The position numbers were made by a program, and so were the translations under genes. Under the pieces are notes generated by a model, which was not told the DNA's origin, made no database searches, and worked only from the letters and a program-made list of their open reading frames with translations. A stretch of DNA of 64,000 bases from Burkholderia sp. (lineage in GTDB: Bacteria > Pseudomonadota > Gammaproteobacteria > Burkholderiales > Burkholderiaceae), in assembly GCA_040954445.1 (NCBI GenBank), contig CP144361.1:1828293-1892292 (forward strand), read 5' to 3'. Shown here in pieces: positions 1 through 64,000 of the stretch; position 1 is the stretch's first letter; every line of letters begins with the position of its first letter.

Positions 1-456
1 TTTTTGGAAGCCACGCCGATGGCTGATGACAGCTTTCTTGAGATACCCCTTGGTGCGCCGGAGCCTACTTCGTCACGTTCGCTTTCAGATGCGCGTTGAG
101 TATCTCAACAGGATTGAGATCCAGGTAGGAAGAACACCTCGATCTTGTCGCCGTGCTCGGCCAACCACGCCTTGACCGGCTTGGCGTGATGAACCTTCAG
201 ATTGTTTCGAGAATCAAAAACACTTTCTTGCTGTGCATGTCTTTGATCAGCCTCTTCAAGAAGGCGAGCAGAATGTCTGCGTTTATCGCGCCCTAGAATA
301 TTTTTTAGCGCACTTGGCCGCGGTTTTTCACCGTCGACATTACCGGAAGGCCTTCGCGTCAGCTCACCATGCGGCGCTCGGGTATCTTACCCATTGGGGG
401 CGTAGGAGCGGTCTTGTACATCATCCGAGCGCAGTCTCGTTTCGTCGCCCCTACTA
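1..456 (-). pseudogene. IS630-family transposase, C-terminal relic
   Basis: The minus strand matches the C-terminal half of the IS630 transposase relic at 9719-10306 over most of its length. It covers the stretch containing the DN…YH and SPELNP catalytic motifs, but is interrupted by several frameshifts and runs off the left edge of the window. No intact frame remains. The relic stops where a 22-bp palindrome begins (457-478). Confidence 0.8.
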
Positions 457-478
457 TTGATCCGAAATTTGTGATCAA
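457..478. mobile_element. 22-bp micro-palindrome, IS630-end type
   Basis: An imperfect palindrome beginning TTGATC and ending GATCAA, preceded by TA (455-456) and followed by TC. Near-identical 22-mers lie at 24246, 27033, 35785 and 36681. It resembles two IS630 outer ends fused back to back. Confidence 0.65.
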
Positions 479-540
479 TCACTGTGACCAGCTCATGGCG
501 GGCTTGCACCCGCAGGAGTGGATCCATGCTGGGCGCACAA

Positions 541-569
541 AGAAAAGCGCCGCTGTCGGAAGCGGTGCA
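541..569 (-). terminator. Terminator downstream of tRNA-Arg
   Basis: On the minus strand a stem CCGCT/AGCGG with a 6-nt loop is followed by CGCTTTTCTTT. It lies about 25 nt past the tRNA 3' end, where a rho-independent terminator is expected. Confidence 0.5.
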
Positions 570-594
570 ATCCCTTTCTGTGTAAGGATTTTTC

Positions 595-671
595 TGGCCC
601 GCCCTACACGATTCGAACGTGTGACCTACGGCTTAGAAGGCCGTTGCTCTATCCGTCTGAGCTAAGGGCGG
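595..671 (-). tRNA. tRNA-Arg (anticodon TCT)
   Basis: The minus strand folds into a full cloverleaf. The acceptor CCGCCCT pairs with AGGGCGG, the anticodon stem ACGGC/GCCGT encloses a loop carrying TCT, and the T-arm ACACG/CGTGT encloses TTCGAAT. The discriminator G is followed by an encoded CCA (595-597). A hairpin mobile element starts 20 bp upstream of the mature 5' end. Confidence 0.95.
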
Positions 672-690
672 TCGTGAGACAGGCAGTGCT

Positions 691-806
691 ATTTATCCGC
701 AATTCGTTATCTTGAAATTGGAAAATCGCCCCTCATGTCTCGTTTTTTCATGCCCATCACATGATGGACGATTCTTCAATTTCAAGATAACGAATTGCGG
801 ATAAAT
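691..806. mobile_element. MITE (IS630-derived hairpin element)
   Basis: Terminal inverted repeats of about 29 bp (691-719 and 778-806) face each other around a core that includes an ATGTCTCGTTTTTTCATGCC-like segment. The same core is found at 1939-1975 and, next to an IS630 transposase N-terminus, at 63050-63090. It is therefore a non-autonomous derivative of the left end of the IS630 element. It separates tRNA-Arg from its likely promoter region. Confidence 0.8.
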
Positions 807-1015
807 GATACCCACACAAAGAGACATGCGAATGGTCAGAGCTGACCTATCCGCTCAGGCTATTCCAGACGAAGCACAAAACTCACTCTGCAAAAAAACC
901 ATTATACAATTATACTCGATCGCTTCCAGGCAGTCCCAGGCAGTCAGCGTAAAACGGGGCAGAAGATCCGGGCGTCGAAATCGGTCGCGCCGCTGCCGAC
1001 ACGCGGCATCTCCAG
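807..1015. other. Intergenic DNA with -10-like boxes
   Basis: I see no gene here. On the minus strand two TATAAT boxes lie around 903-920, upstream of the MITE and tRNA-Arg. Neither has a good -35, so they are only possible remnants of the tRNA-Arg promoter. A 10-bp direct repeat (cccaggcagt) lies near 930-945. Confidence 0.35.
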
Positions 1016-1846
1016 TCAAACCGGTTGTGGATGGGACGCGAACCAGCCGATGCAGAACAATCCAGCCAGCATGCAATACACGCCGAACGTGGCCAACCGC
1101 CCGCGCCCCTTGAAATAACGCATCAGAAAACGCACGCTCAAGTAGGCGGCAATCACCGTCAGCATGCCGCCCAGCGCGGCATCGGCCAACTGGTCCGGCG
1201 CATGGAACAGCTTCGGTAGTTCGAGAATGCCCGCAGCTAGGATGACCGGCGTGCCCAGCAGGAACGAGAATTCGGCCGCCTTTTCGGTAGTGAGCCCCGC
1301 GGCGTTGCCGGCGATCATGGTCAGCCCGCTGCGCGAGAAACCCGGGATTAGTGCGCCCACTTGCGCGAGGCCGACCAGGAAGGTTCGGCCCACACTAAGG
1401 CTCTCAGGCCTGCGATGCGCGCGCGCGCGCTGCAGGCTATCGCCCCACCACAGCAGGATGCCGTTGACGACCAGCGCGCCGGCCACGATCCGAAGGTCAT
1501 GGAACACATGCTCGATCTTCTTCTCGAGCAGCAGCCCCACCAGCCCAGTCGGAATGGTGCCAATGATCAGCGCCCACATCATGTGTGCGTCGTCGCTGGG
1601 GCACCCCGCGAAGGAGGCGAAGAACCCCCGCACCAGCGCATACCAGCGTGCGCGGAAATACCAGAGCAGTGTGAGCGCGGTACCAAGGTGCAGCGCGACC
1701 AGGAACGGCAGCAACTGCGGCGCATGCTTGTCGATATGTATGCCGATCAGGGCAGGCACGAGCAGCGTGTGGCTCAGACTGCTGACGGGGAAGAGTTCAG
1801 TCACGCCCTGCAGAACGCTCAGAAATAACATAAACCAGAGGTTCAC
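1016..1846 (-). CDS. uppP: Undecaprenyl-diphosphatase (UppP/BacA)
   Basis: The 276-residue integral membrane protein dephosphorylates undecaprenyl pyrophosphate to recycle the lipid carrier for peptidoglycan and other surface polymers. Family motifs are visible: [15 protein letters not shown] near the N-terminus (residues 12-26) and IPGFSRSG in the middle, both divergent forms of the usual EFLPVSSSGH and PGTSRSG. Several hydrophobic helices span the rest. The start is GTG at 1846, giving MNLWFML directly before the first motif. The length is normal for the family. It stands alone between two IS630-type MITEs. Burkholderia often has two uppP paralogues, and the divergent first motif fits the second type; this last point is from memory of the family. 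Confidence 0.93.
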
Positions 1847-1904
1847 GCGTTAGGCCTTTTTAGCTGGGCGGTTTCAAGAGTGCAGTGCAACACGCCGTTG
1901 ATTA

Positions 1905-2020
1905 TTGATCAGAAATTCGTGATCTTGAAATTAAAAAAAGCGTCTCTCATGTCTCGTTTTTCCATGCTCATCACATGATGAGTTGATGTGTGCATTTCAA
2001 GATCACAAATTTTTGATCAA
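1905..2020. mobile_element. MITE (IS630-derived hairpin element)
   Basis: A 116-bp element with ends TTGATC…GATCAA, flanked on both sides by TA (1903-1904, 2021-2022), the target duplication expected for IS630/Tc1-type insertion. The core shares the ATGTCTCGTTTTTCCATG segment with the MITE at 691-806. Confidence 0.85.
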
Positions 2021-2022
2021 TA

Positions 2023-2249
2023 ATCGGTCTTCACGCCAAGTAATGCCTGAATCAGCATATCGCCATACAGATGCGGGTGACCACGCATGGGTATGGCGTC
2101 GGGTATTTTGGCAAGAACGGCTGCATCTGTGTCCATATTGTCACGTTCCCCCAGTGGATTAAGACTGCATTATATATAGGCCGCCCAATTCATGGCACGG
2201 TAGTGTACCTTCTGGTTGCATGTCTTGCATATGTCCTTTCGCATTTTCT
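2023..2249 (-). mobile_element. IS903-group element, 5' fragment
   Basis: Minus-strand DNA encoding roughly the first 75 residues of the IS903-like transposase, diverged and frameshifted. It is cut on the left by the MITE at 1905-2020 and on the right by the palindromic mini-element at 2250, so its own TIR is missing. Confidence 0.8.
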
Positions 2250-2416
2250 GGCGCGGTTGCATAAATCGAGCGTGAGGACGCAATGGCATTGAAGGGCATA
2301 ATTTCAGGCGATCCGAACGGATTGCCGACTTCGCTTGTCCTCAATCCGTTCGGATCGCCTGAAATTATGCCCTTCAATGCCATTGCGTCCTCACGCTCGA
2401 TTTATGCAACAACGCC
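2250..2416. mobile_element. Palindromic mini-element (IS903 3' end doubled), 167 bp
   Basis: Two copies of about 80 bp of the transposase-distal end of the IS903-like element face each other head to head. The outer ends are the TIR (left copy altered at bases 5-6) and the centre is the end of the transposase gene. There is no coding capacity. The right TIR contains the ATG used by relA at 2404. Confidence 0.88.
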
Positions 2417-4635
2417 TTTCCGTGGCCACCTCGTCGCCCGAGTTCGAGGACGTGCTCGACTTTGTGCGCGAGCACGCGGGCGAGGCCTGCCTGTCCTCAG
2501 GAGAGCGGCTCGTCGATCATGCAGCCGGCACGGTGTCGCTGATGCGCACCCTCAACGTCGATCCGCAGGCTGTGCGCGCCGCCGCGCTGTTCGGACTCAC
2601 GCCGCACCTAAGCGACCCCGAAACCGAGATCGCAAAGCGTTTCGGCGAGGAAGTCGCCCGGCTGGTGGCCGACGTGCGCAAGCTCCTGCGGCTGGGCACG
2701 GTCAGCCTGATGACCACTAAGCAGGTGCCCGAAGGCAATCGTAACGCGCAGGCCGCGCGCCGTGCCCAGATCGAGGCTCTGCGCAAGATGCTGCTGGCCT
2801 TCGCGCAGGACATCCGGGTGGTAGTGATCCGACTCGCTTCGCGCCTGCAGTCACTGCGCTCCTACGCGACCGCAAAGATCGAGCCCCCCGACGTGGCACG
2901 CGAGACGCTCGAGATATATGCGCCGCTGGCCAACCGGCTCGGCATCTGGCAACTGAAGTGGGAGCTCGAGGATCTCGCCTTCCGCTTCGAGGATCCGGTC
3001 ACCTACAAGCACATCGCCAAGCTGCTCGACGAGAAGCGCGTCGAGCGCGAGGCCTATGTGACGCAGGCGATCGCGCGCCTCGAGCAGGAGCTGGCCTCCG
3101 CGCAGATCTCGGCCGAAGTCAGTGGCCGACCGAAACACATCTACAGCATCTGGCGGAAAATGCGCGGCAAAGAACTCGATTTCTCCGAGCTCTACGACGT
3201 GCGCGCGTTTCGTGTGATCGTCCCCGACATCAAGGATTGCTACGCAGTGCTGGGTATTGTTCATCATCTGTGGCAGCCGGTGCCGCGCGAATTCGACGAC
3301 TACATCTCGCGCCCTAGGCCGAACGGCTACAAGTCGCTACACACGGTGGTGATCGGAGACGACGGGCGTGCCTTCGAGATGCAGATCCGTACGCAGGAGA
3401 TGCACCGCTTCGCCGAGTACGGCGTGGCCGCGCACTGGCGCTACAAGGAGGCCGGCACGCGCGGTTACGGCGGCCAGTTCTCGGCCAGAGACAAGTACGA
3501 CGAGAAGATCGCCTGGCTGCGGCAGTTGCTAGCCTGGAAGGACGAGATTGCCGACGGCCCCTCAGAGAGCGCCGAAAGCGAAGCCTGGGCGCCATTGCGC
3601 GAGACCGCGCTTAACGACGACCACATCTACGTACTGACCCCGCAGGCGCGCGTGATCGCGCTGCCGAATGGGGCGACGGCAGTCGATTTCGCTTACTACC
3701 TGCACAGCGAACTGGGGCATCGCTGCCGTGGCGCACGCGTCAACGGCGCGATGGTTCCACTCAATACGCCGCTGGCGAATGGGCAGACGGTGGAGATCCT
3801 CGTAGTCAAAGAGGGCGGGCCCTCACGCGACTGGCTTAACCCGCAGCTCGGCTACTTACAGAGTGCTCGGGCGCGCCAGAAGTTGCGCGCCTGGTTCAAC
3901 CTAATCGACCAGCAGGAAATCATCACGCGCGGTCGCGCGCAGGTAGAAAAGACCTTGCAGCGTGAGAGCAAGATCTCGGTGAGCCTTGACAGCCTGGCTG
4001 CTCGGCTCGGTTTCAGGGAGCCCGAAGAACTGTTCGCGGCGGTCGGCAAGGAAGAGCTTAGCCTGCGCAACATCGAGCAGGCGCTCTCCGATGCGTCGCA
4101 ACCCGAGCCCGAAATCGAGCTACCTGAGCAGTTCAAGAAGCGGAGCAGCGGCGCAAGCGTGGCGCACGGCGCCTCAACGGGCGTTCTGGTGGTCGGCGTC
4201 GATGCGCTGCTTACCCAGCTCGCGCGCTGCTGCCGACCGGCACCACCCGATCCGATCAGCGGCTTCGTCACGCGCGGAAAGGGGATGTCGATCCATCGCA
4301 GCGATTGTGCGACGTTTCGCTGCATGTCCGAGCGTACGCCCGAGCGCGTTCTGCAAACCACCTGGTCGACCGATGTGCTAGGCGGGCGCGGTGTCTCGGT
4401 CTACCCGGTCGACTTGATGATCGACGCGAGCGACCGGCAGGGGATGCTGCGCGACATTTTTGAAGTGTTCGCGCGTGAAAAAATGAACGTGATCAGCGTG
4501 AAGACGCAGAACCAGCGTAATGCGGCGATCATGCAGTTTACCGTCGAGGTCTCGAATTCGGCGCAGGTGCAGCGTGCCTGCACGTTGCTCGGCGAGGTGC
4601 CTGGCGTGGTGCGGGCCTCGCGCAAGACCTATTGA
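2404..4635 (+). CDS. relA: GTP pyrophosphokinase RelA
   Basis: The 743-residue ribosome-associated (p)ppGpp synthetase makes the stringent-response alarmone from GTP/GDP and ATP. From the N-terminus there is a degenerate HD hydrolase-like domain without the catalytic HD pair (AALFGL where SpoT has a His-Asp). A synthetase domain follows with EFDD at about residues 296-299; the acidic ExDD form marks monofunctional RelA. Then come a TGS domain (DHIYVLTPQ onwards) and a C-terminal ACT domain. The first ATG of the gene lies inside the terminal repeat of the adjoining palindromic mini-element, giving MQQR before LSVATSSPEFEDVL, so the native start and upstream region are gone. An in-frame ATG at 2335 lies wholly in IS DNA and is less likely. 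No native promoter is visible. Confidence 0.94.
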   Translation: MQQRLSVATSSPEFEDVLDFVREHAGEACLSSGERLVDHAAGTVSLMRTLNVDPQAVRAAALFGLTPHLSDPETEIAKRFGEEVARLVADVRKLLRLGTVSLMTTKQVPEGNRNAQAARRAQIEALRKMLLAFAQDIRVVVIRLASRLQSLRSYATAKIEPPDVARETLEIYAPLANRLGIWQLKWELEDLAFRFEDPVTYKHIAKLLDEKRVEREAYVTQAIARLEQELASAQISAEVSGRPKHIYSIWRKMRGKELDFSELYDVRAFRVIVPDIKDCYAVLGIVHHLWQPVPREFDDYISRPRPNGYKSLHTVVIGDDGRAFEMQIRTQEMHRFAEYGVAAHWRYKEAGTRGYGGQFSARDKYDEKIAWLRQLLAWKDEIADGPSESAESEAWAPLRETALNDDHIYVLTPQARVIALPNGATAVDFAYYLHSELGHRCRGARVNGAMVPLNTPLANGQTVEILVVKEGGPSRDWLNPQLGYLQSARARQKLRAWFNLIDQQEIITRGRAQVEKTLQRESKISVSLDSLAARLGFREPEELFAAVGKEELSLRNIEQALSDASQPEPEIELPEQFKKRSSGASVAHGASTGVLVVGVDALLTQLARCCRPAPPDPISGFVTRGKGMSIHRSDCATFRCMSERTPERVLQTTWSTDVLGGRGVSVYPVDLMIDASDRQGMLRDIFEVFAREKMNVISVKTQNQRNAAIMQFTVEVSNSAQVQRACTLLGEVPGVVRASRKTY

Positions 4636-4637
4636 TC

Positions 4638-4730
4638 GACGTTGTTGCATAAATCGAGCGAAATCCGTTGACGTTTACGCGCAACGGTCACTGGTCCAGA
4701 CTTCTATCAAGTCAGATTCCAGAGTAACTA
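4638..4730 (+). mobile_element. IS903-group 5'-end fragment
   Basis: About 93 bp of the transposase-proximal end (TIR and leader), beginning 3 bp after the relA stop and cut by the TIR of the opposite-strand copy at 4731. Confidence 0.85.
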
Positions 4731-5853
4731 GGCGTTGTTGCATAAATCGAGTGTGAGGATGCAATAGCATCGACGGGCATAATTTTAGGCCATACGAACG
4801 GATTGCGGACGAGCGAGGTCCGCCATACGGTTGATGACGCCGACGCGAATGGAAACCTCGGTCGCCTGCGCGGCGATGTGACGCGCCCAGAGACAGTTGC
4901 CGGTGAGGGTCTTGAACCGATAGATCGCATTCTCGGCAATGCGATCGGCGGTGGTAGCCACTGTCTTGCTTCCATTCTCGACGACCGTCACGGGCAATTG
5001 CATCAACCGCGCCATTACGCCACGCCGCACCGGGCATATCCGCTGGCCAATGAACGGCACCCTCGCGTGGCGGAATCGAAGGAATAGCACTGCGTGCAGC
5101 AATGGCCGCATGGCATGGCTTGGTGTCGTAGGCACCATCACCGCCGATGACATCGATTTGTTCTTCGCGTGGAATCTGGTCGAGCAACTTGGCCAGAGCG
5201 TCACCGTCAGCCACATTCTGATTCGTCATTAGCGCGGCATGCACTTGACCCGTATTCGCGTTGAGCGCGAGATGGACTTTACGCCACGTGCGCCGCTTCG
5301 AGTAGCCGTGCTGGCGCATCTTCCATTCACCTTCGCCATAAACCTTCAGACCGGTGCTGTCGACAACCAGATGGATCTGTTCGTTGTCGCGAAGGATCGG
5401 CAGTTCGACATCAAGCGTTTTTTCTCGGAGAGAGAGCGTAGTGTAATTCTTCACCAGAGAGCCCTGGCAGGCCAGATCGAGCAGACTTTAGGTGAAACCT
5501 TGCAGGGCGCGCAATGTCAGTCGATAGACGGTCTTCACGCCAAGTAATGGCTGAATCAGCGCATCGCCGTATAAACACGGGCGACTACGTGTGGGTATGG
5601 CGTCGGGTATTCTGGCAAGGACGGCTTCATCTATCCATATCGTCACGTTCCCCCGGTTGATCAGGCCGGCATTATAGGCTGCCCAATTTCTGACATGGTA
5701 GCGTGCCTTCGGCTCACTTGTCTTGTGTATGTCCTTCCGCATTTTTTTGGAAAAAATTAGGCAGTTACTCTGAAATCTGACTTGATAGGGGGCTGGCCGG
5801 CGAGCGTTGCGCGTAAACGTCAATGGCTTTCGCTCGATTTATGCAACAACGCC
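4731..5853 (-). mobile_element. IS903-group element, near full length, inactive
   Basis: Both TIRs are present (4731 and 5853; 1123 bp). The minus-strand transposase starts as MRKDIHK near 5739. It has a CAA-to-TAA nonsense change after LQGFT and a frameshift near 4935, so no functional protein is expected. Its right TIR ends 4 bp before the yebC stop codon. Confidence 0.9.
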
Positions 5854-5857
5854 GCGT

Positions 5858-6586
5858 TCATTCTTCGATGATGAGCGCGTTGGTGTAGACCTCCTGTACA
5901 TCGTCGAGGTCCTCGAGCATGTCGAGCAGCTTCTTCATCTTCACGGCGTCATCTCCGCAGCACTCGACCTCGTTCTGTGGCCTCATGGTCACCTCGGCCA
6001 GCTCGGCCTTGCAACCGGCCGCTTCCAGCACGTCCTTCACCTTCGAGAATTTCTGCCAGTGGCATAGCACCTCGATGCTGCCATCCTCGTTGGTGTTGAC
6101 GTCGTCGGCACCGGCCTCGAGCGCGGCTTCTATCAGCCCGTGCTCCGAGATGCCGGGGGCGAACACGAACTGGCCGACGTGATCGAACAAGAAGGCCACC
6201 GAGCCATCGGTGCCCATGTTGCCACGGTACTTCGAAAACGCATGGCGGACTTCCGCAACGGTGCGCACGCGGTTGTCGGTCATGGTGTCGACGATGATTG
6301 CCGCGCCGCCGATGCCGTAGCCTTCGTAGCGGATTTCCTCGTAATTCACGCCGTCCGCGCCACCCACGCCGCGATCGATCGCGCGCTTGACGTTGTCTTT
6401 CGGCATGTTGGCGTCGACCGCTTTTTCGACTGCCAGGCGCAGCCGCGGATTCGAGTTTGCATCGCCACCGCCCAGGCGGGCCGCCACTTGGATTTCCTTG
6501 ATCAGGCGCGTCCAGACCTTGCCGCGCTTGGCGTCGATCGATGCCTTCTTATACTTGATATTGGCCCATTTGGAATGACCAGCCAT
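5858..6586 (-). CDS. yebC: YebC/PmpR family transcriptional regulator
   Basis: A 242-residue protein of the YebC/TACO1 family, DNA-binding regulators that are also linked in some species to translation of polyproline stretches. The N-terminal signature [14 protein letters not shown] fixes the start at 6586, and the central [19 protein letters not shown] and acidic C-terminus ending in NALIIEE are complete. The length is typical. IS copies press on both sides: one TIR ends 4 bp past the stop and another begins about 43 bp upstream of the start, leaving little room for a native promoter. Confidence 0.95.
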
Positions 6587-6628
6587 GCAGCGGCTCCGAT
6601 TTTTTAGACAGAGATTTGAGGTCAAACG

Positions 6629-7268
6629 GGCGTTGTTGCATAAATCGAGCGTGGGGACGCCATGGCATCGACAGGCATCCTTTCAGGCGATACGAAAGGA
6701 TTGCGGACGAGCGAGGTCCGCCATGCGGTTGATGACGCCGAGGCGAACGGCGACCTCGGTCGCCTGCGAGTCGATGTGACGCGCCCAGAGACAGTTGCCG
6801 GTGAGGCTCTTGAATCGATACATCTCATTCTCGGCAAGCGATCGCCGGTGGTAGCCACTGTCTTGCTTCCATTCTCGCCGACCGTCACGGGCAATTGTAT
6901 CAACCGCGCCATTACGCCACGCCGCACCGGGCACATCCGCTGGCCAATGAGCGACACCCCCGCGTTGCGGAATCGAAGGAACAGCACTGCATGCAGCAAT
7001 GGCCGCATGACATGGCTTGGTGTCGTAGGCACCGTCACCGCCGATGACATCGATTTGTTCGTCGCGTGGAATCTGGTCGAGCAACTTGGCCAGAGTGTCA
7101 CCGTCAGCCACATTTTGATGCGTCATTAGCGCGGCATACACTTGACCCGTATTCGCGTTGAGCGCGAGATGGACTTTACGCCACGTGCGCCGCTTCGAGT
7201 AGCCGTGCTGGCGCACCTTCCATTCACCTTCTCCATAGACCTTCAGACCGGTACTGTCGACCACCAGA
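6629..7268 (-). mobile_element. IS903-group element, 5' part lost
   Basis: The 3' TIR at 6629 and roughly the last 210 transposase codons are present on the minus strand, including VVDSTGLKVYGEGEW, GGDGAYDT and YHRRSLAEN motif regions. It stops abruptly at 7268, where a plus-strand copy begins with its own TIR. Confidence 0.88.
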
Positions 7269-8403
7269 GGTGTTGTTGCATAAATCGAGCGAGATCCATG
7301 GACGTTTACGGGCAACAGTCTCGGGGCCAGCCCCCTATCAAGTCAGATTCCAGAGTAACTGCCTAATTATTTCCCAAAAATGCGCAAAGACATACACAAG
7401 ACAGGTGAGCCGAAGGCACGCTACCGTGTCAGGAATTGGGCGGCCTATAATGAAGGCCTGATCAACCGGGGGAACGTAACAATATGGATAGATGAAGCCG
7501 TCCTTGCCAGAATACCCGATGCCATACCCACACGTGGTCGCCCGTGTCTATACGGCGATACGCTGATTCAGGCATTATTGAGCGTGAAGACCGTCTATCG
7601 ACGGACATTGCGCGCCCTGCAAGGTCTCACCCAAAGTCTTTGCGATGTGGCCCTTCCCGAGCTTTCCGGTGCCGAATTGCAGCACGCTCTGTCGCCGTGG
7701 CAAAAACGCTTAATGTCGAACTGCCGATCCTTCGCGACAACGAACCGATCCATCTGGTTGTCGACAGCACCGGTCTGAAGGTCTATGGCGAAGGTGAATG
7801 GAAGGTGCGCCAGCACGGCTAGTCGAAGCGGCGCACGTGGCGTAAAGTCCATCTCGCGCTCAACGCGCATACGGGTCAAGTGTATGCCGCGCTAATGACG
7901 CATCAGAATGTGGCTGACGGTGACACTCTGGCCAAGTTGCTTGACTAGATTTCACGCGACGAACAAATCGATGTCATCGGTGGTGACGGTGCCTACGACA
8001 CCAAGCCATGCCATGCGGCCATTGCTGCACGCAGTGCTATTCCTGCGATTCCGCCCCACGCGGCTGGCGTTCATTGGCCAGCGGATACGCCCGGTGCGGC
8101 GCGGCGTAACAGCGCGGTTAATGCAATTGCCCGTGACGATCGTCGAGAATGGAAGAAAGATAGTGGCTACCACCGGAGATCGCTTGCCGAGAATGCGATG
8201 TATCGGTTCAAGACGCTCACCGGCAACTATTTCTGGGCGCGTCACACCGCCTCGCAGGCGACCGAGGTCGCCTGCGAGGCGGTGCATTGATCCGCATGGC
8301 GAATCTGGCGCATCTTCAATCTGTTCGTATCGCCTAAAATTATACCTTTTGATGCAATTGCATCAAAAGGTATAATTTTAGGCGATACGAACAGATTGAA
8401 GAT
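7269..8403 (+). mobile_element. IS903-group element, degenerate, with palindromic 3' end
   Basis: Starts with TIR GGTGTTGTTGCATAAATC and the transposase N-terminus at 7380. Frameshifts near 7680 and stops (for example at 7820 and 7946) destroy the frame. Instead of the normal 3' TIR it runs into a perfect 92-bp palindrome (8312-8403). Confidence 0.85.
8312..8403. repeat. Perfect 92-bp inverted repeat
   Basis: 46-bp arms meet exactly between 8357 and 8358. The left arm is the diverged end of the transposase gene and the right arm is its exact reverse complement. It ends 12 bp from the tRNA-Asn 3' end. Confidence 0.9.
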
Positions 8404-8414
8404 CAATAGCGTTT

Positions 8415-8490
8415 TGGCTCCCCGACCTGGGCTCGAACCAGGGACCTACGGATTAACAGTCCGACGCTCTACCAACTGAGCTATCGAGGA
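8415..8490 (-). tRNA. tRNA-Asn (anticodon GTT)
   Basis: A complete minus-strand cloverleaf: acceptor TCCTCGA pairs with TCGGGGA (including G-U), anticodon loop CTGTTAA, T-loop TTCGAGC, discriminator G and encoded CCA (8415-8417). Confidence 0.96.
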
Positions 8491-8510
8491 ACACACAGCA
8501 TAAAACATGA

Positions 8511-8539
8511 ATTATGTTGTTCTATAATAAAAATGTCAA
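8511..8539 (-). promoter_or_regulatory. Sigma-70 promoter of tRNA-Asn
   Basis: On the minus strand TTGACA (8534-8539), a 17-bp spacer and CATAAT (8511-8516) lie about 20 bp upstream of the mature tRNA-Asn 5' end. Confidence 0.75.
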
Positions 8540-8549
8540 TTTTTTCGCG

Positions 8550-8614
8550 CATTTCTGCAACAACGCCCCGTCGCCGCCATGGCGTCCTCGCGCTCGATTT
8601 ATGCAACAACGCCG
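8550..8614. repeat. IS903-group TIR debris
   Basis: Two remnants of the end sequence (TGCAACAACGCC at 8557-8568 and TTTATGCAACAACGCC at 8598-8613) with a scrap of the 3' end between them. It lies between the tRNA-Asn promoter and fdxA. Confidence 0.7.
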
Positions 8615-8655
8615 CGAGAATAGTCAACCGGCGTCAGTGGACTCGCCGGGTGCGA

Positions 8656-8979
8656 TCAGCGCTCGAGTAGGTACAACTTCTCCTGCACGTCTTTCCATTC
8701 GTCGGCGTCGCCTGGAGCGGGCTTGGTTTTAGTGATCGACGGCCACAGCTTGGCTAGCTCAGCATTGAGCAGCGTGAATTGCTGCTGGTCGCCTGGAACG
8801 TCTTCCTCGGCATAGATCGCGTTGGTCGGGCACTCGGCCACGCACACGGCGCAGTCGATGCATTCGTCCGGGTCGATCGCAAGAAAATTGGGACCTTCAC
8901 GGAAGCAATCCACCGGGCACACATCAACGCAATCAGTATACTTGCACTTGATGCAGCCTTCGGTCACAACGTGAGTCAT
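8656..8979 (-). CDS. fdxA: 7Fe ferredoxin FdxA
   Basis: The 107-residue soluble electron carrier has the N-terminal pattern C-x-x-C-x(5)C…CPVDC and a second [12 protein letters not shown] cluster motif, as in [3Fe-4S][4Fe-4S] ferredoxins. The C-terminal tail (about 45 residues) is typical of the proteobacterial FdxA type. The start is supported by AGGAG about 7 bp upstream of the ATG at 8979. The redox partner is not established here; an fpr-type reductase is encoded at 60845-61615. Confidence 0.95.
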
Positions 8980-9035
8980 TCAAAATGCTCCTGCTTGTCG
9001 ATTATCTGTGTGGGTAGGCTTTGCGCTAAATATGC

Positions 9036-9300
9036 GGGTTGTTGCATATTGGTCCACAATTCGTGATCTTGAAATTAAAAAATCGGCCCTTATGTGAGGG
9101 GTATAGAACAACGAGGTATGAGGGCCGATTTTTTAATTTCAAGATCACGAATTGTGGACCAATAAATTAAGCATGAGGACGCAATGGCGTCGACGGACAT
9201 AATTTCAGGCGATACGAACAAATTGCGGGTGAGCGAGGTCCGGCCCCCATGCGGTTAATGACGGTCGAGGCGAATGGAAACCTCGCGATCGCCTGCGAGT
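9036..9300 (-). mobile_element. IS903-group 3' fragment split by a MITE
   Basis: A truncated 3' TIR (9036-9048) and about 140 bp of transposase 3' DNA (9163-9300) are the two halves of one fragment. The IS630-type MITE at 9049-9162 inserted at the TA within the TIR. Confidence 0.85.
9049..9162. mobile_element. MITE (IS630-derived), 114 bp, TA target duplication
   Basis: Near-perfect long inverted repeats (about 45 bp arms, outer bases TTGGTCC/GGACCAA) flanked by TA at 9047-9048 and 9163-9164. Removing it and one TA restores a recognisable IS903-like TIR, proving insertion there. Confidence 0.9.
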
Positions 9301-9718
9301 GGTGTTGTTGCATAAATCTGCTGAGAGCCGGTGACGTTTACACGCAATAGTCAGGGCGAGCCCGCTGCCATGAACGGGAAAATGGCCGATTTGAGCGCAA
9401 ACATTTCCGATTCGCGATAAGTCATCACGCCTAGCGTAGAGTGCCCTGTCGCTCAGCCGCTCGCATGCTACACATAACGCGCCAAAAGGATGACTCTGGC
9501 ACTTTGAAATTCTTATGCGTCAAGAAGATGCGCAGGGACATATACAAGACATGTGGGCCAAAGGCACACGCTACCGTGTCAGGAATGGGACGGTCTATAC
9601 ACGGGCCTGATCCACCGGGGAACGTGACGATAGGCATAGATGAAGTTGTCCTTGCCAGAATGCCAGGGGCCTATACCTATGCGTGCTTGGCCGCTTCTGT
9701 ACGGCGATATGCTGATTT
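9301..9718 (+). mobile_element. IS903-group 5' fragment, divergent
   Basis: TIR-like start GGTGTTGTTGCATAAATC and, from 9528, the transposase N-terminus (MRRDIYK) in broken frames. About 150 bp (9378-9527) do not match the other copies; I do not recognise that insert. It is truncated by the IS630 fragment at 9719. Confidence 0.7.
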
Positions 9719-10306
9719 TTGATCAAAAATACGTGAACTTTACTCAAGCTGCATAAAAAATTGGTTTGTGCATGAAATAGCGAGCGACACGCTTTGGTGA
9801 TTTCTGGAGACGACGTAGATGCCTGATGACGGTTTTTTTGAGATGCCCCTTGGTTCGCGCAGAAGCCTGCTTCGTCACGTTCTCTTTCAGATCTGCGTTT
9901 AGCATCTCGTCTGGATTGAGCTCCGGACTATACGAGGGCAGATAGAACATCTCGATTTTGTCGACATGCTCGACCAACCACGCCTTGACCGACTTGGTGT
10001 GATAGACTTTCAGGTTGTCGAGAATCAGAAATATTTTCTTGCTGCGCATGTCTTTGATCAGTCTCTTCAGGAAGTCGAGCAGGATGTCTGCGTTTATAGC
10101 GCCTTCGAATACTTTCCAGCGCACCTGGCCACGGTTTGTCACCGTCGACATCACCGACAGGCGTTCGCGTCGGCTCGCCACGCACCGCTCGGGTATCTTG
10201 CCCATTGGGTGCGCGTAAGGGGCGGCTTCGCACATCATCTGAGCGCAGCCCTGTTTCGTCGCCCCACTGGATCTCCGCGCCTTCAGACATAACCCGGCGC
10301 AAAATC
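9719..10306 (-). pseudogene. IS630-family transposase, 5'-truncated
   Basis: The right end TTGATC at 9719 is followed on the minus strand by the C-terminal half of an IS630 transposase. It shows the end of the DDE domain with FLILDNLKVYH and SYSPELNPDE, and the C-terminus MHKPIFYAA near 9744. The frame is broken near 10230 and the 5' half is replaced by the IS903-group copy at 10307. This is the best preserved IS630 piece in the window. Confidence 0.88.
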
Positions 10307-11097
10307 GGCGTTGTTGCATAAATCGAGTGTGAGGATGCAATAGCATCGACGGGCATAATTTCAGGCGATACGAACGGATTGCGGACGAGCGCGGTCCGCC
10401 ATACGGTTGATGAGACGCCGACGCGAACGGAGACTTCGGTCGCCTGCGCGTCGATGTGACGCGCCCAGAGACAGTTGCCGGTGAGGGTCTTGAACTGATA
10501 CATCGCATTCTCGGCAAGCGATCGCCGGTGGTAGCCACTGTCTTGCTTCCATTCTCGACGACCGTCACGGGCAATTGCATCAACCGCGCCATTACGCCAC
10601 GCCGCACCCGGGCATATCCGCTGGCCAATGAACGGGGCACCCTCGCGTGGCGGAATCGAAGGAATAGCACTGCGTGCAGCAATGGCTGAATGGCATGGCT
10701 TGGTGTCGTAGGCACCATCACCGCCGATGACATCGATTTGTTCTTCGCGTGGAATCTGGTCGAGCAACTTGGCCAGAGCGTCACCGTCAGCCACATTCTG
10801 ATTCGTCATTAGCGCGGCATGCACTTGACCTGTATTCGCGTTGAGCGCGACATAGACCTTCAGACCGGTGCTGTCGACAACCAGATGGATCGGTTCATTG
10901 TCACGAAGGATCGGCAGTTGGACATCAAGCGTTTTTGCCCGGCGACAGAGCGTGGTGTAATTCGGCACCGGCAAGCTCGGGAAGGCCAGATCGCGCAGAC
11001 TTTGGGTGAAACCTTGCAGGGCACGCAAGGTCAGTCGATAGACGGTCTTCACGCCAAGTTAATACCTGAATCAGCGTATCCGCTGTATAGACGCGGG
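10307..11097 (-). mobile_element. IS903-group element, 5'-truncated and internally deleted
   Basis: The 3' TIR is at 10307. The minus-strand transposase has lost an internal stretch near 10855, where VVDSTGLKVY is joined directly to VALNANTGQ, and carries further frameshifts. It is cut at 11097 by the TIR of a plus-strand copy. Confidence 0.88.
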
Positions 11098-12226
11098 GGC
11101 GTTGTTGCATAAATCGAGCGAGATCCGTTGACGCTTATGCGCAACGGTCGCGGGGCCAGCCCCCTATCAAGTCAGGTTCCAGAGTAACTGCCTAATTCTT
11201 GCCAAGAAAATGCGCAAAGACATACACAAGAAAGGTGAGCCGAAGGCACGCTACCGTGTCAGGAATTGGGCGGCCTATAATGAAGGCCTGATCAACCGGG
11301 GGGAACAACGTAACAATATGGATAGATGAAGCCGTCCTTGCCAGAATACCCGATGCCATACCCACACGTGGTCGCCCGTGTCTATACGGCGATACGCTGA
11401 TTCAGGCATTACTTGGCGTGAAGACCGTCTATCGGCTGACGTTGCGTGCCCTGCAAGGTTTCACCCAAAGTCTGCGCGATCTGGCCTTCCCGAGCTTGCC
11501 GGTGCCGAATTACACCACGCTCTGTCGCCGGGCAAAAACGCTTGATGTCGAACTGCCGATCCTTCGTGACAATGAACCGATCCATCTGGTTGTCGACAGC
11601 ACCGGTCTGAAGGTCTATGGAGAAGGTGAATGGAAGGTGCGCCAGCACAGCTACTCGAAGCGGCGCACGTGGCGTAAAGTCCATCTCGCGCTCAACGGGA
11701 ATACGGGTCAAGTCCATGCCGCGCTAATGACGAATCAGAATGTAGCTGACGGTGACGCTCTGGCCAAGTTGCTCGACCAGATTCCACGCGAAGAACAAAT
11801 CGATGTCATCGGCGGTGACGGTGACTACGACACCAAGCCATGCCATGCGGCCATTGCTGCACGCAGTGCTATTCCTTCGATTCCGCCACGCGAGGGTGCC
11901 GTTCATTGGCCAGCGGATATGCCCGGTGCGGCGTGGCGTAATGGCGCGGTTGATGCAATTGCCCGTGACGGTCGCCGAGAATGGAAGCAAGACAGTGGCT
12001 ACCACCGGCGATCGCTTGCCGAGAATGCGATGTATCGGTTCAAGACCCTCACCGGCAACTGTCTCTGGACGCGTGACATCGACGCGCAGGCGACCCCGAG
12101 GTCGCCGTTCGCGTCGGCGTCATCAACCGTATGGCGGACCTCGCTTGTCCGCAATCCGTTCGTATCGCCTGAAATTATGCCCGTCGATACTATTGCATCC
12201 TCACACTCGATTTATGCAACAACGCC
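11098..12226 (+). mobile_element. IS903-group element, full length, frameshifted
   Basis: Both TIRs are present (1129 bp). The transposase begins at 11211 (MRKDIHK). Extra bases near 11305 shift the frame before IWIDEA, and an insertion near 12095 shifts the C-terminus. The central catalytic region is intact. Confidence 0.92.
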
Positions 12227-12306
12227 ACGCACAAAAGCGTGTCTGAACAATCGAATCCGCTACAAAGACGTACAGCGTCAAGTGAGTGCGCCCAGGTAGG
12301 GGCAGC

Positions 12307-12333
12307 GCAAAAACCCGCGAAGAGGCAGGTTTT
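12307..12333 (-). terminator. Rho-independent terminator of the HU gene
   Basis: The minus strand shows AACCTGC pairing with GCGGGTT around a 6-nt loop, followed by TTTTT, about 20 bp past the HU stop codon. Confidence 0.8.
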
Positions 12334-12353
12334 TCCATTCACCAACACTGGAC

Positions 12354-12632
12354 TCAGTGCTTATTCACTGCATCCTTGAATGCCTTACCAGGCGTGAATT
12401 TGACAGTCTTGGCCGCCGGAATCTTGATGGTTTCTCCCGTCTTCGGGTTGCGACCGGTACGTTCTGCACGCTTACCTGAGCCGAAGCTGCCGAAGCCGAT
12501 CAACTGAACCGCGTCGCCTTTCGACACAGTCTTCTTGATTACCTCGAGGAGCGTGTCCAGCGTTTCACCGGTTTGAGCCTTGCTGGCACCCGTTTGTGCG
12601 GCGACTGCGTCGATCAGTTCCTGTTTATTCAT
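12354..12632 (-). CDS. hupB: DNA-binding protein HU
   Basis: A 92-residue HU-family histone-like protein that bends and compacts DNA as a dimer. It starts [10 protein letters not shown] and contains the signature [22 protein letters not shown], including the proline-tipped beta arm (RNPKTG). AAGGA lies just upstream of the ATG. The gene is followed by its own terminator and appears monocistronic. HU is also a known accessory factor for several transposition reactions, a relevant coincidence in this IS-rich region but not evidence of a link. Confidence 0.95.
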
Positions 12633-13075
12633 TAAGGTTCCTTGCTCAAATTAAATTGACACGAACAGCGCGGACGCGTCGATTATACGTGCGCAGGCCG
12701 CAGCATCGTAGTTCGCGGCGACGAGAGGCGCAGTCAAACCGCGCCGCACCCACCAGTACCCGCGGGTGAGCCATGAGGCGCTTCCGCAGTACAGTGCTCG
12801 TTATGATAGCGCAGCGCACGCCCAATAATGAGAAGGGTTTCAAAGATTTTCATCCGGCTTTCGCCGGATCTTCCGACCGTTATCCGCATTTGTGCCGCGT
12901 GGCGACCAGCGTTGTCAAGCGACGCGAGCGGTGCTTCGGAGAGCCGCGACATTGGTTTTTGCCAACGCCAGGTTGGGTGAGGCTTTGATGGCTGCGACCG
13001 TATGTTGCAGCGCATTTACCTGGGCCCTTCGCCGGTTCTGCCGATTGTTTTGTTTCGTATGACAGGGCGTTGTTG
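12633..13075. other. Gene-free region upstream of HU
   Basis: A minus-strand TATAAT (12682-12687) lies about 50 bp before the HU start and may be its -10 box, though no good -35 is present. A perfect stem-loop ATCCGGC/GCCGGAT (12852-12869) lies further up. I find no credible gene in the rest; short frames there do not resemble known proteins. Confidence 0.45.
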
Positions 13076-14124
13076 CATAAATCGAGTGTGAGGACGCAAT
13101 AACATCGACGGGCATAATTTCAGGCGATACGAACGGATTGCGGACAAGCGAGGTCCGCCATACGGTTGATGACGCCGACGCGAACGGCGACCTCGGGGTC
13201 GCCTGCGCGTCGATGTGACGCGTCCAGAGACAGTTGCCGGTGAGGGTCTTGAACCGATACATCGCATTCTCGGCAAGCGATCGCCGGTGGTAGCCACTGT
13301 CTTGCTTCCATTCTCGGCGACCGTCACGGGCAATTGCATCAACCGCGCCATTACGCCACGCCGCACCGGGCATATCCGCTGGCCAATGAACGGCACCCTC
13401 GCGTGGCGGAATCGAAGGAATAGCACTGCGTGCAGCAATGGCCGCATGGCATGGCTTGGTGTCGTAGTCACCGTCACCGCCGATGACATCGATTTGTTCT
13501 TCGCGTGGAATCTGGTCGAGCAACTTGGCCAGAGCGTCACCGTCAGCTACATTCTGATTCGTCATTAGCGCGGCATGGACTTGACCCGTATTCCCGTTGA
13601 GCGCGAGATGGACTTTACGCCACGTGCGCCGCTTCGAGTAGCTGTGCTGGCGCACCTTCCATTCACCTTCTCCATAGACCTTCAGACCGGTGCTGTCGAC
13701 AACCAGATGGATCGGTTCATTGTCACGAAGGATCGGCAGTTCGACATCAAGCGTTTTTGCCCGGCGACAGAGCGTGGTGTAATTCGGCACCGGCAAGCTC
13801 GGGAAGGCCAGATCGCGCAGACTTTGTGGGTGAAACCTTGCAGGGCGCGCAACGTCCGTCGATAGACGGTCTTCACGTTAAGTAACGCCTGAATCAGCGT
13901 ATCGCCGTATAGACACGGGCGACCACGTGTGGGTATGGCATCGGGTATTCTGGCAAGGACGGTTTCATCTATCCATATTATTATGTTCCCCCGGTTGATC
14001 AGATTTTCATTATAGGCCACCCAGTTCCTGACACGGTAGCGTGCGCCTTCGGCTCACATGTCTTGCGTATGTCCCTGCCTATTTTTTTGGCAAAAATCGG
14101 GAGTTTACGCCGGCATCTGACTTG
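13076..14124 (-). mobile_element. IS903-group element, 5' TIR lost, frameshifted
   Basis: The 3' TIR is at 13076 and the minus-strand transposase N-terminus is near 14060. Single-base insertions near 13826 (in the QSL region) and 13197 break the frame. The leader is cut near 14124 by a 32-bp palindrome between TA dinucleotides. Confidence 0.88.
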
Positions 14125-14160
14125 TTATTGCTTCGAAATTCACGAATTTCGAAGCAATAA
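14125..14160. mobile_element. Micro-palindrome between TA dinucleotides
   Basis: A perfect inverted repeat with 17-bp arms around a 2-bp centre. The outermost bases are TTA/TAA, which can be read as a 32-bp element (14127-14158) with a TA duplication. The outer TTG and inner AATTC resemble shortened IS630-type ends. Confidence 0.6.
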
Positions 14161-14183
14161 CCAGCGGTGTGTTGCACTTTACT

Positions 14184-14211
14184 CTTGAAACCGCCCCCCT
14201 TGTCCATATAT
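14184..14211 (+). promoter_or_regulatory. Possible heat-shock (RpoH) promoter
   Basis: CTTGAAA is followed after 13 bp by CCATATAT, close to the enterobacterial RpoH consensus. The CTTGAAACCGC core with a preceding TTGCACT-like box also occurs upstream of uppP (minus strand, 1870-1890) and, more weakly, plsY (32310-32330). The nearest downstream gene is ugd. Confidence 0.35.
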
Positions 14212-14256
14212 GCCATCCCTATCCAAACCAGCGTCTGATCGTCATGACTCAAGGTA

Positions 14257-14290
14257 AGAGCCGTATGCGGTAATTCCGCACGTACTGACC
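14257..14290 (+). other. Possible group II intron domain V remnant
   Basis: GAGCCGTATGCGG, a short loop and CCGCACGTAC match the well-known bacterial group II domain V pattern. The closing strand is degenerate and no intron-encoded protein is nearby, so this would be a decayed 3' stub. Confidence 0.35.
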
Positions 14291-14399
14291 TGTGGAGCGG
14301 ATCAATAGCGTTCCTACTCTGACGTTTGGATGATGCATTTTACCCCAAAATCTGTATCTAGAAAAACCGGAGCCGCTGCAGCGCATTACCGGGAAACCT

Positions 14400-15797
14400 A
14401 TGAAAATTACCATCATCGGCAACGGCTACGTCGGTCTCGTCACGGGTGCCTGTCTCGCCGAGATCGGCCACGACGTTTTTTGTCTCGACGTTGATCCGCG
14501 CAAGATCGAGATCCTTAACCAGGGTGGGATCCCGGTCCACGAACCCGGCCTCAAGGAAATTATCGCGCGCACGCGCGCGACCGGTCGGATCACCTTCTCG
14601 ACCGACGTCGAGGCCAGCGTCGCGCATGGCGAGATCCAGTTCATCGCGGTGGGCACGCCGCCCGACGAGGACGGCTCGGCTGATCTGCAATACGTGCTCG
14701 AGGCGGCCCGCAATATCGGTCGCTACATGACCGATGCGAAGCTGATCGTCGACAAGTCGACCGTGCCGGTCGGTACCGCCCTGCGTGTGCATGGCGTGGT
14801 TTCCGAAGCACTCGCTGCGCGAGGGCTCGGCAACAGTCCTGCGCATTGTTTTTCGGTGGTCTCGAACCCAGAATTCCTGAAGGAAGGCGCGGCCGTCGAG
14901 GACTTCATGCGCCCAGACCGCATCATCATTGGCGTCAACGACGACGAGGTGGGCAACGTCGCGCGGGAGAAGATGAAGAAACTTTACGCGCCCTTTAACC
15001 GTAATCATGAGCGAACCATCAATATGGACGTGCGCTCGGCTGAATTCACTAAGTACGCCGCCAATGCGATGCTGGCCATGCGCATCTCGTTCATGAACGA
15101 GATGTCGAACCTGGCCGAGAGCGTGGGTGCCGACATCGAGGCGGTGCGTCGCGGTATCGGCTCCGATCCGCGCATCGGCTATCATTTCCTTTACGCCGGC
15201 GTCGGCTACGGAGGTTCCTGTTTCCCGAAGGACGTGCAGGCGCTGATCCGTACCGCGGCTGAGAACGGACAGCCGCTGCGGATCCTTAACGCAGTCGAGG
15301 CCGTCAACCACGCGCAGAAGAGCGTGCTGCTGGCCAAGATTGAGCAGCGCTTCGGCACCAATCTATCCGGGTGCACCTTTGCCGTCTGGGGCTTGGCTTT
15401 CAAGCCCAATACCGACGACATGCGTGAGGCGCCGAGCCGCATCCTGATTGCCTCACTGCTGGCACGAGGTGCCTTGGTACGCGCCTACGATCCGGTTGCG
15501 ATCGACGAGGCGCGCCGCGTGTTCGCGCTCGACCTGGTCGACGATGCCACGCAGGCCAGCCTGACTTTCTTACCAAGCAAGGAAGAAGCCGTCACGGGCG
15601 CCGATGCCCTGGTGGTGGTAACCGAATGGAAGGAATTCAAGAGCCCCGACTTTGGGTATCTGAAGTCGGTGCTCAACGCGCCAGTAATCTTTGATGGGCG
15701 CAATCTCTACGAACCCGAAGCGATGGCTGCACTCGGAATTGACTACCATGCTATCGGACGTCCGCATGTCGAAGCCCAATCCTCCGAGCGCGGCTGA
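14400..15797 (+). CDS. ugd: UDP-glucose 6-dehydrogenase
   Basis: The 465-residue cytosolic enzyme oxidises UDP-glucose to UDP-glucuronate with NAD, the precursor of UDP-Ara4N and acidic polysaccharides. The N-terminal Rossmann motif is [17 protein letters not shown] and [14 protein letters not shown] follow, then the catalytic cysteine in [10 protein letters not shown] at about residue 274, and a C-terminal UDP-binding domain ([17 protein letters not shown]). The length is typical of the family. It overlaps the likely start of rfaE1 by 32 bp, so the pair is probably co-transcribed. In Burkholderia UDP-glucuronate feeds the essential Ara4N modification of lipid A. Confidence 0.96.
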
Positions 15798-16740
15798 GGC
15801 CGACGCCAGCTGCGCGACGGTGCCGCGCGAGCGGCTCGCCGCATCGCGCGTGCTCGTGGTTGGCGACGTGATACTCGACCGCTACTGGTTCGGCAAAGTT
15901 AACCGGATCTCGCCCGAGGCACCGGTTCCGGTAGTGCACGTGCAGCGGCAGGAGGAGAGGCTCGGTGGCGCGGCCAACGTAGCCCGAAATATCGTCACGC
16001 TCGGCGCGAACGCAGGCTTGCTCTGCGTCGTCGGTACCGATGAACCAGGCGAGCGCATCGTCCGCCTGCTCAGCGAGAGCGGCGTGGAAACCCATCTCGA
16101 GCGCGACGCGCAACTGTCCACCACCATCAAGTTGCGCGTGCTAGCCCAACAGCAGTTGCTGCGCGTCGATTTTGAAGCCTCGCCCCAGCACGAGGTGCTG
16201 CTGGCTGGGCTGGCGCGCTTCGACACGCTGCTGCCTTCGTACAGCATGGTACTGATGTCCGACTATGCCAAGGGCGGGCTAACACACGTCACGACCATGA
16301 TCCCCAAGGCACGCGCGGCGGGTTTGCCGGTTTTGGTCGATCCAAAGGGCACCAATTGGGCGCGCTACTGCGGCGCCTCGCTGATCACGCCGAACCACGT
16401 CGAACTGCGCGAGGTGGTGGGCGGCTGGCATTCCGAGGACGACCTGCGCGCGCGGGTGCGCGAGTTGCGCGCCTCGTTGGCGCTCGATGCACTGCTGCTG
16501 ACGCGCTCGGAAGAGGGCATGACGCTGTTCTCCAATGCCGGAGAGCTGAACGTGCCTGCGCTCGCGCGCGAGGTGTTCGATGTCTCCGGTGCGGGCGACA
16601 CGGTGATTGCCACCGTCGCGGCCATGCTTGGCGCGGGGCTCTCGCTCGACGCGGCCGTGATACTGGCCAATCGTGCGGCGGGCATCGTGGTCGGCAAGCT
16701 CGGCACGGCCACCGTCGAATATGGCGAACTGTTCAACTGA
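15766..16740 (+). CDS. rfaE1: D-glycero-beta-D-manno-heptose-7-phosphate kinase
   Basis: The PfkB/ribokinase-fold enzyme phosphorylates D-glycero-D-manno-heptose 7-phosphate at C1 in LPS heptose biosynthesis. It is the kinase domain only (324 residues), without the adenylyltransferase domain of fused HldE. Motifs are [30 protein letters not shown] and the anion-hole/catalytic DVSGAGDT near the C-terminus. I chose ATG 15766 ([12 protein letters not shown]); ATG 15748 is possible. It overlaps ugd by 32 bp. The expected hldD neighbour is missing: IS DNA starts 40 bp past the stop. It works upstream of the heptosyltransferase waaC at 36817. Confidence 0.93.
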
Positions 16741-16780
16741 GCATTGCGCGCGCCATGTGCCGTTTCGTACTTCTATCGGA

Positions 16781-16823
16781 GTTGTTGCATAAATCGAGCG
16801 TGAAGACTCAATGGCATCGACGG
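16781..16823 (-). mobile_element. IS903-group 3'-end stub
   Basis: 43 bp of the transposase-distal end starting at the third base of the TIR, cut by the TIR of the plus-strand copy at 16824. Confidence 0.8.
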
Positions 16824-17912
16824 GGCGTTGTTGCATAAATCGAGCGAGATCCGTTGAAGTTTACGCGCAACGGTCGCGGGGCCAGCCCCCTATCAAGTCA
16901 GATTCCAGAGTAACTGCCTAATTTTTGTCAGGAAAAAGCACAAGGACATACACAAGACAGGTGAGCCGAAGACACGCTACCGTGTCAGGAATTGGGCGGC
17001 CTATAATGAAGGCCTGATCAACCGGGGGAACGTGACGATATGGATAGATGAAGCTGTCCTTGCCAGAATACCCGACGCCATACCCACAGGTGGTCGCCCA
17101 TCTATACCGGTGATACGCCTGATTCAGGCATTACTTGGCGTGAAGACCATCTATCGACTGACGTTGCGCGCCCTGCAAGGTTTTTCACCCAAAGTCTGCG
17201 CGATTGGCCTTCCCGAGCTTGCCGGTGCCGAATTACACCACGCTCTGTCGCCGGGCAAAAACGCTGGATGTCGAACTGCCGTTCTTTCTCGACAAAGAAC
17301 CGATGCATCTGGATGTCGACAGCACCGGTCTGAAGGTCTATGGCGAAGGTGAGTAGAAGAGGTGCTCCAGCAGGGCTACTCGAAGCGGCGCACGTGGCGT
17401 AAAGTCCATCTCGCGCTCAACGCAATACGGGTTAAGTGCATGCCGCGCTAATGACGAATCAAAATGTGGCTGACGGTGACGTTCTGGCCAACTTGCTCGA
17501 CCAAAGTCCACGCGAAGAACAAAGCGATGTCATCGGCGGTGACGGTGACTACGACACCAAGCCATGCCATGCGGCCATTTCTGCACGGCAGTGCTATTCC
17601 TTCAATTCCGCCACGCAAGGGTGCCGCTCATTGGTCAGCGGATATGCCCAGTGTGGCATGGCGTAATGGCGCGGTTGATGCAATTGCCCGTGACGGTCGT
17701 CGAGAATGGAAGCAAGACAGTGGCCACCACCGGTGATCGCCTGCCGAGAATGCGATGTATCGGTTCAAGACCCTCACCGGAAACTGTCTCTGGGCGCGTC
17801 GTCGCAATCAACCACATGGCGGATCTCGCTCGTTCGCAATCCGTTCGTATCGCATGAAATTATGCACGTCCGATGCCATGGCGTCCTCACGTTCGATTTA
17901 TGCAACAACGCC
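16824..17912 (+). mobile_element. IS903-group element, both TIRs, heavily frameshifted
   Basis: TIRs lie at both ends. The transposase is broken by many single-base indels (for example near 17105, 17180, 17355 and 17425), and the 3' part has lost about 40 bp at 17800. It is one of the oldest-looking copies. Confidence 0.88.
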
Positions 17913-18026
17913 ATTTTCTTGGCAAAAATTAGGCAGTTACTCTGAAATCTGACTTGATAGGGGGCTGGTCCCGCGACCGTTGCGCGTAAACGTCAACGGA
18001 TCTCGCTCCATTTATGCAACAACGCC
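17913..18026 (-). mobile_element. IS903-group 5'-end fragment
   Basis: The leader and 5' TIR of a minus-strand copy, cut at 17913 by the preceding element. Its outer TIR truncates recO. Confidence 0.85.
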
Positions 18027-18069
18027 CAGTAAACTCGTCAGCGCCATGCGTGTCCTTATTCGTACCCAT
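18027..18069 (-). pseudogene. recO: recO 5' stub
   Basis: An ATG at 18069, overlapping the last codons of era, opens a frame [15 protein letters not shown] that is cut after about 14 codons by an IS903-group TIR. The MGTN start and the overlap with era match Burkholderia recO (recombination mediator of the RecF pathway) as I recall it. The rest of the gene is absent here. Confidence 0.65.
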
Positions 18070-18958
18070 AGGCACGGAGCCCTGCTTCGTTGTCAGCCCA
18101 GCCACTCTGCACCTTGACGAAGATTTCGAGATAGACCGATCTATCGAACAGCGTCTCCATGTCAAGCCGCGCCTCGGTGCTAATCTGCTTGAGCTTGGCC
18201 CCCTTCTTGCCAATCACCATCGCCTTGTGTGAATGGCGCTCGACCAGGATGGTGGCGAACACTCGCGTCAGGCACCCTTCCTCCTCAAAATTGTCGATGA
18301 GCACGGTGCTAGTGTACGGAAGCTCGTCGCTGGTCCAGCGGAATACCTTCTCGCGCAGGATCTCGGCGGCAAGGAAGCGCGAGCTGCGATCGGTCAGATC
18401 GTCCTCGTCGTAGATCGGCTCGCCTTCCGGCAGGTAGGGCTTGAGCGTCTCCAGCAGGCGGCTAATGTCGTCGACATGCTTGGCCGACAGGGGCACCATT
18501 TCGGTGAACTCGCGCAGCTCGCCCATCTGCTTCAGGAACGGGAACAGCGAACTCTTGTCGGTGATCCGGTCAAGCTTATTGAGGATCAGCAGGGTCGGCA
18601 CGCTCTTTGGGCTCAAGTCAAGCACCTTCTGGTCGTCTGGACCGAAGCGGCCCGCTTCGATCATGAACAGGATCGCGTCGACCGCGATCACCGTCGAGGT
18701 GACAGTGCGATTCAGCGAGCGGTTCAACGCGGTACTGTGGCGGGTCTGAAAACCGGGCGTGTCGACGAAGATGTACTGCGCGTCTGACAGCGTATGGATG
18801 CCAGTGATGCGGTGGCGCGTGGTCTGCGCCTTACGCGAGGTGATGCTGATCTTCCGGCCCACCAGTGCATTCATCAGCGTCGACTTACCGACGTTGGGCC
18901 GACCGACGATGGCGATGACGCCGCAACGGAAACTGGCTGGAATGACGGGTGCGTTCAT
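18056..18958 (-). CDS. era: GTPase Era
   Basis: The 300-residue essential GTPase assists maturation of the 30S subunit by binding the 3' end of 16S rRNA. G1 is GRPNVGKS, G3 DTPGF and G4 NKLD. The C-terminal KH domain carries [15 protein letters not shown]. The start is [10 protein letters not shown] at 18958; upstream codons in the same frame come from IS and intergenic DNA. In related genomes the order is rnc-era-recO. Here rnc is missing upstream and recO is a 14-codon stub overlapping era's 3' end. Confidence 0.95.
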
Positions 18959-18992
18959 ATCAGGCTGCTTCAATTCCAGGGCGTGATGGATG

Positions 18993-19020
18993 AAGCCTCC
19001 CGCCCAAGAGGCGGGAGGCT
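18993..19020. other. Strong stem-loop upstream of era
   Basis: A perfect 11-bp stem (AGCCTCCCGCC/GGCGGGAGGCT) with a 5-nt loop lies 35 bp before the era start. There is no clear T-tract on either strand, so it is not a standard terminator; it may be what remains of the former upstream junction. Confidence 0.5.
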
Positions 19021-19064
19021 GTCTTTCGACACGGCGGAGTAGTGTTCCATTCGTAGTTGAATAT

Positions 19065-19165
19065 GGCGTTGTTGCATAAATCGAGCGTGAGGACGCCATG
19101 GTATCGCCTGAAATTATGCCCGTCGATACCATGGCGTCCTCACGCTCGATTTATGCAACAACGCC
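19065..19165. mobile_element. Palindromic mini-element (IS903 3' end doubled), 101 bp
   Basis: Two TIR-proximal segments of about 43 bp face each other around a 14-bp centre that belongs to only one arm. The ends are complete TIRs. Confidence 0.88.
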
Positions 19166-19412
19166 GCCCGTGTCTATACGGCGATACGCTGATTCGGGAA
19201 TTACTTGGCGTGAAGACCGTCTATCGACTGACGTTGCGCGCCCTGCAAGGTTTCACCCAAAGTCTGCGCGATCTGGCCTTCCCGAGCTTGCCGGTGCCGA
19301 ATTACACCACGCTCTGGCGCCGGGCAAAAACGCTTGATGTCGAACTGCCGATCCTTCGCGACAATAAACCGATCCATCTGGTTATCGACAGCACCGGTCT
19401 GAAGGTCTATGG
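19166..19412 (+). mobile_element. IS903-group internal fragment
   Basis: Encodes transposase residues from about PCLYGDTLI to VVDSTGLKVYG with no TIR of its own. It is bounded by the mini-element on the left and the TIR of the minus-strand copy at 19413 on the right. Confidence 0.85.
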
Positions 19413-20632
19413 GGCGTTGTTGCATAAATCGAGTGTGAGGACGCAATAGCATCGACGGGCAATTTCAGGCGATACGAACAGATTGCGGACGAGCGAGGTC
19501 CGCCATACGCTTGATGAAGCCGACGCGAATGGAGACCTCGGTCGCCTGCGCCTCGATGTGACGCGCCCAGAGACAGTTGCCGGTGAGGGTCTTGAACCGA
19601 TACATCGCATTCTCGGCAAGCGATCGCCGGTGGTAGCCACTGTCTTGCTTCCATTCTCGACGACCGTCACGGGCAATTGCATCAACCGCGCCATTACGCC
19701 ACGCCGCACCGGGCATATCCGCTGGCCAATGAACGGCACCCTCGCGTGGCGGAATCGAAGGAATAGCACTGCGTGCAGCAATGGCCGCATGGCATGGCTT
19801 GGTGTCATAGGCACCATCACCGCCGATGACATCGATTTGTTCTTCGCGTGGAATCTGGTCGAGCAACTTGGCCAGAGCGTCACCGTCAGCCACATTCTGA
19901 TTCGTCATTAGCGCGGCATGCACTTGACCCGTATTCGCGTTGAGCGCGAGATGGACTTTACGCCACGTGCGCCGCTTCGAGTAGCCGTGCTGGCGCACCT
20001 TCCATTCACCTTCTCCATAGACCTTCAGACCGGTGCTGTCGACAACCAGATGGATCGGTTCATTGTCGCGAAGGATTGGCAGTTCGACATCAAGCGTTTT
20101 CGCCCGGCAACAGAGCGTGGTGTAATTTTGTACCGGCAAGCTCTGGAAGGCCAGATCGCGCAGACTTTGGGTGAAACCTTGCAGGGCGCGCAATATCAGT
20201 CGATAGATGGTCTTCACGCCAAGTAATGTCTGAATCAGGCGTATCGCCGTATAAAGACGGGCGACCACGCGTGGGTATGGCGTCGGGTATTCTGGCAAGG
20301 ACGGCTTCATCTATCCATATTGTTACGTTCCCCCGGTTGATCATTGTTACGTTCCCCCGGTTGATCATTGTTACGTTCCCCCGGTTGATCATTGTTACGT
20401 TCCCCAGGTTGATCATTGTTACGTTCCCCCGGTTGATCAGGCCTTCATTATAGGCCGCCCAATTCCTGACACGGTAGCGTGCCTTCGGCTCACCTTTCTT
20501 GTGTATGTCCTTGCGCATTTTTTTGGCAAAAATTAGGCAATTACTCTGGAATCTGACTTGATAACAGGAGGCTGGCCCCGTCCGTTGGACGTAAACCGTT
20601 ACCGGCTCTCGCTAGATTTATGCAACAACGCC
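19413..20632 (-). mobile_element. IS903-group element with an internal tandem repeat
   Basis: Both TIRs are present, but the element is 1220 bp because of four extra copies of a 24-bp unit in the 5' part of the transposase (20319-20438). A frameshift near 20240 separates the N-terminal part from an otherwise long C-terminal frame. Confidence 0.92.
20319..20438. repeat. 24-bp tandem repeat, five units
   Basis: Five units of a 24-bp sequence, one with a single substitution (C to A). They are in frame and repeat eight residues (INRGNVTM) in the minus-strand transposase. Other copies of the element carry one unit. Confidence 0.95.
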
Positions 20633-20640
20633 CGAAAAAT

Positions 20641-20669
20641 TTGACATGAGCCTCATAAGAGATCAAAAT
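20641..20669 (+). promoter_or_regulatory. Probable promoter of tRNA-Ser
   Basis: TTGACA (20641-20646), a 17-bp spacer and CAAAAT (20664-20669) lie 46 bp before the tRNA. An IS TIR ends 8 bp upstream of the -35 box, so the core promoter survived narrowly. Confidence 0.6.
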
Positions 20670-20714
20670 TAAGAATTTAGAATTTATTATCTAAAGAGCG
20701 TGATTGAAAGTTTT

Positions 20715-20808
20715 GGAGACGTGGCCGAGAGGTCGAAGGCACTCCCCTGCTAAGGGAGCATCTGGGCCAAAACCTGGATCGAGGGTTCGAATCCCTCCGT
20801 CTCCGCCA
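20715..20808 (+). tRNA. tRNA-Ser (anticodon GCT)
   Basis: A class II cloverleaf: acceptor GGAGACG/CGTCTCC, anticodon stem CTCCC/GGGAG with loop CTGCTAA, a long variable arm, T-loop TTCGAAT, discriminator G and encoded CCA. Confidence 0.96.
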
Positions 20809-21070
20809 GGAGGAGGTGACAAGCTCCTCAAGTTCTCAGACTTGAGGATCAGTAGTGATACGGTTCACCCACTCTGCATGCGGATGACACTGTAGGGTGT
20901 TTTTTCTGGAAACCATTCATCTCCTCGGGAAGATTCACCATCCTTGATGACGCTTACTTTTGCATTTGACTTTCGGGTTTGATACCTAGTCTCTCGGGGC
21001 GAGGAACTTCTTTGCAGAGCGTGACACTGGTTGGAATTGCTCTTGAAAAGTACTCGTTTTATCTTCACGG
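20809..21070. other. Non-coding region downstream of tRNA-Ser
   Basis: A hairpin CCTCAAGT/ACTTGAGG (20827-20848) lies just after the tRNA without a T-tract. A stretch near 20951-20984 resembles 51986-52020 (see findings). No gene is recognisable. Confidence 0.4.
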
Positions 21071-22179
21071 GGCGTTATTGCATAAATCGAGCGAGATCCG
21101 TTGACGTTTACGCGCAACGGGCGCAGGGGCCAGCCCTCTATCAAGTCAGATTCCAGAGTAACTGCCTAATTTTTCAAAAAAATGCGCAAGGACGTACACA
21201 AGACAGGTGAGACGAAGGCACACTGACCGTGTCAGGAATTGGGCGGCCTATAATGCAGGCCTGATCAACCGGGGGACGGACGATATGGATTATAGATAGA
21301 TGAAGCCGTCTTTGCCAGAATACCCGACGCCATACCCACGCGTGGTCGCCCGCGTCTATACGGCGATGCGCTGATTCAGGTGTTACTTGGCGTGAAGACC
21401 GTCTATCGACTGACGTTGCGCGACCTGCAAGGTTTCACCCAAAGTCTGCGCGATCTGGCCTTCCAGAGCTTGTCGGTGCTGAATTACACCACGCTCTGTC
21501 GCCGGGCAAAAACGCTTGGTGTCGAGCTGCCAATCCTTCGCGACAACGAACCGATCCATCTGGTGGTCGACAGCACCGATCGAAGGTCTATGGCGAAGGT
21601 GAATGGAAGGTGCGCCAGCACGGCTACTCGAAGCGGGGCACGTGGCGTAAAGTCCATTTCGCGCTCAACGCGAATACGGCTCAAGTGCATGCCGCGCTCA
21701 TGACGCATCAGAATATGGCTGACGGTGACGCTCTGGCCAAGTTGATTGACCAGATTCCACGCGAAGAACAAATCGATGTCATCGGCGGTGACGGCGCCTA
21801 CGACACCAAGCTATGCCATGCGGCCATTGCTGCACGCGGTGCTATTCCTTGGATTCCGCCACGCGAGGGTGCCGCTCATTGGCCAACGGATAAGCCCGTT
21901 GCGGGGTGGCGTAGCGGCGGCGCTTGATGCAATTGCCCGTCACGGTCGTCGAGCATGGAAGAAAGACAGTGGCTACCACCGGCGATCGCTTGCCGAGAAT
22001 GCGATGTATCGGTTCAAGACGCTCACCGGCAAGTGTCTTAGGTCGCGCGTCACATCGAGCGACCGAGGTCGCCCTTCGCGTCGGCGGCGGATCTCGTTTG
22101 TCTGTAATCCGTTCGTATCGCTTGAAATTATGCCCTTCGATGCCATTGTTTCCTCACGCTCGATTTATGCAACAACGCC
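21071..22179 (+). mobile_element. IS903-group element, both TIRs, degenerate
   Basis: It starts with TIR GGCGTTATTGCATAAATC and ends with the 3' TIR 6 bp before the dedD start. Transposase frames are broken near 21220, 21290 and 21580, and the 3' part is shortened near 22050-22085. Confidence 0.88.
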
Positions 22180-22185
22180 CCATAC

Positions 22186-22962
22186 ATGGGAATTTTCTCG
22201 TTCAGCAAGAAGAAAAATGGTGATGCGCCGTCCCGATATAGATCGCAATCCGGCTCCTGGAGCCTACACAGGGAGCGAGTCGAGCGGTGCACCACGCGCC
22301 GCGCCGAGCAGTCCTCGGACGCGATGATGCTCGACCCAACCCTCTCCGAAAAACAACGCGCGCGCCGGCGTCTGGTCGGCGCGATCGCGTTGGTAGTCGC
22401 CGCGGTGATCGTACTGCCGATGATCCTCGATACGCATCCGAAACCCGTCACCGACGATATCGCGATCGACATCCCAAATAAGCCTGCTTATGCGGGCCCC
22501 TCGCGCGATGAGGATCCGGTCGATACACAGACTGGCGTCGTGCACGACGAGCTGACCGCCACGGACACGGTCGACGACACGCAGACGGCGCAATCCGCCA
22601 CTTCCTCCGACAGCACGGTCGCCCTAGTATTAGCCAAGCCAGCTCAGCAGCAAACCTCGCAGCAGGTTGTGGCCAAGCCCACCACGGCGCAGCCGCTCGC
22701 GCACGCGGCCACTGCGAACGGCACCTCGCCCTCGCAGGCGACCGGCGCGCGCTTCGCGGTGCAGCTTGGTTTATTCCCGGAAGAAACCACCGCGCTGGGT
22801 TGGGCCGAAAAATTGAAAGCGGCGGGGGTGCCCGCATATGTTGAACCTTGCAAACAGGCCGACGGTAGTGCGACTACACGGCTGCGGGCGGGCCCGTTTG
22901 CCGACCGCGCGGCAGCCTCGGCCGCGATCGCGAAGGTGCGCGACACGGGCCTGACCCAGTAA
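22186..22962 (+). CDS. dedD: SPOR-domain cell-division protein DedD-like
   Basis: A 258-residue inner-membrane protein with a short cytoplasmic N-terminus, one transmembrane helix at about residues 62-81 (RRLVGAIALVVAAVIVLPMI), a low-complexity periplasmic linker, and a C-terminal SPOR domain that binds denuded glycan strands at the septum (ARFAVQLGLFPEE onwards). Residues ~17-45 look unlike the basic segment I expect in Burkholderia DedD and may reflect compensating frameshifts. The ATG lies only 6 bp after an IS terminus, so the native ribosome-binding site and promoter are lost. cvpA follows after 6 bp. Confidence 0.85.
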   Translation: MGIFSFSKKKNGDAPSRYRSQSGSWSLHRERVERCTTRRAEQSSDAMMLDPTLSEKQRARRRLVGAIALVVAAVIVLPMILDTHPKPVTDDIAIDIPNKPAYAGPSRDEDPVDTQTGVVHDELTATDTVDDTQTAQSATSSDSTVALVLAKPAQQQTSQQVVAKPTTAQPLAHAATANGTSPSQATGARFAVQLGLFPEETTALGWAEKLKAAGVPAYVEPCKQADGSATTRLRAGPFADRAAASAAIAKVRDTGLTQ

Positions 22963-22968
22963 GCGCCG

Positions 22969-23463
22969 ATGCTGACCGCATTCGACTACGCCGTGCTGGC
23001 GGTGATCGGTCTGTCAGCCTTGCGCGGCGCGTGGCGTGGCTTCGTCTCCGAAATCTTCGGACTGATCGGCTGGCTGATGGCGTTTTTCGTGGCCTGCCGT
23101 TATGTCGGCGTCGTGGTGCGCTATATTCCGTCCACCTGGCCGGGTGGAGCACTGATCCAGTGGGTGGTCGTCTTCGTGGCGATCATAATCGGCGTAGTAC
23201 TGGTCGCTGGCGTGGCCAATGCGCTGCTGTCTCGCCTGGCGAAAACGACCGGCCTGGGCGGCGTGGAGCGCTCGCTGGGGCTGCTGTTCGGGCTGGTGCG
23301 CGGCGTGCTGTTGGTCTTGCTGCTGGTGGCTGCGGGCGGGCTGACCGAGTTGCCAAAACAGGATTGCTGGCGCAACGGGCTCTTGCGTCCATTCGCCGAG
23401 CAGGGCTTGCGCGATTTTAAGCCGTTCCTGCTCGAGAGGCTGACTAAGTATATCCACATCTGA
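22969..23463 (+). CDS. cvpA: CvpA family membrane protein
   Basis: A 164-residue protein with four predicted transmembrane helices, beginning MLTAFDYAVLAVIGLSALRG, typical of CvpA (colicin V production protein family; in proteobacteria implicated in envelope homeostasis). It lies 6 bp after dedD, so they form an operon. In Burkholderia purF normally follows. Here the DNA after the stop is IS debris and purF is missing. Confidence 0.93.
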   Translation: MLTAFDYAVLAVIGLSALRGAWRGFVSEIFGLIGWLMAFFVACRYVGVVVRYIPSTWPGGALIQWVVVFVAIIIGVVLVAGVANALLSRLAKTTGLGGVERSLGLLFGLVRGVLLVLLLVAAGGLTELPKQDCWRNGLLRPFAEQGLRDFKPFLLERLTKYIHI

Positions 23464-23502
23464 TGATGCAGCACTCGCTGCTGGGCTTTCAAGAGCGAAA
23501 AA

Positions 23503-23668
23503 GATTGTTGCATAAATTGAGCGTGAGGACGTAATGGAACGGATTGCGGACGAGCGAGATCCCCCATACGGGGTTGATTACGCCGACAGCGAACGGCGAC
23601 CCTCGGTCCGCCCCCCGAGGGGTCGATGTGACGCGCCGAGAGACAGTGTCCGGTGAGCGTTTTACACC
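23503..23668 (-). mobile_element. IS903-group 3' fragment, very degenerate
   Basis: The TIR remnant TTGTTGCATAAATTGAGCG and about 140 bp of transposase 3' end have many substitutions and small insertions. It is cut by a plus-strand 5' fragment. Confidence 0.75.
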
Positions 23669-23908
23669 GGTGTTGTTGTATAAATCTAGCGAGAGCCGGT
23701 GACGTTTACGCGCAATAGTCGTGACTAGCCCCCTGTGATCAATAGATTCCAGAGTAACTTCCTAATTTTTTCCAAGAAGATTCGCCGGGACATAGGCAAG
23801 ATATATGAGCCGAAGGCACGCTACCGTCTCCGGAACTGAGCGGGCCTCGCGACCGTTGTGCGTAAACTAAACGGTTAACGGCTCTCGCTCGATTTATGCA
23901 ACAACGCC
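23669..23908. mobile_element. IS903-group 5' fragments in opposite orientations
   Basis: 23669-23840 is a plus-strand TIR, leader and transposase start (scrambled, with a TGATCAATA scrap near 23737). 23841-23908 is a minus-strand leader and TIR. Nothing is coding. Confidence 0.7.
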
Positions 23909-24323
23909 GATGTATGGCTGGCCAGAATGTGGCGGCTCCGGTTTTGCTAGAAACAGATTTGGAGTAAAACGCATTATTTAAATTGGAGTCTGAGATGTTG
24001 CAAAAAGTGGACCTGCAGGAAGTTGCGCTGGCAGCGAAGGAAAAAGCGCGTAGCGCGACCGAAGATGCCTCTAGCACCGCAAAATTCAAACGGTGGTCCG
24101 TCCCCTTCTTTTCAGGGGTGGAAGCGTACTATCGTCCTGCGCTTGCTGCGCGGTAAAGCCGTTGATGCCGTTTCTCGTAAAGTCGGCGGCACGCTCGCCT
24201 AGCTCGAGCAATGGTATAAACTCGCCCTGGCAGGCATCGAAGCTCTTGATCACGAATTTCGGACCAATAGCCTAATTGAAAGGCGTGTCTGAACAACTGA
24301 ATCTGTTTCAATATGCCTAAAAA
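23909..24323. other. Relic region before lgt
   Basis: I find no intact gene. An ATG at 23995 opens MLQKVDLQEVALAAKEKARS, which soon dies. From about 24125 to 24240 a plus-strand frame reads TIVLRLLRGKAVDAVSRKVG, a stop, then LEQWYKLALAGIE. This looks like the HTH N-terminus of a different transposase (IS3-type OrfA is my best guess). A 22-bp micro-palindrome lies at 24246. Confidence 0.4.
24246..24267. mobile_element. 22-bp micro-palindrome, IS630-end type
   Basis: TTGATC at one end and a one-base-altered GACCAA at the other, followed by TA (24268-24269). Same family as 27033, 35785 and 36681. Confidence 0.65.
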
Positions 24324-25211
24324 TCATAAATGAGGATAGGCTGTTCCGAGCCGCGTGCTCATCAGCATCAGCACGCCGGCGACGATCATCGGCAGCGATA
24401 GCCACTGGCCTATCGACAAGCCCAGCGCGAGTAGGCCGAGGAAATCGTCGGGCGCGCGCGCGAACTCCACCGTAAAACGTGCCAGGCCATAACCGATCAA
24501 GAACAGCGCCGAAGCGGCACCGGTCGGGCGTGCCTTGCGCGAGAAGAAGAACAGCAACAAGAAGAGCGTGATGCCCTCCAGCGCCATCTCGTAGAGCTGC
24601 GAAGGATGACGCGGTAGCATATGGTACTGCATGAATATCTCGTTCAGATTCCACTGCGCGGCGATGTTGGGATGATGCCTGAGCCAGATCGCGTCGTCCC
24701 GTGAGGCACCCGGGAACAGCATCGCCCAGCGCGCATCGGGGTTCGTCACGCGGCCCCACAACTCGCCGTTAATGAAGTTGCCGAAGCGGCCTGCGGCCAG
24801 GCCGGTGGGCACCATTGGTGCAATGAAATCGGTCACCTGCAGCCAGGTGCGCTTGCGCTGCCAGGCGAAGAGTACCATCGCGGCTAGCACGCTGAGGAAG
24901 CCGCCGTGGAACGACATCCCGCCTTCCCAGACGCGGAAGATTTCGAGTGGATGCGCGAAGTAGTAGCCAGCCTTGTAAAACAACACATAGCCAAGCCGCC
25001 CACCCAGGACCACGCCGAGCACACCGTAAAACATTATGTCGTCGATGTCTTTGGCGGTCCAGCCTTGCGCGATGACATGCGGAAGCTTGAGCCGCACACG
25101 ACCGACGACGATCGCCGCGATGAAGCCGACGAGATACATGAGCCCGTACCAGCGCACGGCTAACGGTCCGAGATGAGTCGCGACGGGATCGAAATTGGGG
25201 TGAATGATCAT
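24324..25211 (-). CDS. lgt: Prolipoprotein diacylglyceryl transferase
   Basis: The 295-residue integral membrane enzyme transfers diacylglycerol from phosphatidylglycerol to the lipobox cysteine of prelipoproteins. The Lgt signature [16 protein letters not shown] is present, along with RHPSQLYEM and about seven hydrophobic helices. The start is [26 protein letters not shown] at 25211; the frame is open further upstream but unlike the family. Lipoprotein substrates in this window include the glycine-zipper protein (35222) and MlaA (52979). Upstream DNA is IS relic. Confidence 0.94.
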
Positions 25212-25360
25212 AAGTCGGTGTCGAGGGTTGCTGAATCGGCGCGGCGTTCGTGCACCGCGCCTGTTTTGTGATGGTACGATCCCGCCCGCCAGCGCACGAT
25301 GGATGACGCCCATGCGGCGCAGGTTGGCGTTGAAATCTGGCAAGAGCTGGTGACGTTTAC

Positions 25361-25390
25361 ATGTATCGGTCGGGGCGCGCTCCCCTGTTA
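25361..25390 (-). repeat. IS903-group 5'-end debris
   Basis: A short remnant resembling the leader (GGTGACGTTTAC and CGCTCCCCT) directly before an IS630 end. Confidence 0.45.
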
Positions 25391-25682
25391 TTGATCAAAA
25401 ATACGCGATCTTGAATTAAGCTGTATAGCGAATCGGTTAATGCATGAAATATTGATCCACAATTTGTGATCTTGAAATTTCGGCTCAATAAAGAGCGACA
25501 CGCTTTGCTGATTTCTGGAGACGACGCAGATGGCTGATGACGGCTTTCTTGAGATGCCCCTTGGGGCGGGCCGGAGCCCGCTTCGTCACGTTCGCTTTCA
25601 GATCTGCGTTGAGCATCTCTTCTGGATTGAGATCCGGACTGTACGACGGCAGGCAGAACACCTCGATCTTGTCGACGTGCTC
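25391..25682 (-). pseudogene. IS630-family transposase relic with nested element
   Basis: The right end TTGATC at 25391 (after TA) and the C-terminal part of the same IS630 transposase as at 9719 are present. A 37-bp element (25452-25488) is inserted in it, and it is truncated by an IS903-group TIR at 25683. Confidence 0.8.
25452..25488. mobile_element. 37-bp IS630-type mini-element with TA duplication
   Basis: It begins TTGATCC and ends GGCTCAA between TA at 25450-25451 and 25489-25490. Comparison with 9768-9790, where the host sequence runs through uninterrupted, shows it is an insertion. Confidence 0.8.
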
Positions 25683-25976
25683 GGCGTTGTTGCATAAATC
25701 GAGCGAGATCCGTTGACGTTTACGCGCAACGGTCGCTGGGCCAGCCCCCTATCAAGTCAGATTCCAGAGTAACTGCCTCATTTCGCCAAGAAAATGCGCA
25801 AGGACATACAACAAGACAGGTGAGCCGAAGGCCAGGCTACCGTGTCAGGAATTGGGCGGCCTATAATGCAGGCCTGATCAACCGGAGGAACGTAACAATA
25901 TGGATAGATGAAGCCATCCTTGCCAGAATACCCGATGCCATACCCACACGTGGTCTCCCGTGTCTATGCGGCACTA
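25683..25976 (+). mobile_element. IS903-group 5' fragment
   Basis: The TIR, leader and about 60 transposase codons (one frameshift at GEPKARLP), cut by the TIR of the minus-strand copy at 25977. Confidence 0.88.
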
Positions 25977-27030
25977 GGCGTTGTTGCATAAATCGAGTGT
26001 GAGGATGCAATAGCATTTACGGGCATAATTTTAGGCAATACGAACTGATTGCGGACGAGCGAGGTCCGCCATACGGTTGATGACTCCGACGCGAATAGAG
26101 ACCTCGGTCGCCTGCGAGTCGATGTGACGCGCCCAGAGACAGTTGCGGGTGAGGGTCTTGAACCGATACATCGCATTCTCGGCAAGCGATCGCCGGTGGT
26201 AGCCACTGTGTTGCTTCCATTCTCGACGACCGTCACAGGCAATTGCATCAACCGCGCCATTACGCCACGCCGCACCGGGCATATCCGCTGGCCAATGAAC
26301 GGCACCCTCGCGTGGCGGAATCGAAGGAATAGCACTGCGTGCAGCAATGGCCGCATGGCATGGCTTGGTGTCGTAGGCACCATCACCGCCGATGACATCG
26401 ATTTGTTCTTCGCGTGGAATCTGGTCGAGCAACTTGGCCAGAGCGTCAGCATCAGCCACATTCTGATTCGTCATTAGCGCGGCATGCACTGGACCCGTAT
26501 TCGCGTTGAGCGCGAGATGGACTTTACGCCACGTGCGCCGCTTCGAGTAGCCGTGCTGGCGCACCTTCCATTCACCTTCTCCATAGACCTTCAGACCGGT
26601 GCTGTCGACAACCAGATAGATCGGTTCATTGTCACGAAGGATCGGTAGTTCGACATCAAGCGTTTTTGCCCGGCGACAGAGCGTGGTGTAATTCGGCACC
26701 GGCAAGCTCGGGAAGGCCAGATAGCGCAGACTTTGGGTGAAACCTTGCAAGGCGCGCAACGTCCGTCGATAGACGGTCTTCACGCCAAGTAATGTCTGAA
26801 TCAGCGTATCGCCGTATAGACACGGGCGACCACGTGTGGGTATGGCATCGGGTATTCTGGCAAGGACGGCTTCATCTATCCATATTGTTACGTTCCCCCG
26901 GTTGATCAGGCTTTCATTATAGGCCGCCCAATTCCTGACACGGTAGCGTGCCTTCGGCTCACCTTTTTTGTGTATGTCCTTGCGCATTTTCTTGGCAAAA
27001 ATTAGGCAGTTACTCTGGAATCTGGCTTGA
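25977..27030 (-). mobile_element. IS903-group element, 5' TIR lost, transposase intact
   Basis: The 3' TIR is at 25977. The transposase frame is complete, but the leader is cut at 27030 by a 22-bp TA-flanked palindrome and the 5' TIR is absent, so this copy cannot move by itself although it may supply transposase. Confidence 0.93.
26031..26987 (-). CDS. IS5-family (IS903 group) transposase, full length
   Basis: A 318-residue DDE transposase from MRKDIHKKGEPKARYRVRN to ARPQSVRIA. The catalytic residues are visible: D in VVDSTGLKVYGEGEWKVRQHG, D in GGDGAYDT, and E in YHRRSLAENAMYRFK (the Y-x2-R-x3-E pattern). The similarity to IS903 transposase (GTGLKIFGEGEWKVRQHG, SADGAYDT, GYHRRSLAET) is close. 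Variants A in NVADADALA and C in IACDGRR differ from the other intact copy, and their effect on activity is unknown. It is one of only two uninterrupted frames in the window. Confidence 0.95.
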   Translation of the reverse strand: MRKDIHKKGEPKARYRVRNWAAYNESLINRGNVTIWIDEAVLARIPDAIPTRGRPCLYGDTLIQTLLGVKTVYRRTLRALQGFTQSLRYLAFPSLPVPNYTTLCRRAKTLDVELPILRDNEPIYLVVDSTGLKVYGEGEWKVRQHGYSKRRTWRKVHLALNANTGPVHAALMTNQNVADADALAKLLDQIPREEQIDVIGGDGAYDTKPCHAAIAARSAIPSIPPREGAVHWPADMPGAAWRNGAVDAIACDGRREWKQHSGYHRRSLAENAMYRFKTLTRNCLWARHIDSQATEVSIRVGVINRMADLARPQSVRIA

Positions 27031-27032
27031 TA

Positions 27033-27054
27033 TTGATCCGCAATTTGTGATCAA
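27033..27054. mobile_element. 22-bp micro-palindrome, TA-flanked
   Basis: TTGATC…GATCAA between TA at 27031-27032 and 27055-27056, lying exactly where the 5' end of one IS903-group copy is lost and 3 bp before the TIR of the next. Confidence 0.75.
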
Positions 27055-27058
27055 TATG

Positions 27059-28192
27059 GGCGTTGTTGCATAAATCGAGCGCTAGGACGCAATGGCATCG
27101 ACGGGCATAATTTCAGGTAATGCGAACGGATTGCGGACGAGCGAGGTCCGCCATGCGGTTGATGACGCCGCCGCGCAGGCGACCTCGGTCGCCTGCGCGG
27201 CGATGTGACGCGCCCAGAGACAGTGGCCGGTGAGGGTCTTGAACCGATACATCGCATTCTCGGCAAGCGATCGCCGGTGGTAGCCACTGTGTTGCTTCCA
27301 TTCTCGACGACCGTCACGGGCAATTGCATCAACCGCGCCATTACGCCACGCCGCACCGGGCATATCCGCTGGCCAATGAGCGGCACCCTCGCGTGGCGGA
27401 ATCGAAGGAATAGCACTGCGTGCAGCAATGGCCGCATGGCATGGCTTGGTGTCGTAGGCACCGTCACCGCCGATGACATCGATTTGTTCTTCGCGTGGAA
27501 TCTGGTCGAGCAACTGGGCCAGAGCGTCACCGTCAGCCACATTCTGATTCGTCATTAGCGCGGCATGCACTTGACCTGTATTCGCGTTGAGCGCGAGATG
27601 GACTTTACGCCACGTGCGCCGCTTCGAGTAGCCGTGCTGGCGCACCTTCCATTCACCTTCTCCATAGACCTTCAGACCGGTGCTGTCGACAACCAGATGG
27701 ATCGGTTCATTGTCACGAAGGATCGGCAGTTCGACATCAAGCGTTTTTGCCCGGCGACAGAGCGTGGTGTAATTCGGCACCGGCAAGCTCGGGAAGGCCA
27801 AATCGCGCAGACTTTGGGTGAAACCTTACAGGGCGCGCAAGGTCAGTCGATAGACGGTCTTCACGCCAAGTAATGCCTGAATCAGCGTATCGCCGTATAG
27901 ACACGGGATAGACACGGGCGACCACGTGTGGGTATGGCATCGGGTATTCTGGCAAGGACGGCTTCATCTATCCATATTGTTACGTTCCCCCGGTTGATCA
28001 GGCCTTCATTATAGGCCGCCCAATTCCTGACACGGTAGCGTGCCTTCGGCTCACCTGTCTTGTGTATGTCCTTGCGCATTTTCTTGGAAAAAAATTAGGC
28101 AGTTACTCTGGAATCTGACTTGATAGGGATCTGGCCCCGAGACTGTTGTGCGTAAACATCAATGGATCTCGCTCGATTTATGCAACAACGCC
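27059..28192 (-). mobile_element. IS903-group element, full length, frameshifted
   Basis: Both TIRs are present (1134 bp). An 11-bp duplication near 27896-27918 (TAGACACGGGA) shifts the transposase frame after PCL. The remaining frame (27082-27801) covers the catalytic domain, with a C-terminal shift near 27170. Confidence 0.92.
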
Positions 28193-28379
28193 GGTTCAAG
28201 ACCCTCACCGGCAACTGTCTTTGGTCGCGTCACATCGAGGCGCAGGCGACAGAGGTCTCCATTCGCGTCGGCGTCATCAACCGTATGGCGCACCTCGCTC
28301 GTCCGCCATCCGTTCGTATCGCCTGAAATTATCCCGTCGATGCTATTGCATCCTCACACTCGATTTATGCAACAACGCC
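28193..28379 (+). mobile_element. IS903-group 3' fragment
   Basis: The last ~50 transposase codons and the 3' TIR in plus orientation, adjoining the opposite-strand copy on its left. Confidence 0.87.
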
Positions 28380-28539
28380 GCGTTTCCGCTCTTCTCGACC
28401 GATTGTTTCCGTGCAGAATCTGCGCTATGTCCTGAATTTTCGTATCCGAATATCGCGGCCTGGCGGAGAAATTCGGATGAACGCACGGTGAAACCAAAAG
28501 TAAACGCCTGGTTAGAAATTCGCTAACTCTTTGTTCATG

Positions 28540-30055
<1,516 letters not shown>

Positions 30056-30060
30056 TTGGA

Positions 30061-31186
30061 GGCGTTGTTGCATAAATCGAGCGCGAGGACGCAATGGCAT
30101 CGACGGGCATAATTTCAGGCGATACGAACGGATTGCGGACGAGCGAGGTCCGCCATACGGTTGATGACGCCGCCGCGCAGGCGACCGAGGTCGCCTGCGC
30201 GGCGATGTGACGCGCCCAGAGACAGTGGCCGGTGAGGGTCTTGAACCGATACATCGCATTCTCGGCAAGCGATCGCCGGTGGTAGCCACTGTGTTGCTTC
30301 CATTCTCGACGACCGTCACGGGCAATTGCATCAACCGCGCCATTACGCCACGCCGCACCGGGCATATCCGCTGGCCAATGAGCGGCACCCTCGCGTGGCG
30401 GAATCGAAGGAATAGCACTGCGTGCAGCAATGGCCGCATGGCATGGCTTGGTGTCGTAGGCACCGTCACCGCCGATGACATCGATTTGTTCTTCGCGTGG
30501 AATCTGGTCGAGCAACTTGGCCAGAGCGTCACCGTCAGCCACATTCTGATTCGTCATTAGCGCGGCATGCACTTGACCTGTATTCGCGTTGAGCGCGAGA
30601 TGGACTTTACGCCCCACGTGCGCCGCTTCGAGTAGCTGTGCTGGCGGCACTTTCCATGCACCTTCTCCATAGACCTTCAGACCGGTGCTGTCGACAACCA
30701 GATGGATCGGTTCGTTGTCGCGAAGGATCGGCAGTTCGACATCAAGCGTTTTTGCCCGGCGACAGAGCGTGGTGTAATTCGGCACCGGCAAGCTCGGGAA
30801 GGCCAAATCACGCAGACTTTGGGTGAAACCTCGCAGGGCGCGCAAGGTCAGTCGATAGACGGTCTTCACGCCAAGTAATGCCTGAATCAGCGTATCGCCG
30901 TATAGACACGGGCGACCACGTGTGGGTATGGCATCGGGTATTCTGGCAAGGACGGCTTCATCTATCCATATTGTTACGTTCCCCCGGTTGATCAGGCCTT
31001 CATTATAGGCCGCCCAATTCCTGACACGGTAGCGTGCCTTCGGCTCACCTGTCTTGTGTATGTCTTTGCGCATTTTCTTGGAAAAAAATTAGGCAGTTAC
31101 TCTGGAATCTGACTTGATAGGGATCTGGCTCCGAGACTGTTGTGCGTAAACATCAATGGATCTCGCTCGATTTATGCAACAACGCC
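30061..31186 (-). mobile_element. IS903-group element, full length, altered frame
   Basis: Both TIRs are present (1126 bp). The minus-strand frame is open from MRKDIHK at 31073 down through the 3' TIR to 30036. Two compensating shifts replace EWKVRQHGYSKRRTWRKV by AWKVPPAQLLEAAHVGRKV, and a third shift alters the C-terminus (VACAAASSTVWR). It is probably inactive. The same replaced segment occurs in the plus-strand neighbour. Confidence 0.92.
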
Positions 31187-32178
31187 GAGTCACTGCCTAA
31201 TTTTTCCCAAGAAAATGCGCAAAGACATACACAAGACAGGTAAGCCGAAGGCACGCTACCGTGTCAGGAATTGGGTGGCCTATAATAAAAGTCTGATCAA
31301 CCGGGAGAACGTGACAATATGGATAGATGAAGCCGTCCTTGCCAGAATACCCGACGCCATACCCACCGTGTGGTCGCCCGTATCTATACGGCGATACGCT
31401 GATTCGGATATTATTTAACGTGAAGACCGTCTATCGACTGACCTTGCGCGCCCTGCGAGGTTTCACCCAAAGTCTGCGTGATTTGGCCTTCCCGAGCTTG
31501 CCGGTGCCGAATTACACCACGCTCTGTCGCCGGGCAAAAACGCTTGATGTCGAACTGCCGATCCTTCGCGACAACGAACCGATCCATCTGGTTGTCGACA
31601 GCACCGGTCTGAAGGTCTATGGAGAAGGTGCATGGAAAGTGCCGCCAGCACAGCTACTCGAAGCGGCGCACGTGGGGCGTAAAGTCCATCTCGCGCTCAA
31701 CGCGAATACAGGTCAAGTGCATGCCGCGCTAATGACGAATCAGAATGTGGCTGACGGTGACGCTCTGGCCAAGTTGCTCGACCAGATTCCACGCGAAGAA
31801 CAAATCGATGTCATCGGCGGTGACGGTGCCTACGACACCAAGCCATGCCATGCGGCCATTGCTGCACGCAGTGCTATTCCTTCGATTCCGCCACGCGAGG
31901 GTGCCGCTCATTGGCCAGCGGATATGCCCGGTGCGGCGTGGCGTAATGGCGCGGTTGATGCAATTGCCCGTGACGGTCGTCGAGAATGGAAGCAACACAG
32001 TGGCTACCACCGGCGATCGCTTGCCGAGAATGCGATGTATCGGTTCAAGACGCGCACCGGCAACCGTCTCTGGGCGCGTCAGCGTCATCAACCCCATGGC
32101 GGATCTCGCTGCCCGCAATCCGTTCGTATCGCCTGAAATTATGCCCGTCGATGCCATTGCGTCCTCACGCTCGATTTA
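31187..32178 (+). mobile_element. IS903-group element, both TIRs lost
   Basis: Begins inside the leader and ends inside the 3' TIR, where a 51-bp MITE replaced the last 12 bases. The frame from MRKDIHKTGKPKARY is broken near 31370. It carries the same AWKVPPAQLLEAAHVGRKV segment as the adjoining minus-strand copy, with which it forms an inverted pair. Confidence 0.9.
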
Positions 32179-32229
32179 TTGATCCGCAATTTGCGATTTT
32201 CATTCTTAAAATCACGAATTGCGGTTCAA
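32179..32229. mobile_element. 51-bp IS630-type MITE, TA-flanked
   Basis: An imperfect inverted repeat with ends TTGATCCGCAATT and its complement GAATTGCGGTTCAA. TA lies at 32177-32178 and 32230-32231. It inserted at the TA of an IS903-group TIR. Confidence 0.82.
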
Positions 32230-32361
32230 TAGAACACCCCTGTGCAAATTTTGGCTCAGGCCTGGCTAATCCTACCGACCGAGCTCTAGCCCATTGAGCA
32301 GCAGTATATTGTACTTCACCTTGAAACCGCTACTTCTTCGTCGAAACAATCGAACTTCTCC

Positions 32362-32985
32362 GTGCAAATTCTGATCGCTACCGTTGCTGCTTATTTGATC
32401 GGCTCGGTGTCGTTCGCCGTCGTCGTCAGCGCCTTGATGGGCATCGCTGATCCGCGTTCCTATGGCTCAAAGAACCCCGGCACAACTAACGTACTGCGCA
32501 GTGGCAATAAGAAAGCCGCAATCCTTACCCTACTCGGCGACGCCTTCAAGGGCTGGCTAGCAGTCTGGCTGGTGCGGCACTTCTGGATCGGCAGCGAGAC
32601 TGGCGTGGCACTGGCCTCGATCGACGTGTTCCTCGGCCACCTATACCCGATTTTTTTCCGCTTCCAGGGCGGAAAGGGCGTGGCCACGGCTGCCGGCGTA
32701 CTGCTAGCAATTTTGCCGGCGCTCGGCATCGCTATCCTGCTGAGCTGGCTGGTGATCGTATTCTGCTTCCGCTATGCTTCCTTCGCGGCCCTGGTAGCGG
32801 CCGTGTTCGCGCCGATCTTTGACGTCTGGCTGTGTGGCACACGCGGCAATCCGGCTGCCTGGGCTGTGCTGGCCATGAGCCTGCTGCTGATTTGGCGCCA
32901 CCGAGCCAATATCTCGAAGCTGCTGAAGGGCCAGGAAAGCCGCATCGGCGACAAGAAGCCGACCGAGCTGACGAGCAGCGTCTGA
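32362..32985 (+). CDS. plsY: Glycerol-3-phosphate acyltransferase PlsY
   Basis: The 207-residue membrane enzyme transfers the acyl group of acyl-phosphate to glycerol 3-phosphate, the first step of phospholipid synthesis in the PlsX/PlsY pathway. Family motifs are [19 protein letters not shown], the [10 protein letters not shown] glycine/basic motif and [15 protein letters not shown]. There are five to six hydrophobic helices. The start codon is GTG at 32362. A CTTGAAACCGC box about 50 bp upstream resembles the ones near uppP and ugd. Its usual neighbours are absent; IS DNA lies on both sides. Confidence 0.95.
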
Positions 32986-33003
32986 CACGGCCCGCGCCCA
33001 TGG

Positions 33004-33030
33004 GGGTTATTGCATAAAAATTTATGCGCC
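33004..33030. repeat. TIR hairpin debris
   Basis: GGTTATTGCATAAA followed directly by AATTTATGCGCC: two decayed IS903-group TIRs back to back. Confidence 0.6.
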
Positions 33031-33032
33031 AT

Positions 33033-34077
33033 GGCGTTGTTGCATAAATCGAGCGTGAGGACGCAATGGCATCGACGGGCATAATTTCAAGCGATACGAA
33101 CGGATTGCGGACGAGCGAGGTCCGCCATGCGGTTGATGAACGCCGACGCGAGCGGGGTGACCGCGGGTCGCCTGCGCGTCGATGTGACGCGCCCAGAAAC
33201 AGTTTCCGGTGAGGGTCTTGAACCGATACATCGCATTCTCGGCAAGCGATCGCCTGTGGTAGCCACTGTCTTGCTGCCATTCTCGACGACCGTCACGGGC
33301 AATTGCATCAACCGCGCTTACGCCACGCCGCACCGGGCATATCCGCTGGCCAATGAGCGGCACCCTCGCGTGGCGGAATCGAAGGAATAGCACTGCGTGC
33401 AGCAATGACCGCATGGCATGGCTTGGTGTCGTAGTCACCGTCGCCGACGGTGACATCGATTTATTTGTCGCGTGGAATCTGGCCGAGCAACTTGGCCAGA
33501 GCGTCGCCGTCAGCCACATTCTGATGCGTCATTAGCGCGGCATGCACTTGGACCCGTATTCGCGTTGAGCGCGAGACGGACTTTACGCCACGTGCGCCGC
33601 TTCGAGTAGCTGTGCTGGCGCACCCCCTGCTCTTCACCTTCGCCATAGACCTTCAGACCGGTGCTGTCGACATCCAGATGGATTGGTTCATTGTCGCGAA
33701 GGATCGGTAGTTCGACATCAAGCGTTTTTGCCCGGCGACAGAGCGTGGTGTAATTCAGCACCGGCAAGCTCGGGAAGGCTAGATCACGCAGACTTTGGGT
33801 GAAACCTCGCAGGGCGCGCAACGTCAGTCGATAGACGATCTTCACGCCAAGTAATGCCTGAATCAACGTATCGCCGTATAGACACGGGCTACCACGTGTG
33901 GGTATGGCATCGGGTATTCTGGCAAGGACGGCTTCATCTATCCATATTGTCACGTTCCCCCGGTTGATCAGGCCTTCATTATAGGCCGCCCAATTCCTGA
34001 CACGGTAGCGTGCCTTCGGCTCACCTTTCTTGCGTATGTCCTTGCACATTTTCTTGGCAAAAATTAGGCAGTTACTC
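33033..34077 (-). mobile_element. IS903-group element, 5' TIR lost, frameshifted
   Basis: The 3' TIR is at 33033 and the transposase N-terminus MCKDIRK at 34049. Frameshifts lie near 33560, 33625 and 33310. It is cut in the leader at 34077 by a 41-bp TIR-only palindrome. Confidence 0.9.
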
Positions 34078-34118
34078 GGCGTTGTTGCATAAATCGAGTG
34101 GATTTATGCAACAACGCC
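34078..34118. mobile_element. 41-bp TIR-only palindrome
   Basis: Two 18-bp TIRs (GGCGTTGTTGCATAAATC) face each other around the 5-bp centre GAGTG. It is the smallest member of the palindromic mini-element series. Confidence 0.88.
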
Positions 34119-34201
34119 GTTTACGTAGGTGATAACATGGGCGTGCCCAAACCGTTGCGCATAAACGTCGCCGACCCTCGCTAGATTGATGCAATAACGC
34201 C
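34119..34201 (-). mobile_element. IS903-group 5'-end fragment, diverged
   Basis: Leader and TIR remnant (ATTGATGCAATAACGCC) on the minus strand, cut by the palindrome on its left. Confidence 0.7.
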
Positions 34202-34260
34202 TCGGCATGGCGCGCGTCAGTCTCATCTGCAGCTGTTTCAACTATTGAACAGGAACGACC

Positions 34261-35199
34261 TTGGCTACGCTGATTTGCGGTTCGATTGCTTACGATAATA
34301 TCATGACCTTCGAAGGTCGGTTCCGGGAGCACATCCTGCCCGATCAGGTTCACCTCATCAACCTGAGCTTCCTAGTGCCGACTATGCGCCGCGAGTTCGG
34401 TGGCTGCGCCGGCAACATCGGCTACGCCCTCCATGCGCTGGGCGGCGAGGCCCACGTGATGGGGACGCTCGGCGCAATCGACGCGCAGCTCTATCTCGAC
34501 CGCTTCGACTCGCTCGGCCTGTCTCGCCAGTTTGTGCGCGAGGTGCCCGACACGTATTCGGCCCAGGCGATGATCACCACCGACCTGGACAACAACCAGA
34601 TCGCCGCCTTCCACCCGGGTGCGATGATGCAGTCGCACTTGAACCACGCTGGCGAAGCGCAGGGTATCAAGCTCGCGATCGTCGGGCCGGACGGCTTCCA
34701 GGGTATGGTCCAGCACGTCGAGGAACTCGCCAAAGCGGGCGTGCCCTTCGTATTCGATCCAGGCCAGGGCCTGCCACTGTTTGACCGCAGCACGCTGCGG
34801 CGCAGCATTGAACTTGCGACCTATCTGGCTGTCAACGACTACGAAACCAAATTAGTGAGCGACAAGACAGGCTGGTCCGAAGAGGAAATCGCGAGCCGGG
34901 TTTATGCCATGATCATTACGTGCGGAGAACGTGGTGCCACGATTCGTCACCGCGACGGCACGGAGCAGATCCCGGTCGTGCAGGCGGAAAAGATCGTCGA
35001 TCCGACTGGTTGCGGCGATGCCTTCCGTGGCGGTCTGCTGTATGGGATTGAGAAGGGTCTAGACTGGGCGACCACCGGTTGCCTCGCGAGCCTGATGGGG
35101 TCGATCAAGATCGCCCACTCGGGTCCGCAAACGTACACGCTGGGCCGCGCGGAAATCTTGTCCCGCTTCAAGACTGCGTTCGGCTACAGCATCGAATGA
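34261..35199 (+). CDS. PfkB-family carbohydrate (adenosine-type) kinase
   Basis: A 312-residue ribokinase-fold kinase. The N-terminal ATLICGSIAYDNIMTFEGRF, the GGCAGNIGYAL substrate-binding stretch and the C-terminal catalytic DPTGCGDAFRGGLLYG are clear. The start codon is TTG at 34261 with AGGAAC upstream. Database entries of this type are named carbohydrate kinase or adenosine kinase; the sequence alone does not settle whether the substrate is adenosine or a sugar. The lipoprotein gene follows after 22 bp, so the two may be co-transcribed. Upstream is IS debris. Confidence 0.9.
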   Translation: MATLICGSIAYDNIMTFEGRFREHILPDQVHLINLSFLVPTMRREFGGCAGNIGYALHALGGEAHVMGTLGAIDAQLYLDRFDSLGLSRQFVREVPDTYSAQAMITTDLDNNQIAAFHPGAMMQSHLNHAGEAQGIKLAIVGPDGFQGMVQHVEELAKAGVPFVFDPGQGLPLFDRSTLRRSIELATYLAVNDYETKLVSDKTGWSEEEIASRVYAMIITCGERGATIRHRDGTEQIPVVQAEKIVDPTGCGDAFRGGLLYGIEKGLDWATTGCLASLMGSIKIAHSGPQTYTLGRAEILSRFKTAFGYSIE

Positions 35200-35221
35200 G
35201 ATTCGTTGGAGAAAACCACAT

Positions 35222-35698
35222 ATGCTGACCAGGAAAATTCTCACGCTCGCCGTGATGATCACTACCTCGATATCGCTCGCAGGCTGCTTCACGCCGCCGG
35301 GTTCCGCCGATGTCTATAGCGCGAGCCAGGCGCAGCGTGAACAGACGGTGCGCCTCGGTACCATCGAGAGCGTGCGCGCAGTGCGCATCGAGAGCGATAC
35401 CGGTGGCGGCTCGACGCTCGGCACGCTCGGTGGCGGTGCGCTCGGTGCCGTGGCCGGCAGTGCGGTCGGTGGTGGCAAAGGCTCGATCTTAACTTCGATC
35501 GTCAGCGGCCTCGCCGGCGCGGTCGCGGGCAATGCAATCGGCCAGAACATGAGTTCGGCGAATGGTGTGGAAATCACTGTGCGCCTCGATAACGGCGCTC
35601 TGCGCTCGATAACGCAGGCCGCCACGCCGGAAGTATTCCATGCAGGCGATCGCGTCCGTTTGTTGTCCAGCAACGGCGTGACTCGCGTCACGCACTGA
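35222..35698 (+). CDS. Glycine-zipper 2TM outer-membrane lipoprotein (SlyB/Pcp-like)
   Basis: A 158-residue lipoprotein: a basic N-terminus and hydrophobic signal ending in lipobox LAGC (Cys at about 22), then a region of two glycine-rich helices (GGGALGAVAGSAVGGG and GLAGAVAGNAIG) typical of the glycine-zipper 2TM family. The C-terminal domain ends RVRLLSSNGVTRVTH. Such proteins sit in the outer membrane and respond to envelope stress in other bacteria. GGAG lies 10 bp before the ATG. It needs Lgt (24324) for maturation. Confidence 0.92.
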   Translation: MLTRKILTLAVMITTSISLAGCFTPPGSADVYSASQAQREQTVRLGTIESVRAVRIESDTGGGSTLGTLGGGALGAVAGSAVGGGKGSILTSIVSGLAGAVAGNAIGQNMSSANGVEITVRLDNGALRSITQAATPEVFHAGDRVRLLSSNGVTRVTH

Positions 35699-35733
35699 AC
35701 GAGGAGACCTCAGCGCGCAGCGCCAGTCTCGAC

Positions 35734-35895
35734 GGCGTTGTTGCATAAATCAAGTGCGAGGACGCAATGGCATCCACGGGCATATTGATCACGAATTTCG
35801 GATCAAGAATTTCAGGCGATATGAACGGATTGCGGACGAGCGCGGTCCGCAATCCGTTCCGTTGCGTCCTCACACTCGATTTATGCAACAACGCC
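35734..35895. mobile_element. Palindromic mini-element with nested micro-palindrome, 162 bp
   Basis: IS903 3' end doubled head to head, with complete TIRs at both ends. The right arm lacks a ~29-bp segment present in the left arm. A 22-bp micro-palindrome lies at 35785-35806, flanked by TA on the left and GA on the right. The copy at 36630-36791 has the same structure and differs at about seven positions. Confidence 0.9.
35785..35806. mobile_element. 22-bp micro-palindrome nested in a mini-element
   Basis: TTGATC…GATCAA inserted at the TA of the GGGCATAATTTC segment of the IS903 3' end; the right-hand duplicate is mutated to GA. Confidence 0.85.
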
Positions 35896-36347
35896 GTTCG
35901 ACATCAAGCATTTTTGCCCGGCGACAGAGCGTGGTGTAATTCGGCACTGGAAAGCTCGGGAAGGCCAGATCGCGCAGACTTTGGGTGAAACCTTGCAGGG
36001 CGCGCAACGTCAGTCGATAGACGGTCTTCAAGCCAAGTAATGCTTGAATCAGCGTATCGCTGTATAGACACGGACGACCACGTGTGGGTATGGCATCGGG
36101 TATTCTGGCAAGGACGGCTTCATCTATCCATATTGTCACGTTCCCCCGGTTGATCAGGCCTTCATTATAGGCCGCCCAATTCCTGACACGGTAGTGTGCC
36201 TTCGGCTCACCTTTCTTGTGTATGTCCTTGCGTATTTTCTTGGCAAAAATTAGGCAGTTACTCTGGAATCTGACTTGATAGGAGGCTGGCCTCGCGACCG
36301 TTGCGCGTAAACGTCAACGGATCTCGCTCGATTTATGCAACAACGCC
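35896..36347 (-). mobile_element. IS903-group 5' fragment
   Basis: The minus-strand 5' TIR (ending 36347), leader and about the first 100 transposase codons, in an open frame down to the junction with the mini-element at 35896. Confidence 0.88.
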
Positions 36348-36629
36348 CCAGTTGCTTGACCAAATTCCACGCGAAGAACAAATCGATCTCATCGGCGGTG
36401 ACGGTGCCTAGGACACCAAGCCATGCCATGCTGCCATTGCTGCACGCAGTGCTATTCCTTCCATTCCGCCACGCGAAGGTGCCGCTCATTGGCCAGAGGA
36501 TATGCCTGGTGCGGTCTGGCGTAATGGGGCGGTTGATGCAATTGCCCGTGACGGTCGTCGAAAATGGAAACAAGACAGTGGCTACCACCGGCGATCGCTT
36601 GCCGAGAATGCGATGTATCGGTTCAAGAC
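36348..36629 (+). mobile_element. IS903-group internal fragment
   Basis: Transposase codons from about LLDQIPREEQID to ENAMYRFKT in plus orientation with no ends of its own, between a TIR and a mini-element. One stop (TAG at 36411) interrupts it. Confidence 0.87.
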
Positions 36630-36791
36630 GGCGTTGTTGCATAAATCAAGCGCGAAGACGCAATGGCATCGACGGGCATATTGATCACGAATTTCGGATC
36701 AATAATTTCAAGCGATATGAACGGATTGCGGACGAGCGAGGTCCGCAATCCGTTCCATTGCGTCCTCACACTCGATTTATGCAACAACGCC
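36630..36791. mobile_element. Palindromic mini-element with nested micro-palindrome, 162 bp
   Basis: The sister copy of 35734-35895: the same one-arm deletion and the same nested 22-bp palindrome (36681-36702), here with a perfect TA duplication (36679-36680, 36703-36704). Confidence 0.92.
36681..36702. mobile_element. 22-bp micro-palindrome with perfect TA duplication
   Basis: TTGATC…GATCAA between TA dinucleotides, inside the left arm of the mini-element. Confidence 0.88.
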
Positions 36792-36816
36792 GATCAATAG
36801 TGTAATAACGCCCCCG

Positions 36817-37812
36817 TTACAGGAGGCCGAACGATGCGAGCACTCCCTTCACCTGGGACAGCGAGGGCTGCGCGCCGGTCGTGCCGAGATTGACGACGTT
36901 CGGCGACCAGTAGCCGCCCGTGCGCCATGCGGTGGCGCAATTGTACAGTTCGACCGTTGGGCGCCTGAGCGCCGCCGCGATGTGTACGAGGCCGGTATCG
37001 ACACCGACCGTGGCCGCCGCGCCGTCGACCAGGCCCACCACGGCCGGCAGCGACATTTTTGGCGGCACGATCGCGACCGCACCGAACTCCCTGGCCAGCC
37101 GCTCGCTGGCGGCGCGCTCCACCTCGCTGCCCCAGGGTAACACCAGCGACGCGCCACGCTGCACTAGCGCTTGGCCGAGCTCGATCCAGGCGGCGTCGGG
37201 CCATTGCTTGTCTGCGCGCGACGTCGCATGGACGAAGACCACGTACGGTACCGGAAACTTCAGTTCTGCAGCCGCCAGCGCGCGTGCTGCCTGATGCGTA
37301 TTAAGACCGAAATCAAGCTCGTCGTCAGGCGACAGTGCTGGGTCGCCCAGAGCCGCGGCTACCAACTGGCGCGTGCGCTCCACCACGTGGGTACGCGGCG
37401 CGATCGGCACGCAGTGGCGGTAGAAGAACCGCACTGGCCATTCATAGCCGGCACCGTCTGTGCGGTTAGCCAGGCCGGTCAGTGGGCCGCGCGCCCAACT
37501 CGCCACCCAGGCGCTCTTGATCAGCCCCTGGCAGTCGATCACTAAATCGTAATGCTTGTCGGCGATTTGCCGGCGAAACGCACGGATCTCGCGCCAGGTC
37601 CGCGCGCTGCCTAGAGACTTTCGCCAGCGCCGCAGCGAAAACGGCAGCACCTTGCGCACGCCGTTTACCAGTTTGACCAGCTCGACGAAGTCTTCCTCGA
37701 CGAGCCAGTCGATCTGGGCATTCGGGTGGCGCCGGTGAATGTCGGCGATCACCGGCATATTGTGTACGACATCACCAAGCGACGAGACGCGTACGATTAG
37801 AATTTTATGCAC
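36817..37812 (-). CDS. waaC: Lipopolysaccharide heptosyltransferase I
   Basis: The 331-residue GT9 enzyme adds the first L,D-heptose to Kdo in the inner core of LPS at the cytoplasmic face of the inner membrane. The N-terminal HKILIVRVSSLGDVVHNMPV and the ADP-heptose-site motif VGVDTGLVHIAAALRRPTV are clear. I place the start at GTG 37812; upstream in-frame codons are not family-like. The donor heptose pathway includes rfaE1 (15766). A phosphomannomutase gene lies ~240 bp upstream on the same strand, separated by a 77-bp mini-element, so co-transcription may be disturbed. Confidence 0.94.
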   Translation of the reverse strand: MHKILIVRVSSLGDVVHNMPVIADIHRRHPNAQIDWLVEEDFVELVKLVNGVRKVLPFSLRRWRKSLGSARTWREIRAFRRQIADKHYDLVIDCQGLIKSAWVASWARGPLTGLANRTDGAGYEWPVRFFYRHCVPIAPRTHVVERTRQLVAAALGDPALSPDDELDFGLNTHQAARALAAAELKFPVPYVVFVHATSRADKQWPDAAWIELGQALVQRGASLVLPWGSEVERAASERLAREFGAVAIVPPKMSLPAVVGLVDGAAATVGVDTGLVHIAAALRRPTVELYNCATAWRTGGYWSPNVVNLGTTGAQPSLSQVKGVLASFGLL

Positions 37813-37873
37813 GCTAAAAATCGACAAAAAACCAGTACAGCCTAAAAAGCACAATTTTATTGCGTCGGCGGAT

Positions 37874-37950
37874 GGCATTGTTGCATAAATCGAGCGAGAT
37901 CCGTTGACGTTTACGCGCAACGGATCTCGCTCGATTTATGCAACAATGCC
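37874..37950. mobile_element. Palindromic mini-element (IS903 5' end doubled), 77 bp
   Basis: Two 33-34 bp segments of the transposase-proximal end (TIR GGCATTG…, then GAGCGAGATCCGTTG) face each other around a 9-bp centre. It is the only large palindrome in the window built from the 5' end rather than the 3' end. Confidence 0.9.
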
Positions 37951-38052
37951 TCTGCGAATCAATATCCCGTAAACGGGAGTGGCGGGAGGGAACATGTGGC
38001 GACCGGGAGCCGTTGGGCACGGTTCCGGCGCATCAGGCAAGGCTCTCGGGCC

Positions 38053-39447
38053 TCAGAATGGCAGCTTCGCGTCGGGCTTGGCGGTCGTCAGCGCGCGGCG
38101 GAATTCGCCCTTGATGCGCGCCAGAGCCTCGACCGAATTCGCCTCGAAACGCAGCACCACCACCGGTGTGGTGTTCGAGGAACGCGCTAAGCCGAAACCG
38201 TCTGGATACTCGACGCGCAGGCCGTCGATCGTGATGACCTCGTCGGCGCCCTCGAACTGCGCGGCCTGGTGTAGCTTCTCGATCAGCACGACGTTCTCGC
38301 CTTCTTCAAGCTTGAGCTGCAGTTCCGGCGTCGATTTGGCGTTTGGAAGGCTATTGAGCAGCGCGCTCGGATCGGCCACCCGCGCGAGAATTTCGAGCAG
38401 ACGCGCGCCGGCATAGAGGCCGTCGTCGAAGCCGTACCAGCGATCTTTGAAGAACACGTGGCCGCTCATCTCCCCGGCCAACGGCGCGCCGGTCTCGCGC
38501 AGCTTGGCCTTCACCAGTGAATGCCCGGTCTTCCACATCAGCGGCTTTCCGCCCTTCTCGCGGATCCACGGTGCTAGGTTGCGGGTACACTTGACGTCGT
38601 AGATGATCTGCGCGCCGGGGTTGCGCGACAGCACTTCCTCGGCAAACAGCATCATTTGGCGATCTGGATAGATGATCTGGCCGTCCTTGGTGACTATGCC
38701 GAGGCGGTCGCCGTCGCCGTCGAAGGCCAAGCCGAGCTCGGCATCGGTTTCTTTCAGCGCGCAGATCATATCCTGAAGGTTCTCGGGATGTGCCGGGTCC
38801 GGGTGGTGATTCGGGAAGTTGCCGTCGATCTCGGTGAACAGCTCGACCAGCTCGCAGTCGAGCGCTTTGAACAGGCGCGGTGCCAGTTCGCCGGCCACAC
38901 CGTTGCCGGTGTCGACCACGATCTTCAGCGGACGTGCCAGCTTGATGTCGCTGACGATGCGCTGCAGGTAGGTAGCAGCCACGTCGTGTTGCAGGTAGCT
39001 GCCGCTGCCCTCGGCATAATCGCCGGAAACGATGCGGCGGTATAGCGCCTGGATCTGCTCGCCGTAGATCGCCGCGCCGCGCAGCACTATCTTGAAGCCA
39101 TTGTAGTCGGGCGGATTGTGGCTGCCGGTTACGACGATGCAGGAATCCACGCGCCGCTCGCCGTTGGCCAACGGCAGCGGCACGCTGGCCGCGAAATAAC
39201 CGACCGGGGTCGGAACCATACCGACGTCGACCACATCGACGCCCGCCGCGCGCAGGCCATAGGCCAGCGAAGCAATCAGTTCCGGGCCGGAAAGCCGACC
39301 ATCGCGTGCGACCACCACCGCGTCGCCGCCCTGAGCGCGAACCTCGCTGCCAAAGGCCTGCCCGATCGAGCGGGCAACCGAGGTATTGAGCGTCTTGCCG
39401 ACTACGCCACGAATGTCATACGCTTTGAAGATAGATTGCGCAATCAT
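38053..39447 (-). CDS. Phosphomannomutase/phosphoglucomutase
   Basis: A 464-residue alpha-D-phosphohexomutase interconverting hexose 6- and 1-phosphates (AlgC/ManB/CpsG type), supplying GDP-mannose or glucose-1-phosphate for LPS and exopolysaccharide. The phosphoserine loop is VVTGSHNPPDYNGFK, the metal loop AFDGDGDRLG, and the sugar loop GEMSGHVFF. The start is MIAQSIFKAYDIRG at 39447. Neighbours on the same strand are waaC and a GT2 glycosyltransferase, which fits surface-polysaccharide supply. IS DNA begins within 70 bp upstream. Confidence 0.95.
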   Translation of the reverse strand: MIAQSIFKAYDIRGVVGKTLNTSVARSIGQAFGSEVRAQGGDAVVVARDGRLSGPELIASLAYGLRAAGVDVVDVGMVPTPVGYFAASVPLPLANGERRVDSCIVVTGSHNPPDYNGFKIVLRGAAIYGEQIQALYRRIVSGDYAEGSGSYLQHDVAATYLQRIVSDIKLARPLKIVVDTGNGVAGELAPRLFKALDCELVELFTEIDGNFPNHHPDPAHPENLQDMICALKETDAELGLAFDGDGDRLGIVTKDGQIIYPDRQMMLFAEEVLSRNPGAQIIYDVKCTRNLAPWIREKGGKPLMWKTGHSLVKAKLRETGAPLAGEMSGHVFFKDRWYGFDDGLYAGARLLEILARVADPSALLNSLPNAKSTPELQLKLEEGENVVLIEKLHQAAQFEGADEVITIDGLRVEYPDGFGLARSSNTTPVVVLRFEANSVEALARIKGEFRRALTTAKPDAKLPF

Positions 39448-39459
39448 CGACTTACTCTC

Positions 39460-39516
39460 TATGGTATTTTGCATAAATCTGGCAAGGGCCGGTGACATTT
39501 ATTGATCAGCAATTGT
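39460..39516. repeat. IS903/IS630 end debris
   Basis: TTTTGCATAAATCTGGC with CCGGTGACATTTA resembles a 5' end, interrupted by a partial TTGATCAGCAATTGTGG of IS630 type. Confidence 0.55.
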
Positions 39517-39653
39517 GGCGTGTTGCATAAATCGAGCGCGAGGACGCAATGGCATCGACGGGCACAATTTCAGGCAATACGAACAGATTGCCGACGAGCA
39601 AGGTCCGCAGTTTGTTCCATTGCGTCCTCAAGCTCGATTTATGCAACAACGCC
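39517..39653. mobile_element. Palindromic mini-element without nested insert, 137 bp
   Basis: The same right-arm deletion as in 35734-35895 and 36630-36791 but no 22-bp insert; the corresponding site reads GGGCACAATTTC. It serves as the empty-site relative. Confidence 0.88.
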
Positions 39654-40369
39654 CAGCCGATGAAATCGATTTGTTCTTTGCGTGGAATCTGGTCAAGCAA
39701 CTTGGCCAGAGCGGCACCGTCAGCCACATGCTGATGCGTCATTAGCGCGGCATGCACTTAACCCGTATTCGCGTTGAGCGCGAGATGGACTTTACGCCAC
39801 GTGGGCCGCTTCGAGTAGCCATGCTGGCGCCCACCTTCCATTCACCTTCGCCATAGACCTTCAGACCGGTGCTGTCGACAGCCAGATAGATCGGTTCGTT
39901 GTCGCGAAAGATTGGCAGTTCGATATCAAGCGTTTTTGCCCGGCGACAGAGCGTGGTGTAATTCGGCACCGGCAAGCTCGGGAAGGCCAAATCACTCAGA
40001 CTTTGGGTGAAACCTTGCAGGGTGCGCAACGTCAGTCGATAGACGGTCTTCACGCCAAGTAATGCCTGAATCAGCGTATCGCCTTATAGACACGGGCGAC
40101 CACGTGTGGGTATGGCATCCGGGTATTCTGGCAAGGACGGCTTCATCTATCCATATTGTTACGTTCCCCCGGTTGATCAGGCCTTCATTATAGGCCGCCC
40201 AATTCCTGACACGGTAGCGTGCCTTCGGCTCACCTTTCTTGTGTATGTCCTTGCGCATTTTCTTGGCAAAAATTAGGCAGTTACTCTGGAATCTGACTTG
40301 ATAGGAGGCTGGCCCCGCGACCGTTGCGCGTAAACGTCAACGGATCTCGCTCGATTTATGCAAAAACGC
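39654..40369 (-). mobile_element. IS903-group element, 3' part lost
   Basis: The 5' TIR (slightly altered, TTTATGCAAAAACGC) ends at 40369. Minus-strand transposase runs from MRKDIHK at 40258 to about NVADGAALAKLLDQIP, with frameshifts near 40115 and 39830. It is cut by the mini-element. Confidence 0.88.
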
Positions 40370-40440
40370 AAAAAGAAGAGAAGGAACAAATGCAAGGTGG
40401 TCGCCTGTCGGAGGGCCCCCGTGAGTACGGTGTAGGAAGC

Positions 40441-41265
40441 TTAGAGCCACTCGAACTCAGACTGCTTGCGTACGCCGTGCACGGTCATGCCATGCCGGAC
40501 CAGTTCGCCATCGCGCCAGTCGCGCAGCCGGCGCATACGCTGTATTTTATCGAACTTACGCGACAGCCAAGTCTGGTTAAGCAGTCGGTAGTTGTGGCGC
40601 ATGCCCAAACCTGGCTTCCCGGACAGGCCGCGCTCGCGCTTCATCGCCGATTGCGTGATCGAGCCGTAATGATGAAGCCATGAGGAACCGACGATCGCCG
40701 AGGCGATATCGGCACGCGCCAGCTCGGCGAAGAACAGCGTGTCCTCGTAGCCGAGCAGGGCCGGCGCAGCGCGGAAATAGCCGATCGCCATCCAGACGCT
40801 GCGATGCACCACCACACAGACCGCGTGGCAGATCCCAGCGCGCTTTACCTCGCGCATCGTTTCGCTCCATTGCGGCGCGAGCCCCTGGAAGTCGTAGTCC
40901 AGCTCACCCTCGAGTAGGGCTGGCGAGGCTACCTTCAAGCCGTTCCGGATCGCCGTGCCGATCAGGTTCTCGATCCAGTTCGCCGAGACCAGCACGTCGT
41001 TGTTCATCACTATGGTCCACTCGGACTGATGGTGCAGCGCGCCCTGGTTCCAGGCTGTGCCGCAGCCTAGATTATCTCGGTTCAGGATCCGACCACCGAG
41101 CGGAAGCGTCTCCAGGTAGGCGTGGGTTTCGTCGGTCGATGCGTTGTCGACCACCACCACGCGATCGAGCGGCGTGCCGTGGGCGATCATGCTGTTGATG
41201 CACTGACGCGTGTAGTCGACCTGGTTGTAGACGGCAAAGGTAATGGAATAGTCGTGGGCGTTCAA
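40441..41265 (-). CDS. GT2-family glycosyltransferase
   Basis: A 274-residue GT-A fold glycosyltransferase with an N-terminal SITFAVYNQVDYTRQCINSMI, VVVDNASTDETHAYL, and an NND metal-binding triad in WTIVMNNDVLVSANWIENLIG. GYEDTLFFAELAR follows, with a catalytic-base-like ED. There are no transmembrane helices, so it is probably a cytosolic enzyme of LPS core or O-antigen assembly, consistent with waaC and phosphomannomutase nearby. The sugar specificity cannot be read from the sequence. IS DNA begins about 70 bp past the stop. Confidence 0.9.
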   Translation of the reverse strand: MNAHDYSITFAVYNQVDYTRQCINSMIAHGTPLDRVVVVDNASTDETHAYLETLPLGGRILNRDNLGCGTAWNQGALHHQSEWTIVMNNDVLVSANWIENLIGTAIRNGLKVASPALLEGELDYDFQGLAPQWSETMREVKRAGICHAVCVVVHRSVWMAIGYFRAAPALLGYEDTLFFAELARADIASAIVGSSWLHHYGSITQSAMKRERGLSGKPGLGMRHNYRLLNQTWLSRKFDKIQRMRRLRDWRDGELVRHGMTVHGVRKQSEFEWL

Positions 41266-41362
41266 AGTGTTTCTCCCCGTGGGGTCAGCCTACGTGGGCT
41301 GGAGTTCCCTGGCATCCGTCGTGTCAGTAGCTGGGCCGTTGACGGGTATTATTGGCGTTGTT

Positions 41363-41833
41363 GGCTTTGTTGCATAAATCGCGCGAGATCCGTTGACGTT
41401 TACGCGCAACGGTCGCGGGGCCAGCCTCCTATCAAGTCAGATTTCAGAGTCACTGCCTAATTTTTGCCAAGAAAATGCGCAAGGACATACACAAGAAAGG
41501 TGAGCCGAAGGCACGCTACCATGTCAGGAATTGGGCGGCCTATAATGAAGGCCTGATCAACCGGGGGAGGACGTAACAATATGGATAGATGAAGCCGTCC
41601 TTGCCAGCATACCCGATGCCATACCCACACGTGGTCGCCCGTGTCTATACGGCGATACGCTGATTCAGACATTACTTGGCGTGAAGACCGTCTATCGACT
41701 GACGTTGCGCGCCCTGCAAGGTTTCGCCCAAAGTCTGCGCGATCCGGCCTTCCCGAGCTTGCCGGTGCCGAATTACACTACGCTCTGTCGCCGGGCAAAA
41801 ACGCTTGATGTCGAACTGCCGATCCTTCGTGAC
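41363..41833 (+). mobile_element. IS903-group element, left half (interrupted copy)
   Basis: TIR variant GGCTTTGTTGCATAAATC, leader and transposase codons to PILRD. It is interrupted by a full-length copy at 41834; the right half resumes at 42961. A 9-bp target duplication CTTCGTGAC (41825-41833 and 42961-42969) flanks the intruder. Confidence 0.93.
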
Positions 41834-42960
41834 GGCGTTGTTGCATAAATCGAGTGTGAGGATGCAATAGCATCGACGGGATAATTTCAGGCGATACGAA
41901 CGGATTGCGGACGAGCGAGGTCCGCCATACGGTTGATGACGCCGACGCGAATGGAGACCTCGGTCGCCTGCGAGGCGATGTGACGCGCCCAGAGACAGTT
42001 GCCGGTGAGGGTCTTGAACCGATAGATCGCATTCTCGGCAAGCGATCGGCGGTGGTAGCCACTGTCTTGCTTCCATTCTCGACGACCGTCACGGGCAATT
42101 GCATCAACCGAGCCATTACGCCACGCCGCACCGGGCATATCCGCTGGCCAATGAACGGCACCCTCGCGTGGCGGAATCGAAGGAATAGCACTGCGTGCAG
42201 CAATGGCCGCATGGCATTGCTTGGTGTCGTAGGCACCATCACCGCCGATGACATCGATTTGTTCTTCGCGTGGAATCTGGTCGAGCAACTTGGCCAGAGC
42301 GTCACCGTCAGCCACATTCTGATTCGTCATTAGCGCGGCATGCACTTGACCCGTATTCGTGTCGAGCGCGAGATGGACTTTACGCCACGTGCGCCGCTTC
42401 GAGTAGCCGTGCTGGCGCACACCTTCCATTCACCTTCTCCATAGACCTTCAGACCGGTGCTGTCGACAACCAGATAGATCGGTTCATTGTCACGAAGGAT
42501 CGGCAGTTCGACATCAAGCGTTTTTGCCCGGCGACAGAGCGTGGTGTAATTCGGCACCGGCAAGCTCGGGAAGACCAGATCGCGCAGACTTTGGGTGAAA
42601 CCTTGCAGGGCGCGCAACGTTAGTCGATAGACGGTCTTCACGCCAAGTAATGTCTGAATCAGCGTATCGCCGTATAGACACGGGCGACCACGTGGGGGTA
42701 TGGCATCGGGTATTCTGGCAAGGAGGGCTTCATCTATCCATATTGTTACGTTCCCCCGGTTAATCAGGCCTTCATTATAGGGGCCCGCCCAATTCCTGAC
42801 ACGGTAGCGTGCCTTCGGCTCACCTGTCTTGTGTATGTCCTTGCACATTTTCTTTTCAAAAATTAAGCAGTTACTCTGGAATCTGACTTGATAGGAGGCT
42901 GGCCCCGCGACCGTTGCGCGTAAACGTCACCGGATCTCGCTCGATTTATGCAACAACGCC
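41834..42960 (-). mobile_element. IS903-group element, full length, inserted in another copy
   Basis: Both TIRs are present (1127 bp), with a perfect 9-bp target duplication on either side, the length typical of the IS903 group. The transposase (MCKDIHK at 42848) is broken by a 2-bp insertion near 42420 and small indels near 42785. Confidence 0.95.
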
Positions 42961-43623
42961 CTTCGTGACAATGAACCGATCCATCTGGTTGTCGACAGCA
43001 CCGGTCTGAAAGACTATGGCGAAGGTGAATGGAAGGTGCGCCAGCACGGCTACTCGAAGCGGCGCACGTGGCGTAAAGTCCATCTCGCGCTCAACGCGAA
43101 TACGCGTCAAGTGCATGCCGCGCTAATGACGCATCAGAATGTGGCTGACGGTGACGCTCTGGCCAAGTTGCTCGACCAAATTCCACGCGAAGAACAAATC
43201 GATGTCATCGGCGGTGACGGTGCCTACGACACCAAGCCATGCCATGCGGCCATTGCTGCACGCAGTGCTATTCCTTCGATTCCGCCACGCGAGGGTGCTG
43301 CTCATTGGCCAGCGGATATGCCCGGTGCGGCGTGGCGTAATGGCGCGGTTGATGCAATTTCCCGTGACGGTCGTCGAGAATGGAAGCAACACAGTGGCTA
43401 CCACCGGCGATCGCTTGCCGAGAATGCGATGTATCGGTTCAAGGTGCTCACTGGAAACTGTCTTTGGGCACGTCACATCGACGCGAACGGCAACCTCCGT
43501 CGCCTTCGCGTCGGCGTAATCAACCGCATGCTGGACCTCGCTCGTCCGCAATTCGTTCGTATCGCCTGAAATGATGCCCGTCGATGCCATTGCGTCCTCG
43601 CGCTCGATTTATGCAACAACGCC
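42961..43623 (+). mobile_element. IS903-group element, right half (interrupted copy)
   Basis: Continues the copy begun at 41363, from the duplicated CTTCGTGAC through the C-terminal 200 transposase codons (with ARPQFVRIA at the end) to the 3' TIR. Confidence 0.93.
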
Positions 43624-43687
43624 TTGCCCGCTCCAAAACGCGTTAATCTCAAGCCTGCCTAGGCTGTCAAATTTTCCCGTCCCAATA

Positions 43688-44485
43688 GGCTTTGTTGCAT
43701 AAATCGCGCGAGATCCGTTGACGTTTACGCGCAACGGTCGCGGGGCCAACCTCCTATCAAGTCAGATTTCAGAGTAACTGCCTAATTTTTGCCAAGAAAA
43801 TGCGCAAGGACATACACAAGAAAGGTGAGCCGAAGGCACGCTACCGTGTCAGGAATTGGGCGGCCTATAATGAAGGCCTGATCAACCGGGGGAACGTAAC
43901 AATATGGATAGATGAAGTCGTCCTTGCCAGCATACCTGATGCCATACCCACACGTGGTCGCCCGTGTCTATACGGCGATACGCTGATTCAGGCATTACTT
44001 GGCGTGAAGACTGTCTATCGACTGACGTTGCGTGCCCTGCAAGGTTTCACCCAAAGTCTGCGCGATCTGGCCTTCCCGAGCTTGCCGGTGCCGAATTACA
44101 CCACGCTCTGTCGCCGGGCAAAAACGCTTGATGTCGAACTGCCGATCCTTCGTGACAATGAACCGATCCATCTGGTTGTCGACAGCACCGGTCTGAAGGT
44201 CTATGGAGAAGGTGAATGGAAGGTGCGCCAGCACGGCTACTCGAAGCGGCGCACGTGGCGTAAAGTCCATCTCGCGCTCAACGCGAATACGGGTCAAGTG
44301 CATGCCGCGCTAATGATGAATCAGAATGTGGCTGACCGTGACGCTCTGGCCAAGTTGCTCGACCAGATTCCACGCGAAGAACAAATCGATGTGATCGGCG
44401 GTGATGGTGCCTACGACACAAAGCCATGCCATGCGGCCATTGCTGCACGCAGTGCTATTCCTTCGATTCCGCCACGCGAGGGTGC
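43688..44485 (+). mobile_element. IS903-group element, 3' part lost
   Basis: TIR variant GGCTTTG and an open transposase frame from 43800 through GGDGAYDT to PPREGA (about 228 codons), cut at 44485 by the TIR of an opposite-strand fragment. The final catalytic E is lost. Confidence 0.9.
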
Positions 44486-44651
44486 GGCGTTGTTGCATAA
44501 ATCGAGCATGAGGACGCAATGGCATCGACGGGCATAATTTCAGGCGATACGAATGGATTGCGGACGAGCGAGGTCCGCCATGCGGTTGATGACGCCGGCG
44601 AGCGTTGCGCGTAAACGTCAACGGCTTTCGCTAAATTTACGCAACAACGCC
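44486..44651 (-). mobile_element. Internally deleted IS903-group element, 166 bp
   Basis: About 105 bp of the 3' end are joined directly to about 60 bp of the 5' end, keeping both TIRs (5' TIR slightly altered). This is a classical internal-deletion MITE, distinct from the palindromic type. Confidence 0.87.
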
Positions 44652-44673
44652 GCTCGATTTATGCAACAACGCC
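44652..44673. repeat. IS903-group TIR remnant providing the coq7 start
   Basis: CTCGATTTATGCAACAACGCC (with one leading base) is an isolated TIR end. Its ATG at 44661 is in frame with coq7. Confidence 0.85.
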
Positions 44674-45293
44674 TCGATGAACTGATCAATGAACTCGACC
44701 GTGGTCTGCGGGCGATCGCTGGCGTGAGTCGCATGACACGTTCCTTGCCTGTGCCGGCTGACGATCCGTCGCCAGACCTAAATGCTGAGGAACGCAAGCA
44801 CGCAGCCGGGCTGATGCGTGTCAACCATGTCGGAGAAGTTTGTGCGCAGGCGCTGTATCAGGCGCAAAAGCTGTCTACCTCGTCGCCTTCGCTGAAGGCG
44901 CTGTTCGAGAAAGCGGCTCGCGAGGAAGAAGATCACCTCGCCTGGACCATGCAGCGGCTTGGTTCGCTCGACTCGCGACCGAGCCTGCTCAACCCGCTCT
45001 GGTATGGTGGGGCACTTGCTATTGGCCTGGTGGCCGGGCGGCTCGGCGACAGGGCAAGCCTCGGCTTCATGGCCGAGACGGAGCGCCAAGTTGAGTGCCA
45101 CCTGGACAGCCATCTGGCCGAGCTACCAAGCGGAGATGCGGCCTCGCACGCGATCGTCGAGCAGATGCGCGAAGACGAAGCGAAACACGCCCGCACCGCC
45201 GCCTGCGCGGGCGGCACCGAACTGCCAATGCCGGCTCGCTGGTTGATGCTGGCTGCCTCGAAAGTCATGGCGAGGACTGCCTACTATCTGTAG
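44661..45293 (+). CDS. coq7: 2-polyprenyl-3-methyl-6-methoxy-1,4-benzoquinol monooxygenase Coq7
   Basis: The 210-residue di-iron carboxylate enzyme hydroxylates the penultimate intermediate of ubiquinone synthesis. Iron ligand motifs are EEEDHLAW in the second helix and EDEAKHA near the C-terminus, with [13 protein letters not shown] containing the first glutamate. The N-terminus reads [16 protein letters not shown]; family members usually begin a few residues before LDELI, so an IS end appears to have replaced the native first codons and to supply the ATG. The length is close to normal. Upstream 1 kb is IS DNA, so the promoter is not native. Confidence 0.94.
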
Positions 45294-45375
45294 CATCCAC
45301 GGTAGGGCACGGTAGCTGCCGCGTCCGGGGTCCCACCCCGAAAAGCTAGACTTTCCGCACGCAGGCGCGTGACCG

Positions 45376-45492
45376 ATTTTTGATCCAAAATTCGTGATCT
45401 TGATCTTGAAATTGACACATCTTCATCATATGATGAGTTCAGTCGATTTTCTAATTTCAAGCTGTATAGCGAATCAACTTATGTATGAAATA
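45376..45492. mobile_element. IS630-derived relic/MITE
   Basis: The left part (TTTTTGATCCAAAATTCGTG and the hairpin core with CATCATATGATGAG) matches the left-end MITEs. The right part (AAGCTGTATAGCGAATC…ATGAAATA) matches the IS630 right end, so it joins both ends with the gene deleted. Confidence 0.75.
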
Positions 45493-46640
45493 GGCGTTGT
45501 TGCATAAATCGAATGTGAGGACGCAATAGCATCGACGGGCAATTTCAGGCGATACGAACAGATTGCGGACGAGCGAGGTCCGCCATACGGTTGATGACGC
45601 CGACGCGCATGGAGACCTCGGTCGCCTGCGCCTCGATGTGATGCGCCAAGAGACAGTTGCCGGTGAGGGTCTTGAACCGATACATCGCATTCTCGGCAAG
45701 CGATCGCCGGTGGTAGCCAGTGTCTTGCTTCCATTCTCGACGACCGTCACGGGCAATTGCATCAACCGCGCCATTACGCCACGCCGCACCGGGCATATCC
45801 GCTGGCCAATGAACGGCACTCTCGCGTGGCGGAATCGAAGGAATAGCACTGCGTGCAGCAGTGCAGCAATGGCCGCATGGCGTGGCTTTGTGTCGTAGGC
45901 ACCATCACCGCCGATGACATCGATTTGTTCTTCGCGTGGAATCTGGTCGAGCAACTTGGCCAGAGCGTCACCGTCAGCCACATTCTGATTCGTCATTAGC
46001 GCGGCATACACTTGACCCGTATTCGCGTTGAGCGCGCGATGGACTTTACGCCACGTGCGCCGCTTCGAGTAGGCGTGCTGGCGCACCTTCCATTCACCTT
46101 CTCCATAGACTTTCAGACCGGTGCTGTCGACATCCAGATGGATCGGTTCATTGTCACGAAGGATCGGCAGTTCGACATCAAGCGTTTTTGCCCGGCGACA
46201 GAGCGTGGTGTAATTCGGCACCGGCAAGCTCGGGAAGGCCAGATCGCGCAGACTTTGGGTGAAACCTTGCAGGGCGCGCAACGTCAGTCGATAGACGGTC
46301 TTCACGCCAAGTAATGCCTAAATCAGCGTATCGCCGTATAGACACGGGCGACCACGTGTGGGTATGGCATCGGGTATTCTGGCAAGGACGGCTTCATCTA
46401 TCCATATTGTTACGTTCCCCCGGTTGATCAGGGCCTTCATTATAGGCCGCCCAATTCCTGACACGGTAGCGTGCCTTCGGCTCACCTTTCTTGTGTATGT
46501 CCTTGCGTATTTCTTGGAAAAATTAGGCAGTTACTCTGGAAATTAGGCAGTTACTCTGGAATTTGACTTGATAGGAGGCTGGCCCCGCGACCGTTGCGCG
46601 TAAACGTCACCGGCTCTCGCTCGATTTATGCAACAACACC
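45493..46640 (-). mobile_element. IS903-group element, full length, inactive
   Basis: Both TIRs are present (1148 bp; last base pairs CAACACC). A CAG-to-TAG stop follows DTLI near 46318, an 8-bp duplication near 45865 shifts the frame, and a 19-bp direct duplication lies in the leader (46523-46561). Confidence 0.92.
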
Positions 46641-46691
46641 TCCCGTGGGGCTTTCATGCAGGGGAAGCCAGGGGTATCAAGAGTCGAGTAG

Positions 46692-46720
46692 ATTGACAAG
46701 CCCTTTGCGCTCGCCTATAT
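46692..46720 (+). promoter_or_regulatory. Consensus sigma-70 promoter of the gcv operon
   Basis: TTGACA (46692-46697), a 17-bp spacer and TATATT (46715-46720). The riboswitch begins about 10 bp downstream, so transcripts start just before it. Confidence 0.85.
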
Positions 46721-46727
46721 TTGTCAA

Positions 46728-46975
46728 ATTATTCTGGAGAAAAGACCTAGATTTAAGTGCCGCGCCCCCCGAAGGGGCACACCCGCAAACTCTCAGACAA
46801 AAAGACCGACTGCGTCGGAATACATGTGCACAACCCCAGTTGTGCGTTAAGTTTTTCGTACTCTGGAGAGTGGCAGTAGTTACGTGCGTAGGCATCGACA
46901 GGCTGCCCCCGAAGGGGCGTGCAGCGGCAAGGGCGGTGCGATCTTTCAGGTATCGAGGACAGAGGGGGTTGCAAA
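46728..46975 (+). ncRNA. Tandem glycine riboswitch
   Basis: Two glycine aptamers lie in series. Aptamer 1 (46731-~46820) has CTGGAGA, CCCCCGAAGGGGC and AACTCTCAGACA. Aptamer 2 (46859-~46970) has CTCTGGAGAG, CCCCCGAAGGGGC and a TTTCAGGTA…GAGGACAGAGGGG tail. These are the hallmark elements of the gcvT motif. It is the usual cis-activator of glycine cleavage genes: glycine binding to both domains turns expression on. It sits directly upstream of gcvT. Confidence 0.93.
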
Positions 46976-47068
46976 GAACCACGAGCGCGTCACGCGCTGG
47001 CGGTTTGTTCATTTGCCAAATCGTTTTTGCGTCCGGGCACCCCGCCCGTTCGGAACCTCGAGGCCCCG

Positions 47069-48187
47069 GTGACCGCACTCAAACATACCCCGCTCCACGC
47101 CGCGCACACTGCGCTGAACGCACGCATGGTCGATTTCGGCGGCTGGAACATGCCTGTCAACTACGGCTCCCAGCTGGGAGAGCACCGCGCCGTGCGCACC
47201 GATGCCGGGATGTTCGACGTGTCCCACATGTGCGTGGTCGATTTGCGCGGCGAGCGCGCCCGCGCCTTTTTTGAGTACGCCATCGCCAATAACGTCGGCA
47301 AGCTGCAGGCCCCCGGCAAGGCGCTCTACTCCTGCCTGCTGAACCACGAAGGCGGCGTGATCGACGACTTGATCATTTACTATTTCACCGAAACCTTCTT
47401 CCGCACCGTGGTCAATGCGGGCAACGCCGAGAAGGACATCGCCTGGTTCCAGCGCCTCAATGGCGCTGGTCACTTCGGCCTCGAAATCACGCCGCGTCGC
47501 GAGCTGGCGATCATCGCTGTGCAGGGCCCGAACGCGCGCGCGAAGGCCTGGGACACGGTGCCCGCCGTGCGCACCGCAACCAGGGAACAAAAACCCTTCA
47601 ATGCCGCCCAGGTGGCCGGCACCCCATTCGGGGAACTGACCGTGGCGCGCACCGGCTATACCGGCGAGGATGGCTTCGAGATCATCGTGCCGGCCACTCA
47701 CGTGGAAGCGCTGTGGAACGCGCTGACCGTCCATGGCGTTCGCCCGGTCGGGCTCGGTGCGCGCGACACGCTGCGCCTGGAGGCCGGCCTGAATCTCTAC
47801 GGCCAGGACATGGACGAGACTGTCTCGCCGCTCGACGCGGGCCTGGCCTGGACCATCGATCTCTCCGCGCCGCGTGAATTCGTCGGTCGCACAGCGCTCG
47901 AGGCGCACAGCAAGCGCGCCGGCTTCGTCGGTCTGATCCTCGAGAAAGAAAACGGCAAGGTGGGCGGCGTGCTGCGCGCCCGCCAGCCGGTGTACACCGC
48001 ACACGGCGAGGGCGAGATTACCAGCGGCACTTTCTCGCCCAGTATGCAAGAATCGATCGCGTTCGCGCGTGTGCCGGCCAGCGTTGCCGTCGGCGACATC
48101 GTGCAGGTGCGAATCCGCGAGGCAAACCTTCCCGCGCGCGTGGTGAAACTCCCATTCGTGCGTAACGGTAGGGTATTGGCCGCCTGA
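47069..48187 (+). CDS. gcvT: Glycine cleavage system T protein (aminomethyltransferase)
   Basis: A 372-residue tetrahydrofolate-dependent enzyme that releases ammonia from the aminomethyl-lipoyl group of GcvH and forms 5,10-methylene-THF. Features are [16 protein letters not shown] near the N-terminus, [13 protein letters not shown] and [22 protein letters not shown] in the folate-binding core, and the C-terminal barrel. The start is GTG 47069 ([13 protein letters not shown]), about 95 bp after the riboswitch. gcvH follows after 46 bp. Confidence 0.95.
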
Positions 48188-48233
48188 GACACGAACCTTC
48201 AATGCGCACAATACCTACAATAGGGAGCATCCG

Positions 48234-48617
48234 ATGAGCAACGTCCCGGAAGATCTGAAATACACCGACGAACACGAGTGGATCCGCACTGAAGCCGACG
48301 GAACACTGTCGGTCGGCCTTACCGACCACGCCCAGACCACGCTCGGCGACATCGTCTTCCTCGAGCTGCCAGAAACCGGGAAGCCGGTGAAGGCGGGTGA
48401 CCCGATCGGCGTGGTCGAGTCGGTCAAGGCCGCTTCCGATATCTACGCGCCAATTTCCGGTGAAATCATCGCTTCCAACTTGGATGCGATCGATGAACCC
48501 GAGTCGGTCAATGAAGACGCCTACGATGCCTGGCTGTTCAAGATTAAGTTGGCCCCCGGTGCCGACACCACCGATCTGCTCGACGCGCTGGCGTACAGCA
48601 AGTTGATTAACGGCTAA
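48234..48617 (+). CDS. gcvH: Glycine cleavage system H protein
   Basis: A 127-residue lipoyl-carrier protein shuttling the aminomethyl group between GcvP, GcvT and the lipoamide dehydrogenase. The lipoylation site is [12 protein letters not shown] with Lys65. GGGAGCAT lies upstream of the ATG. It is the second gene of the gcv operon. Confidence 0.96.
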
Positions 48618-48682
48618 GCATTTTCGAGCTGAGCAGCGCACGCGACCACGGGACGCGCGCCATCATAATCCGCAGAAATGTT

Positions 48683-51616
<2,934 letters not shown>

Positions 51617-51666
51617 CTAATCGTCCCGCTTGTGTGCTTTTTGGGGGGCATTTCCAAGCGCAATGC

Positions 51667-51682
51667 AGCCCCTAGTGGGGCT
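51667..51682. other. Stem-loop downstream of gcvP
   Basis: AGCCCC-TAGT-GGGGCT, a perfect 6-bp stem, lies 50 bp past the stop codon. There is no T-tract, so a terminator role is uncertain. Confidence 0.4.
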
Positions 51683-51689
51683 ATGACGC

Positions 51690-51915
51690 CCTCGCTTGGT
51701 GTCGTAGGCACCGTCGTCGCCGATGACATCGATTTGTTCGTCGCGTGGAATCTGGTCGAGCAACTTGGCCAGAGCGTCACCGTCAGCCATACTTTGATGC
51801 GTCATTAGCGCGGCATGCACTTGACCCATATTCGCGTTGAGCGCGAGATGGACTTTACGCCACCTGCGCCGCTTCGAGTAGCCATGCTGGCGCACACCTT
51901 TCATTCACCTTCGCC
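51690..51915 (-). mobile_element. IS903-group internal fragment
   Basis: About 75 codons of the transposase (GVRQHGYSKRR to GDDGAYDTK) on the minus strand with neither end, abutting the mini-element at 51916. Confidence 0.85.
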
Positions 51916-51980
51916 GGCGTTGTTGCATAAATCGAGCGCGAGGACGCAATGGCATCGCGCTCGATTTATGCAACAACGCC
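51916..51980. mobile_element. Palindromic mini-element, 65 bp
   Basis: Two TIRs with unequal lengths of the 3' end (about 41 bp left, 24 bp right) face each other. It ends 11 bp before the mlaB stop. Confidence 0.87.
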
Positions 51981-51991
51981 CCTTGGGACGC

Positions 51992-52321
51992 TCACTTTTG
52001 TATTTGACTGTCGGGGTTTGGCCCCCCGCCCCTTGAGGCAAAGGGCTTTATTTTTCGTTCAGCAAGGAGGGTGTCGATGCCATAGGCGCGTGCCAAGCTA
52101 GCGAGCTTGTCCGGCAGGTTGAAGACGTCGTTGAGCCGAGCGCCGCGCGCATGGGCGGCGCGTTGCCAGGCGAGCAACACCGCCAGAGCGACCGAGTCGA
52201 ACTGCGCGAGCGCCGCGCAGTCGACGGCGTTCGCGCCGGCGGCGATCCGGTCGAGGCCCGCGTCGAGCGCGACCTTTGCGCTCGCGTGGGTCAGGGTAGT
52301 GCCGGTCGAAAATTGGCTCAC
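51992..52321 (-). CDS. mlaB: STAS-domain protein MlaB
   Basis: A 109-residue cytoplasmic STAS protein of the MlaFEDB phospholipid transporter, which supports assembly and activity of the MlaF ATPase. The STAS core shows NAVDCAALAQFDSVALAVLLAWQRAA, with the conserved D-S pair of the helix start. The ATG overlaps the mlaC stop by 4 bp. The last ~15 residues (RGGGPNPDSQIQK) look foreign and lie next to an IS end, so the native C-terminus has probably been replaced. Confidence 0.88.
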   Translation of the reverse strand: MSQFSTGTTLTHASAKVALDAGLDRIAAGANAVDCAALAQFDSVALAVLLAWQRAAHARGARLNDVFNLPDKLASLARAYGIDTLLAERKIKPFASRGGGPNPDSQIQK

Positions 52322-52944
52322 GATGCCTTGCCGCCGGCTAACTGCTGGTTGCGCTCGGTCAAGAAATTGATCAGGCCATCCACGCCGCTTTGCTGAATCT
52401 TCTCATTGAACTGCTGCTGGTAGGTCTGGATTAGCCAGGTGCCGAGCACGTTCAAGTCATAGACGCGCCAGCCTTGCGGTGACTTGTACAGACGGTAGTC
52501 GATCTGGTTCGGCTGGCCGTTGGTCTGCGCCAGTGTGCGGACTACTACGTCGGTCTCGCCCGGATCGGCACGGAACGGCGGGTACTGGATCTGCTGGTCT
52601 GGCTTAAGCTGGGCTAGCGCACCGGCGTAGGTGCGAATCAGCAGTATCTTAAACTGCTTAATCACTTCTTGCTGTTGGTCGGGTGTAGCGGTGCGCCAGT
52701 TGCGGCCCATCACGATCTGGGTAGTGCGGCGGAAATCGACGTACGGCAGGATGTCGCGATTGACGATATCGGTCAGGCGACCGATATCCTTTGGCTTGAG
52801 TGCCTGCGTGCGTACTTCATTGAGTACCTGCGCGGTGGCGATCTTGATCAGCATCTGCGGGTTCGACTGATCGACCTGGGCTTGGGCGGCGCTGCCGAAC
52901 AAGAAGAAAGCAGCGGCGACGGGGATTAGAAACAGTTTTTTCAT
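52318..52944 (-). CDS. mlaC: Periplasmic phospholipid-binding protein MlaC
   Basis: A 208-residue protein with a Sec signal peptide (MKKLFLIPVAAAFFLFGSAAQAQ) and the MlaC/Ttg2D fold, carrying phospholipids across the periplasm between MlaA and MlaFEDB. The start is at 52944; the longer open frame upstream runs back into mlaA. It lies 34 bp after mlaA and overlaps mlaB by 4 bp. Confidence 0.95.
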   Translation of the reverse strand: MKKLFLIPVAAAFFLFGSAAQAQVDQSNPQMLIKIATAQVLNEVRTQALKPKDIGRLTDIVNRDILPYVDFRRTTQIVMGRNWRTATPDQQQEVIKQFKILLIRTYAGALAQLKPDQQIQYPPFRADPGETDVVVRTLAQTNGQPNQIDYRLYKSPQGWRVYDLNVLGTWLIQTYQQQFNEKIQQSGVDGLINFLTERNQQLAGGKAS

Positions 52945-52978
52945 GGCTATGTTTTGCAGAGTGAGTCGGTGCATCATT

Positions 52979-54040
52979 TTAACCTGCGACGGGGTGCAAG
53001 TTGCATCCGCTGCCGTCACAAATGTTTCCGGCTGTAAAGAAAAGGAGACGGATGAGTACAGCCGCTGGCTTCGCCAGTATAGGCCGTTCGGCGAAGGCAG
53101 TATGACGCTCTGAGCCAGCACGTGGGTAGCACGTTCCCGGGATCCGGAGCGGGCGAAGACGAGGGGCGGCATCCCCGCCCCAAGCCGGGTCGGCAGCGGC
53201 AGGGCCGCGCCCGGCACCCGAGACCGCTGTACCCGCTGCCGCGGCGCCACCGGTCGGCAACGAGCCATCCGCGGGCACGTCGTACTTTGGCAGAGCGTCG
53301 CTGCTGTAGTAGGGCGCGTTAGCCGCCGCCTTGCGTCCGCCGGGGCCACCCGAGGCGGCGATCAGCGACTGGCGGCGCTGCAGGTATGCGTTGCGCACGA
53401 AGGAATATTTGTCGAGCGCGGCAGCGTCGATCACGTCGCCGGCACCGAGCAGGTTGGCGCGCGTATTGATCAAGTTTACGCCGAACAGGCTCCAGCTGAG
53501 TACGTCCTGGCTCACGTCGATGACCGGAATGCCGGCGCAGTCGACCGCCAAGCCCGCCGTGTCGCGCACCGTACTCGGCCCGCCGAAGGGCAGCACCACG
53601 TAGGGGCCCGAGGGCACGCCATAGTGGCCCATGGTCAAACCAAAGTCGGTGGTGTGCTTGGGCAGCTTGGCGACAGTTGCGACGTCGAATAGGCCGCCCA
53701 TTGCGAACACCGTATTGATCACCACGCGCATGATGTCGCCCACGCCGTCAGCAATACGCAGCTGCACGAGGTTGTTGGCGGCGATGTAGACATCGCCGAT
53801 GTTCGAGAAGAAGTGCGTCACGCTGTCGCGCACTGGCTGCGGCACCGCCCACTGGTAGGCCTTAGCTACGGGCTTGAGCGTGTAGGTGTCGACGGTGTCG
53901 TTGAACTTGTACATGGTGCGGTTGAAGCCCTCGAATGGATCACCCTTGGTGGGCGTCGTCTGGACAGTGGCGGCGCAACCGCTCATCGCGGCGACAGCGG
54001 CAACGGCCAGGACCATGTTCCTAAGGCGCAGGGTCTGCAT
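52979..54040 (-). CDS. mlaA: Outer-membrane lipoprotein MlaA (VacJ)
   Basis: A 353-residue lipoprotein that removes mislocalised phospholipids from the outer leaflet. The signal ends in lipobox MSGC (Cys near 21). DPFEGFNRTMYKFNDTVD and FGLTMGHYGVPSGPYVVLPFGGPSTVRD are diagnostic. The conserved domain ends near residue 245. The remaining ~100 residues (GAAAAGTAVSGAGRGPAAADP and an Arg/Leu-rich stretch) are unusual and may reflect a frameshift that extended the frame to within 35 bp of mlaC. The start is MQTLRLRNMVLAV at 54040. Confidence 0.92.
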   Translation of the reverse strand: MQTLRLRNMVLAVAAVAAMSGCAATVQTTPTKGDPFEGFNRTMYKFNDTVDTYTLKPVAKAYQWAVPQPVRDSVTHFFSNIGDVYIAANNLVQLRIADGVGDIMRVVINTVFAMGGLFDVATVAKLPKHTTDFGLTMGHYGVPSGPYVVLPFGGPSTVRDTAGLAVDCAGIPVIDVSQDVLSWSLFGVNLINTRANLLGAGDVIDAAALDKYSFVRNAYLQRRQSLIAASGGPGGRKAAANAPYYSSDALPKYDVPADGSLPTGGAAAAGTAVSGAGRGPAAADPAWGGDAAPRLRPLRIPGTCYPRAGSERHTAFAERPILAKPAAVLIRLLFFTAGNICDGSGCNLHPVAG

Positions 54041-54095
54041 GATGGTGTTTCCTCTTCTCTTTTTTCTGATTTCGCCGTGGGAATGATGGCATTGC

Positions 54096-54602
54096 CTATT
54101 GCGCACCAGCTCCCGATGCCGAGGTCGGTTTCGCACCACCCGCATCGGCTGCTTTGCTATACAGGAACTGCCCGATCAGATTCTCCAGCACGATCGCCGA
54201 CTGCGTCCTCGAGATCGTGTCGCCGGCCTTCAGCATCTCGGTATCGCCGCCCGGCTCGAGCCCGATATACTGCTCGCCGAGCACGCCCGAGGTTAGGATT
54301 TTTACGGAGGAATCCTTAGGAAAGGGATATTGCTTGTCCAGCTCGACCGTCACCACCGCCTGGTAGGTCTCGGTATCTAAGCCGATCGAGCTGACTCGAC
54401 CAACCACCACACCGGCGCTCTTGATGGCCGCGTGTGGCTTGAGGCCGCCGATATTGTCGAATTTTATCTTGACGGGATAGGTCGGCTGGAACGACAGCGA
54501 GCTCATATTGCCCACCTTCAGCGCAAGGAATAGCAGCGCCAGGAAACCCAGCACCACGAACAGGCCGACCCAGAAATCGAGAGTAGTCTTTTTCATCGTC
54601 AT
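54096..54602 (-). CDS. mlaD: MCE-domain phospholipid transporter subunit MlaD
   Basis: A 168-residue inner-membrane protein with one N-terminal transmembrane helix (LDFWVGLFVVLGFLALLFLAL) and an MCE domain that forms the hexameric periplasmic ring of MlaFEDB (YPVKIKFDNIGGLKPHAAIKSAGVVVGRV). The start is at 54602, or MKKTTL at 54596. It lies 15 bp after mlaE. Confidence 0.95.
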   Translation of the reverse strand: MTMKKTTLDFWVGLFVVLGFLALLFLALKVGNMSSLSFQPTYPVKIKFDNIGGLKPHAAIKSAGVVVGRVSSIGLDTETYQAVVTVELDKQYPFPKDSSVKILTSGVLGEQYIGLEPGGDTEMLKAGDTISRTQSAIVLENLIGQFLYSKAADAGGAKPTSASGAGAQ

Positions 54603-54617
54603 CTCTGTATTAGCCGA

Positions 54618-55385
54618 CTAGCTGAACATCAGCGCGGTCAGCAGAAAATCGAGGCTGAGTACGGCGAGCGAGGCGTGCACGACGGTCCTGGTAGTCGCGC
54701 GCGACACGCCTTCGGGCGTCGGTTTCGCTTCGTAGCCCTGGTAGAGCGCGGTGAAGGTAATGGCGAGGCTAAACACCAGGCTTTTGAGCACGCCGTTGCC
54801 GACGTCGGACCAGACGTCGACGCCGCCTTGCATCTGTGACCAGAACGCGCCCAGATCGACGCCGATTAGCACCACGCCGACGGAGTAGCCGCCCAACACG
54901 CCGGCCGTACAAAAGATCGCCGACAAGATCGGCATGGTGATGATGCCGGCCCACATGCGCGGCGCGATCACTGTCTTGATCGGGTCCACCGCCATCATCT
55001 CGAGCGCGGTGAGCTGCTCGCTGGCCTTCATCAGGCCGATCTCTGCGGTCAGCGAAGTACCCGCGCGGCCCGCGAACAGCAGCGCGGTAATCACCGGGCC
55101 GAGCTCGCGCACCAGCGAGAGCGCCACTAGCAACCCGAGCGACTGCTCAGCACCGTAGCGGTTCAGCGTATAGTAGCCTTGTAGCCCGAGCACACAGCCG
55201 ACAAACAGGCCTGATACGGCAATGATCACGAAGGAGTAATTGCCGAGGAAGTAGATCTGCTTGGTGACCAGGCTCGGGCGGCGCAGTAGCGCGAAGAACT
55301 CGAGCACCAGCCGCACGAACAGGCACGAGGCATAACCCGTGCGTTCGAGGCCGACGACCGTGTAACGACCGATTGCACTGATCAT
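54618..55385 (-). CDS. mlaE: Phospholipid ABC transporter permease MlaE
   Basis: The 255-residue permease subunit of MlaFEDB with the MlaE family features [25 protein letters not shown] and [35 protein letters not shown] (landmarks ELGPV and AEIGLM). There are five to six hydrophobic helices. Its ATG overlaps the mlaF stop (ATGA), indicating translational coupling. Confidence 0.95.
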
Positions 55386-56203
55386 GGTAACCCTCCGCCA
55401 AGGCCGAAGTCCGCCTCGAGCGGCGGGCTGGTATAGTGGAACTGGAACGGACCGTCGTGGATGCCGCCGATAAATTGGCGCACGCTCGGCTCGGTCGAGG
55501 TGCGTAGCTCATCGGGCGTGCCTTGGGCGAGCACGCCTCCGTTGCCGAGGAAGTAGACATAATCTGCGATCGCGAACGATTCGGGCACCTCGTGGGTGAC
55601 CAGAATCGAAGTCGCGCCCAGCGCCTGGTTCAGCGTGCGGATCAGGTTCGCGGTAATACCCAATGAGATGGGATCGAGCCCGGAGAAGGGCTCGTCGTAC
55701 ATGATCAGCTGTGGATCGAGCGCGATCGCGCGTGCCAGAGCGACACGGCGAGCCATGCCACCTGACACTTCGGAGGGCATCAGGTCGCGCGCGCCGCGCA
55801 GGCCAACAGCGTTGAGCTTCATCAGCACAAGGTCGCGAATCAGCGATTCGGGCAAATCGGTATGCTCGCGTAGCACAAAAGCGACATTATCGAACACCGA
55901 CATGTCGGTAAAGAGGGCGCCGCACTGGAACAGCATGCCCATCTTGCGGCGCAGCGCATAGAGACCTGCGCGCGACTGCGCACCGATATCAGCACCGTCG
56001 AACAGCACCTGGCCGCGGCTAGCCCGGACCAGGCCGCCGATCAGCCGCAGCACCGTCGTCTTGCCACAGCCGGACCCGCCCATCACTGCCATGATCTGCC
56101 CGCGCCCGAAGCGCAAGTTTAGATTCGAAAGGACGAGCCGGTCAACGCTATAGCCGAAGTCGACGTCGCGAAGTTCCAGCAGAGACTCGGAAGGAGAGCT
56201 CAC
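55382..56203 (-). CDS. mlaF: Phospholipid ABC transporter ATPase MlaF
   Basis: An ATPase subunit of 273 residues from GTG 56203 ([13 protein letters not shown]); an upstream ATG at 56227 would add 8 residues. Walker A is GGSGCGKTT, the signature VSGGMARR, Walker [11 protein letters not shown], with an H-loop THE. It is the first gene of the mla operon. A TATAAT on the minus strand at 56235-56240 lies 35 bp upstream but lacks a good -35 box. Confidence 0.94.
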
Positions 56204-56234
56204 GGAGCTGATAATCCTGTTACGCAAAGCGTTG

Positions 56235-56240
56235 AATTAT
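56235..56240 (-). promoter_or_regulatory. Possible -10 box of the mla operon
   Basis: A perfect TATAAT on the minus strand 32 bp upstream of the GTG start of mlaF. The matching -35 region (GGCACT) is poor. Confidence 0.4.
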
Positions 56241-56360
56241 AGGGCCTGCCTTGAATTAGTGCCTCGCACGTGTAGCGGATCCAGTTGTCCAGACACACTT
56301 TTGCGATCAAGCAGCGAGCGTCAAGAGGTTGGCCTGACAGCTTTGATGGGTGATTGGAAG

Positions 56361-56466
56361 GGCGTTGTTGCATAAATCTAGCGAGAGCCAGTGACGTTTA
56401 CGCGCAACGGTCGGGACCAGCTTCCTATTATCCAGTCAGATTCCAGCGTAACTTCTTAATCTTTGC
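56361..56466 (+). mobile_element. IS903-group 5'-end fragment
   Basis: TIR and leader (GCGAGAGCCAGTGACGTTTA), cut by the TIR of the minus-strand copy at 56467. Confidence 0.86.
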
Positions 56467-57218
56467 GGCGTTGTTGCATAAATCGAGTGTGAGGCCGCAA
56501 TAGCATCGACGGGATAATTTCAGGCGATGCGAACGGATTGCGGACGAGCGAGGTCCGCCATACGGTTGATGACGCCGACGCGAACGGAGACCTCGGTCGC
56601 CTGCGAGTCGATGTGACGCGCCCAGAGACAGTTGCCGGTGAGGGTCTTGAACCGATACATCGCATTCTCGGCAAGCGATCGCCGGTGGCAGCCACTTTCT
56701 TGCTTCCATTCTCGACGACCGTCACGGGCAATTGCATCAACCGCGCCATTACGCCACGCTGCACCGGGCATATCCGCTTGCCAATGAACGGCACCCTCGC
56801 GTGGCGGAATCGAAGGAATAGCACTGCGTGCAGCAATGGCCGCATGGCATGGCTTGGTGTCGTAGGCACCATCACCGCCGATAACATCGATTTGTTCTTC
56901 GCGTGGAATCTGGTCGAGCAACTTGGCCAGAGCGTCACCGTCAGTCGATAGCCGGTCTTCAAGCCAAGTAATGCCTGAATCAACGTATCGCCGTATAGAC
57001 GCGGGCGACTACGCGTGGGTATGGCGTCGGGTATTCTGGCAAGGACGTCTTCATCTATCCATATCGTCACGTTCCCTTGGTTGATCAGGCCTGCATTATA
57101 AGCCGCCCAATTCCTGACACGGTAGCGCGCCTTCGGCTCACCTGTCTTGTGTATATTCTTGCGCATTTTCTTGGCAAAAATTAGGCAGTTACTCTGGAAT
57201 CTGACTTGATCACAGGAG
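56467..57218 (-). mobile_element. IS903-group element with internal deletion and lost 5' TIR
   Basis: The 3' TIR is at 56467. At about 56940 the sequence jumps from the region encoding ADGDALAK to that encoding VKTGYRL, joined at a CCGTCAG shared by both sites. The ~380-bp segment with the first catalytic Asp is missing. The leader ends at the TIR of the next copy. Confidence 0.9.
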
Positions 57219-58342
57219 GGCGTTGTTGCATAAATCGAACGTGAGGACGCCATGGCATCGGACGGGCATAATTCAGGCGATACGAACGGATTGCGGACGA
57301 GCGAGGTCCGCCATGCGGTTGATGACGCCGACGCGAACGGCGACCTCGGTCGCCTGCGCGGCGATGTGACGCGCCCAGAGACAGTGGCCGGTGAGGGTCT
57401 TGAACCGATACATCGCATTCTCGGCAAGCGATCGCCGGTGGTAGCCACTGTGTTGCTTCCATTCTCGACGACCGTCACGGGCAATTGCATCAACCGCGCC
57501 ATTACGCCACGCCGCACCGGGCATATCCGCTGGCCAATGAGCGGCACCCTCGCGTGGCGGAATCGAAGGAATAGCACTGCGTGCAGCAATGGCCGCATGG
57601 CATGGCTTGGTGTCGTAGGCACCGTCACCGCCAATGACATCGATTTGTTCTTCGCGTGGAATCTGGTCGAGCAACTTGGCCAGAGCGTCACCGTCAGCCA
57701 CATTCTGATTCGTCATTAGCGCGGCATGCACTTGACCTGTATTCGCGTTGAGCGCGAGATGGACTTTACGCCACGTGCGCCGCTTCGAGTAGCCGTGCTG
57801 GCGCACCTTCCATTCACCTTCTCCATAGACCTTCAGACCGGTGCTGTCGACAACCAGATGGATCGGTTCATTGTCACGAAGGATCGGCAGTTCGACATCA
57901 AGCGTTTTTGCCCGACGACAGAGCGTGGTGTAATTCGGCACCGGCAAGCTCGGGAAGGCCAAATCGCGCAGACTTTGGGTGAAACCTTGCAGGGCGCGCA
58001 AGGTCAGTCGATAGACGGTCTTCACGCCAAGTAATGCCTGAATCAGCGTATCGCCGTATACACACGGGCGACCACGTGTGGGTATGGCATCGGGCATTCT
58101 GGCAAGGACGGCTTCATCTATCCATATTGTTACGTTCCCCCGGCTGATCAGGCCTTCATTATAGGCCGCCCAATTCCTGACACGGTAGCGTGCCTTCGGC
58201 TCACCTTTCTTGTGTATGTCCTTGCGCATTTTCTTGGCAAAAATTAGGCAGTTACTCTGGAATCTGACTTGATAGGAGGCTGGCCCCGCGACCGTTGCGC
58301 GTAAACCGTTACCGGCTCTCGCTAGATGTATGTAACAACGCC
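57219..58342 (-). mobile_element. IS903-group element, full length, transposase intact
   Basis: 1124 bp with a good 3' TIR (GGCGTTGTTGCATAAATCGA). The 5' TIR is altered (ATGTATGTAACAACGCC), which may weaken it. It is in direct orientation with the preceding truncated copy. Confidence 0.94.
57273..58229 (-). CDS. IS5-family (IS903 group) transposase, full length
   Basis: A 318-residue DDE transposase with all catalytic motif regions uninterrupted: VVDSTGLKVYGEGEWKVRQH, GGDGAYDT and YHRRSLAENAMYRFK. The start MRKDIHKKGEPKARY at 58229 lies behind about 110 bp of leader; the open frame extends upstream through the TIR but those codons are leader sequence. Together with the TIRs it is the best candidate for an active, mobilising copy in this window. 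Confidence 0.95.
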   Translation of the reverse strand: MRKDIHKKGEPKARYRVRNWAAYNEGLISRGNVTIWIDEAVLARMPDAIPTRGRPCVYGDTLIQALLGVKTVYRLTLRALQGFTQSLRDLAFPSLPVPNYTTLCRRAKTLDVELPILRDNEPIHLVVDSTGLKVYGEGEWKVRQHGYSKRRTWRKVHLALNANTGQVHAALMTNQNVADGDALAKLLDQIPREEQIDVIGGDGAYDTKPCHAAIAARSAIPSIPPREGAAHWPADMPGAAWRNGAVDAIARDGRREWKQHSGYHRRSLAENAMYRFKTLTGHCLWARHIAAQATEVAVRVGVINRMADLARPQSVRIA

Positions 58343-58405
58343 TAACAATACACTCCGCCAGCGTCGGCTGGGCCCAATTCATGACGTTTTCTGGGGGGAC
58401 AGGCT

Positions 58406-59644
58406 TTACTTAAGTGTGGGTAGCTGACGCTTCGAGGCGGATTCGCCATCCGATGATCGATCGAAATTGCCGATCGCGACCACTAGATCCGTCAGAGTAT
58501 CTTCCCAAAGCACCGAGGTACGCCGGGCCTGTTCCTCACGACTCAATCTCAAAGGCGCGGTCGCCATGACATTTCGCAGCGAAGACAGGAATGATCTGCT
58601 GTCGTCCGCCACATTGATGCCGCGCGCGGCGCGGAAGCTCTCGAAACCACGCAGAGCGACCGAGGTCGTGACGACGTGCCTGCCCGCCCACAGCGCTTCG
58701 GCAGTCTTCAGGTTGGTTCCGCCACCCTGCGTGATCGGCAGGATCACGGCATGGGCAATTGTCAGCAGTCCTTGCAGGCAGGCATCGCTCACCACACCCG
58801 CGGCGATCACCGAACGGCTCAGGCCCGCGGTTCGCGCAAAGCGGGAATCAGCGACGATCAAAGGACCGATGCCGCCGACCAGCACAAGTGACTCGTCTGG
58901 CGTGAAGCAGCCCACGCCACCAGAAAACATGTCGTAAAAACTGAAGATATTCGGTGGATGGGCCGAGGCACAAAGTATGGCGGCCTTGCGGTGCTGGATG
59001 ATGCGGTTGGCCTGCTCGATCCCTTCGTCGGTCGTGACGCGATGCGCCACGCCGTTCTGAGCCAGCACGCATTTCGCGGAGGTGTGCGACTGCACCCATG
59101 CGAGATCGTCGCGCGACACCGCGCATACACCGTCCGCATTCCTGAGCGTCACCAGTTCGGTCTCAAAAATCAGGCGTCGCGCTGTCTGCGCTGCCTCGAC
59201 ATTCAGGTACTTGAGCACAATTTCATGCCGAAGGCGGTGCTCGATATTTTCCGAGCCGTAAAAGAGCTTGGTCTCGGGTAGCCGGTTCTCGAGCACATAG
59301 CGCTTCGCAAAGTTGAACAACCACGGGTTCTCGACGAAAATCAGATCCGGTGCTGGATCGATATGTGCCGCCAGTTGGCGATAGGCCTCGTCATCATCCG
59401 CATACAGCTTGCCAATTGCCCAATCCTCCATCAGCAAGGGATTCTTGATATAACGCCTTAGCTGGGCATCGCCCGGATAGTCGCAGAAGTACTCCTCCGC
59501 CGTGTACTGCTCGCTTCCGAGCACGCCGGCGACTTGCACTTCGTGCCCTGCCTCGCACAACGCGCGTACGATGTTCGAGAGTCGATGCTGGCCGCCATGG
59601 GCAGGTGTGCCAATCGGATAGGTGCTGAGCGTAAGGATTTTCAT
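58406..59644 (-). CDS. GT4-type glycosyltransferase
   Basis: A 412-residue protein with two Rossmann-like domains of the GT-B fold. The N-terminus MKILTLSTYPIGTPAHGGQHRLSNIVRALCEAG is split here as landmarks MKILTLSTYP and GGQHRLSNIV. The C-domain has VILPITQGGGTNLKTAEALWAGR, where the acidic residue after the glycine-rich loop would contact the nucleotide sugar. The start overlaps the DUF4214 gene stop by 4 bp (ATGA). Acceptor and sugar are unknown. It is the last gene of a small glycan operon. Confidence 0.88.
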   Translation of the reverse strand: MKILTLSTYPIGTPAHGGQHRLSNIVRALCEAGHEVQVAGVLGSEQYTAEEYFCDYPGDAQLRRYIKNPLLMEDWAIGKLYADDDEAYRQLAAHIDPAPDLIFVENPWLFNFAKRYVLENRLPETKLFYGSENIEHRLRHEIVLKYLNVEAAQTARRLIFETELVTLRNADGVCAVSRDDLAWVQSHTSAKCVLAQNGVAHRVTTDEGIEQANRIIQHRKAAILCASAHPPNIFSFYDMFSGGVGCFTPDESLVLVGGIGPLIVADSRFARTAGLSRSVIAAGVVSDACLQGLLTIAHAVILPITQGGGTNLKTAEALWAGRHVVTTSVALRGFESFRAARGINVADDSRSFLSSLRNVMATAPLRLSREEQARRTSVLWEDTLTDLVVAIGNFDRSSDGESASKRQLPTLK

Positions 59645-60123
59645 TCATTTTTCCTTGTGTGGCGAGACTCATCCGACTGGTCGACGCGAACCCAGGAATG
59701 ATGTTGCATTTCCTCGCCCATGCGAACCATGTAGTTCTCGAGGGCGCGCAGATCGCGAAGATGCTGATTGATGTGGCCGAGAAAACACACACTCTGGATC
59801 AAGCCACCAAGCACAGGAATCGCGAAGATTCTATCGACTGTCGCTGCGGAACGAAGCCCCGCGACCTCGATCGCGTATTGTTTTGCTTCTTCGGACCTGG
59901 CGATGTCGGACAGAATTCGAACCTTGCTGACACCAGCCCGAACCCTCGCCAGGTAATGCCGTTCGCCCCATTCGTCGGGCACACGTTTCAACAGCCCAAC
60001 GTAGGCGGCACGCACAAAATCCCTGTCATACATGGACAGAAAATCGTCGAGGCGATATTTCTGGTCCGCGCGCACGACGAACTCCGGTTGAAAAATTATC
60101 TTCGCCATCTTCATCCCACCCAC
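59641..60123 (-). CDS. DUF4214-domain protein
   Basis: A 160-residue protein whose central part (FLSMYDRDFVRAAYVGLLKR through GVSKVRILSDIARSEEAKQY) is a DUF4214 domain, often attached to glycosyltransferases and surface proteins and of undefined function. The C-terminal third is helical (INQHLRDLRALENYMVRMGEEM). It is coupled to the downstream glycosyltransferase by a 4-bp overlap. GGGTGTGGGTGGG precedes the start; the second ATG (MKMAKIIF) is an alternative. Confidence 0.8.
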   Translation of the reverse strand: MGGMKMAKIIFQPEFVVRADQKYRLDDFLSMYDRDFVRAAYVGLLKRVPDEWGERHYLARVRAGVSKVRILSDIARSEEAKQYAIEVAGLRSAATVDRIFAIPVLGGLIQSVCFLGHINQHLRDLRALENYMVRMGEEMQHHSWVRVDQSDESRHTRKNE

Positions 60124-60132
60124 ACCCTTTCA

Positions 60133-60670
60133 CTAGACGTTTCTACGGATACGAGCCAGCCGCTGTGCATCGGCAACAGCGCGTCGATTTCTGGAAGGCT
60201 CCATGCCGATACAGCCTGTCGGCTCCGCACGCCGGCGGCTCGGCCCGAGCGCCCGAACCCCAATGCTCCTCCCAAAAGAATTCAGCGTTTCGCCGAACGA
60301 ACGAAAGCGCCACATGGCGATAGATATCAATAGCGGCATGTCGAGCCTCTAGTCTGGTCAGTTCTCCGCCGTTCCAAAGTTACGCCACGTGCCGTGGTCG
60401 CGCGCACATTCCTGCTCGCCTGCTTCGTGCAAGGCGTCGAGGCTGCCGTTCGTGGCAGACGTTCTGTTCAACTTGCTCCAAGCGTGCGTTGCGCAACGAG
60501 GCCTGTGTTTGCCTGGCGTCGAATAAATCGCCGAGATCGGCGCGGGCATTTTCCTGTACTCGCACCCGCAGATTGGCGTCACTGATTTTGGCCAGCTTCG
60601 ACATGCGCTGCCCGATCTCGCCTTCCAGCTGGTCGAGGTGCTGGGTACTCTCCCGCCGATCCCTTACCAT
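60133..60670 (-). pseudogene. Broken coiled-coil ORF at the head of the glycan operon
   Basis: It opens at 60670 behind AGGAG with MVRDRRESTQHLDQLEGEIG, followed by heptad-like helical sequence for about 65 residues. Then it loses frame: continuations appear in the other two frames (…LDALHEAG… near 60420 and MWRFRSFGETLNSFGRS near 60300). I do not recognise the family. Position and strand suggest it was the first gene of the DUF4214-GT4 operon, possibly the coiled-coil lead of a glycan-related protein. Confidence 0.5.
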
Positions 60671-60785
60671 GTTTGACTCCTGCATGTTTTGAAAGGCCGA
60701 TTTTTAGACTACTTGCGGGCGTCGTAGACCCATCTAGGTTTGTTACGTTTCACCTAGGGTGGGCCGAACGATATGACGCGGGCAC

Positions 60786-60813
60786 AAAAACGGAGTGTGA
60801 GGCTCCAGTTTTT
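60786..60813 (-). terminator. Bidirectional-looking terminator downstream of fpr
   Basis: AAAAAC(T)GGAG pairs with CTCCGTTTTT around a 7-nt loop, giving a GC core with flanking A and T tracts 32 bp past the fpr stop. It could serve either strand. Confidence 0.7.
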
Positions 60814-60844
60814 CCGAGGGCGTGAGGAAGCCCCGCCGAGAGGA

Positions 60845-61615
60845 TCAGTCGACAAAGGCACGCTCGATCACGTAGTGGCCCGGCGTGCTGTTCTTGCCTT
60901 CCACCAGGCCGGCCTGCTTGAGTAGCTCGGTGGTGTCCTTGAGCATGGCTGTGCTGCCGCACAGCATCATGCGATCGTTTTCAGGCGAGAACGGCGGCAT
61001 GTCGAGGTCGATGAACAGCTTGCCGGTGGCGATCAAGTCGGTGATACGGCCCTCGTTGTCGAAGGCCTCGCGCGTCACTGTCGGGTAATAAACAAGCTTG
61101 CCCTTGATGATGTCGCCTAAGTACTCGTGGCCCGGCAGGTCGTGCTTGATGAAGTCCATGTAGGCTAGCTCATCCTTCAGGCGGCAGGTATGGGTCAGTA
61201 TGATCTTGTCGAAGCGGTCGTAGATGTCCGGATCGCGGATGATCGACATGAAGGGTGCCAGGCCTGTTCCGGTCGATAGTAGCCACAGCGTGTTGCCGGG
61301 CAGCAGGTTGTCGGCGACCAGCGTGCCGGTGGGTTTTTTTCCGATCAGGACCGGGTTACCCACTTTCAGGTGCTGCAAACGCGAAGTAAGCGGGCCGGCC
61401 TGCACTTTGATGCTGAAGAACTCGAGGTGTTCCTCGTAGTTTGGGCTGACGATCGAGTAGGCGCGCGCGAGCGGTTTACCGTTGACCTCGAGGCCCACCA
61501 TGGTGAATTCACCATTGTTGAAGCGCAGGCCCTGTTCGCGGGTGCAGGTGAAGCTGAACAGTGTATCCGTCCAGTGGTGGACGGATAGGACGGTAGCGGT
61601 GTCGAATTTACTCAT
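60845..61615 (-). CDS. fpr: Ferredoxin--NADP reductase
   Basis: A 256-residue FAD enzyme exchanging electrons between NADPH and ferredoxin or flavodoxin, often in oxidative-stress defence. The FAD-binding motif is RAYSIVSPNYEEHLEF, the NADP pyrophosphate loop LLSTGTGLAPFMSIIRD, and the C-terminus HYVIERAFVD (bacterial subclass with a terminal extension). The start is MSKFDTATVLSVHHWTD at 61615; upstream in-frame codons are not family-like. A possible partner is the FdxA ferredoxin at 8656. Confidence 0.96.
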   Translation of the reverse strand: MSKFDTATVLSVHHWTDTLFSFTCTREQGLRFNNGEFTMVGLEVNGKPLARAYSIVSPNYEEHLEFFSIKVQAGPLTSRLQHLKVGNPVLIGKKPTGTLVADNLLPGNTLWLLSTGTGLAPFMSIIRDPDIYDRFDKIILTHTCRLKDELAYMDFIKHDLPGHEYLGDIIKGKLVYYPTVTREAFDNEGRITDLIATGKLFIDLDMPPFSPENDRMMLCGSTAMLKDTTELLKQAGLVEGKNSTPGHYVIERAFVD

Positions 61616-61716
61616 GGAATGCGGATACGAGACGGAAACCGAGGGCACCGGCCCGATCCGCAGACCGACCGATGGCGGGCGCGTCACTCTCAAAAGTGCA
61701 AGCCTACCCGTTATTA

Positions 61717-61809
61717 TTGATCAAAAATACGAGAACTTGACTCAAGCTGCATAACGAATTGGTTTGTGCATGAAATAGCGATCGACACGTTGTGGTCATT
61801 GCTAGAGAC
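61717..61809 (-). mobile_element. IS630 right-end fragment
   Basis: TTGATC after TA (61715-61716), then the last ~20 codons of the IS630 transposase. It is cut by the IS903-group TIR at 61810. The left end of an IS630 copy appears on the other side (62922-63126). Confidence 0.85.
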
Positions 61810-62921
61810 GGCGTTGTTGCATAAATCGAGTGTGAGGCATCGATGGGCATAATTTCAGGCGATACGAACGGATTGCGGACGAGCGAGGACCGCGCCATAC
61901 GGTTGATGACTCCGACGCGAACGGAGACCTCGGTCGCCTGCGAGTCGATGTGACGCGCCCAGAGACAGTTGCCGGTGAGGGTCTTGAACCGATACATCGC
62001 ATTCTCGGCAAGCGATCGCCGGTGGTAGCCACTGTCTTGCTTCCATTCTCGACGACCGTCACGGGCAATTGCATCAACCGCGCCATTACGCCACGCCGCA
62101 CCGGGCATATCCGCTGGCCAATGGCACCCTCGCGTGGCGGAATCGAAGGAATAGCACTGCGTGCAGCAATGGCCGCATGGCATGGCTTAGTGTCGTAGGC
62201 ACCGTCACCGCCGATGACATCGATTTGTTCTTCGCGTGGAATCTGGTCGAGCAACTTGGCCAGAGCGTCACCATCAGCCACATTCTGATGCGTCATGAGC
62301 ACGGCATGCACTTGACCCGTATTCGCGTTGAGCGCGAGATGGACTTTACGCCACGTGCGCCGCTTCGAGTAGCCGTGCTGGCGAACTTTCCATTCATTTT
62401 CGCCATAGACCCTCAGACCGGTACTGTCGACAACCAGATGGATCGGTTCGTTGTCGCGAAGGATCGGCAGTTCGACATCAAGCGTTTTTGCCAGGCGACA
62501 GAGCGTGGTGTAATGCGGCACAGGCAAGCTCGGGAAGGCCAGATCGCGCAGACTTTGGGTGAAACCTTGCAGGGCGCGCAAGGTCAGTCGATAGGCGGTC
62601 TTCACGCCAAGTAATCCCTGAATCAGTGTATGGGCGTATAGACACGGACGACCACGTGTGGGTATGGCGTCGGGCATTCTGGCAAGGACGGCTTCATCTA
62701 TCCATATTGTTACGTTCCCCCGGTTGATCAAACCCCCATAATAGGCTGCCCAATTCCTGACACGGTAGCGTGTCTTCTGCTCACCTTTCTTGTGTATGTC
62801 CTTGCGCATTTTCTTTGCAAAAATTAGGCAGTTACTCTGGAATCTAACTTGATAGGAGGCTGGCCCCGCGACCATTGCGCGTAAACGTCAACGGATCTCG
62901 CTCGATTTATGCAACAACGCC
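61810..62921 (-). mobile_element. IS903-group element, full length, frameshifted
   Basis: Both TIRs are present (1112 bp). The transposase is open from MRKDIHKKGEQ near 62808 to PPREGA, where a 4-bp loss near 62120 shifts the frame; a 10-bp loss near 61840 shortens the 3' end. It sits inside IS630 DNA. Confidence 0.92.
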
Positions 62922-63126
62922 TTTGCAAATATCGAACACGCCGGTGCGCGACAGGTTCGCATGCTCGGCAATCTCGTCGCAGGTCCAGCCTCGCCTGCGC
63001 AGGTTGATTACCCGCCGACGCCGCTCTTCACATGCCTCACGAGGAAGCGATCTCATGTCTCTTTTTCCCATGCCCCTCACATGAGGGATGATTTTTCCAA
63101 TTTCCAGATCACGAATTGCGGATCAA
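62922..63126 (-). mobile_element. IS630 left-end fragment with transposase N-terminus
   Basis: Minus-strand codons near 62922-63055 read MRSLPREACEERRRRVINLR…TCDEIAEHANLSRTGVFDICK, the HTH N-terminus of an IS630 transposase. The leader and outer end TTGATCCGCAATTCGTG follow to 63126, then TA. The leader carries the hairpin core shared with the MITEs. Confidence 0.85.
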
Positions 63127-63197
63127 TATGCAACAATGCCGAAGCCGGGGCACGAGCTTCCGAATTACTATCGATTCGCGAAGTGCGGCTCGCTGTT
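63127..63197. other. Junction DNA after the IS630 end
   Basis: TATGCAACAATGCC (63127-63140) is the end of an IS903-group TIR into which the IS630 copy inserted at TA. The rest shows no gene. Confidence 0.6.
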
Positions 63198-64000
63198 TCA
63201 GCCCAGGCGCAGCCGCGCGATATAGGGCAGATGGTCGGACAGCCAAGCTGTGTCGTCGGTTGGCACCTGCCATTCCAGCGGGGTTAAGCCGCGCACAAAC
63301 ATCTTGTCGAGCGCCAGTGCCGGTGAGAAGGCCGGGAAAGTACGTCCAGATTCGCCGAGCAGGGTGGCGACCTCGAACAAACCGATCTCGCCGAACAGCG
63401 GCACTGAATCATTGCGCCAGTCGTTGAAATCACCGGCTAGCACCAGCGGGCCATCCTGCGCGTGGTGCGCGATCCAGCGTGCGATCCAGGTCATCTGGCG
63501 CAGTCGCGCGGCGCGCGTGAGCGCCAGATGGGCGCACATTAGGGTGATCGGCGCGGCACCGACCAGAGTGGCGCGCGCTACCAGCAGGCCACGTCGCTCG
63601 AAGCGGTGCGCGGAGATGTCCCAGTGCCCGCTCAGGTCGAGTGGATGTAGCGAGAGGATTGCGTTGCCGTGCCGCCAGGAGGGCTTGAACACATTGGGGC
63701 CGAGCGAGATCTGCCAGTTCAGCGTGCGGGCGATCTCGGTGGCCTGGCAATGCCAAATATCGTCAACCGTATCCTCCATCGTCGCGCCGGGGCCCGAGGC
63801 CAACACCGAACGCCGCATGCGCCTGGCTATTGTTTCCTGCAAGAAGTAGATGTCAGCATGGATCGACTCGACCCAGCGGCGCATCGCGTTCCAGGTAGCG
63901 AAGCCAAGCAGTGAGCGGCCCTTGTGTACATTCCAGCTGACCGCGGTAATCTCGTTGCGGGCCGCCTGCGAGGCAGCGAACAGTGGCGTTATTGCATAAA
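63198..64000 (-). CDS. Endonuclease/exonuclease/phosphatase-family protein, 5' end cut
   Basis: From ATG 63884 the frame encodes 228 residues with VLAGDFNDWRND, MCAHLALT and the C-terminal LSDHLPYIARL, the metal-dependent EEP fold (DNase I-like, sphingomyelinase-like). The family N-terminus continues upstream without a stop (NEITAVSWNVHKGRSLLGFATWNAM reads on, landmarks AVSWNVHKGRS) to about 63985, where an IS903-group TIR begins. No ATG, GTG or TTG start is visible for the complete domain, so the native start is lost or provided by IS DNA outside the window. The substrate is unknown. Confidence 0.8.
   Translation of the reverse strand, partial: YAITPLFAASQAARNEITAVSWNVHKGRSLLGFATWNAMRRWVESIHADIYFLQETIARRMRRSVLASGPGATMEDTVDDIWHCQATEIARTLNWQISLGPNVFKPSWRHGNAILSLHPLDLSGHWDISAHRFERRGLLVARATLVGAAPITLMCAHLALTRAARLRQMTWIARWIAHHAQDGPLVLAGDFNDWRNDSVPLFGEIGLFEVATLLGESGRTFPAFSPALALDKMFVRGLTPLEWQVPTDDTAWLSDHLPYIARLRLG

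Follow-up and report, generated by a model that had tools for sequence, protein, structure and literature searches.

Palindromic mini-elements made of doubled IS5-family ends in a Burkholderia genome: a possible origin by hairpin snap-back and movement as units

The 64-kb window (the whole stretch of DNA that was analysed) contains a set of short palindromes, each built from one end of a resident IS5-family IS in two inverted copies. The favoured reading, to which we assign a probability of roughly 55%, is that these are doubled-end MITEs formed by snap-back at a hairpin of the IS end, and that two of them (P1 and P2), probably joined by a third (P3), then moved as units. A broader proposal is possible but tentative: in a reduced, repair-poor symbiont, IS ends may repeatedly turn into mobile one-ended palindromes through snap-back at their hairpins, and an IS family would then generate its own minimal parasites from one end, without any left-plus-right internal deletion; a second, TA-flanked family may collapse to palindromic tips in parallel.

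The parent IS and the palindromes P1, P2 and P3

IS5-family sequence makes up 42% of the window, and its copies are ~93% identical (median of 190 pairs over positions 60-455). A 9-bp target duplication is the mark of the IS903-like group. Judged by its sequence, the parent belongs to the IS5 family, IS903-like group, as its predicted transposase of ~318 aa matches DDE_Tnp_1_5 / DDE_Tnp_1 (Pfam, on two IS copies other than 30061..31186) and one full-length copy lies between 9-bp duplications; the source annotation likewise reads 'IS5 family transposase'. A clear duplication was found in only 1 of 12 long IS pairs (41834-42960), the other 11 having none. The left and right tips of the IS are the same 18 bp. 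The features relevant to P1-P3 are as follows (RE, right end).

30061..31186, minus strand: full-length reference IS
41834..42960, minus strand: full-length IS within another IS copy, with the 9-bp target duplication CTTCGTGAC on both sides
35734..35895, plus strand: P1, RE/RE doublet, 162 bp, intact left arm with nested 22 bp, deleted arm on the right
35785..35806: nested 22-bp palindrome in P1, flanks TA / GA
36630..36791, plus strand: P2, RE/RE doublet, 162 bp, sister of P1
36681..36702: nested 22-bp palindrome in P2, TA on both sides
39517..39653, plus strand: P3, RE/RE doublet, 137 bp, without the nested piece
23501..23669, minus strand: non-palindromic RE fragment with the 29-bp deletion of P1-P3 (junction pattern with 2 mismatches)

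The initial annotation described three non-coding elements consisting of an IS903-like 3' end doubled head to head, and this anatomy was borne out: P1, P2 and P3 are short RE/RE inverted doublets without coding DNA, bounded by the terminal inverted repeats of the resident IS. Their ends were said to be perfect, which does not hold for P3, the left terminus of which is one base short (GGCG-TGTTGC). The right arms of all three lack an identical 29 bp, as claimed, and this missing segment is a hairpin in itself. With up to three mismatches, the deletion junction matched four times in the window versus none in 100 shuffles; the fourth match is the non-palindromic fragment 23501-23669, so the deletion is not a unique mark of a founder. 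The reported filled and empty sites were also recovered, with TTGATCACGAATTTCGGATCAA at the matching place in P1 and P2 and an uninterrupted site in P3.

Between P1 and P2, 7 of 162 sites differ, and two variants common to both are absent from solo right ends (0/20). The two elements lie 0.9 kb apart at different IS-internal points (targets 448 and 944), and their flanks are unrelated. Because private changes are common to both elements and flanks are not, the sequences support descent of P1 and P2 from one palindrome that was copied as a unit. The proposal of a single founder moving as a unit therefore stands for this pair (nested piece, deletion, two variants and unrelated flanks); P3 is likely a member of the same lineage, with weaker grounds, because the deleted 29 bp is a hairpin and the deletion recurs once outside the palindromes.

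When the 200-bp flanks of P1-P3 were compared, no common stretch was found except a single 16-bp match, at chance level, of the left flank of P1 with its right flank. A local duplication of the surrounding DNA, the outcome named in advance as speaking against unit movement, was accordingly dropped as a source of the copies. The right edge of P1 abuts IS-internal position ~456-459, that of P3 position ~719-721, and the left edge of P2 abuts position 952, at most 1 bp from the 9-bp target of another copy, the IS at 27059-28192. A composite of the IS 5' part plus palindrome moving together was considered and dropped as well, as the IS fragments beside P1 and P3 are not clear sisters of each other: four copies, P3's fragment among them, tie as the best match of P1's fragment (0.959), and the best match of P3's fragment is another copy (0.975).

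The nested 22 bp seems to be an end, now collapsed, from a second family of mini-elements flanked by TA. Such pieces have TA on both sides in P2 and at 27033, and on one side only in P1 and at 457 and 24246; larger copies of ~116-118 bp, at ~691, ~1904 and ~9047, have their tip in common with the nested piece. As a separate observation, the frame at 9744-10796 contains a DDE_3 stretch (IS630-type transposase).

Recurrent doublets and their hairpin centres

Same-end doublets account for 9 of the 10 short facing-end elements in the window (7 RE/RE and 2 LE/LE, LE being the left end) versus none of the 12 long facing pairs, all of which are ordinary (Fisher p 2e-5). Facing pairs, like the insertion targets discussed below, were derived from terminus lists curated by hand (36 left-facing, 29 right-facing). 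Besides P1-P3, the short elements are as follows.

2250..2416: P0, undeleted RE/RE doublet, 167 bp, 80-bp arms, 7-bp centre placed as in P1-P3 with a few substitutions in the centre
19065..19165: RE/RE doublet, 101 bp, 42-bp arms, centre at a second RE hairpin (the piece missing from one arm of P1-P3)
23669..23908: LE/LE doublet, 240 bp, diverged, with long unequal arms and a long-loop junction
34078..34118: RE/RE doublet, 41 bp, without a native stem at the centre
37874..37950: LE/LE doublet, 77 bp, centre at the LE hairpin CCGTTG-N11-CAACGG, flanks TCGGCGGAT / TCTGCGAAT
51916..51980: RE/RE doublet, 65 bp, native stem of 3 bp at the centre
44486..44651: the sole short LE/RE facing pair in the window, of the ordinary internal-deletion type

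The centres coincide with hairpins of the IS ends. The RE consensus has a single 6-bp Watson-Crick stem among 2487 pairings, GCGGAC-N7-GTCCGC (three 6-pair stems if G-T pairs are allowed), and the LE consensus a single one among 1733, CCGTTG-N11-CAACGG. The RE stem forms the centre of 2250, 35734, 36630 and 39517, and the LE stem that of 37874. Among solo ends picked by hand, 15 of 20 REs and 9 of 17 LEs have an unbroken stem. Six doublets that were folded (P1 and P2 minus the outermost 13 bp) are very stable, with z from -5.7 to -17.1, versus 0.36 for a solo RE.

Since their centres differ from those of P1-P3, the doublets at 19065, 23669, 34078, 37874 and 51916 are regarded as separate rearrangements. 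The view that the doubled ends are not a set of independent rearrangements thus fails for the class as a whole: nine doublets show several centres and two end types, and doublets therefore had more than one origin, with template switching by snap-back as the most likely route. The idea that each doublet was made from an end of its neighbouring IS was dropped, as the lost end is not of the doubled type in 4 of 8 cases (hand reading).

The mechanism proposed for these events is as follows. During copying of an IS end, the nascent strand would fold back at the subterminal hairpin, GCGGAC-N7-GTCCGC in the RE or CCGTTG-N11-CAACGG in the LE, and copy itself back to its own tip. As the IS has the same 18 bp at its two tips, this strand could then re-join at the far end; the transposase gene would be lost, and a tip-arm-hairpin-arm-tip structure would remain. 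With two terminal repeats, such a doublet could be mobilised in trans by full-length IS copies. P1, P2 and probably P3 would stem from one ancestral palindrome that lost the hairpin from one arm, and one branch would have taken up a collapsed 22-bp mini-element of the TA family. The palindrome may then have been carried as a unit to different places, each adjoining IS-internal sequence, where rearrangements would have erased the target duplications.

Both arms of P0 carry the variants CATTGAAGG and GATCCGAACGG, which none of 20 solo REs has, and such private variants common to both arms are what self-copying predicts. It is not directly visible in P1-P3, because the arms are non-identical within each element. 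Further evidence against the snap-back and MITE account comes from the 51916 centre with its 3-bp stem, the 34078 centre with none, the long-loop junction of 23669, and the 9-bp comparison suggested for P1, P2 and P3, which revealed no target duplication (3, 6 and 0 of 9 positions alike), a feature that 11 of the 12 long IS pairs lack as well.

Insertion sites and rival origins

Of 65 junctions, 19 passed the alignment threshold of the target analysis, six of them at palindromes and 13 elsewhere; 2250 and 23669 failed it with their IS-side flanks. Three of the six testable palindrome-IS junctions, at 34078, 19165 and 36630 (targets 88, 277/278 and 943/944), lie on 9-bp targets common to other IS ends. 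For example, 34078..34118 has its left edge at IS position 88, which is the target of the IS ends at 31186 and 4731 too, and 19065..19165 has its right edge at position 277, at most 1 bp from the target of the IS at 11098. If all positions are assumed equally likely, the random mean is 0.18, giving p values of 0.00035 at +/-1 bp, 0.0019 at +/-2 and 0.006 at +/-3. Among these six junctions, the targets of P1, P3 and 51916 are not common with any other IS end; a seemingly common target of 51916 and the IS at 19413 (positions 522 and 523) was rejected, as the targets are 522 and 515 after the 9-bp offset.

One insertion site is visible in its empty state. The flanks of the LE/LE doublet at 37874 are alike at 7 of 9 positions and are read as a decayed 9-bp duplication, a likeness expected in 0.2% of random 9-mer pairs and, for one among nine doublets, at ~2%. 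The single-copy empty site is present in genomes G017 and G053 and, at the protein level, in P0002, while G031 is too diverged there; synteny was read against one relative, G017, over 32.2-45.3 and 46.6-58.5 kb.

This empty site fits equally well with in-place conversion of a full IS, a serious rival to doublet mobility, according to which each doublet is a normally inserted full-length IS that later collapsed on the spot by hairpin snap-back, so that only full-length copies ever moved. Such conversion would cover the several centres, the targets common with full-length copies, and the LE/LE duplication with its empty site, and needs no mobile palindrome. It is nonetheless unlikely overall, as the nested 22 bp, the one-arm deletion and the two variants of P1 and P2 would have to be repeated in two independent collapses, at different IS targets (448, 944) with unrelated flanks.

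A deletion between two inverted IS copies, with the 6-bp hairpin arms acting as direct repeats, would leave the outer ends face to face, with a centre identical in sequence to that from snap-back. The arms of P1-P3 do differ as if taken from two copies, with and without the 29-bp deletion, and an IS end bearing that deletion exists at 23501. We consider this route improbable, however, given that the common variants of the P0 arms occur in 0 of 20 solo REs and that no mismatch interrupts arm pairing in 19065, 37874 and 51916, as expected from one parent end.

Spread of the palindrome between IS ends by homologous recombination or gene conversion, rather than transposition, might be favoured by the abundance and ~93% identity of the IS copies, but is a poor candidate. 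The available text on Lv-StB reports an earlier assembly without recA, ruvABC and recG, genes that may have been lost only at a late date (PMC7042692). Moreover, six palindrome junctions pass from the terminal-repeat edge directly into unrelated IS-internal positions.

Perfect palindromes can be sequencing artefacts. A fold-back or assembly artefact is scarcely credible here, even though the likely source genome was, according to the accessible part of its description, assembled from long reads only (PMC11542224), in view of the diverged arms of P1-P3, the nested insert common to P1 and P2 and the decayed duplication beside the LE/LE site.

Host context and comparison with known systems

The host is very likely Burkholderia sp. 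LvStB, a beetle-protecting symbiont with a genome crowded by repeats, and the losses noted in the excerpted account of its earlier assembly extend to polA and mutS (PMC7042692). The origin of non-autonomous mini-transposons is mostly inferred from finished families. The window, by comparison, seems to hold several stages, from solo hairpin ends through perfect-arm doublets and an undeleted doublet to a small spread sub-family. It suggests a simple birth route for miniature mobile DNA, and at least one palindrome appears to have spread. If confirmed genome-wide, hairpin snap-back plus common tips would be a concrete, testable route, predicting which ends and which repair-deficient genomes yield doublets. 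Doublets also add gene-free IS ends and hairpin DNA to genomes under reduction.

The junction pattern GCARTYYGTTCCRTTGCGTCCTC had no exact match in genome_contigs or viral_contigs, and P1 with short flanks (35700-35930) had no plasmid match. Facing-end patterns with gaps of 28-58 and 105-135 each occurred in 0 of 299 Burkholderiaceae genomes, a weak negative because the exact terminus is rare: it was found in 6 of 65 Burkholderia genomes, with 9 termini in total. Among these, loci were read for two (L087 and L088), and the sole short facing pair by coordinates (G046, 138 bp) is an ordinary mini-element with differing halves.

Bacterial MITEs are non-autonomous IS derivatives that move in trans; the ordinary ones usually derive by internal deletion and keep one left and one right end. 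Like bacterial MITEs, the doublets are short and non-coding and have the terminal repeats of a resident IS at their edges, with many larger copies around, and copies of common descent are dispersed at unrelated sites within the window (P1 and P2, 0.9 kb apart, and probably P3). Unlike them, the doublets have a single end as the source of both halves, as in 9 of the 10 short facing pairs, and a hairpin of this end forms their middle.

REPINs, as presented in the consulted part of one study, are inverted REP doublets linked to RAYT transposases and proposed to spread by a transposase encoded elsewhere; there, too, the mobile unit is one end-like sequence in two inverted, hairpin-forming copies (PMC3116915). 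The arms here are instead ends of a DDE IS5-family IS with a 9-bp target duplication, not REPs, and the units are few and diverse amid abundant full-length IS copies. The Galileo foldback-like elements of Drosophila, as far as the available text describes them, differ in being eukaryotic and of the P superfamily; their terminal repeats are long, and the text does not link them to a single defined hairpin of an end (PMC4168063).

IS-linked rearrangements provide another parallel: movement of an IS5 element (IS903 sub-group) was, in the passages available, tied to a large deletion without target duplication (PMC11708052). Most of the IS copies and palindromes in the window may have a similar history, although that case concerns a full-length IS and not palindromic mini-elements. 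A mechanistic likeness is to quasipalindrome template switching in E. coli, in which, per the portion of the source at hand, a newly made strand folds back where an inverted repeat is imperfect and, with one arm as the template for the other, the palindrome becomes perfect (PMC6357072). This is the same fold-back self-templating as proposed for the doublets; the scale differs, with 4 bp changed in an 18-bp site in the reporter cases described there versus whole transposon ends of 24-80 bp that would be duplicated here.

Short IS pairs and their doubled ends

Sequence related to a resident IS5-family insertion sequence (IS) makes up 42% of the window. The IS transposase matches proteins of metagenome-assembled genomes (MAGs) named 'IS5 family transposase [Burkholderia sp.]', and Pfam reported DDE_Tnp_1_5 and DDE_Tnp_1 on two IS copies other than the reference. 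Neighbouring facing IS tips within the window were joined into 22 pairs. All 12 long pairs (>1 kb) consist of one left end (LE) and one right end (RE), and the ten short pairs (<400 bp) comprise seven RE/RE, two LE/LE and one LE/RE (same-end type in short versus long pairs, Fisher p 2e-5). Since the short pairs are mostly of the same-end type, while internal deletion of an IS would yield left/right mini-elements, another process dominates. The same-end pairs, in which one IS end occurs twice, head to head, are called doublets and named by start coordinate.

30061-31186: reference IS copy, ~1.13 kb
2250, 19065, 34078, 35734, 36630, 39517, 51916: RE/RE doublets
23669, 37874: LE/LE doublets
44486: LE/RE short pair

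A clear 9-bp target duplication accompanies only one of the 12 long pairs, the IS at 41834-42960, which is nested in another IS copy; this internal target lies at IS position ~465. Elsewhere, the IS copy at 19413-20632 holds a 24-bp unit repeated five times (20319-20439), in frame with the transposase and forming an 8-residue repeat of reading frame 20090-20518. At 44604-44673, two IS tips stand in direct tandem (a 22-bp repeat, twice), possibly a junction remnant. Another Burkholderia genome, G046, carries an ordinary 138-bp mini-element (contig 61, 3897-4034; locus L088), the 18-bp tips of which are identical to the IS tips of the window.

Doublet centres and origin of the arms

Centres were sought in the consensus of 20 solo (undoubled) right ends and that of 17 solo left ends. 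The right-end consensus contains a single 6-bp Watson-Crick stem in 2487 pairings, GCGGAC-N7-GTCCGC, and the left-end consensus a single one in 1733 pairings, CCGTTG-N11-CAACGG; counting G-T pairs as well raises the number of 6-pair stems to three in the right end and leaves it at one in the left end. The right-end stem forms the centre of 35734, 36630 and 39517 and, with substitutions, of 2250, and the left-end stem forms that of 37874. As the centre could be inherited within the group of four, the stem-centred doublets represent at least two founding events. Doublet 19065 has as its centre another right-end hairpin, GTATCG-N17-CGATAC. This hairpin is mismatched in most solo right ends, and it is the same 29-bp segment that is absent from one arm of 35734, 36630 and 39517. 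The centre of 51916 is a 3-bp stem, that of 34078 has no stem and that of 23669 has a long loop, so the native hairpins do not account for all centres.

In doublet 2250, which has no 29-bp deletion, CATTGAAGG and GATCCGAACGG occur in each of the two arms but in none of the 20 solo right ends, two of which do show single bases of CATTGAAGG. Such sharing is what double copying of one end would predict. In 35734, 36630 and 39517, the two arms of each element are not identical, so for these we infer a single-end origin.

Descent, junctions and surroundings

Doublets 35734 and 36630 match at all but 7 of 162 sites, and both have a nested piece and the 29-bp deletion. They also share TCAAG and GATATGAACGG, neither of which occurs in any of the 20 solo right ends; 39517 is identical to 36630 at 123 of 137 aligned sites. 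The 200-bp flanks of the three are unrelated, and relative to the adjoining IS, 35734 and 39517 lie the same way and 36630 the opposite way. The nested piece is the 22-bp TTGATCACGAATTTCGGATCAA, flanked by TA / TA in 36630 and TA / GA in 35734, and the same site is empty in 39517 and in the solo right ends. Its tip is common to a second, TA-flanked mini-element family, a size ladder of ~117, 51, 37 and 22 bp.

691-806, ~1904-2021, 9047-9164: larger relatives, hairpins of ~116-118 bp
32179-32229: 51-bp form
25452-25488: 37-bp form
457-478, 24246-24267, 27033-27054: 22-bp forms

Judged from sequence, the 22-bp form would fit a larger form that lost the stretch between its GATC repeats. A DDE_3 transposase stretch lies within frame 9744-10796.

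Doublet edges join IS-internal sequence right at the terminal repeat. Once positions were corrected for the 9 bp that separate the sides of a target, three of six palindrome junctions fell within 1 bp of the targets of other IS ends (expected 0.18, p 0.00035; 0.0019 at 2 bp and 0.006 at 3 bp), namely 34078 at 88, 19165 (the right edge of doublet 19065) at 277 and 36630 at 944. For 35734 (448), 39517 (713) and 51916 (522), a target common to another IS end was not found. On this evidence, the three coincident junctions were made by transposase-type joining; shared targets alone do not separate arrival of the palindrome from arrival of a full IS. Three IS-internal insertion targets, 88, 277/278 and 943/944, each serve two or more IS ends or doublets.

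Synteny with G017, a B. gladioli-like genome, was read for 32.2-45.3 and 46.6-58.5 kb. For five of the six doublets in these stretches (34078, 35734, 36630, 39517 and 51916), the flanking host pieces are far apart in G017; 37874 alone lies between pieces that are adjacent there. Rearranged surroundings may be why target duplications are missing, and one publication describes movement of IS5 (IS903 sub-group) with a large deletion and without duplication (PMC11708052). Across 32332-56278, host islands map to ~819, 2082, 2384, 1979, 2030, 1641 and 1901 kb of one G017 contig, so the IS clusters between them are synteny breakpoints.

The flanks of 37874, TCGGCGGAT / TCTGCGAAT, are alike at 7 of 9 positions, a likeness reached by 0.2% of random pairs and expected at ~2% for one such case among nine doublets. 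At this site, G017 and a second relative, G053, lack the insert and have the sequence once; a third, G031, is too diverged for a call. Compared with the reading frames, a protein of another Burkholderia MAG (P0002) runs uninterrupted across the place. The heptosyltransferase reading frame 36817-37920, as listed, begins within doublet 37874, which would give the enzyme an alternative start and N-terminus; the start differs in the two relatives examined.

Host setting and known systems

The host is very likely the Lagria villosa symbiont Burkholderia sp. LvStB or a very close relative of it. The G+C content of the window is 58.3%, and 58.63% is given for the LvStB_2023 genome (PMC11542224). The closest heptosyltransferase is that of Burkholderia gladioli (91% aa, best among 120 matches listed), and the closest IMP dehydrogenase gene is that of G017, which at 92% nt ranks first among the 65 Burkholderia genomes. 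In the earlier assembly, Lv-StB, a multicopy IS5-family transposase is reported; recA, ruvABC, recG and mutS are reported to be absent, and polA seems to be interrupted by a transposase (PMC7042692).

No description of IS ends doubled this way was found in the open PMC text covered, subscription papers being outside its scope; the comparison included two papers on miniature inverted-repeat elements (MITEs; PMC5896051, PMC10969869). The parts of the proposed mechanism are each already known singly, and, as far as seen, their combination is new here.
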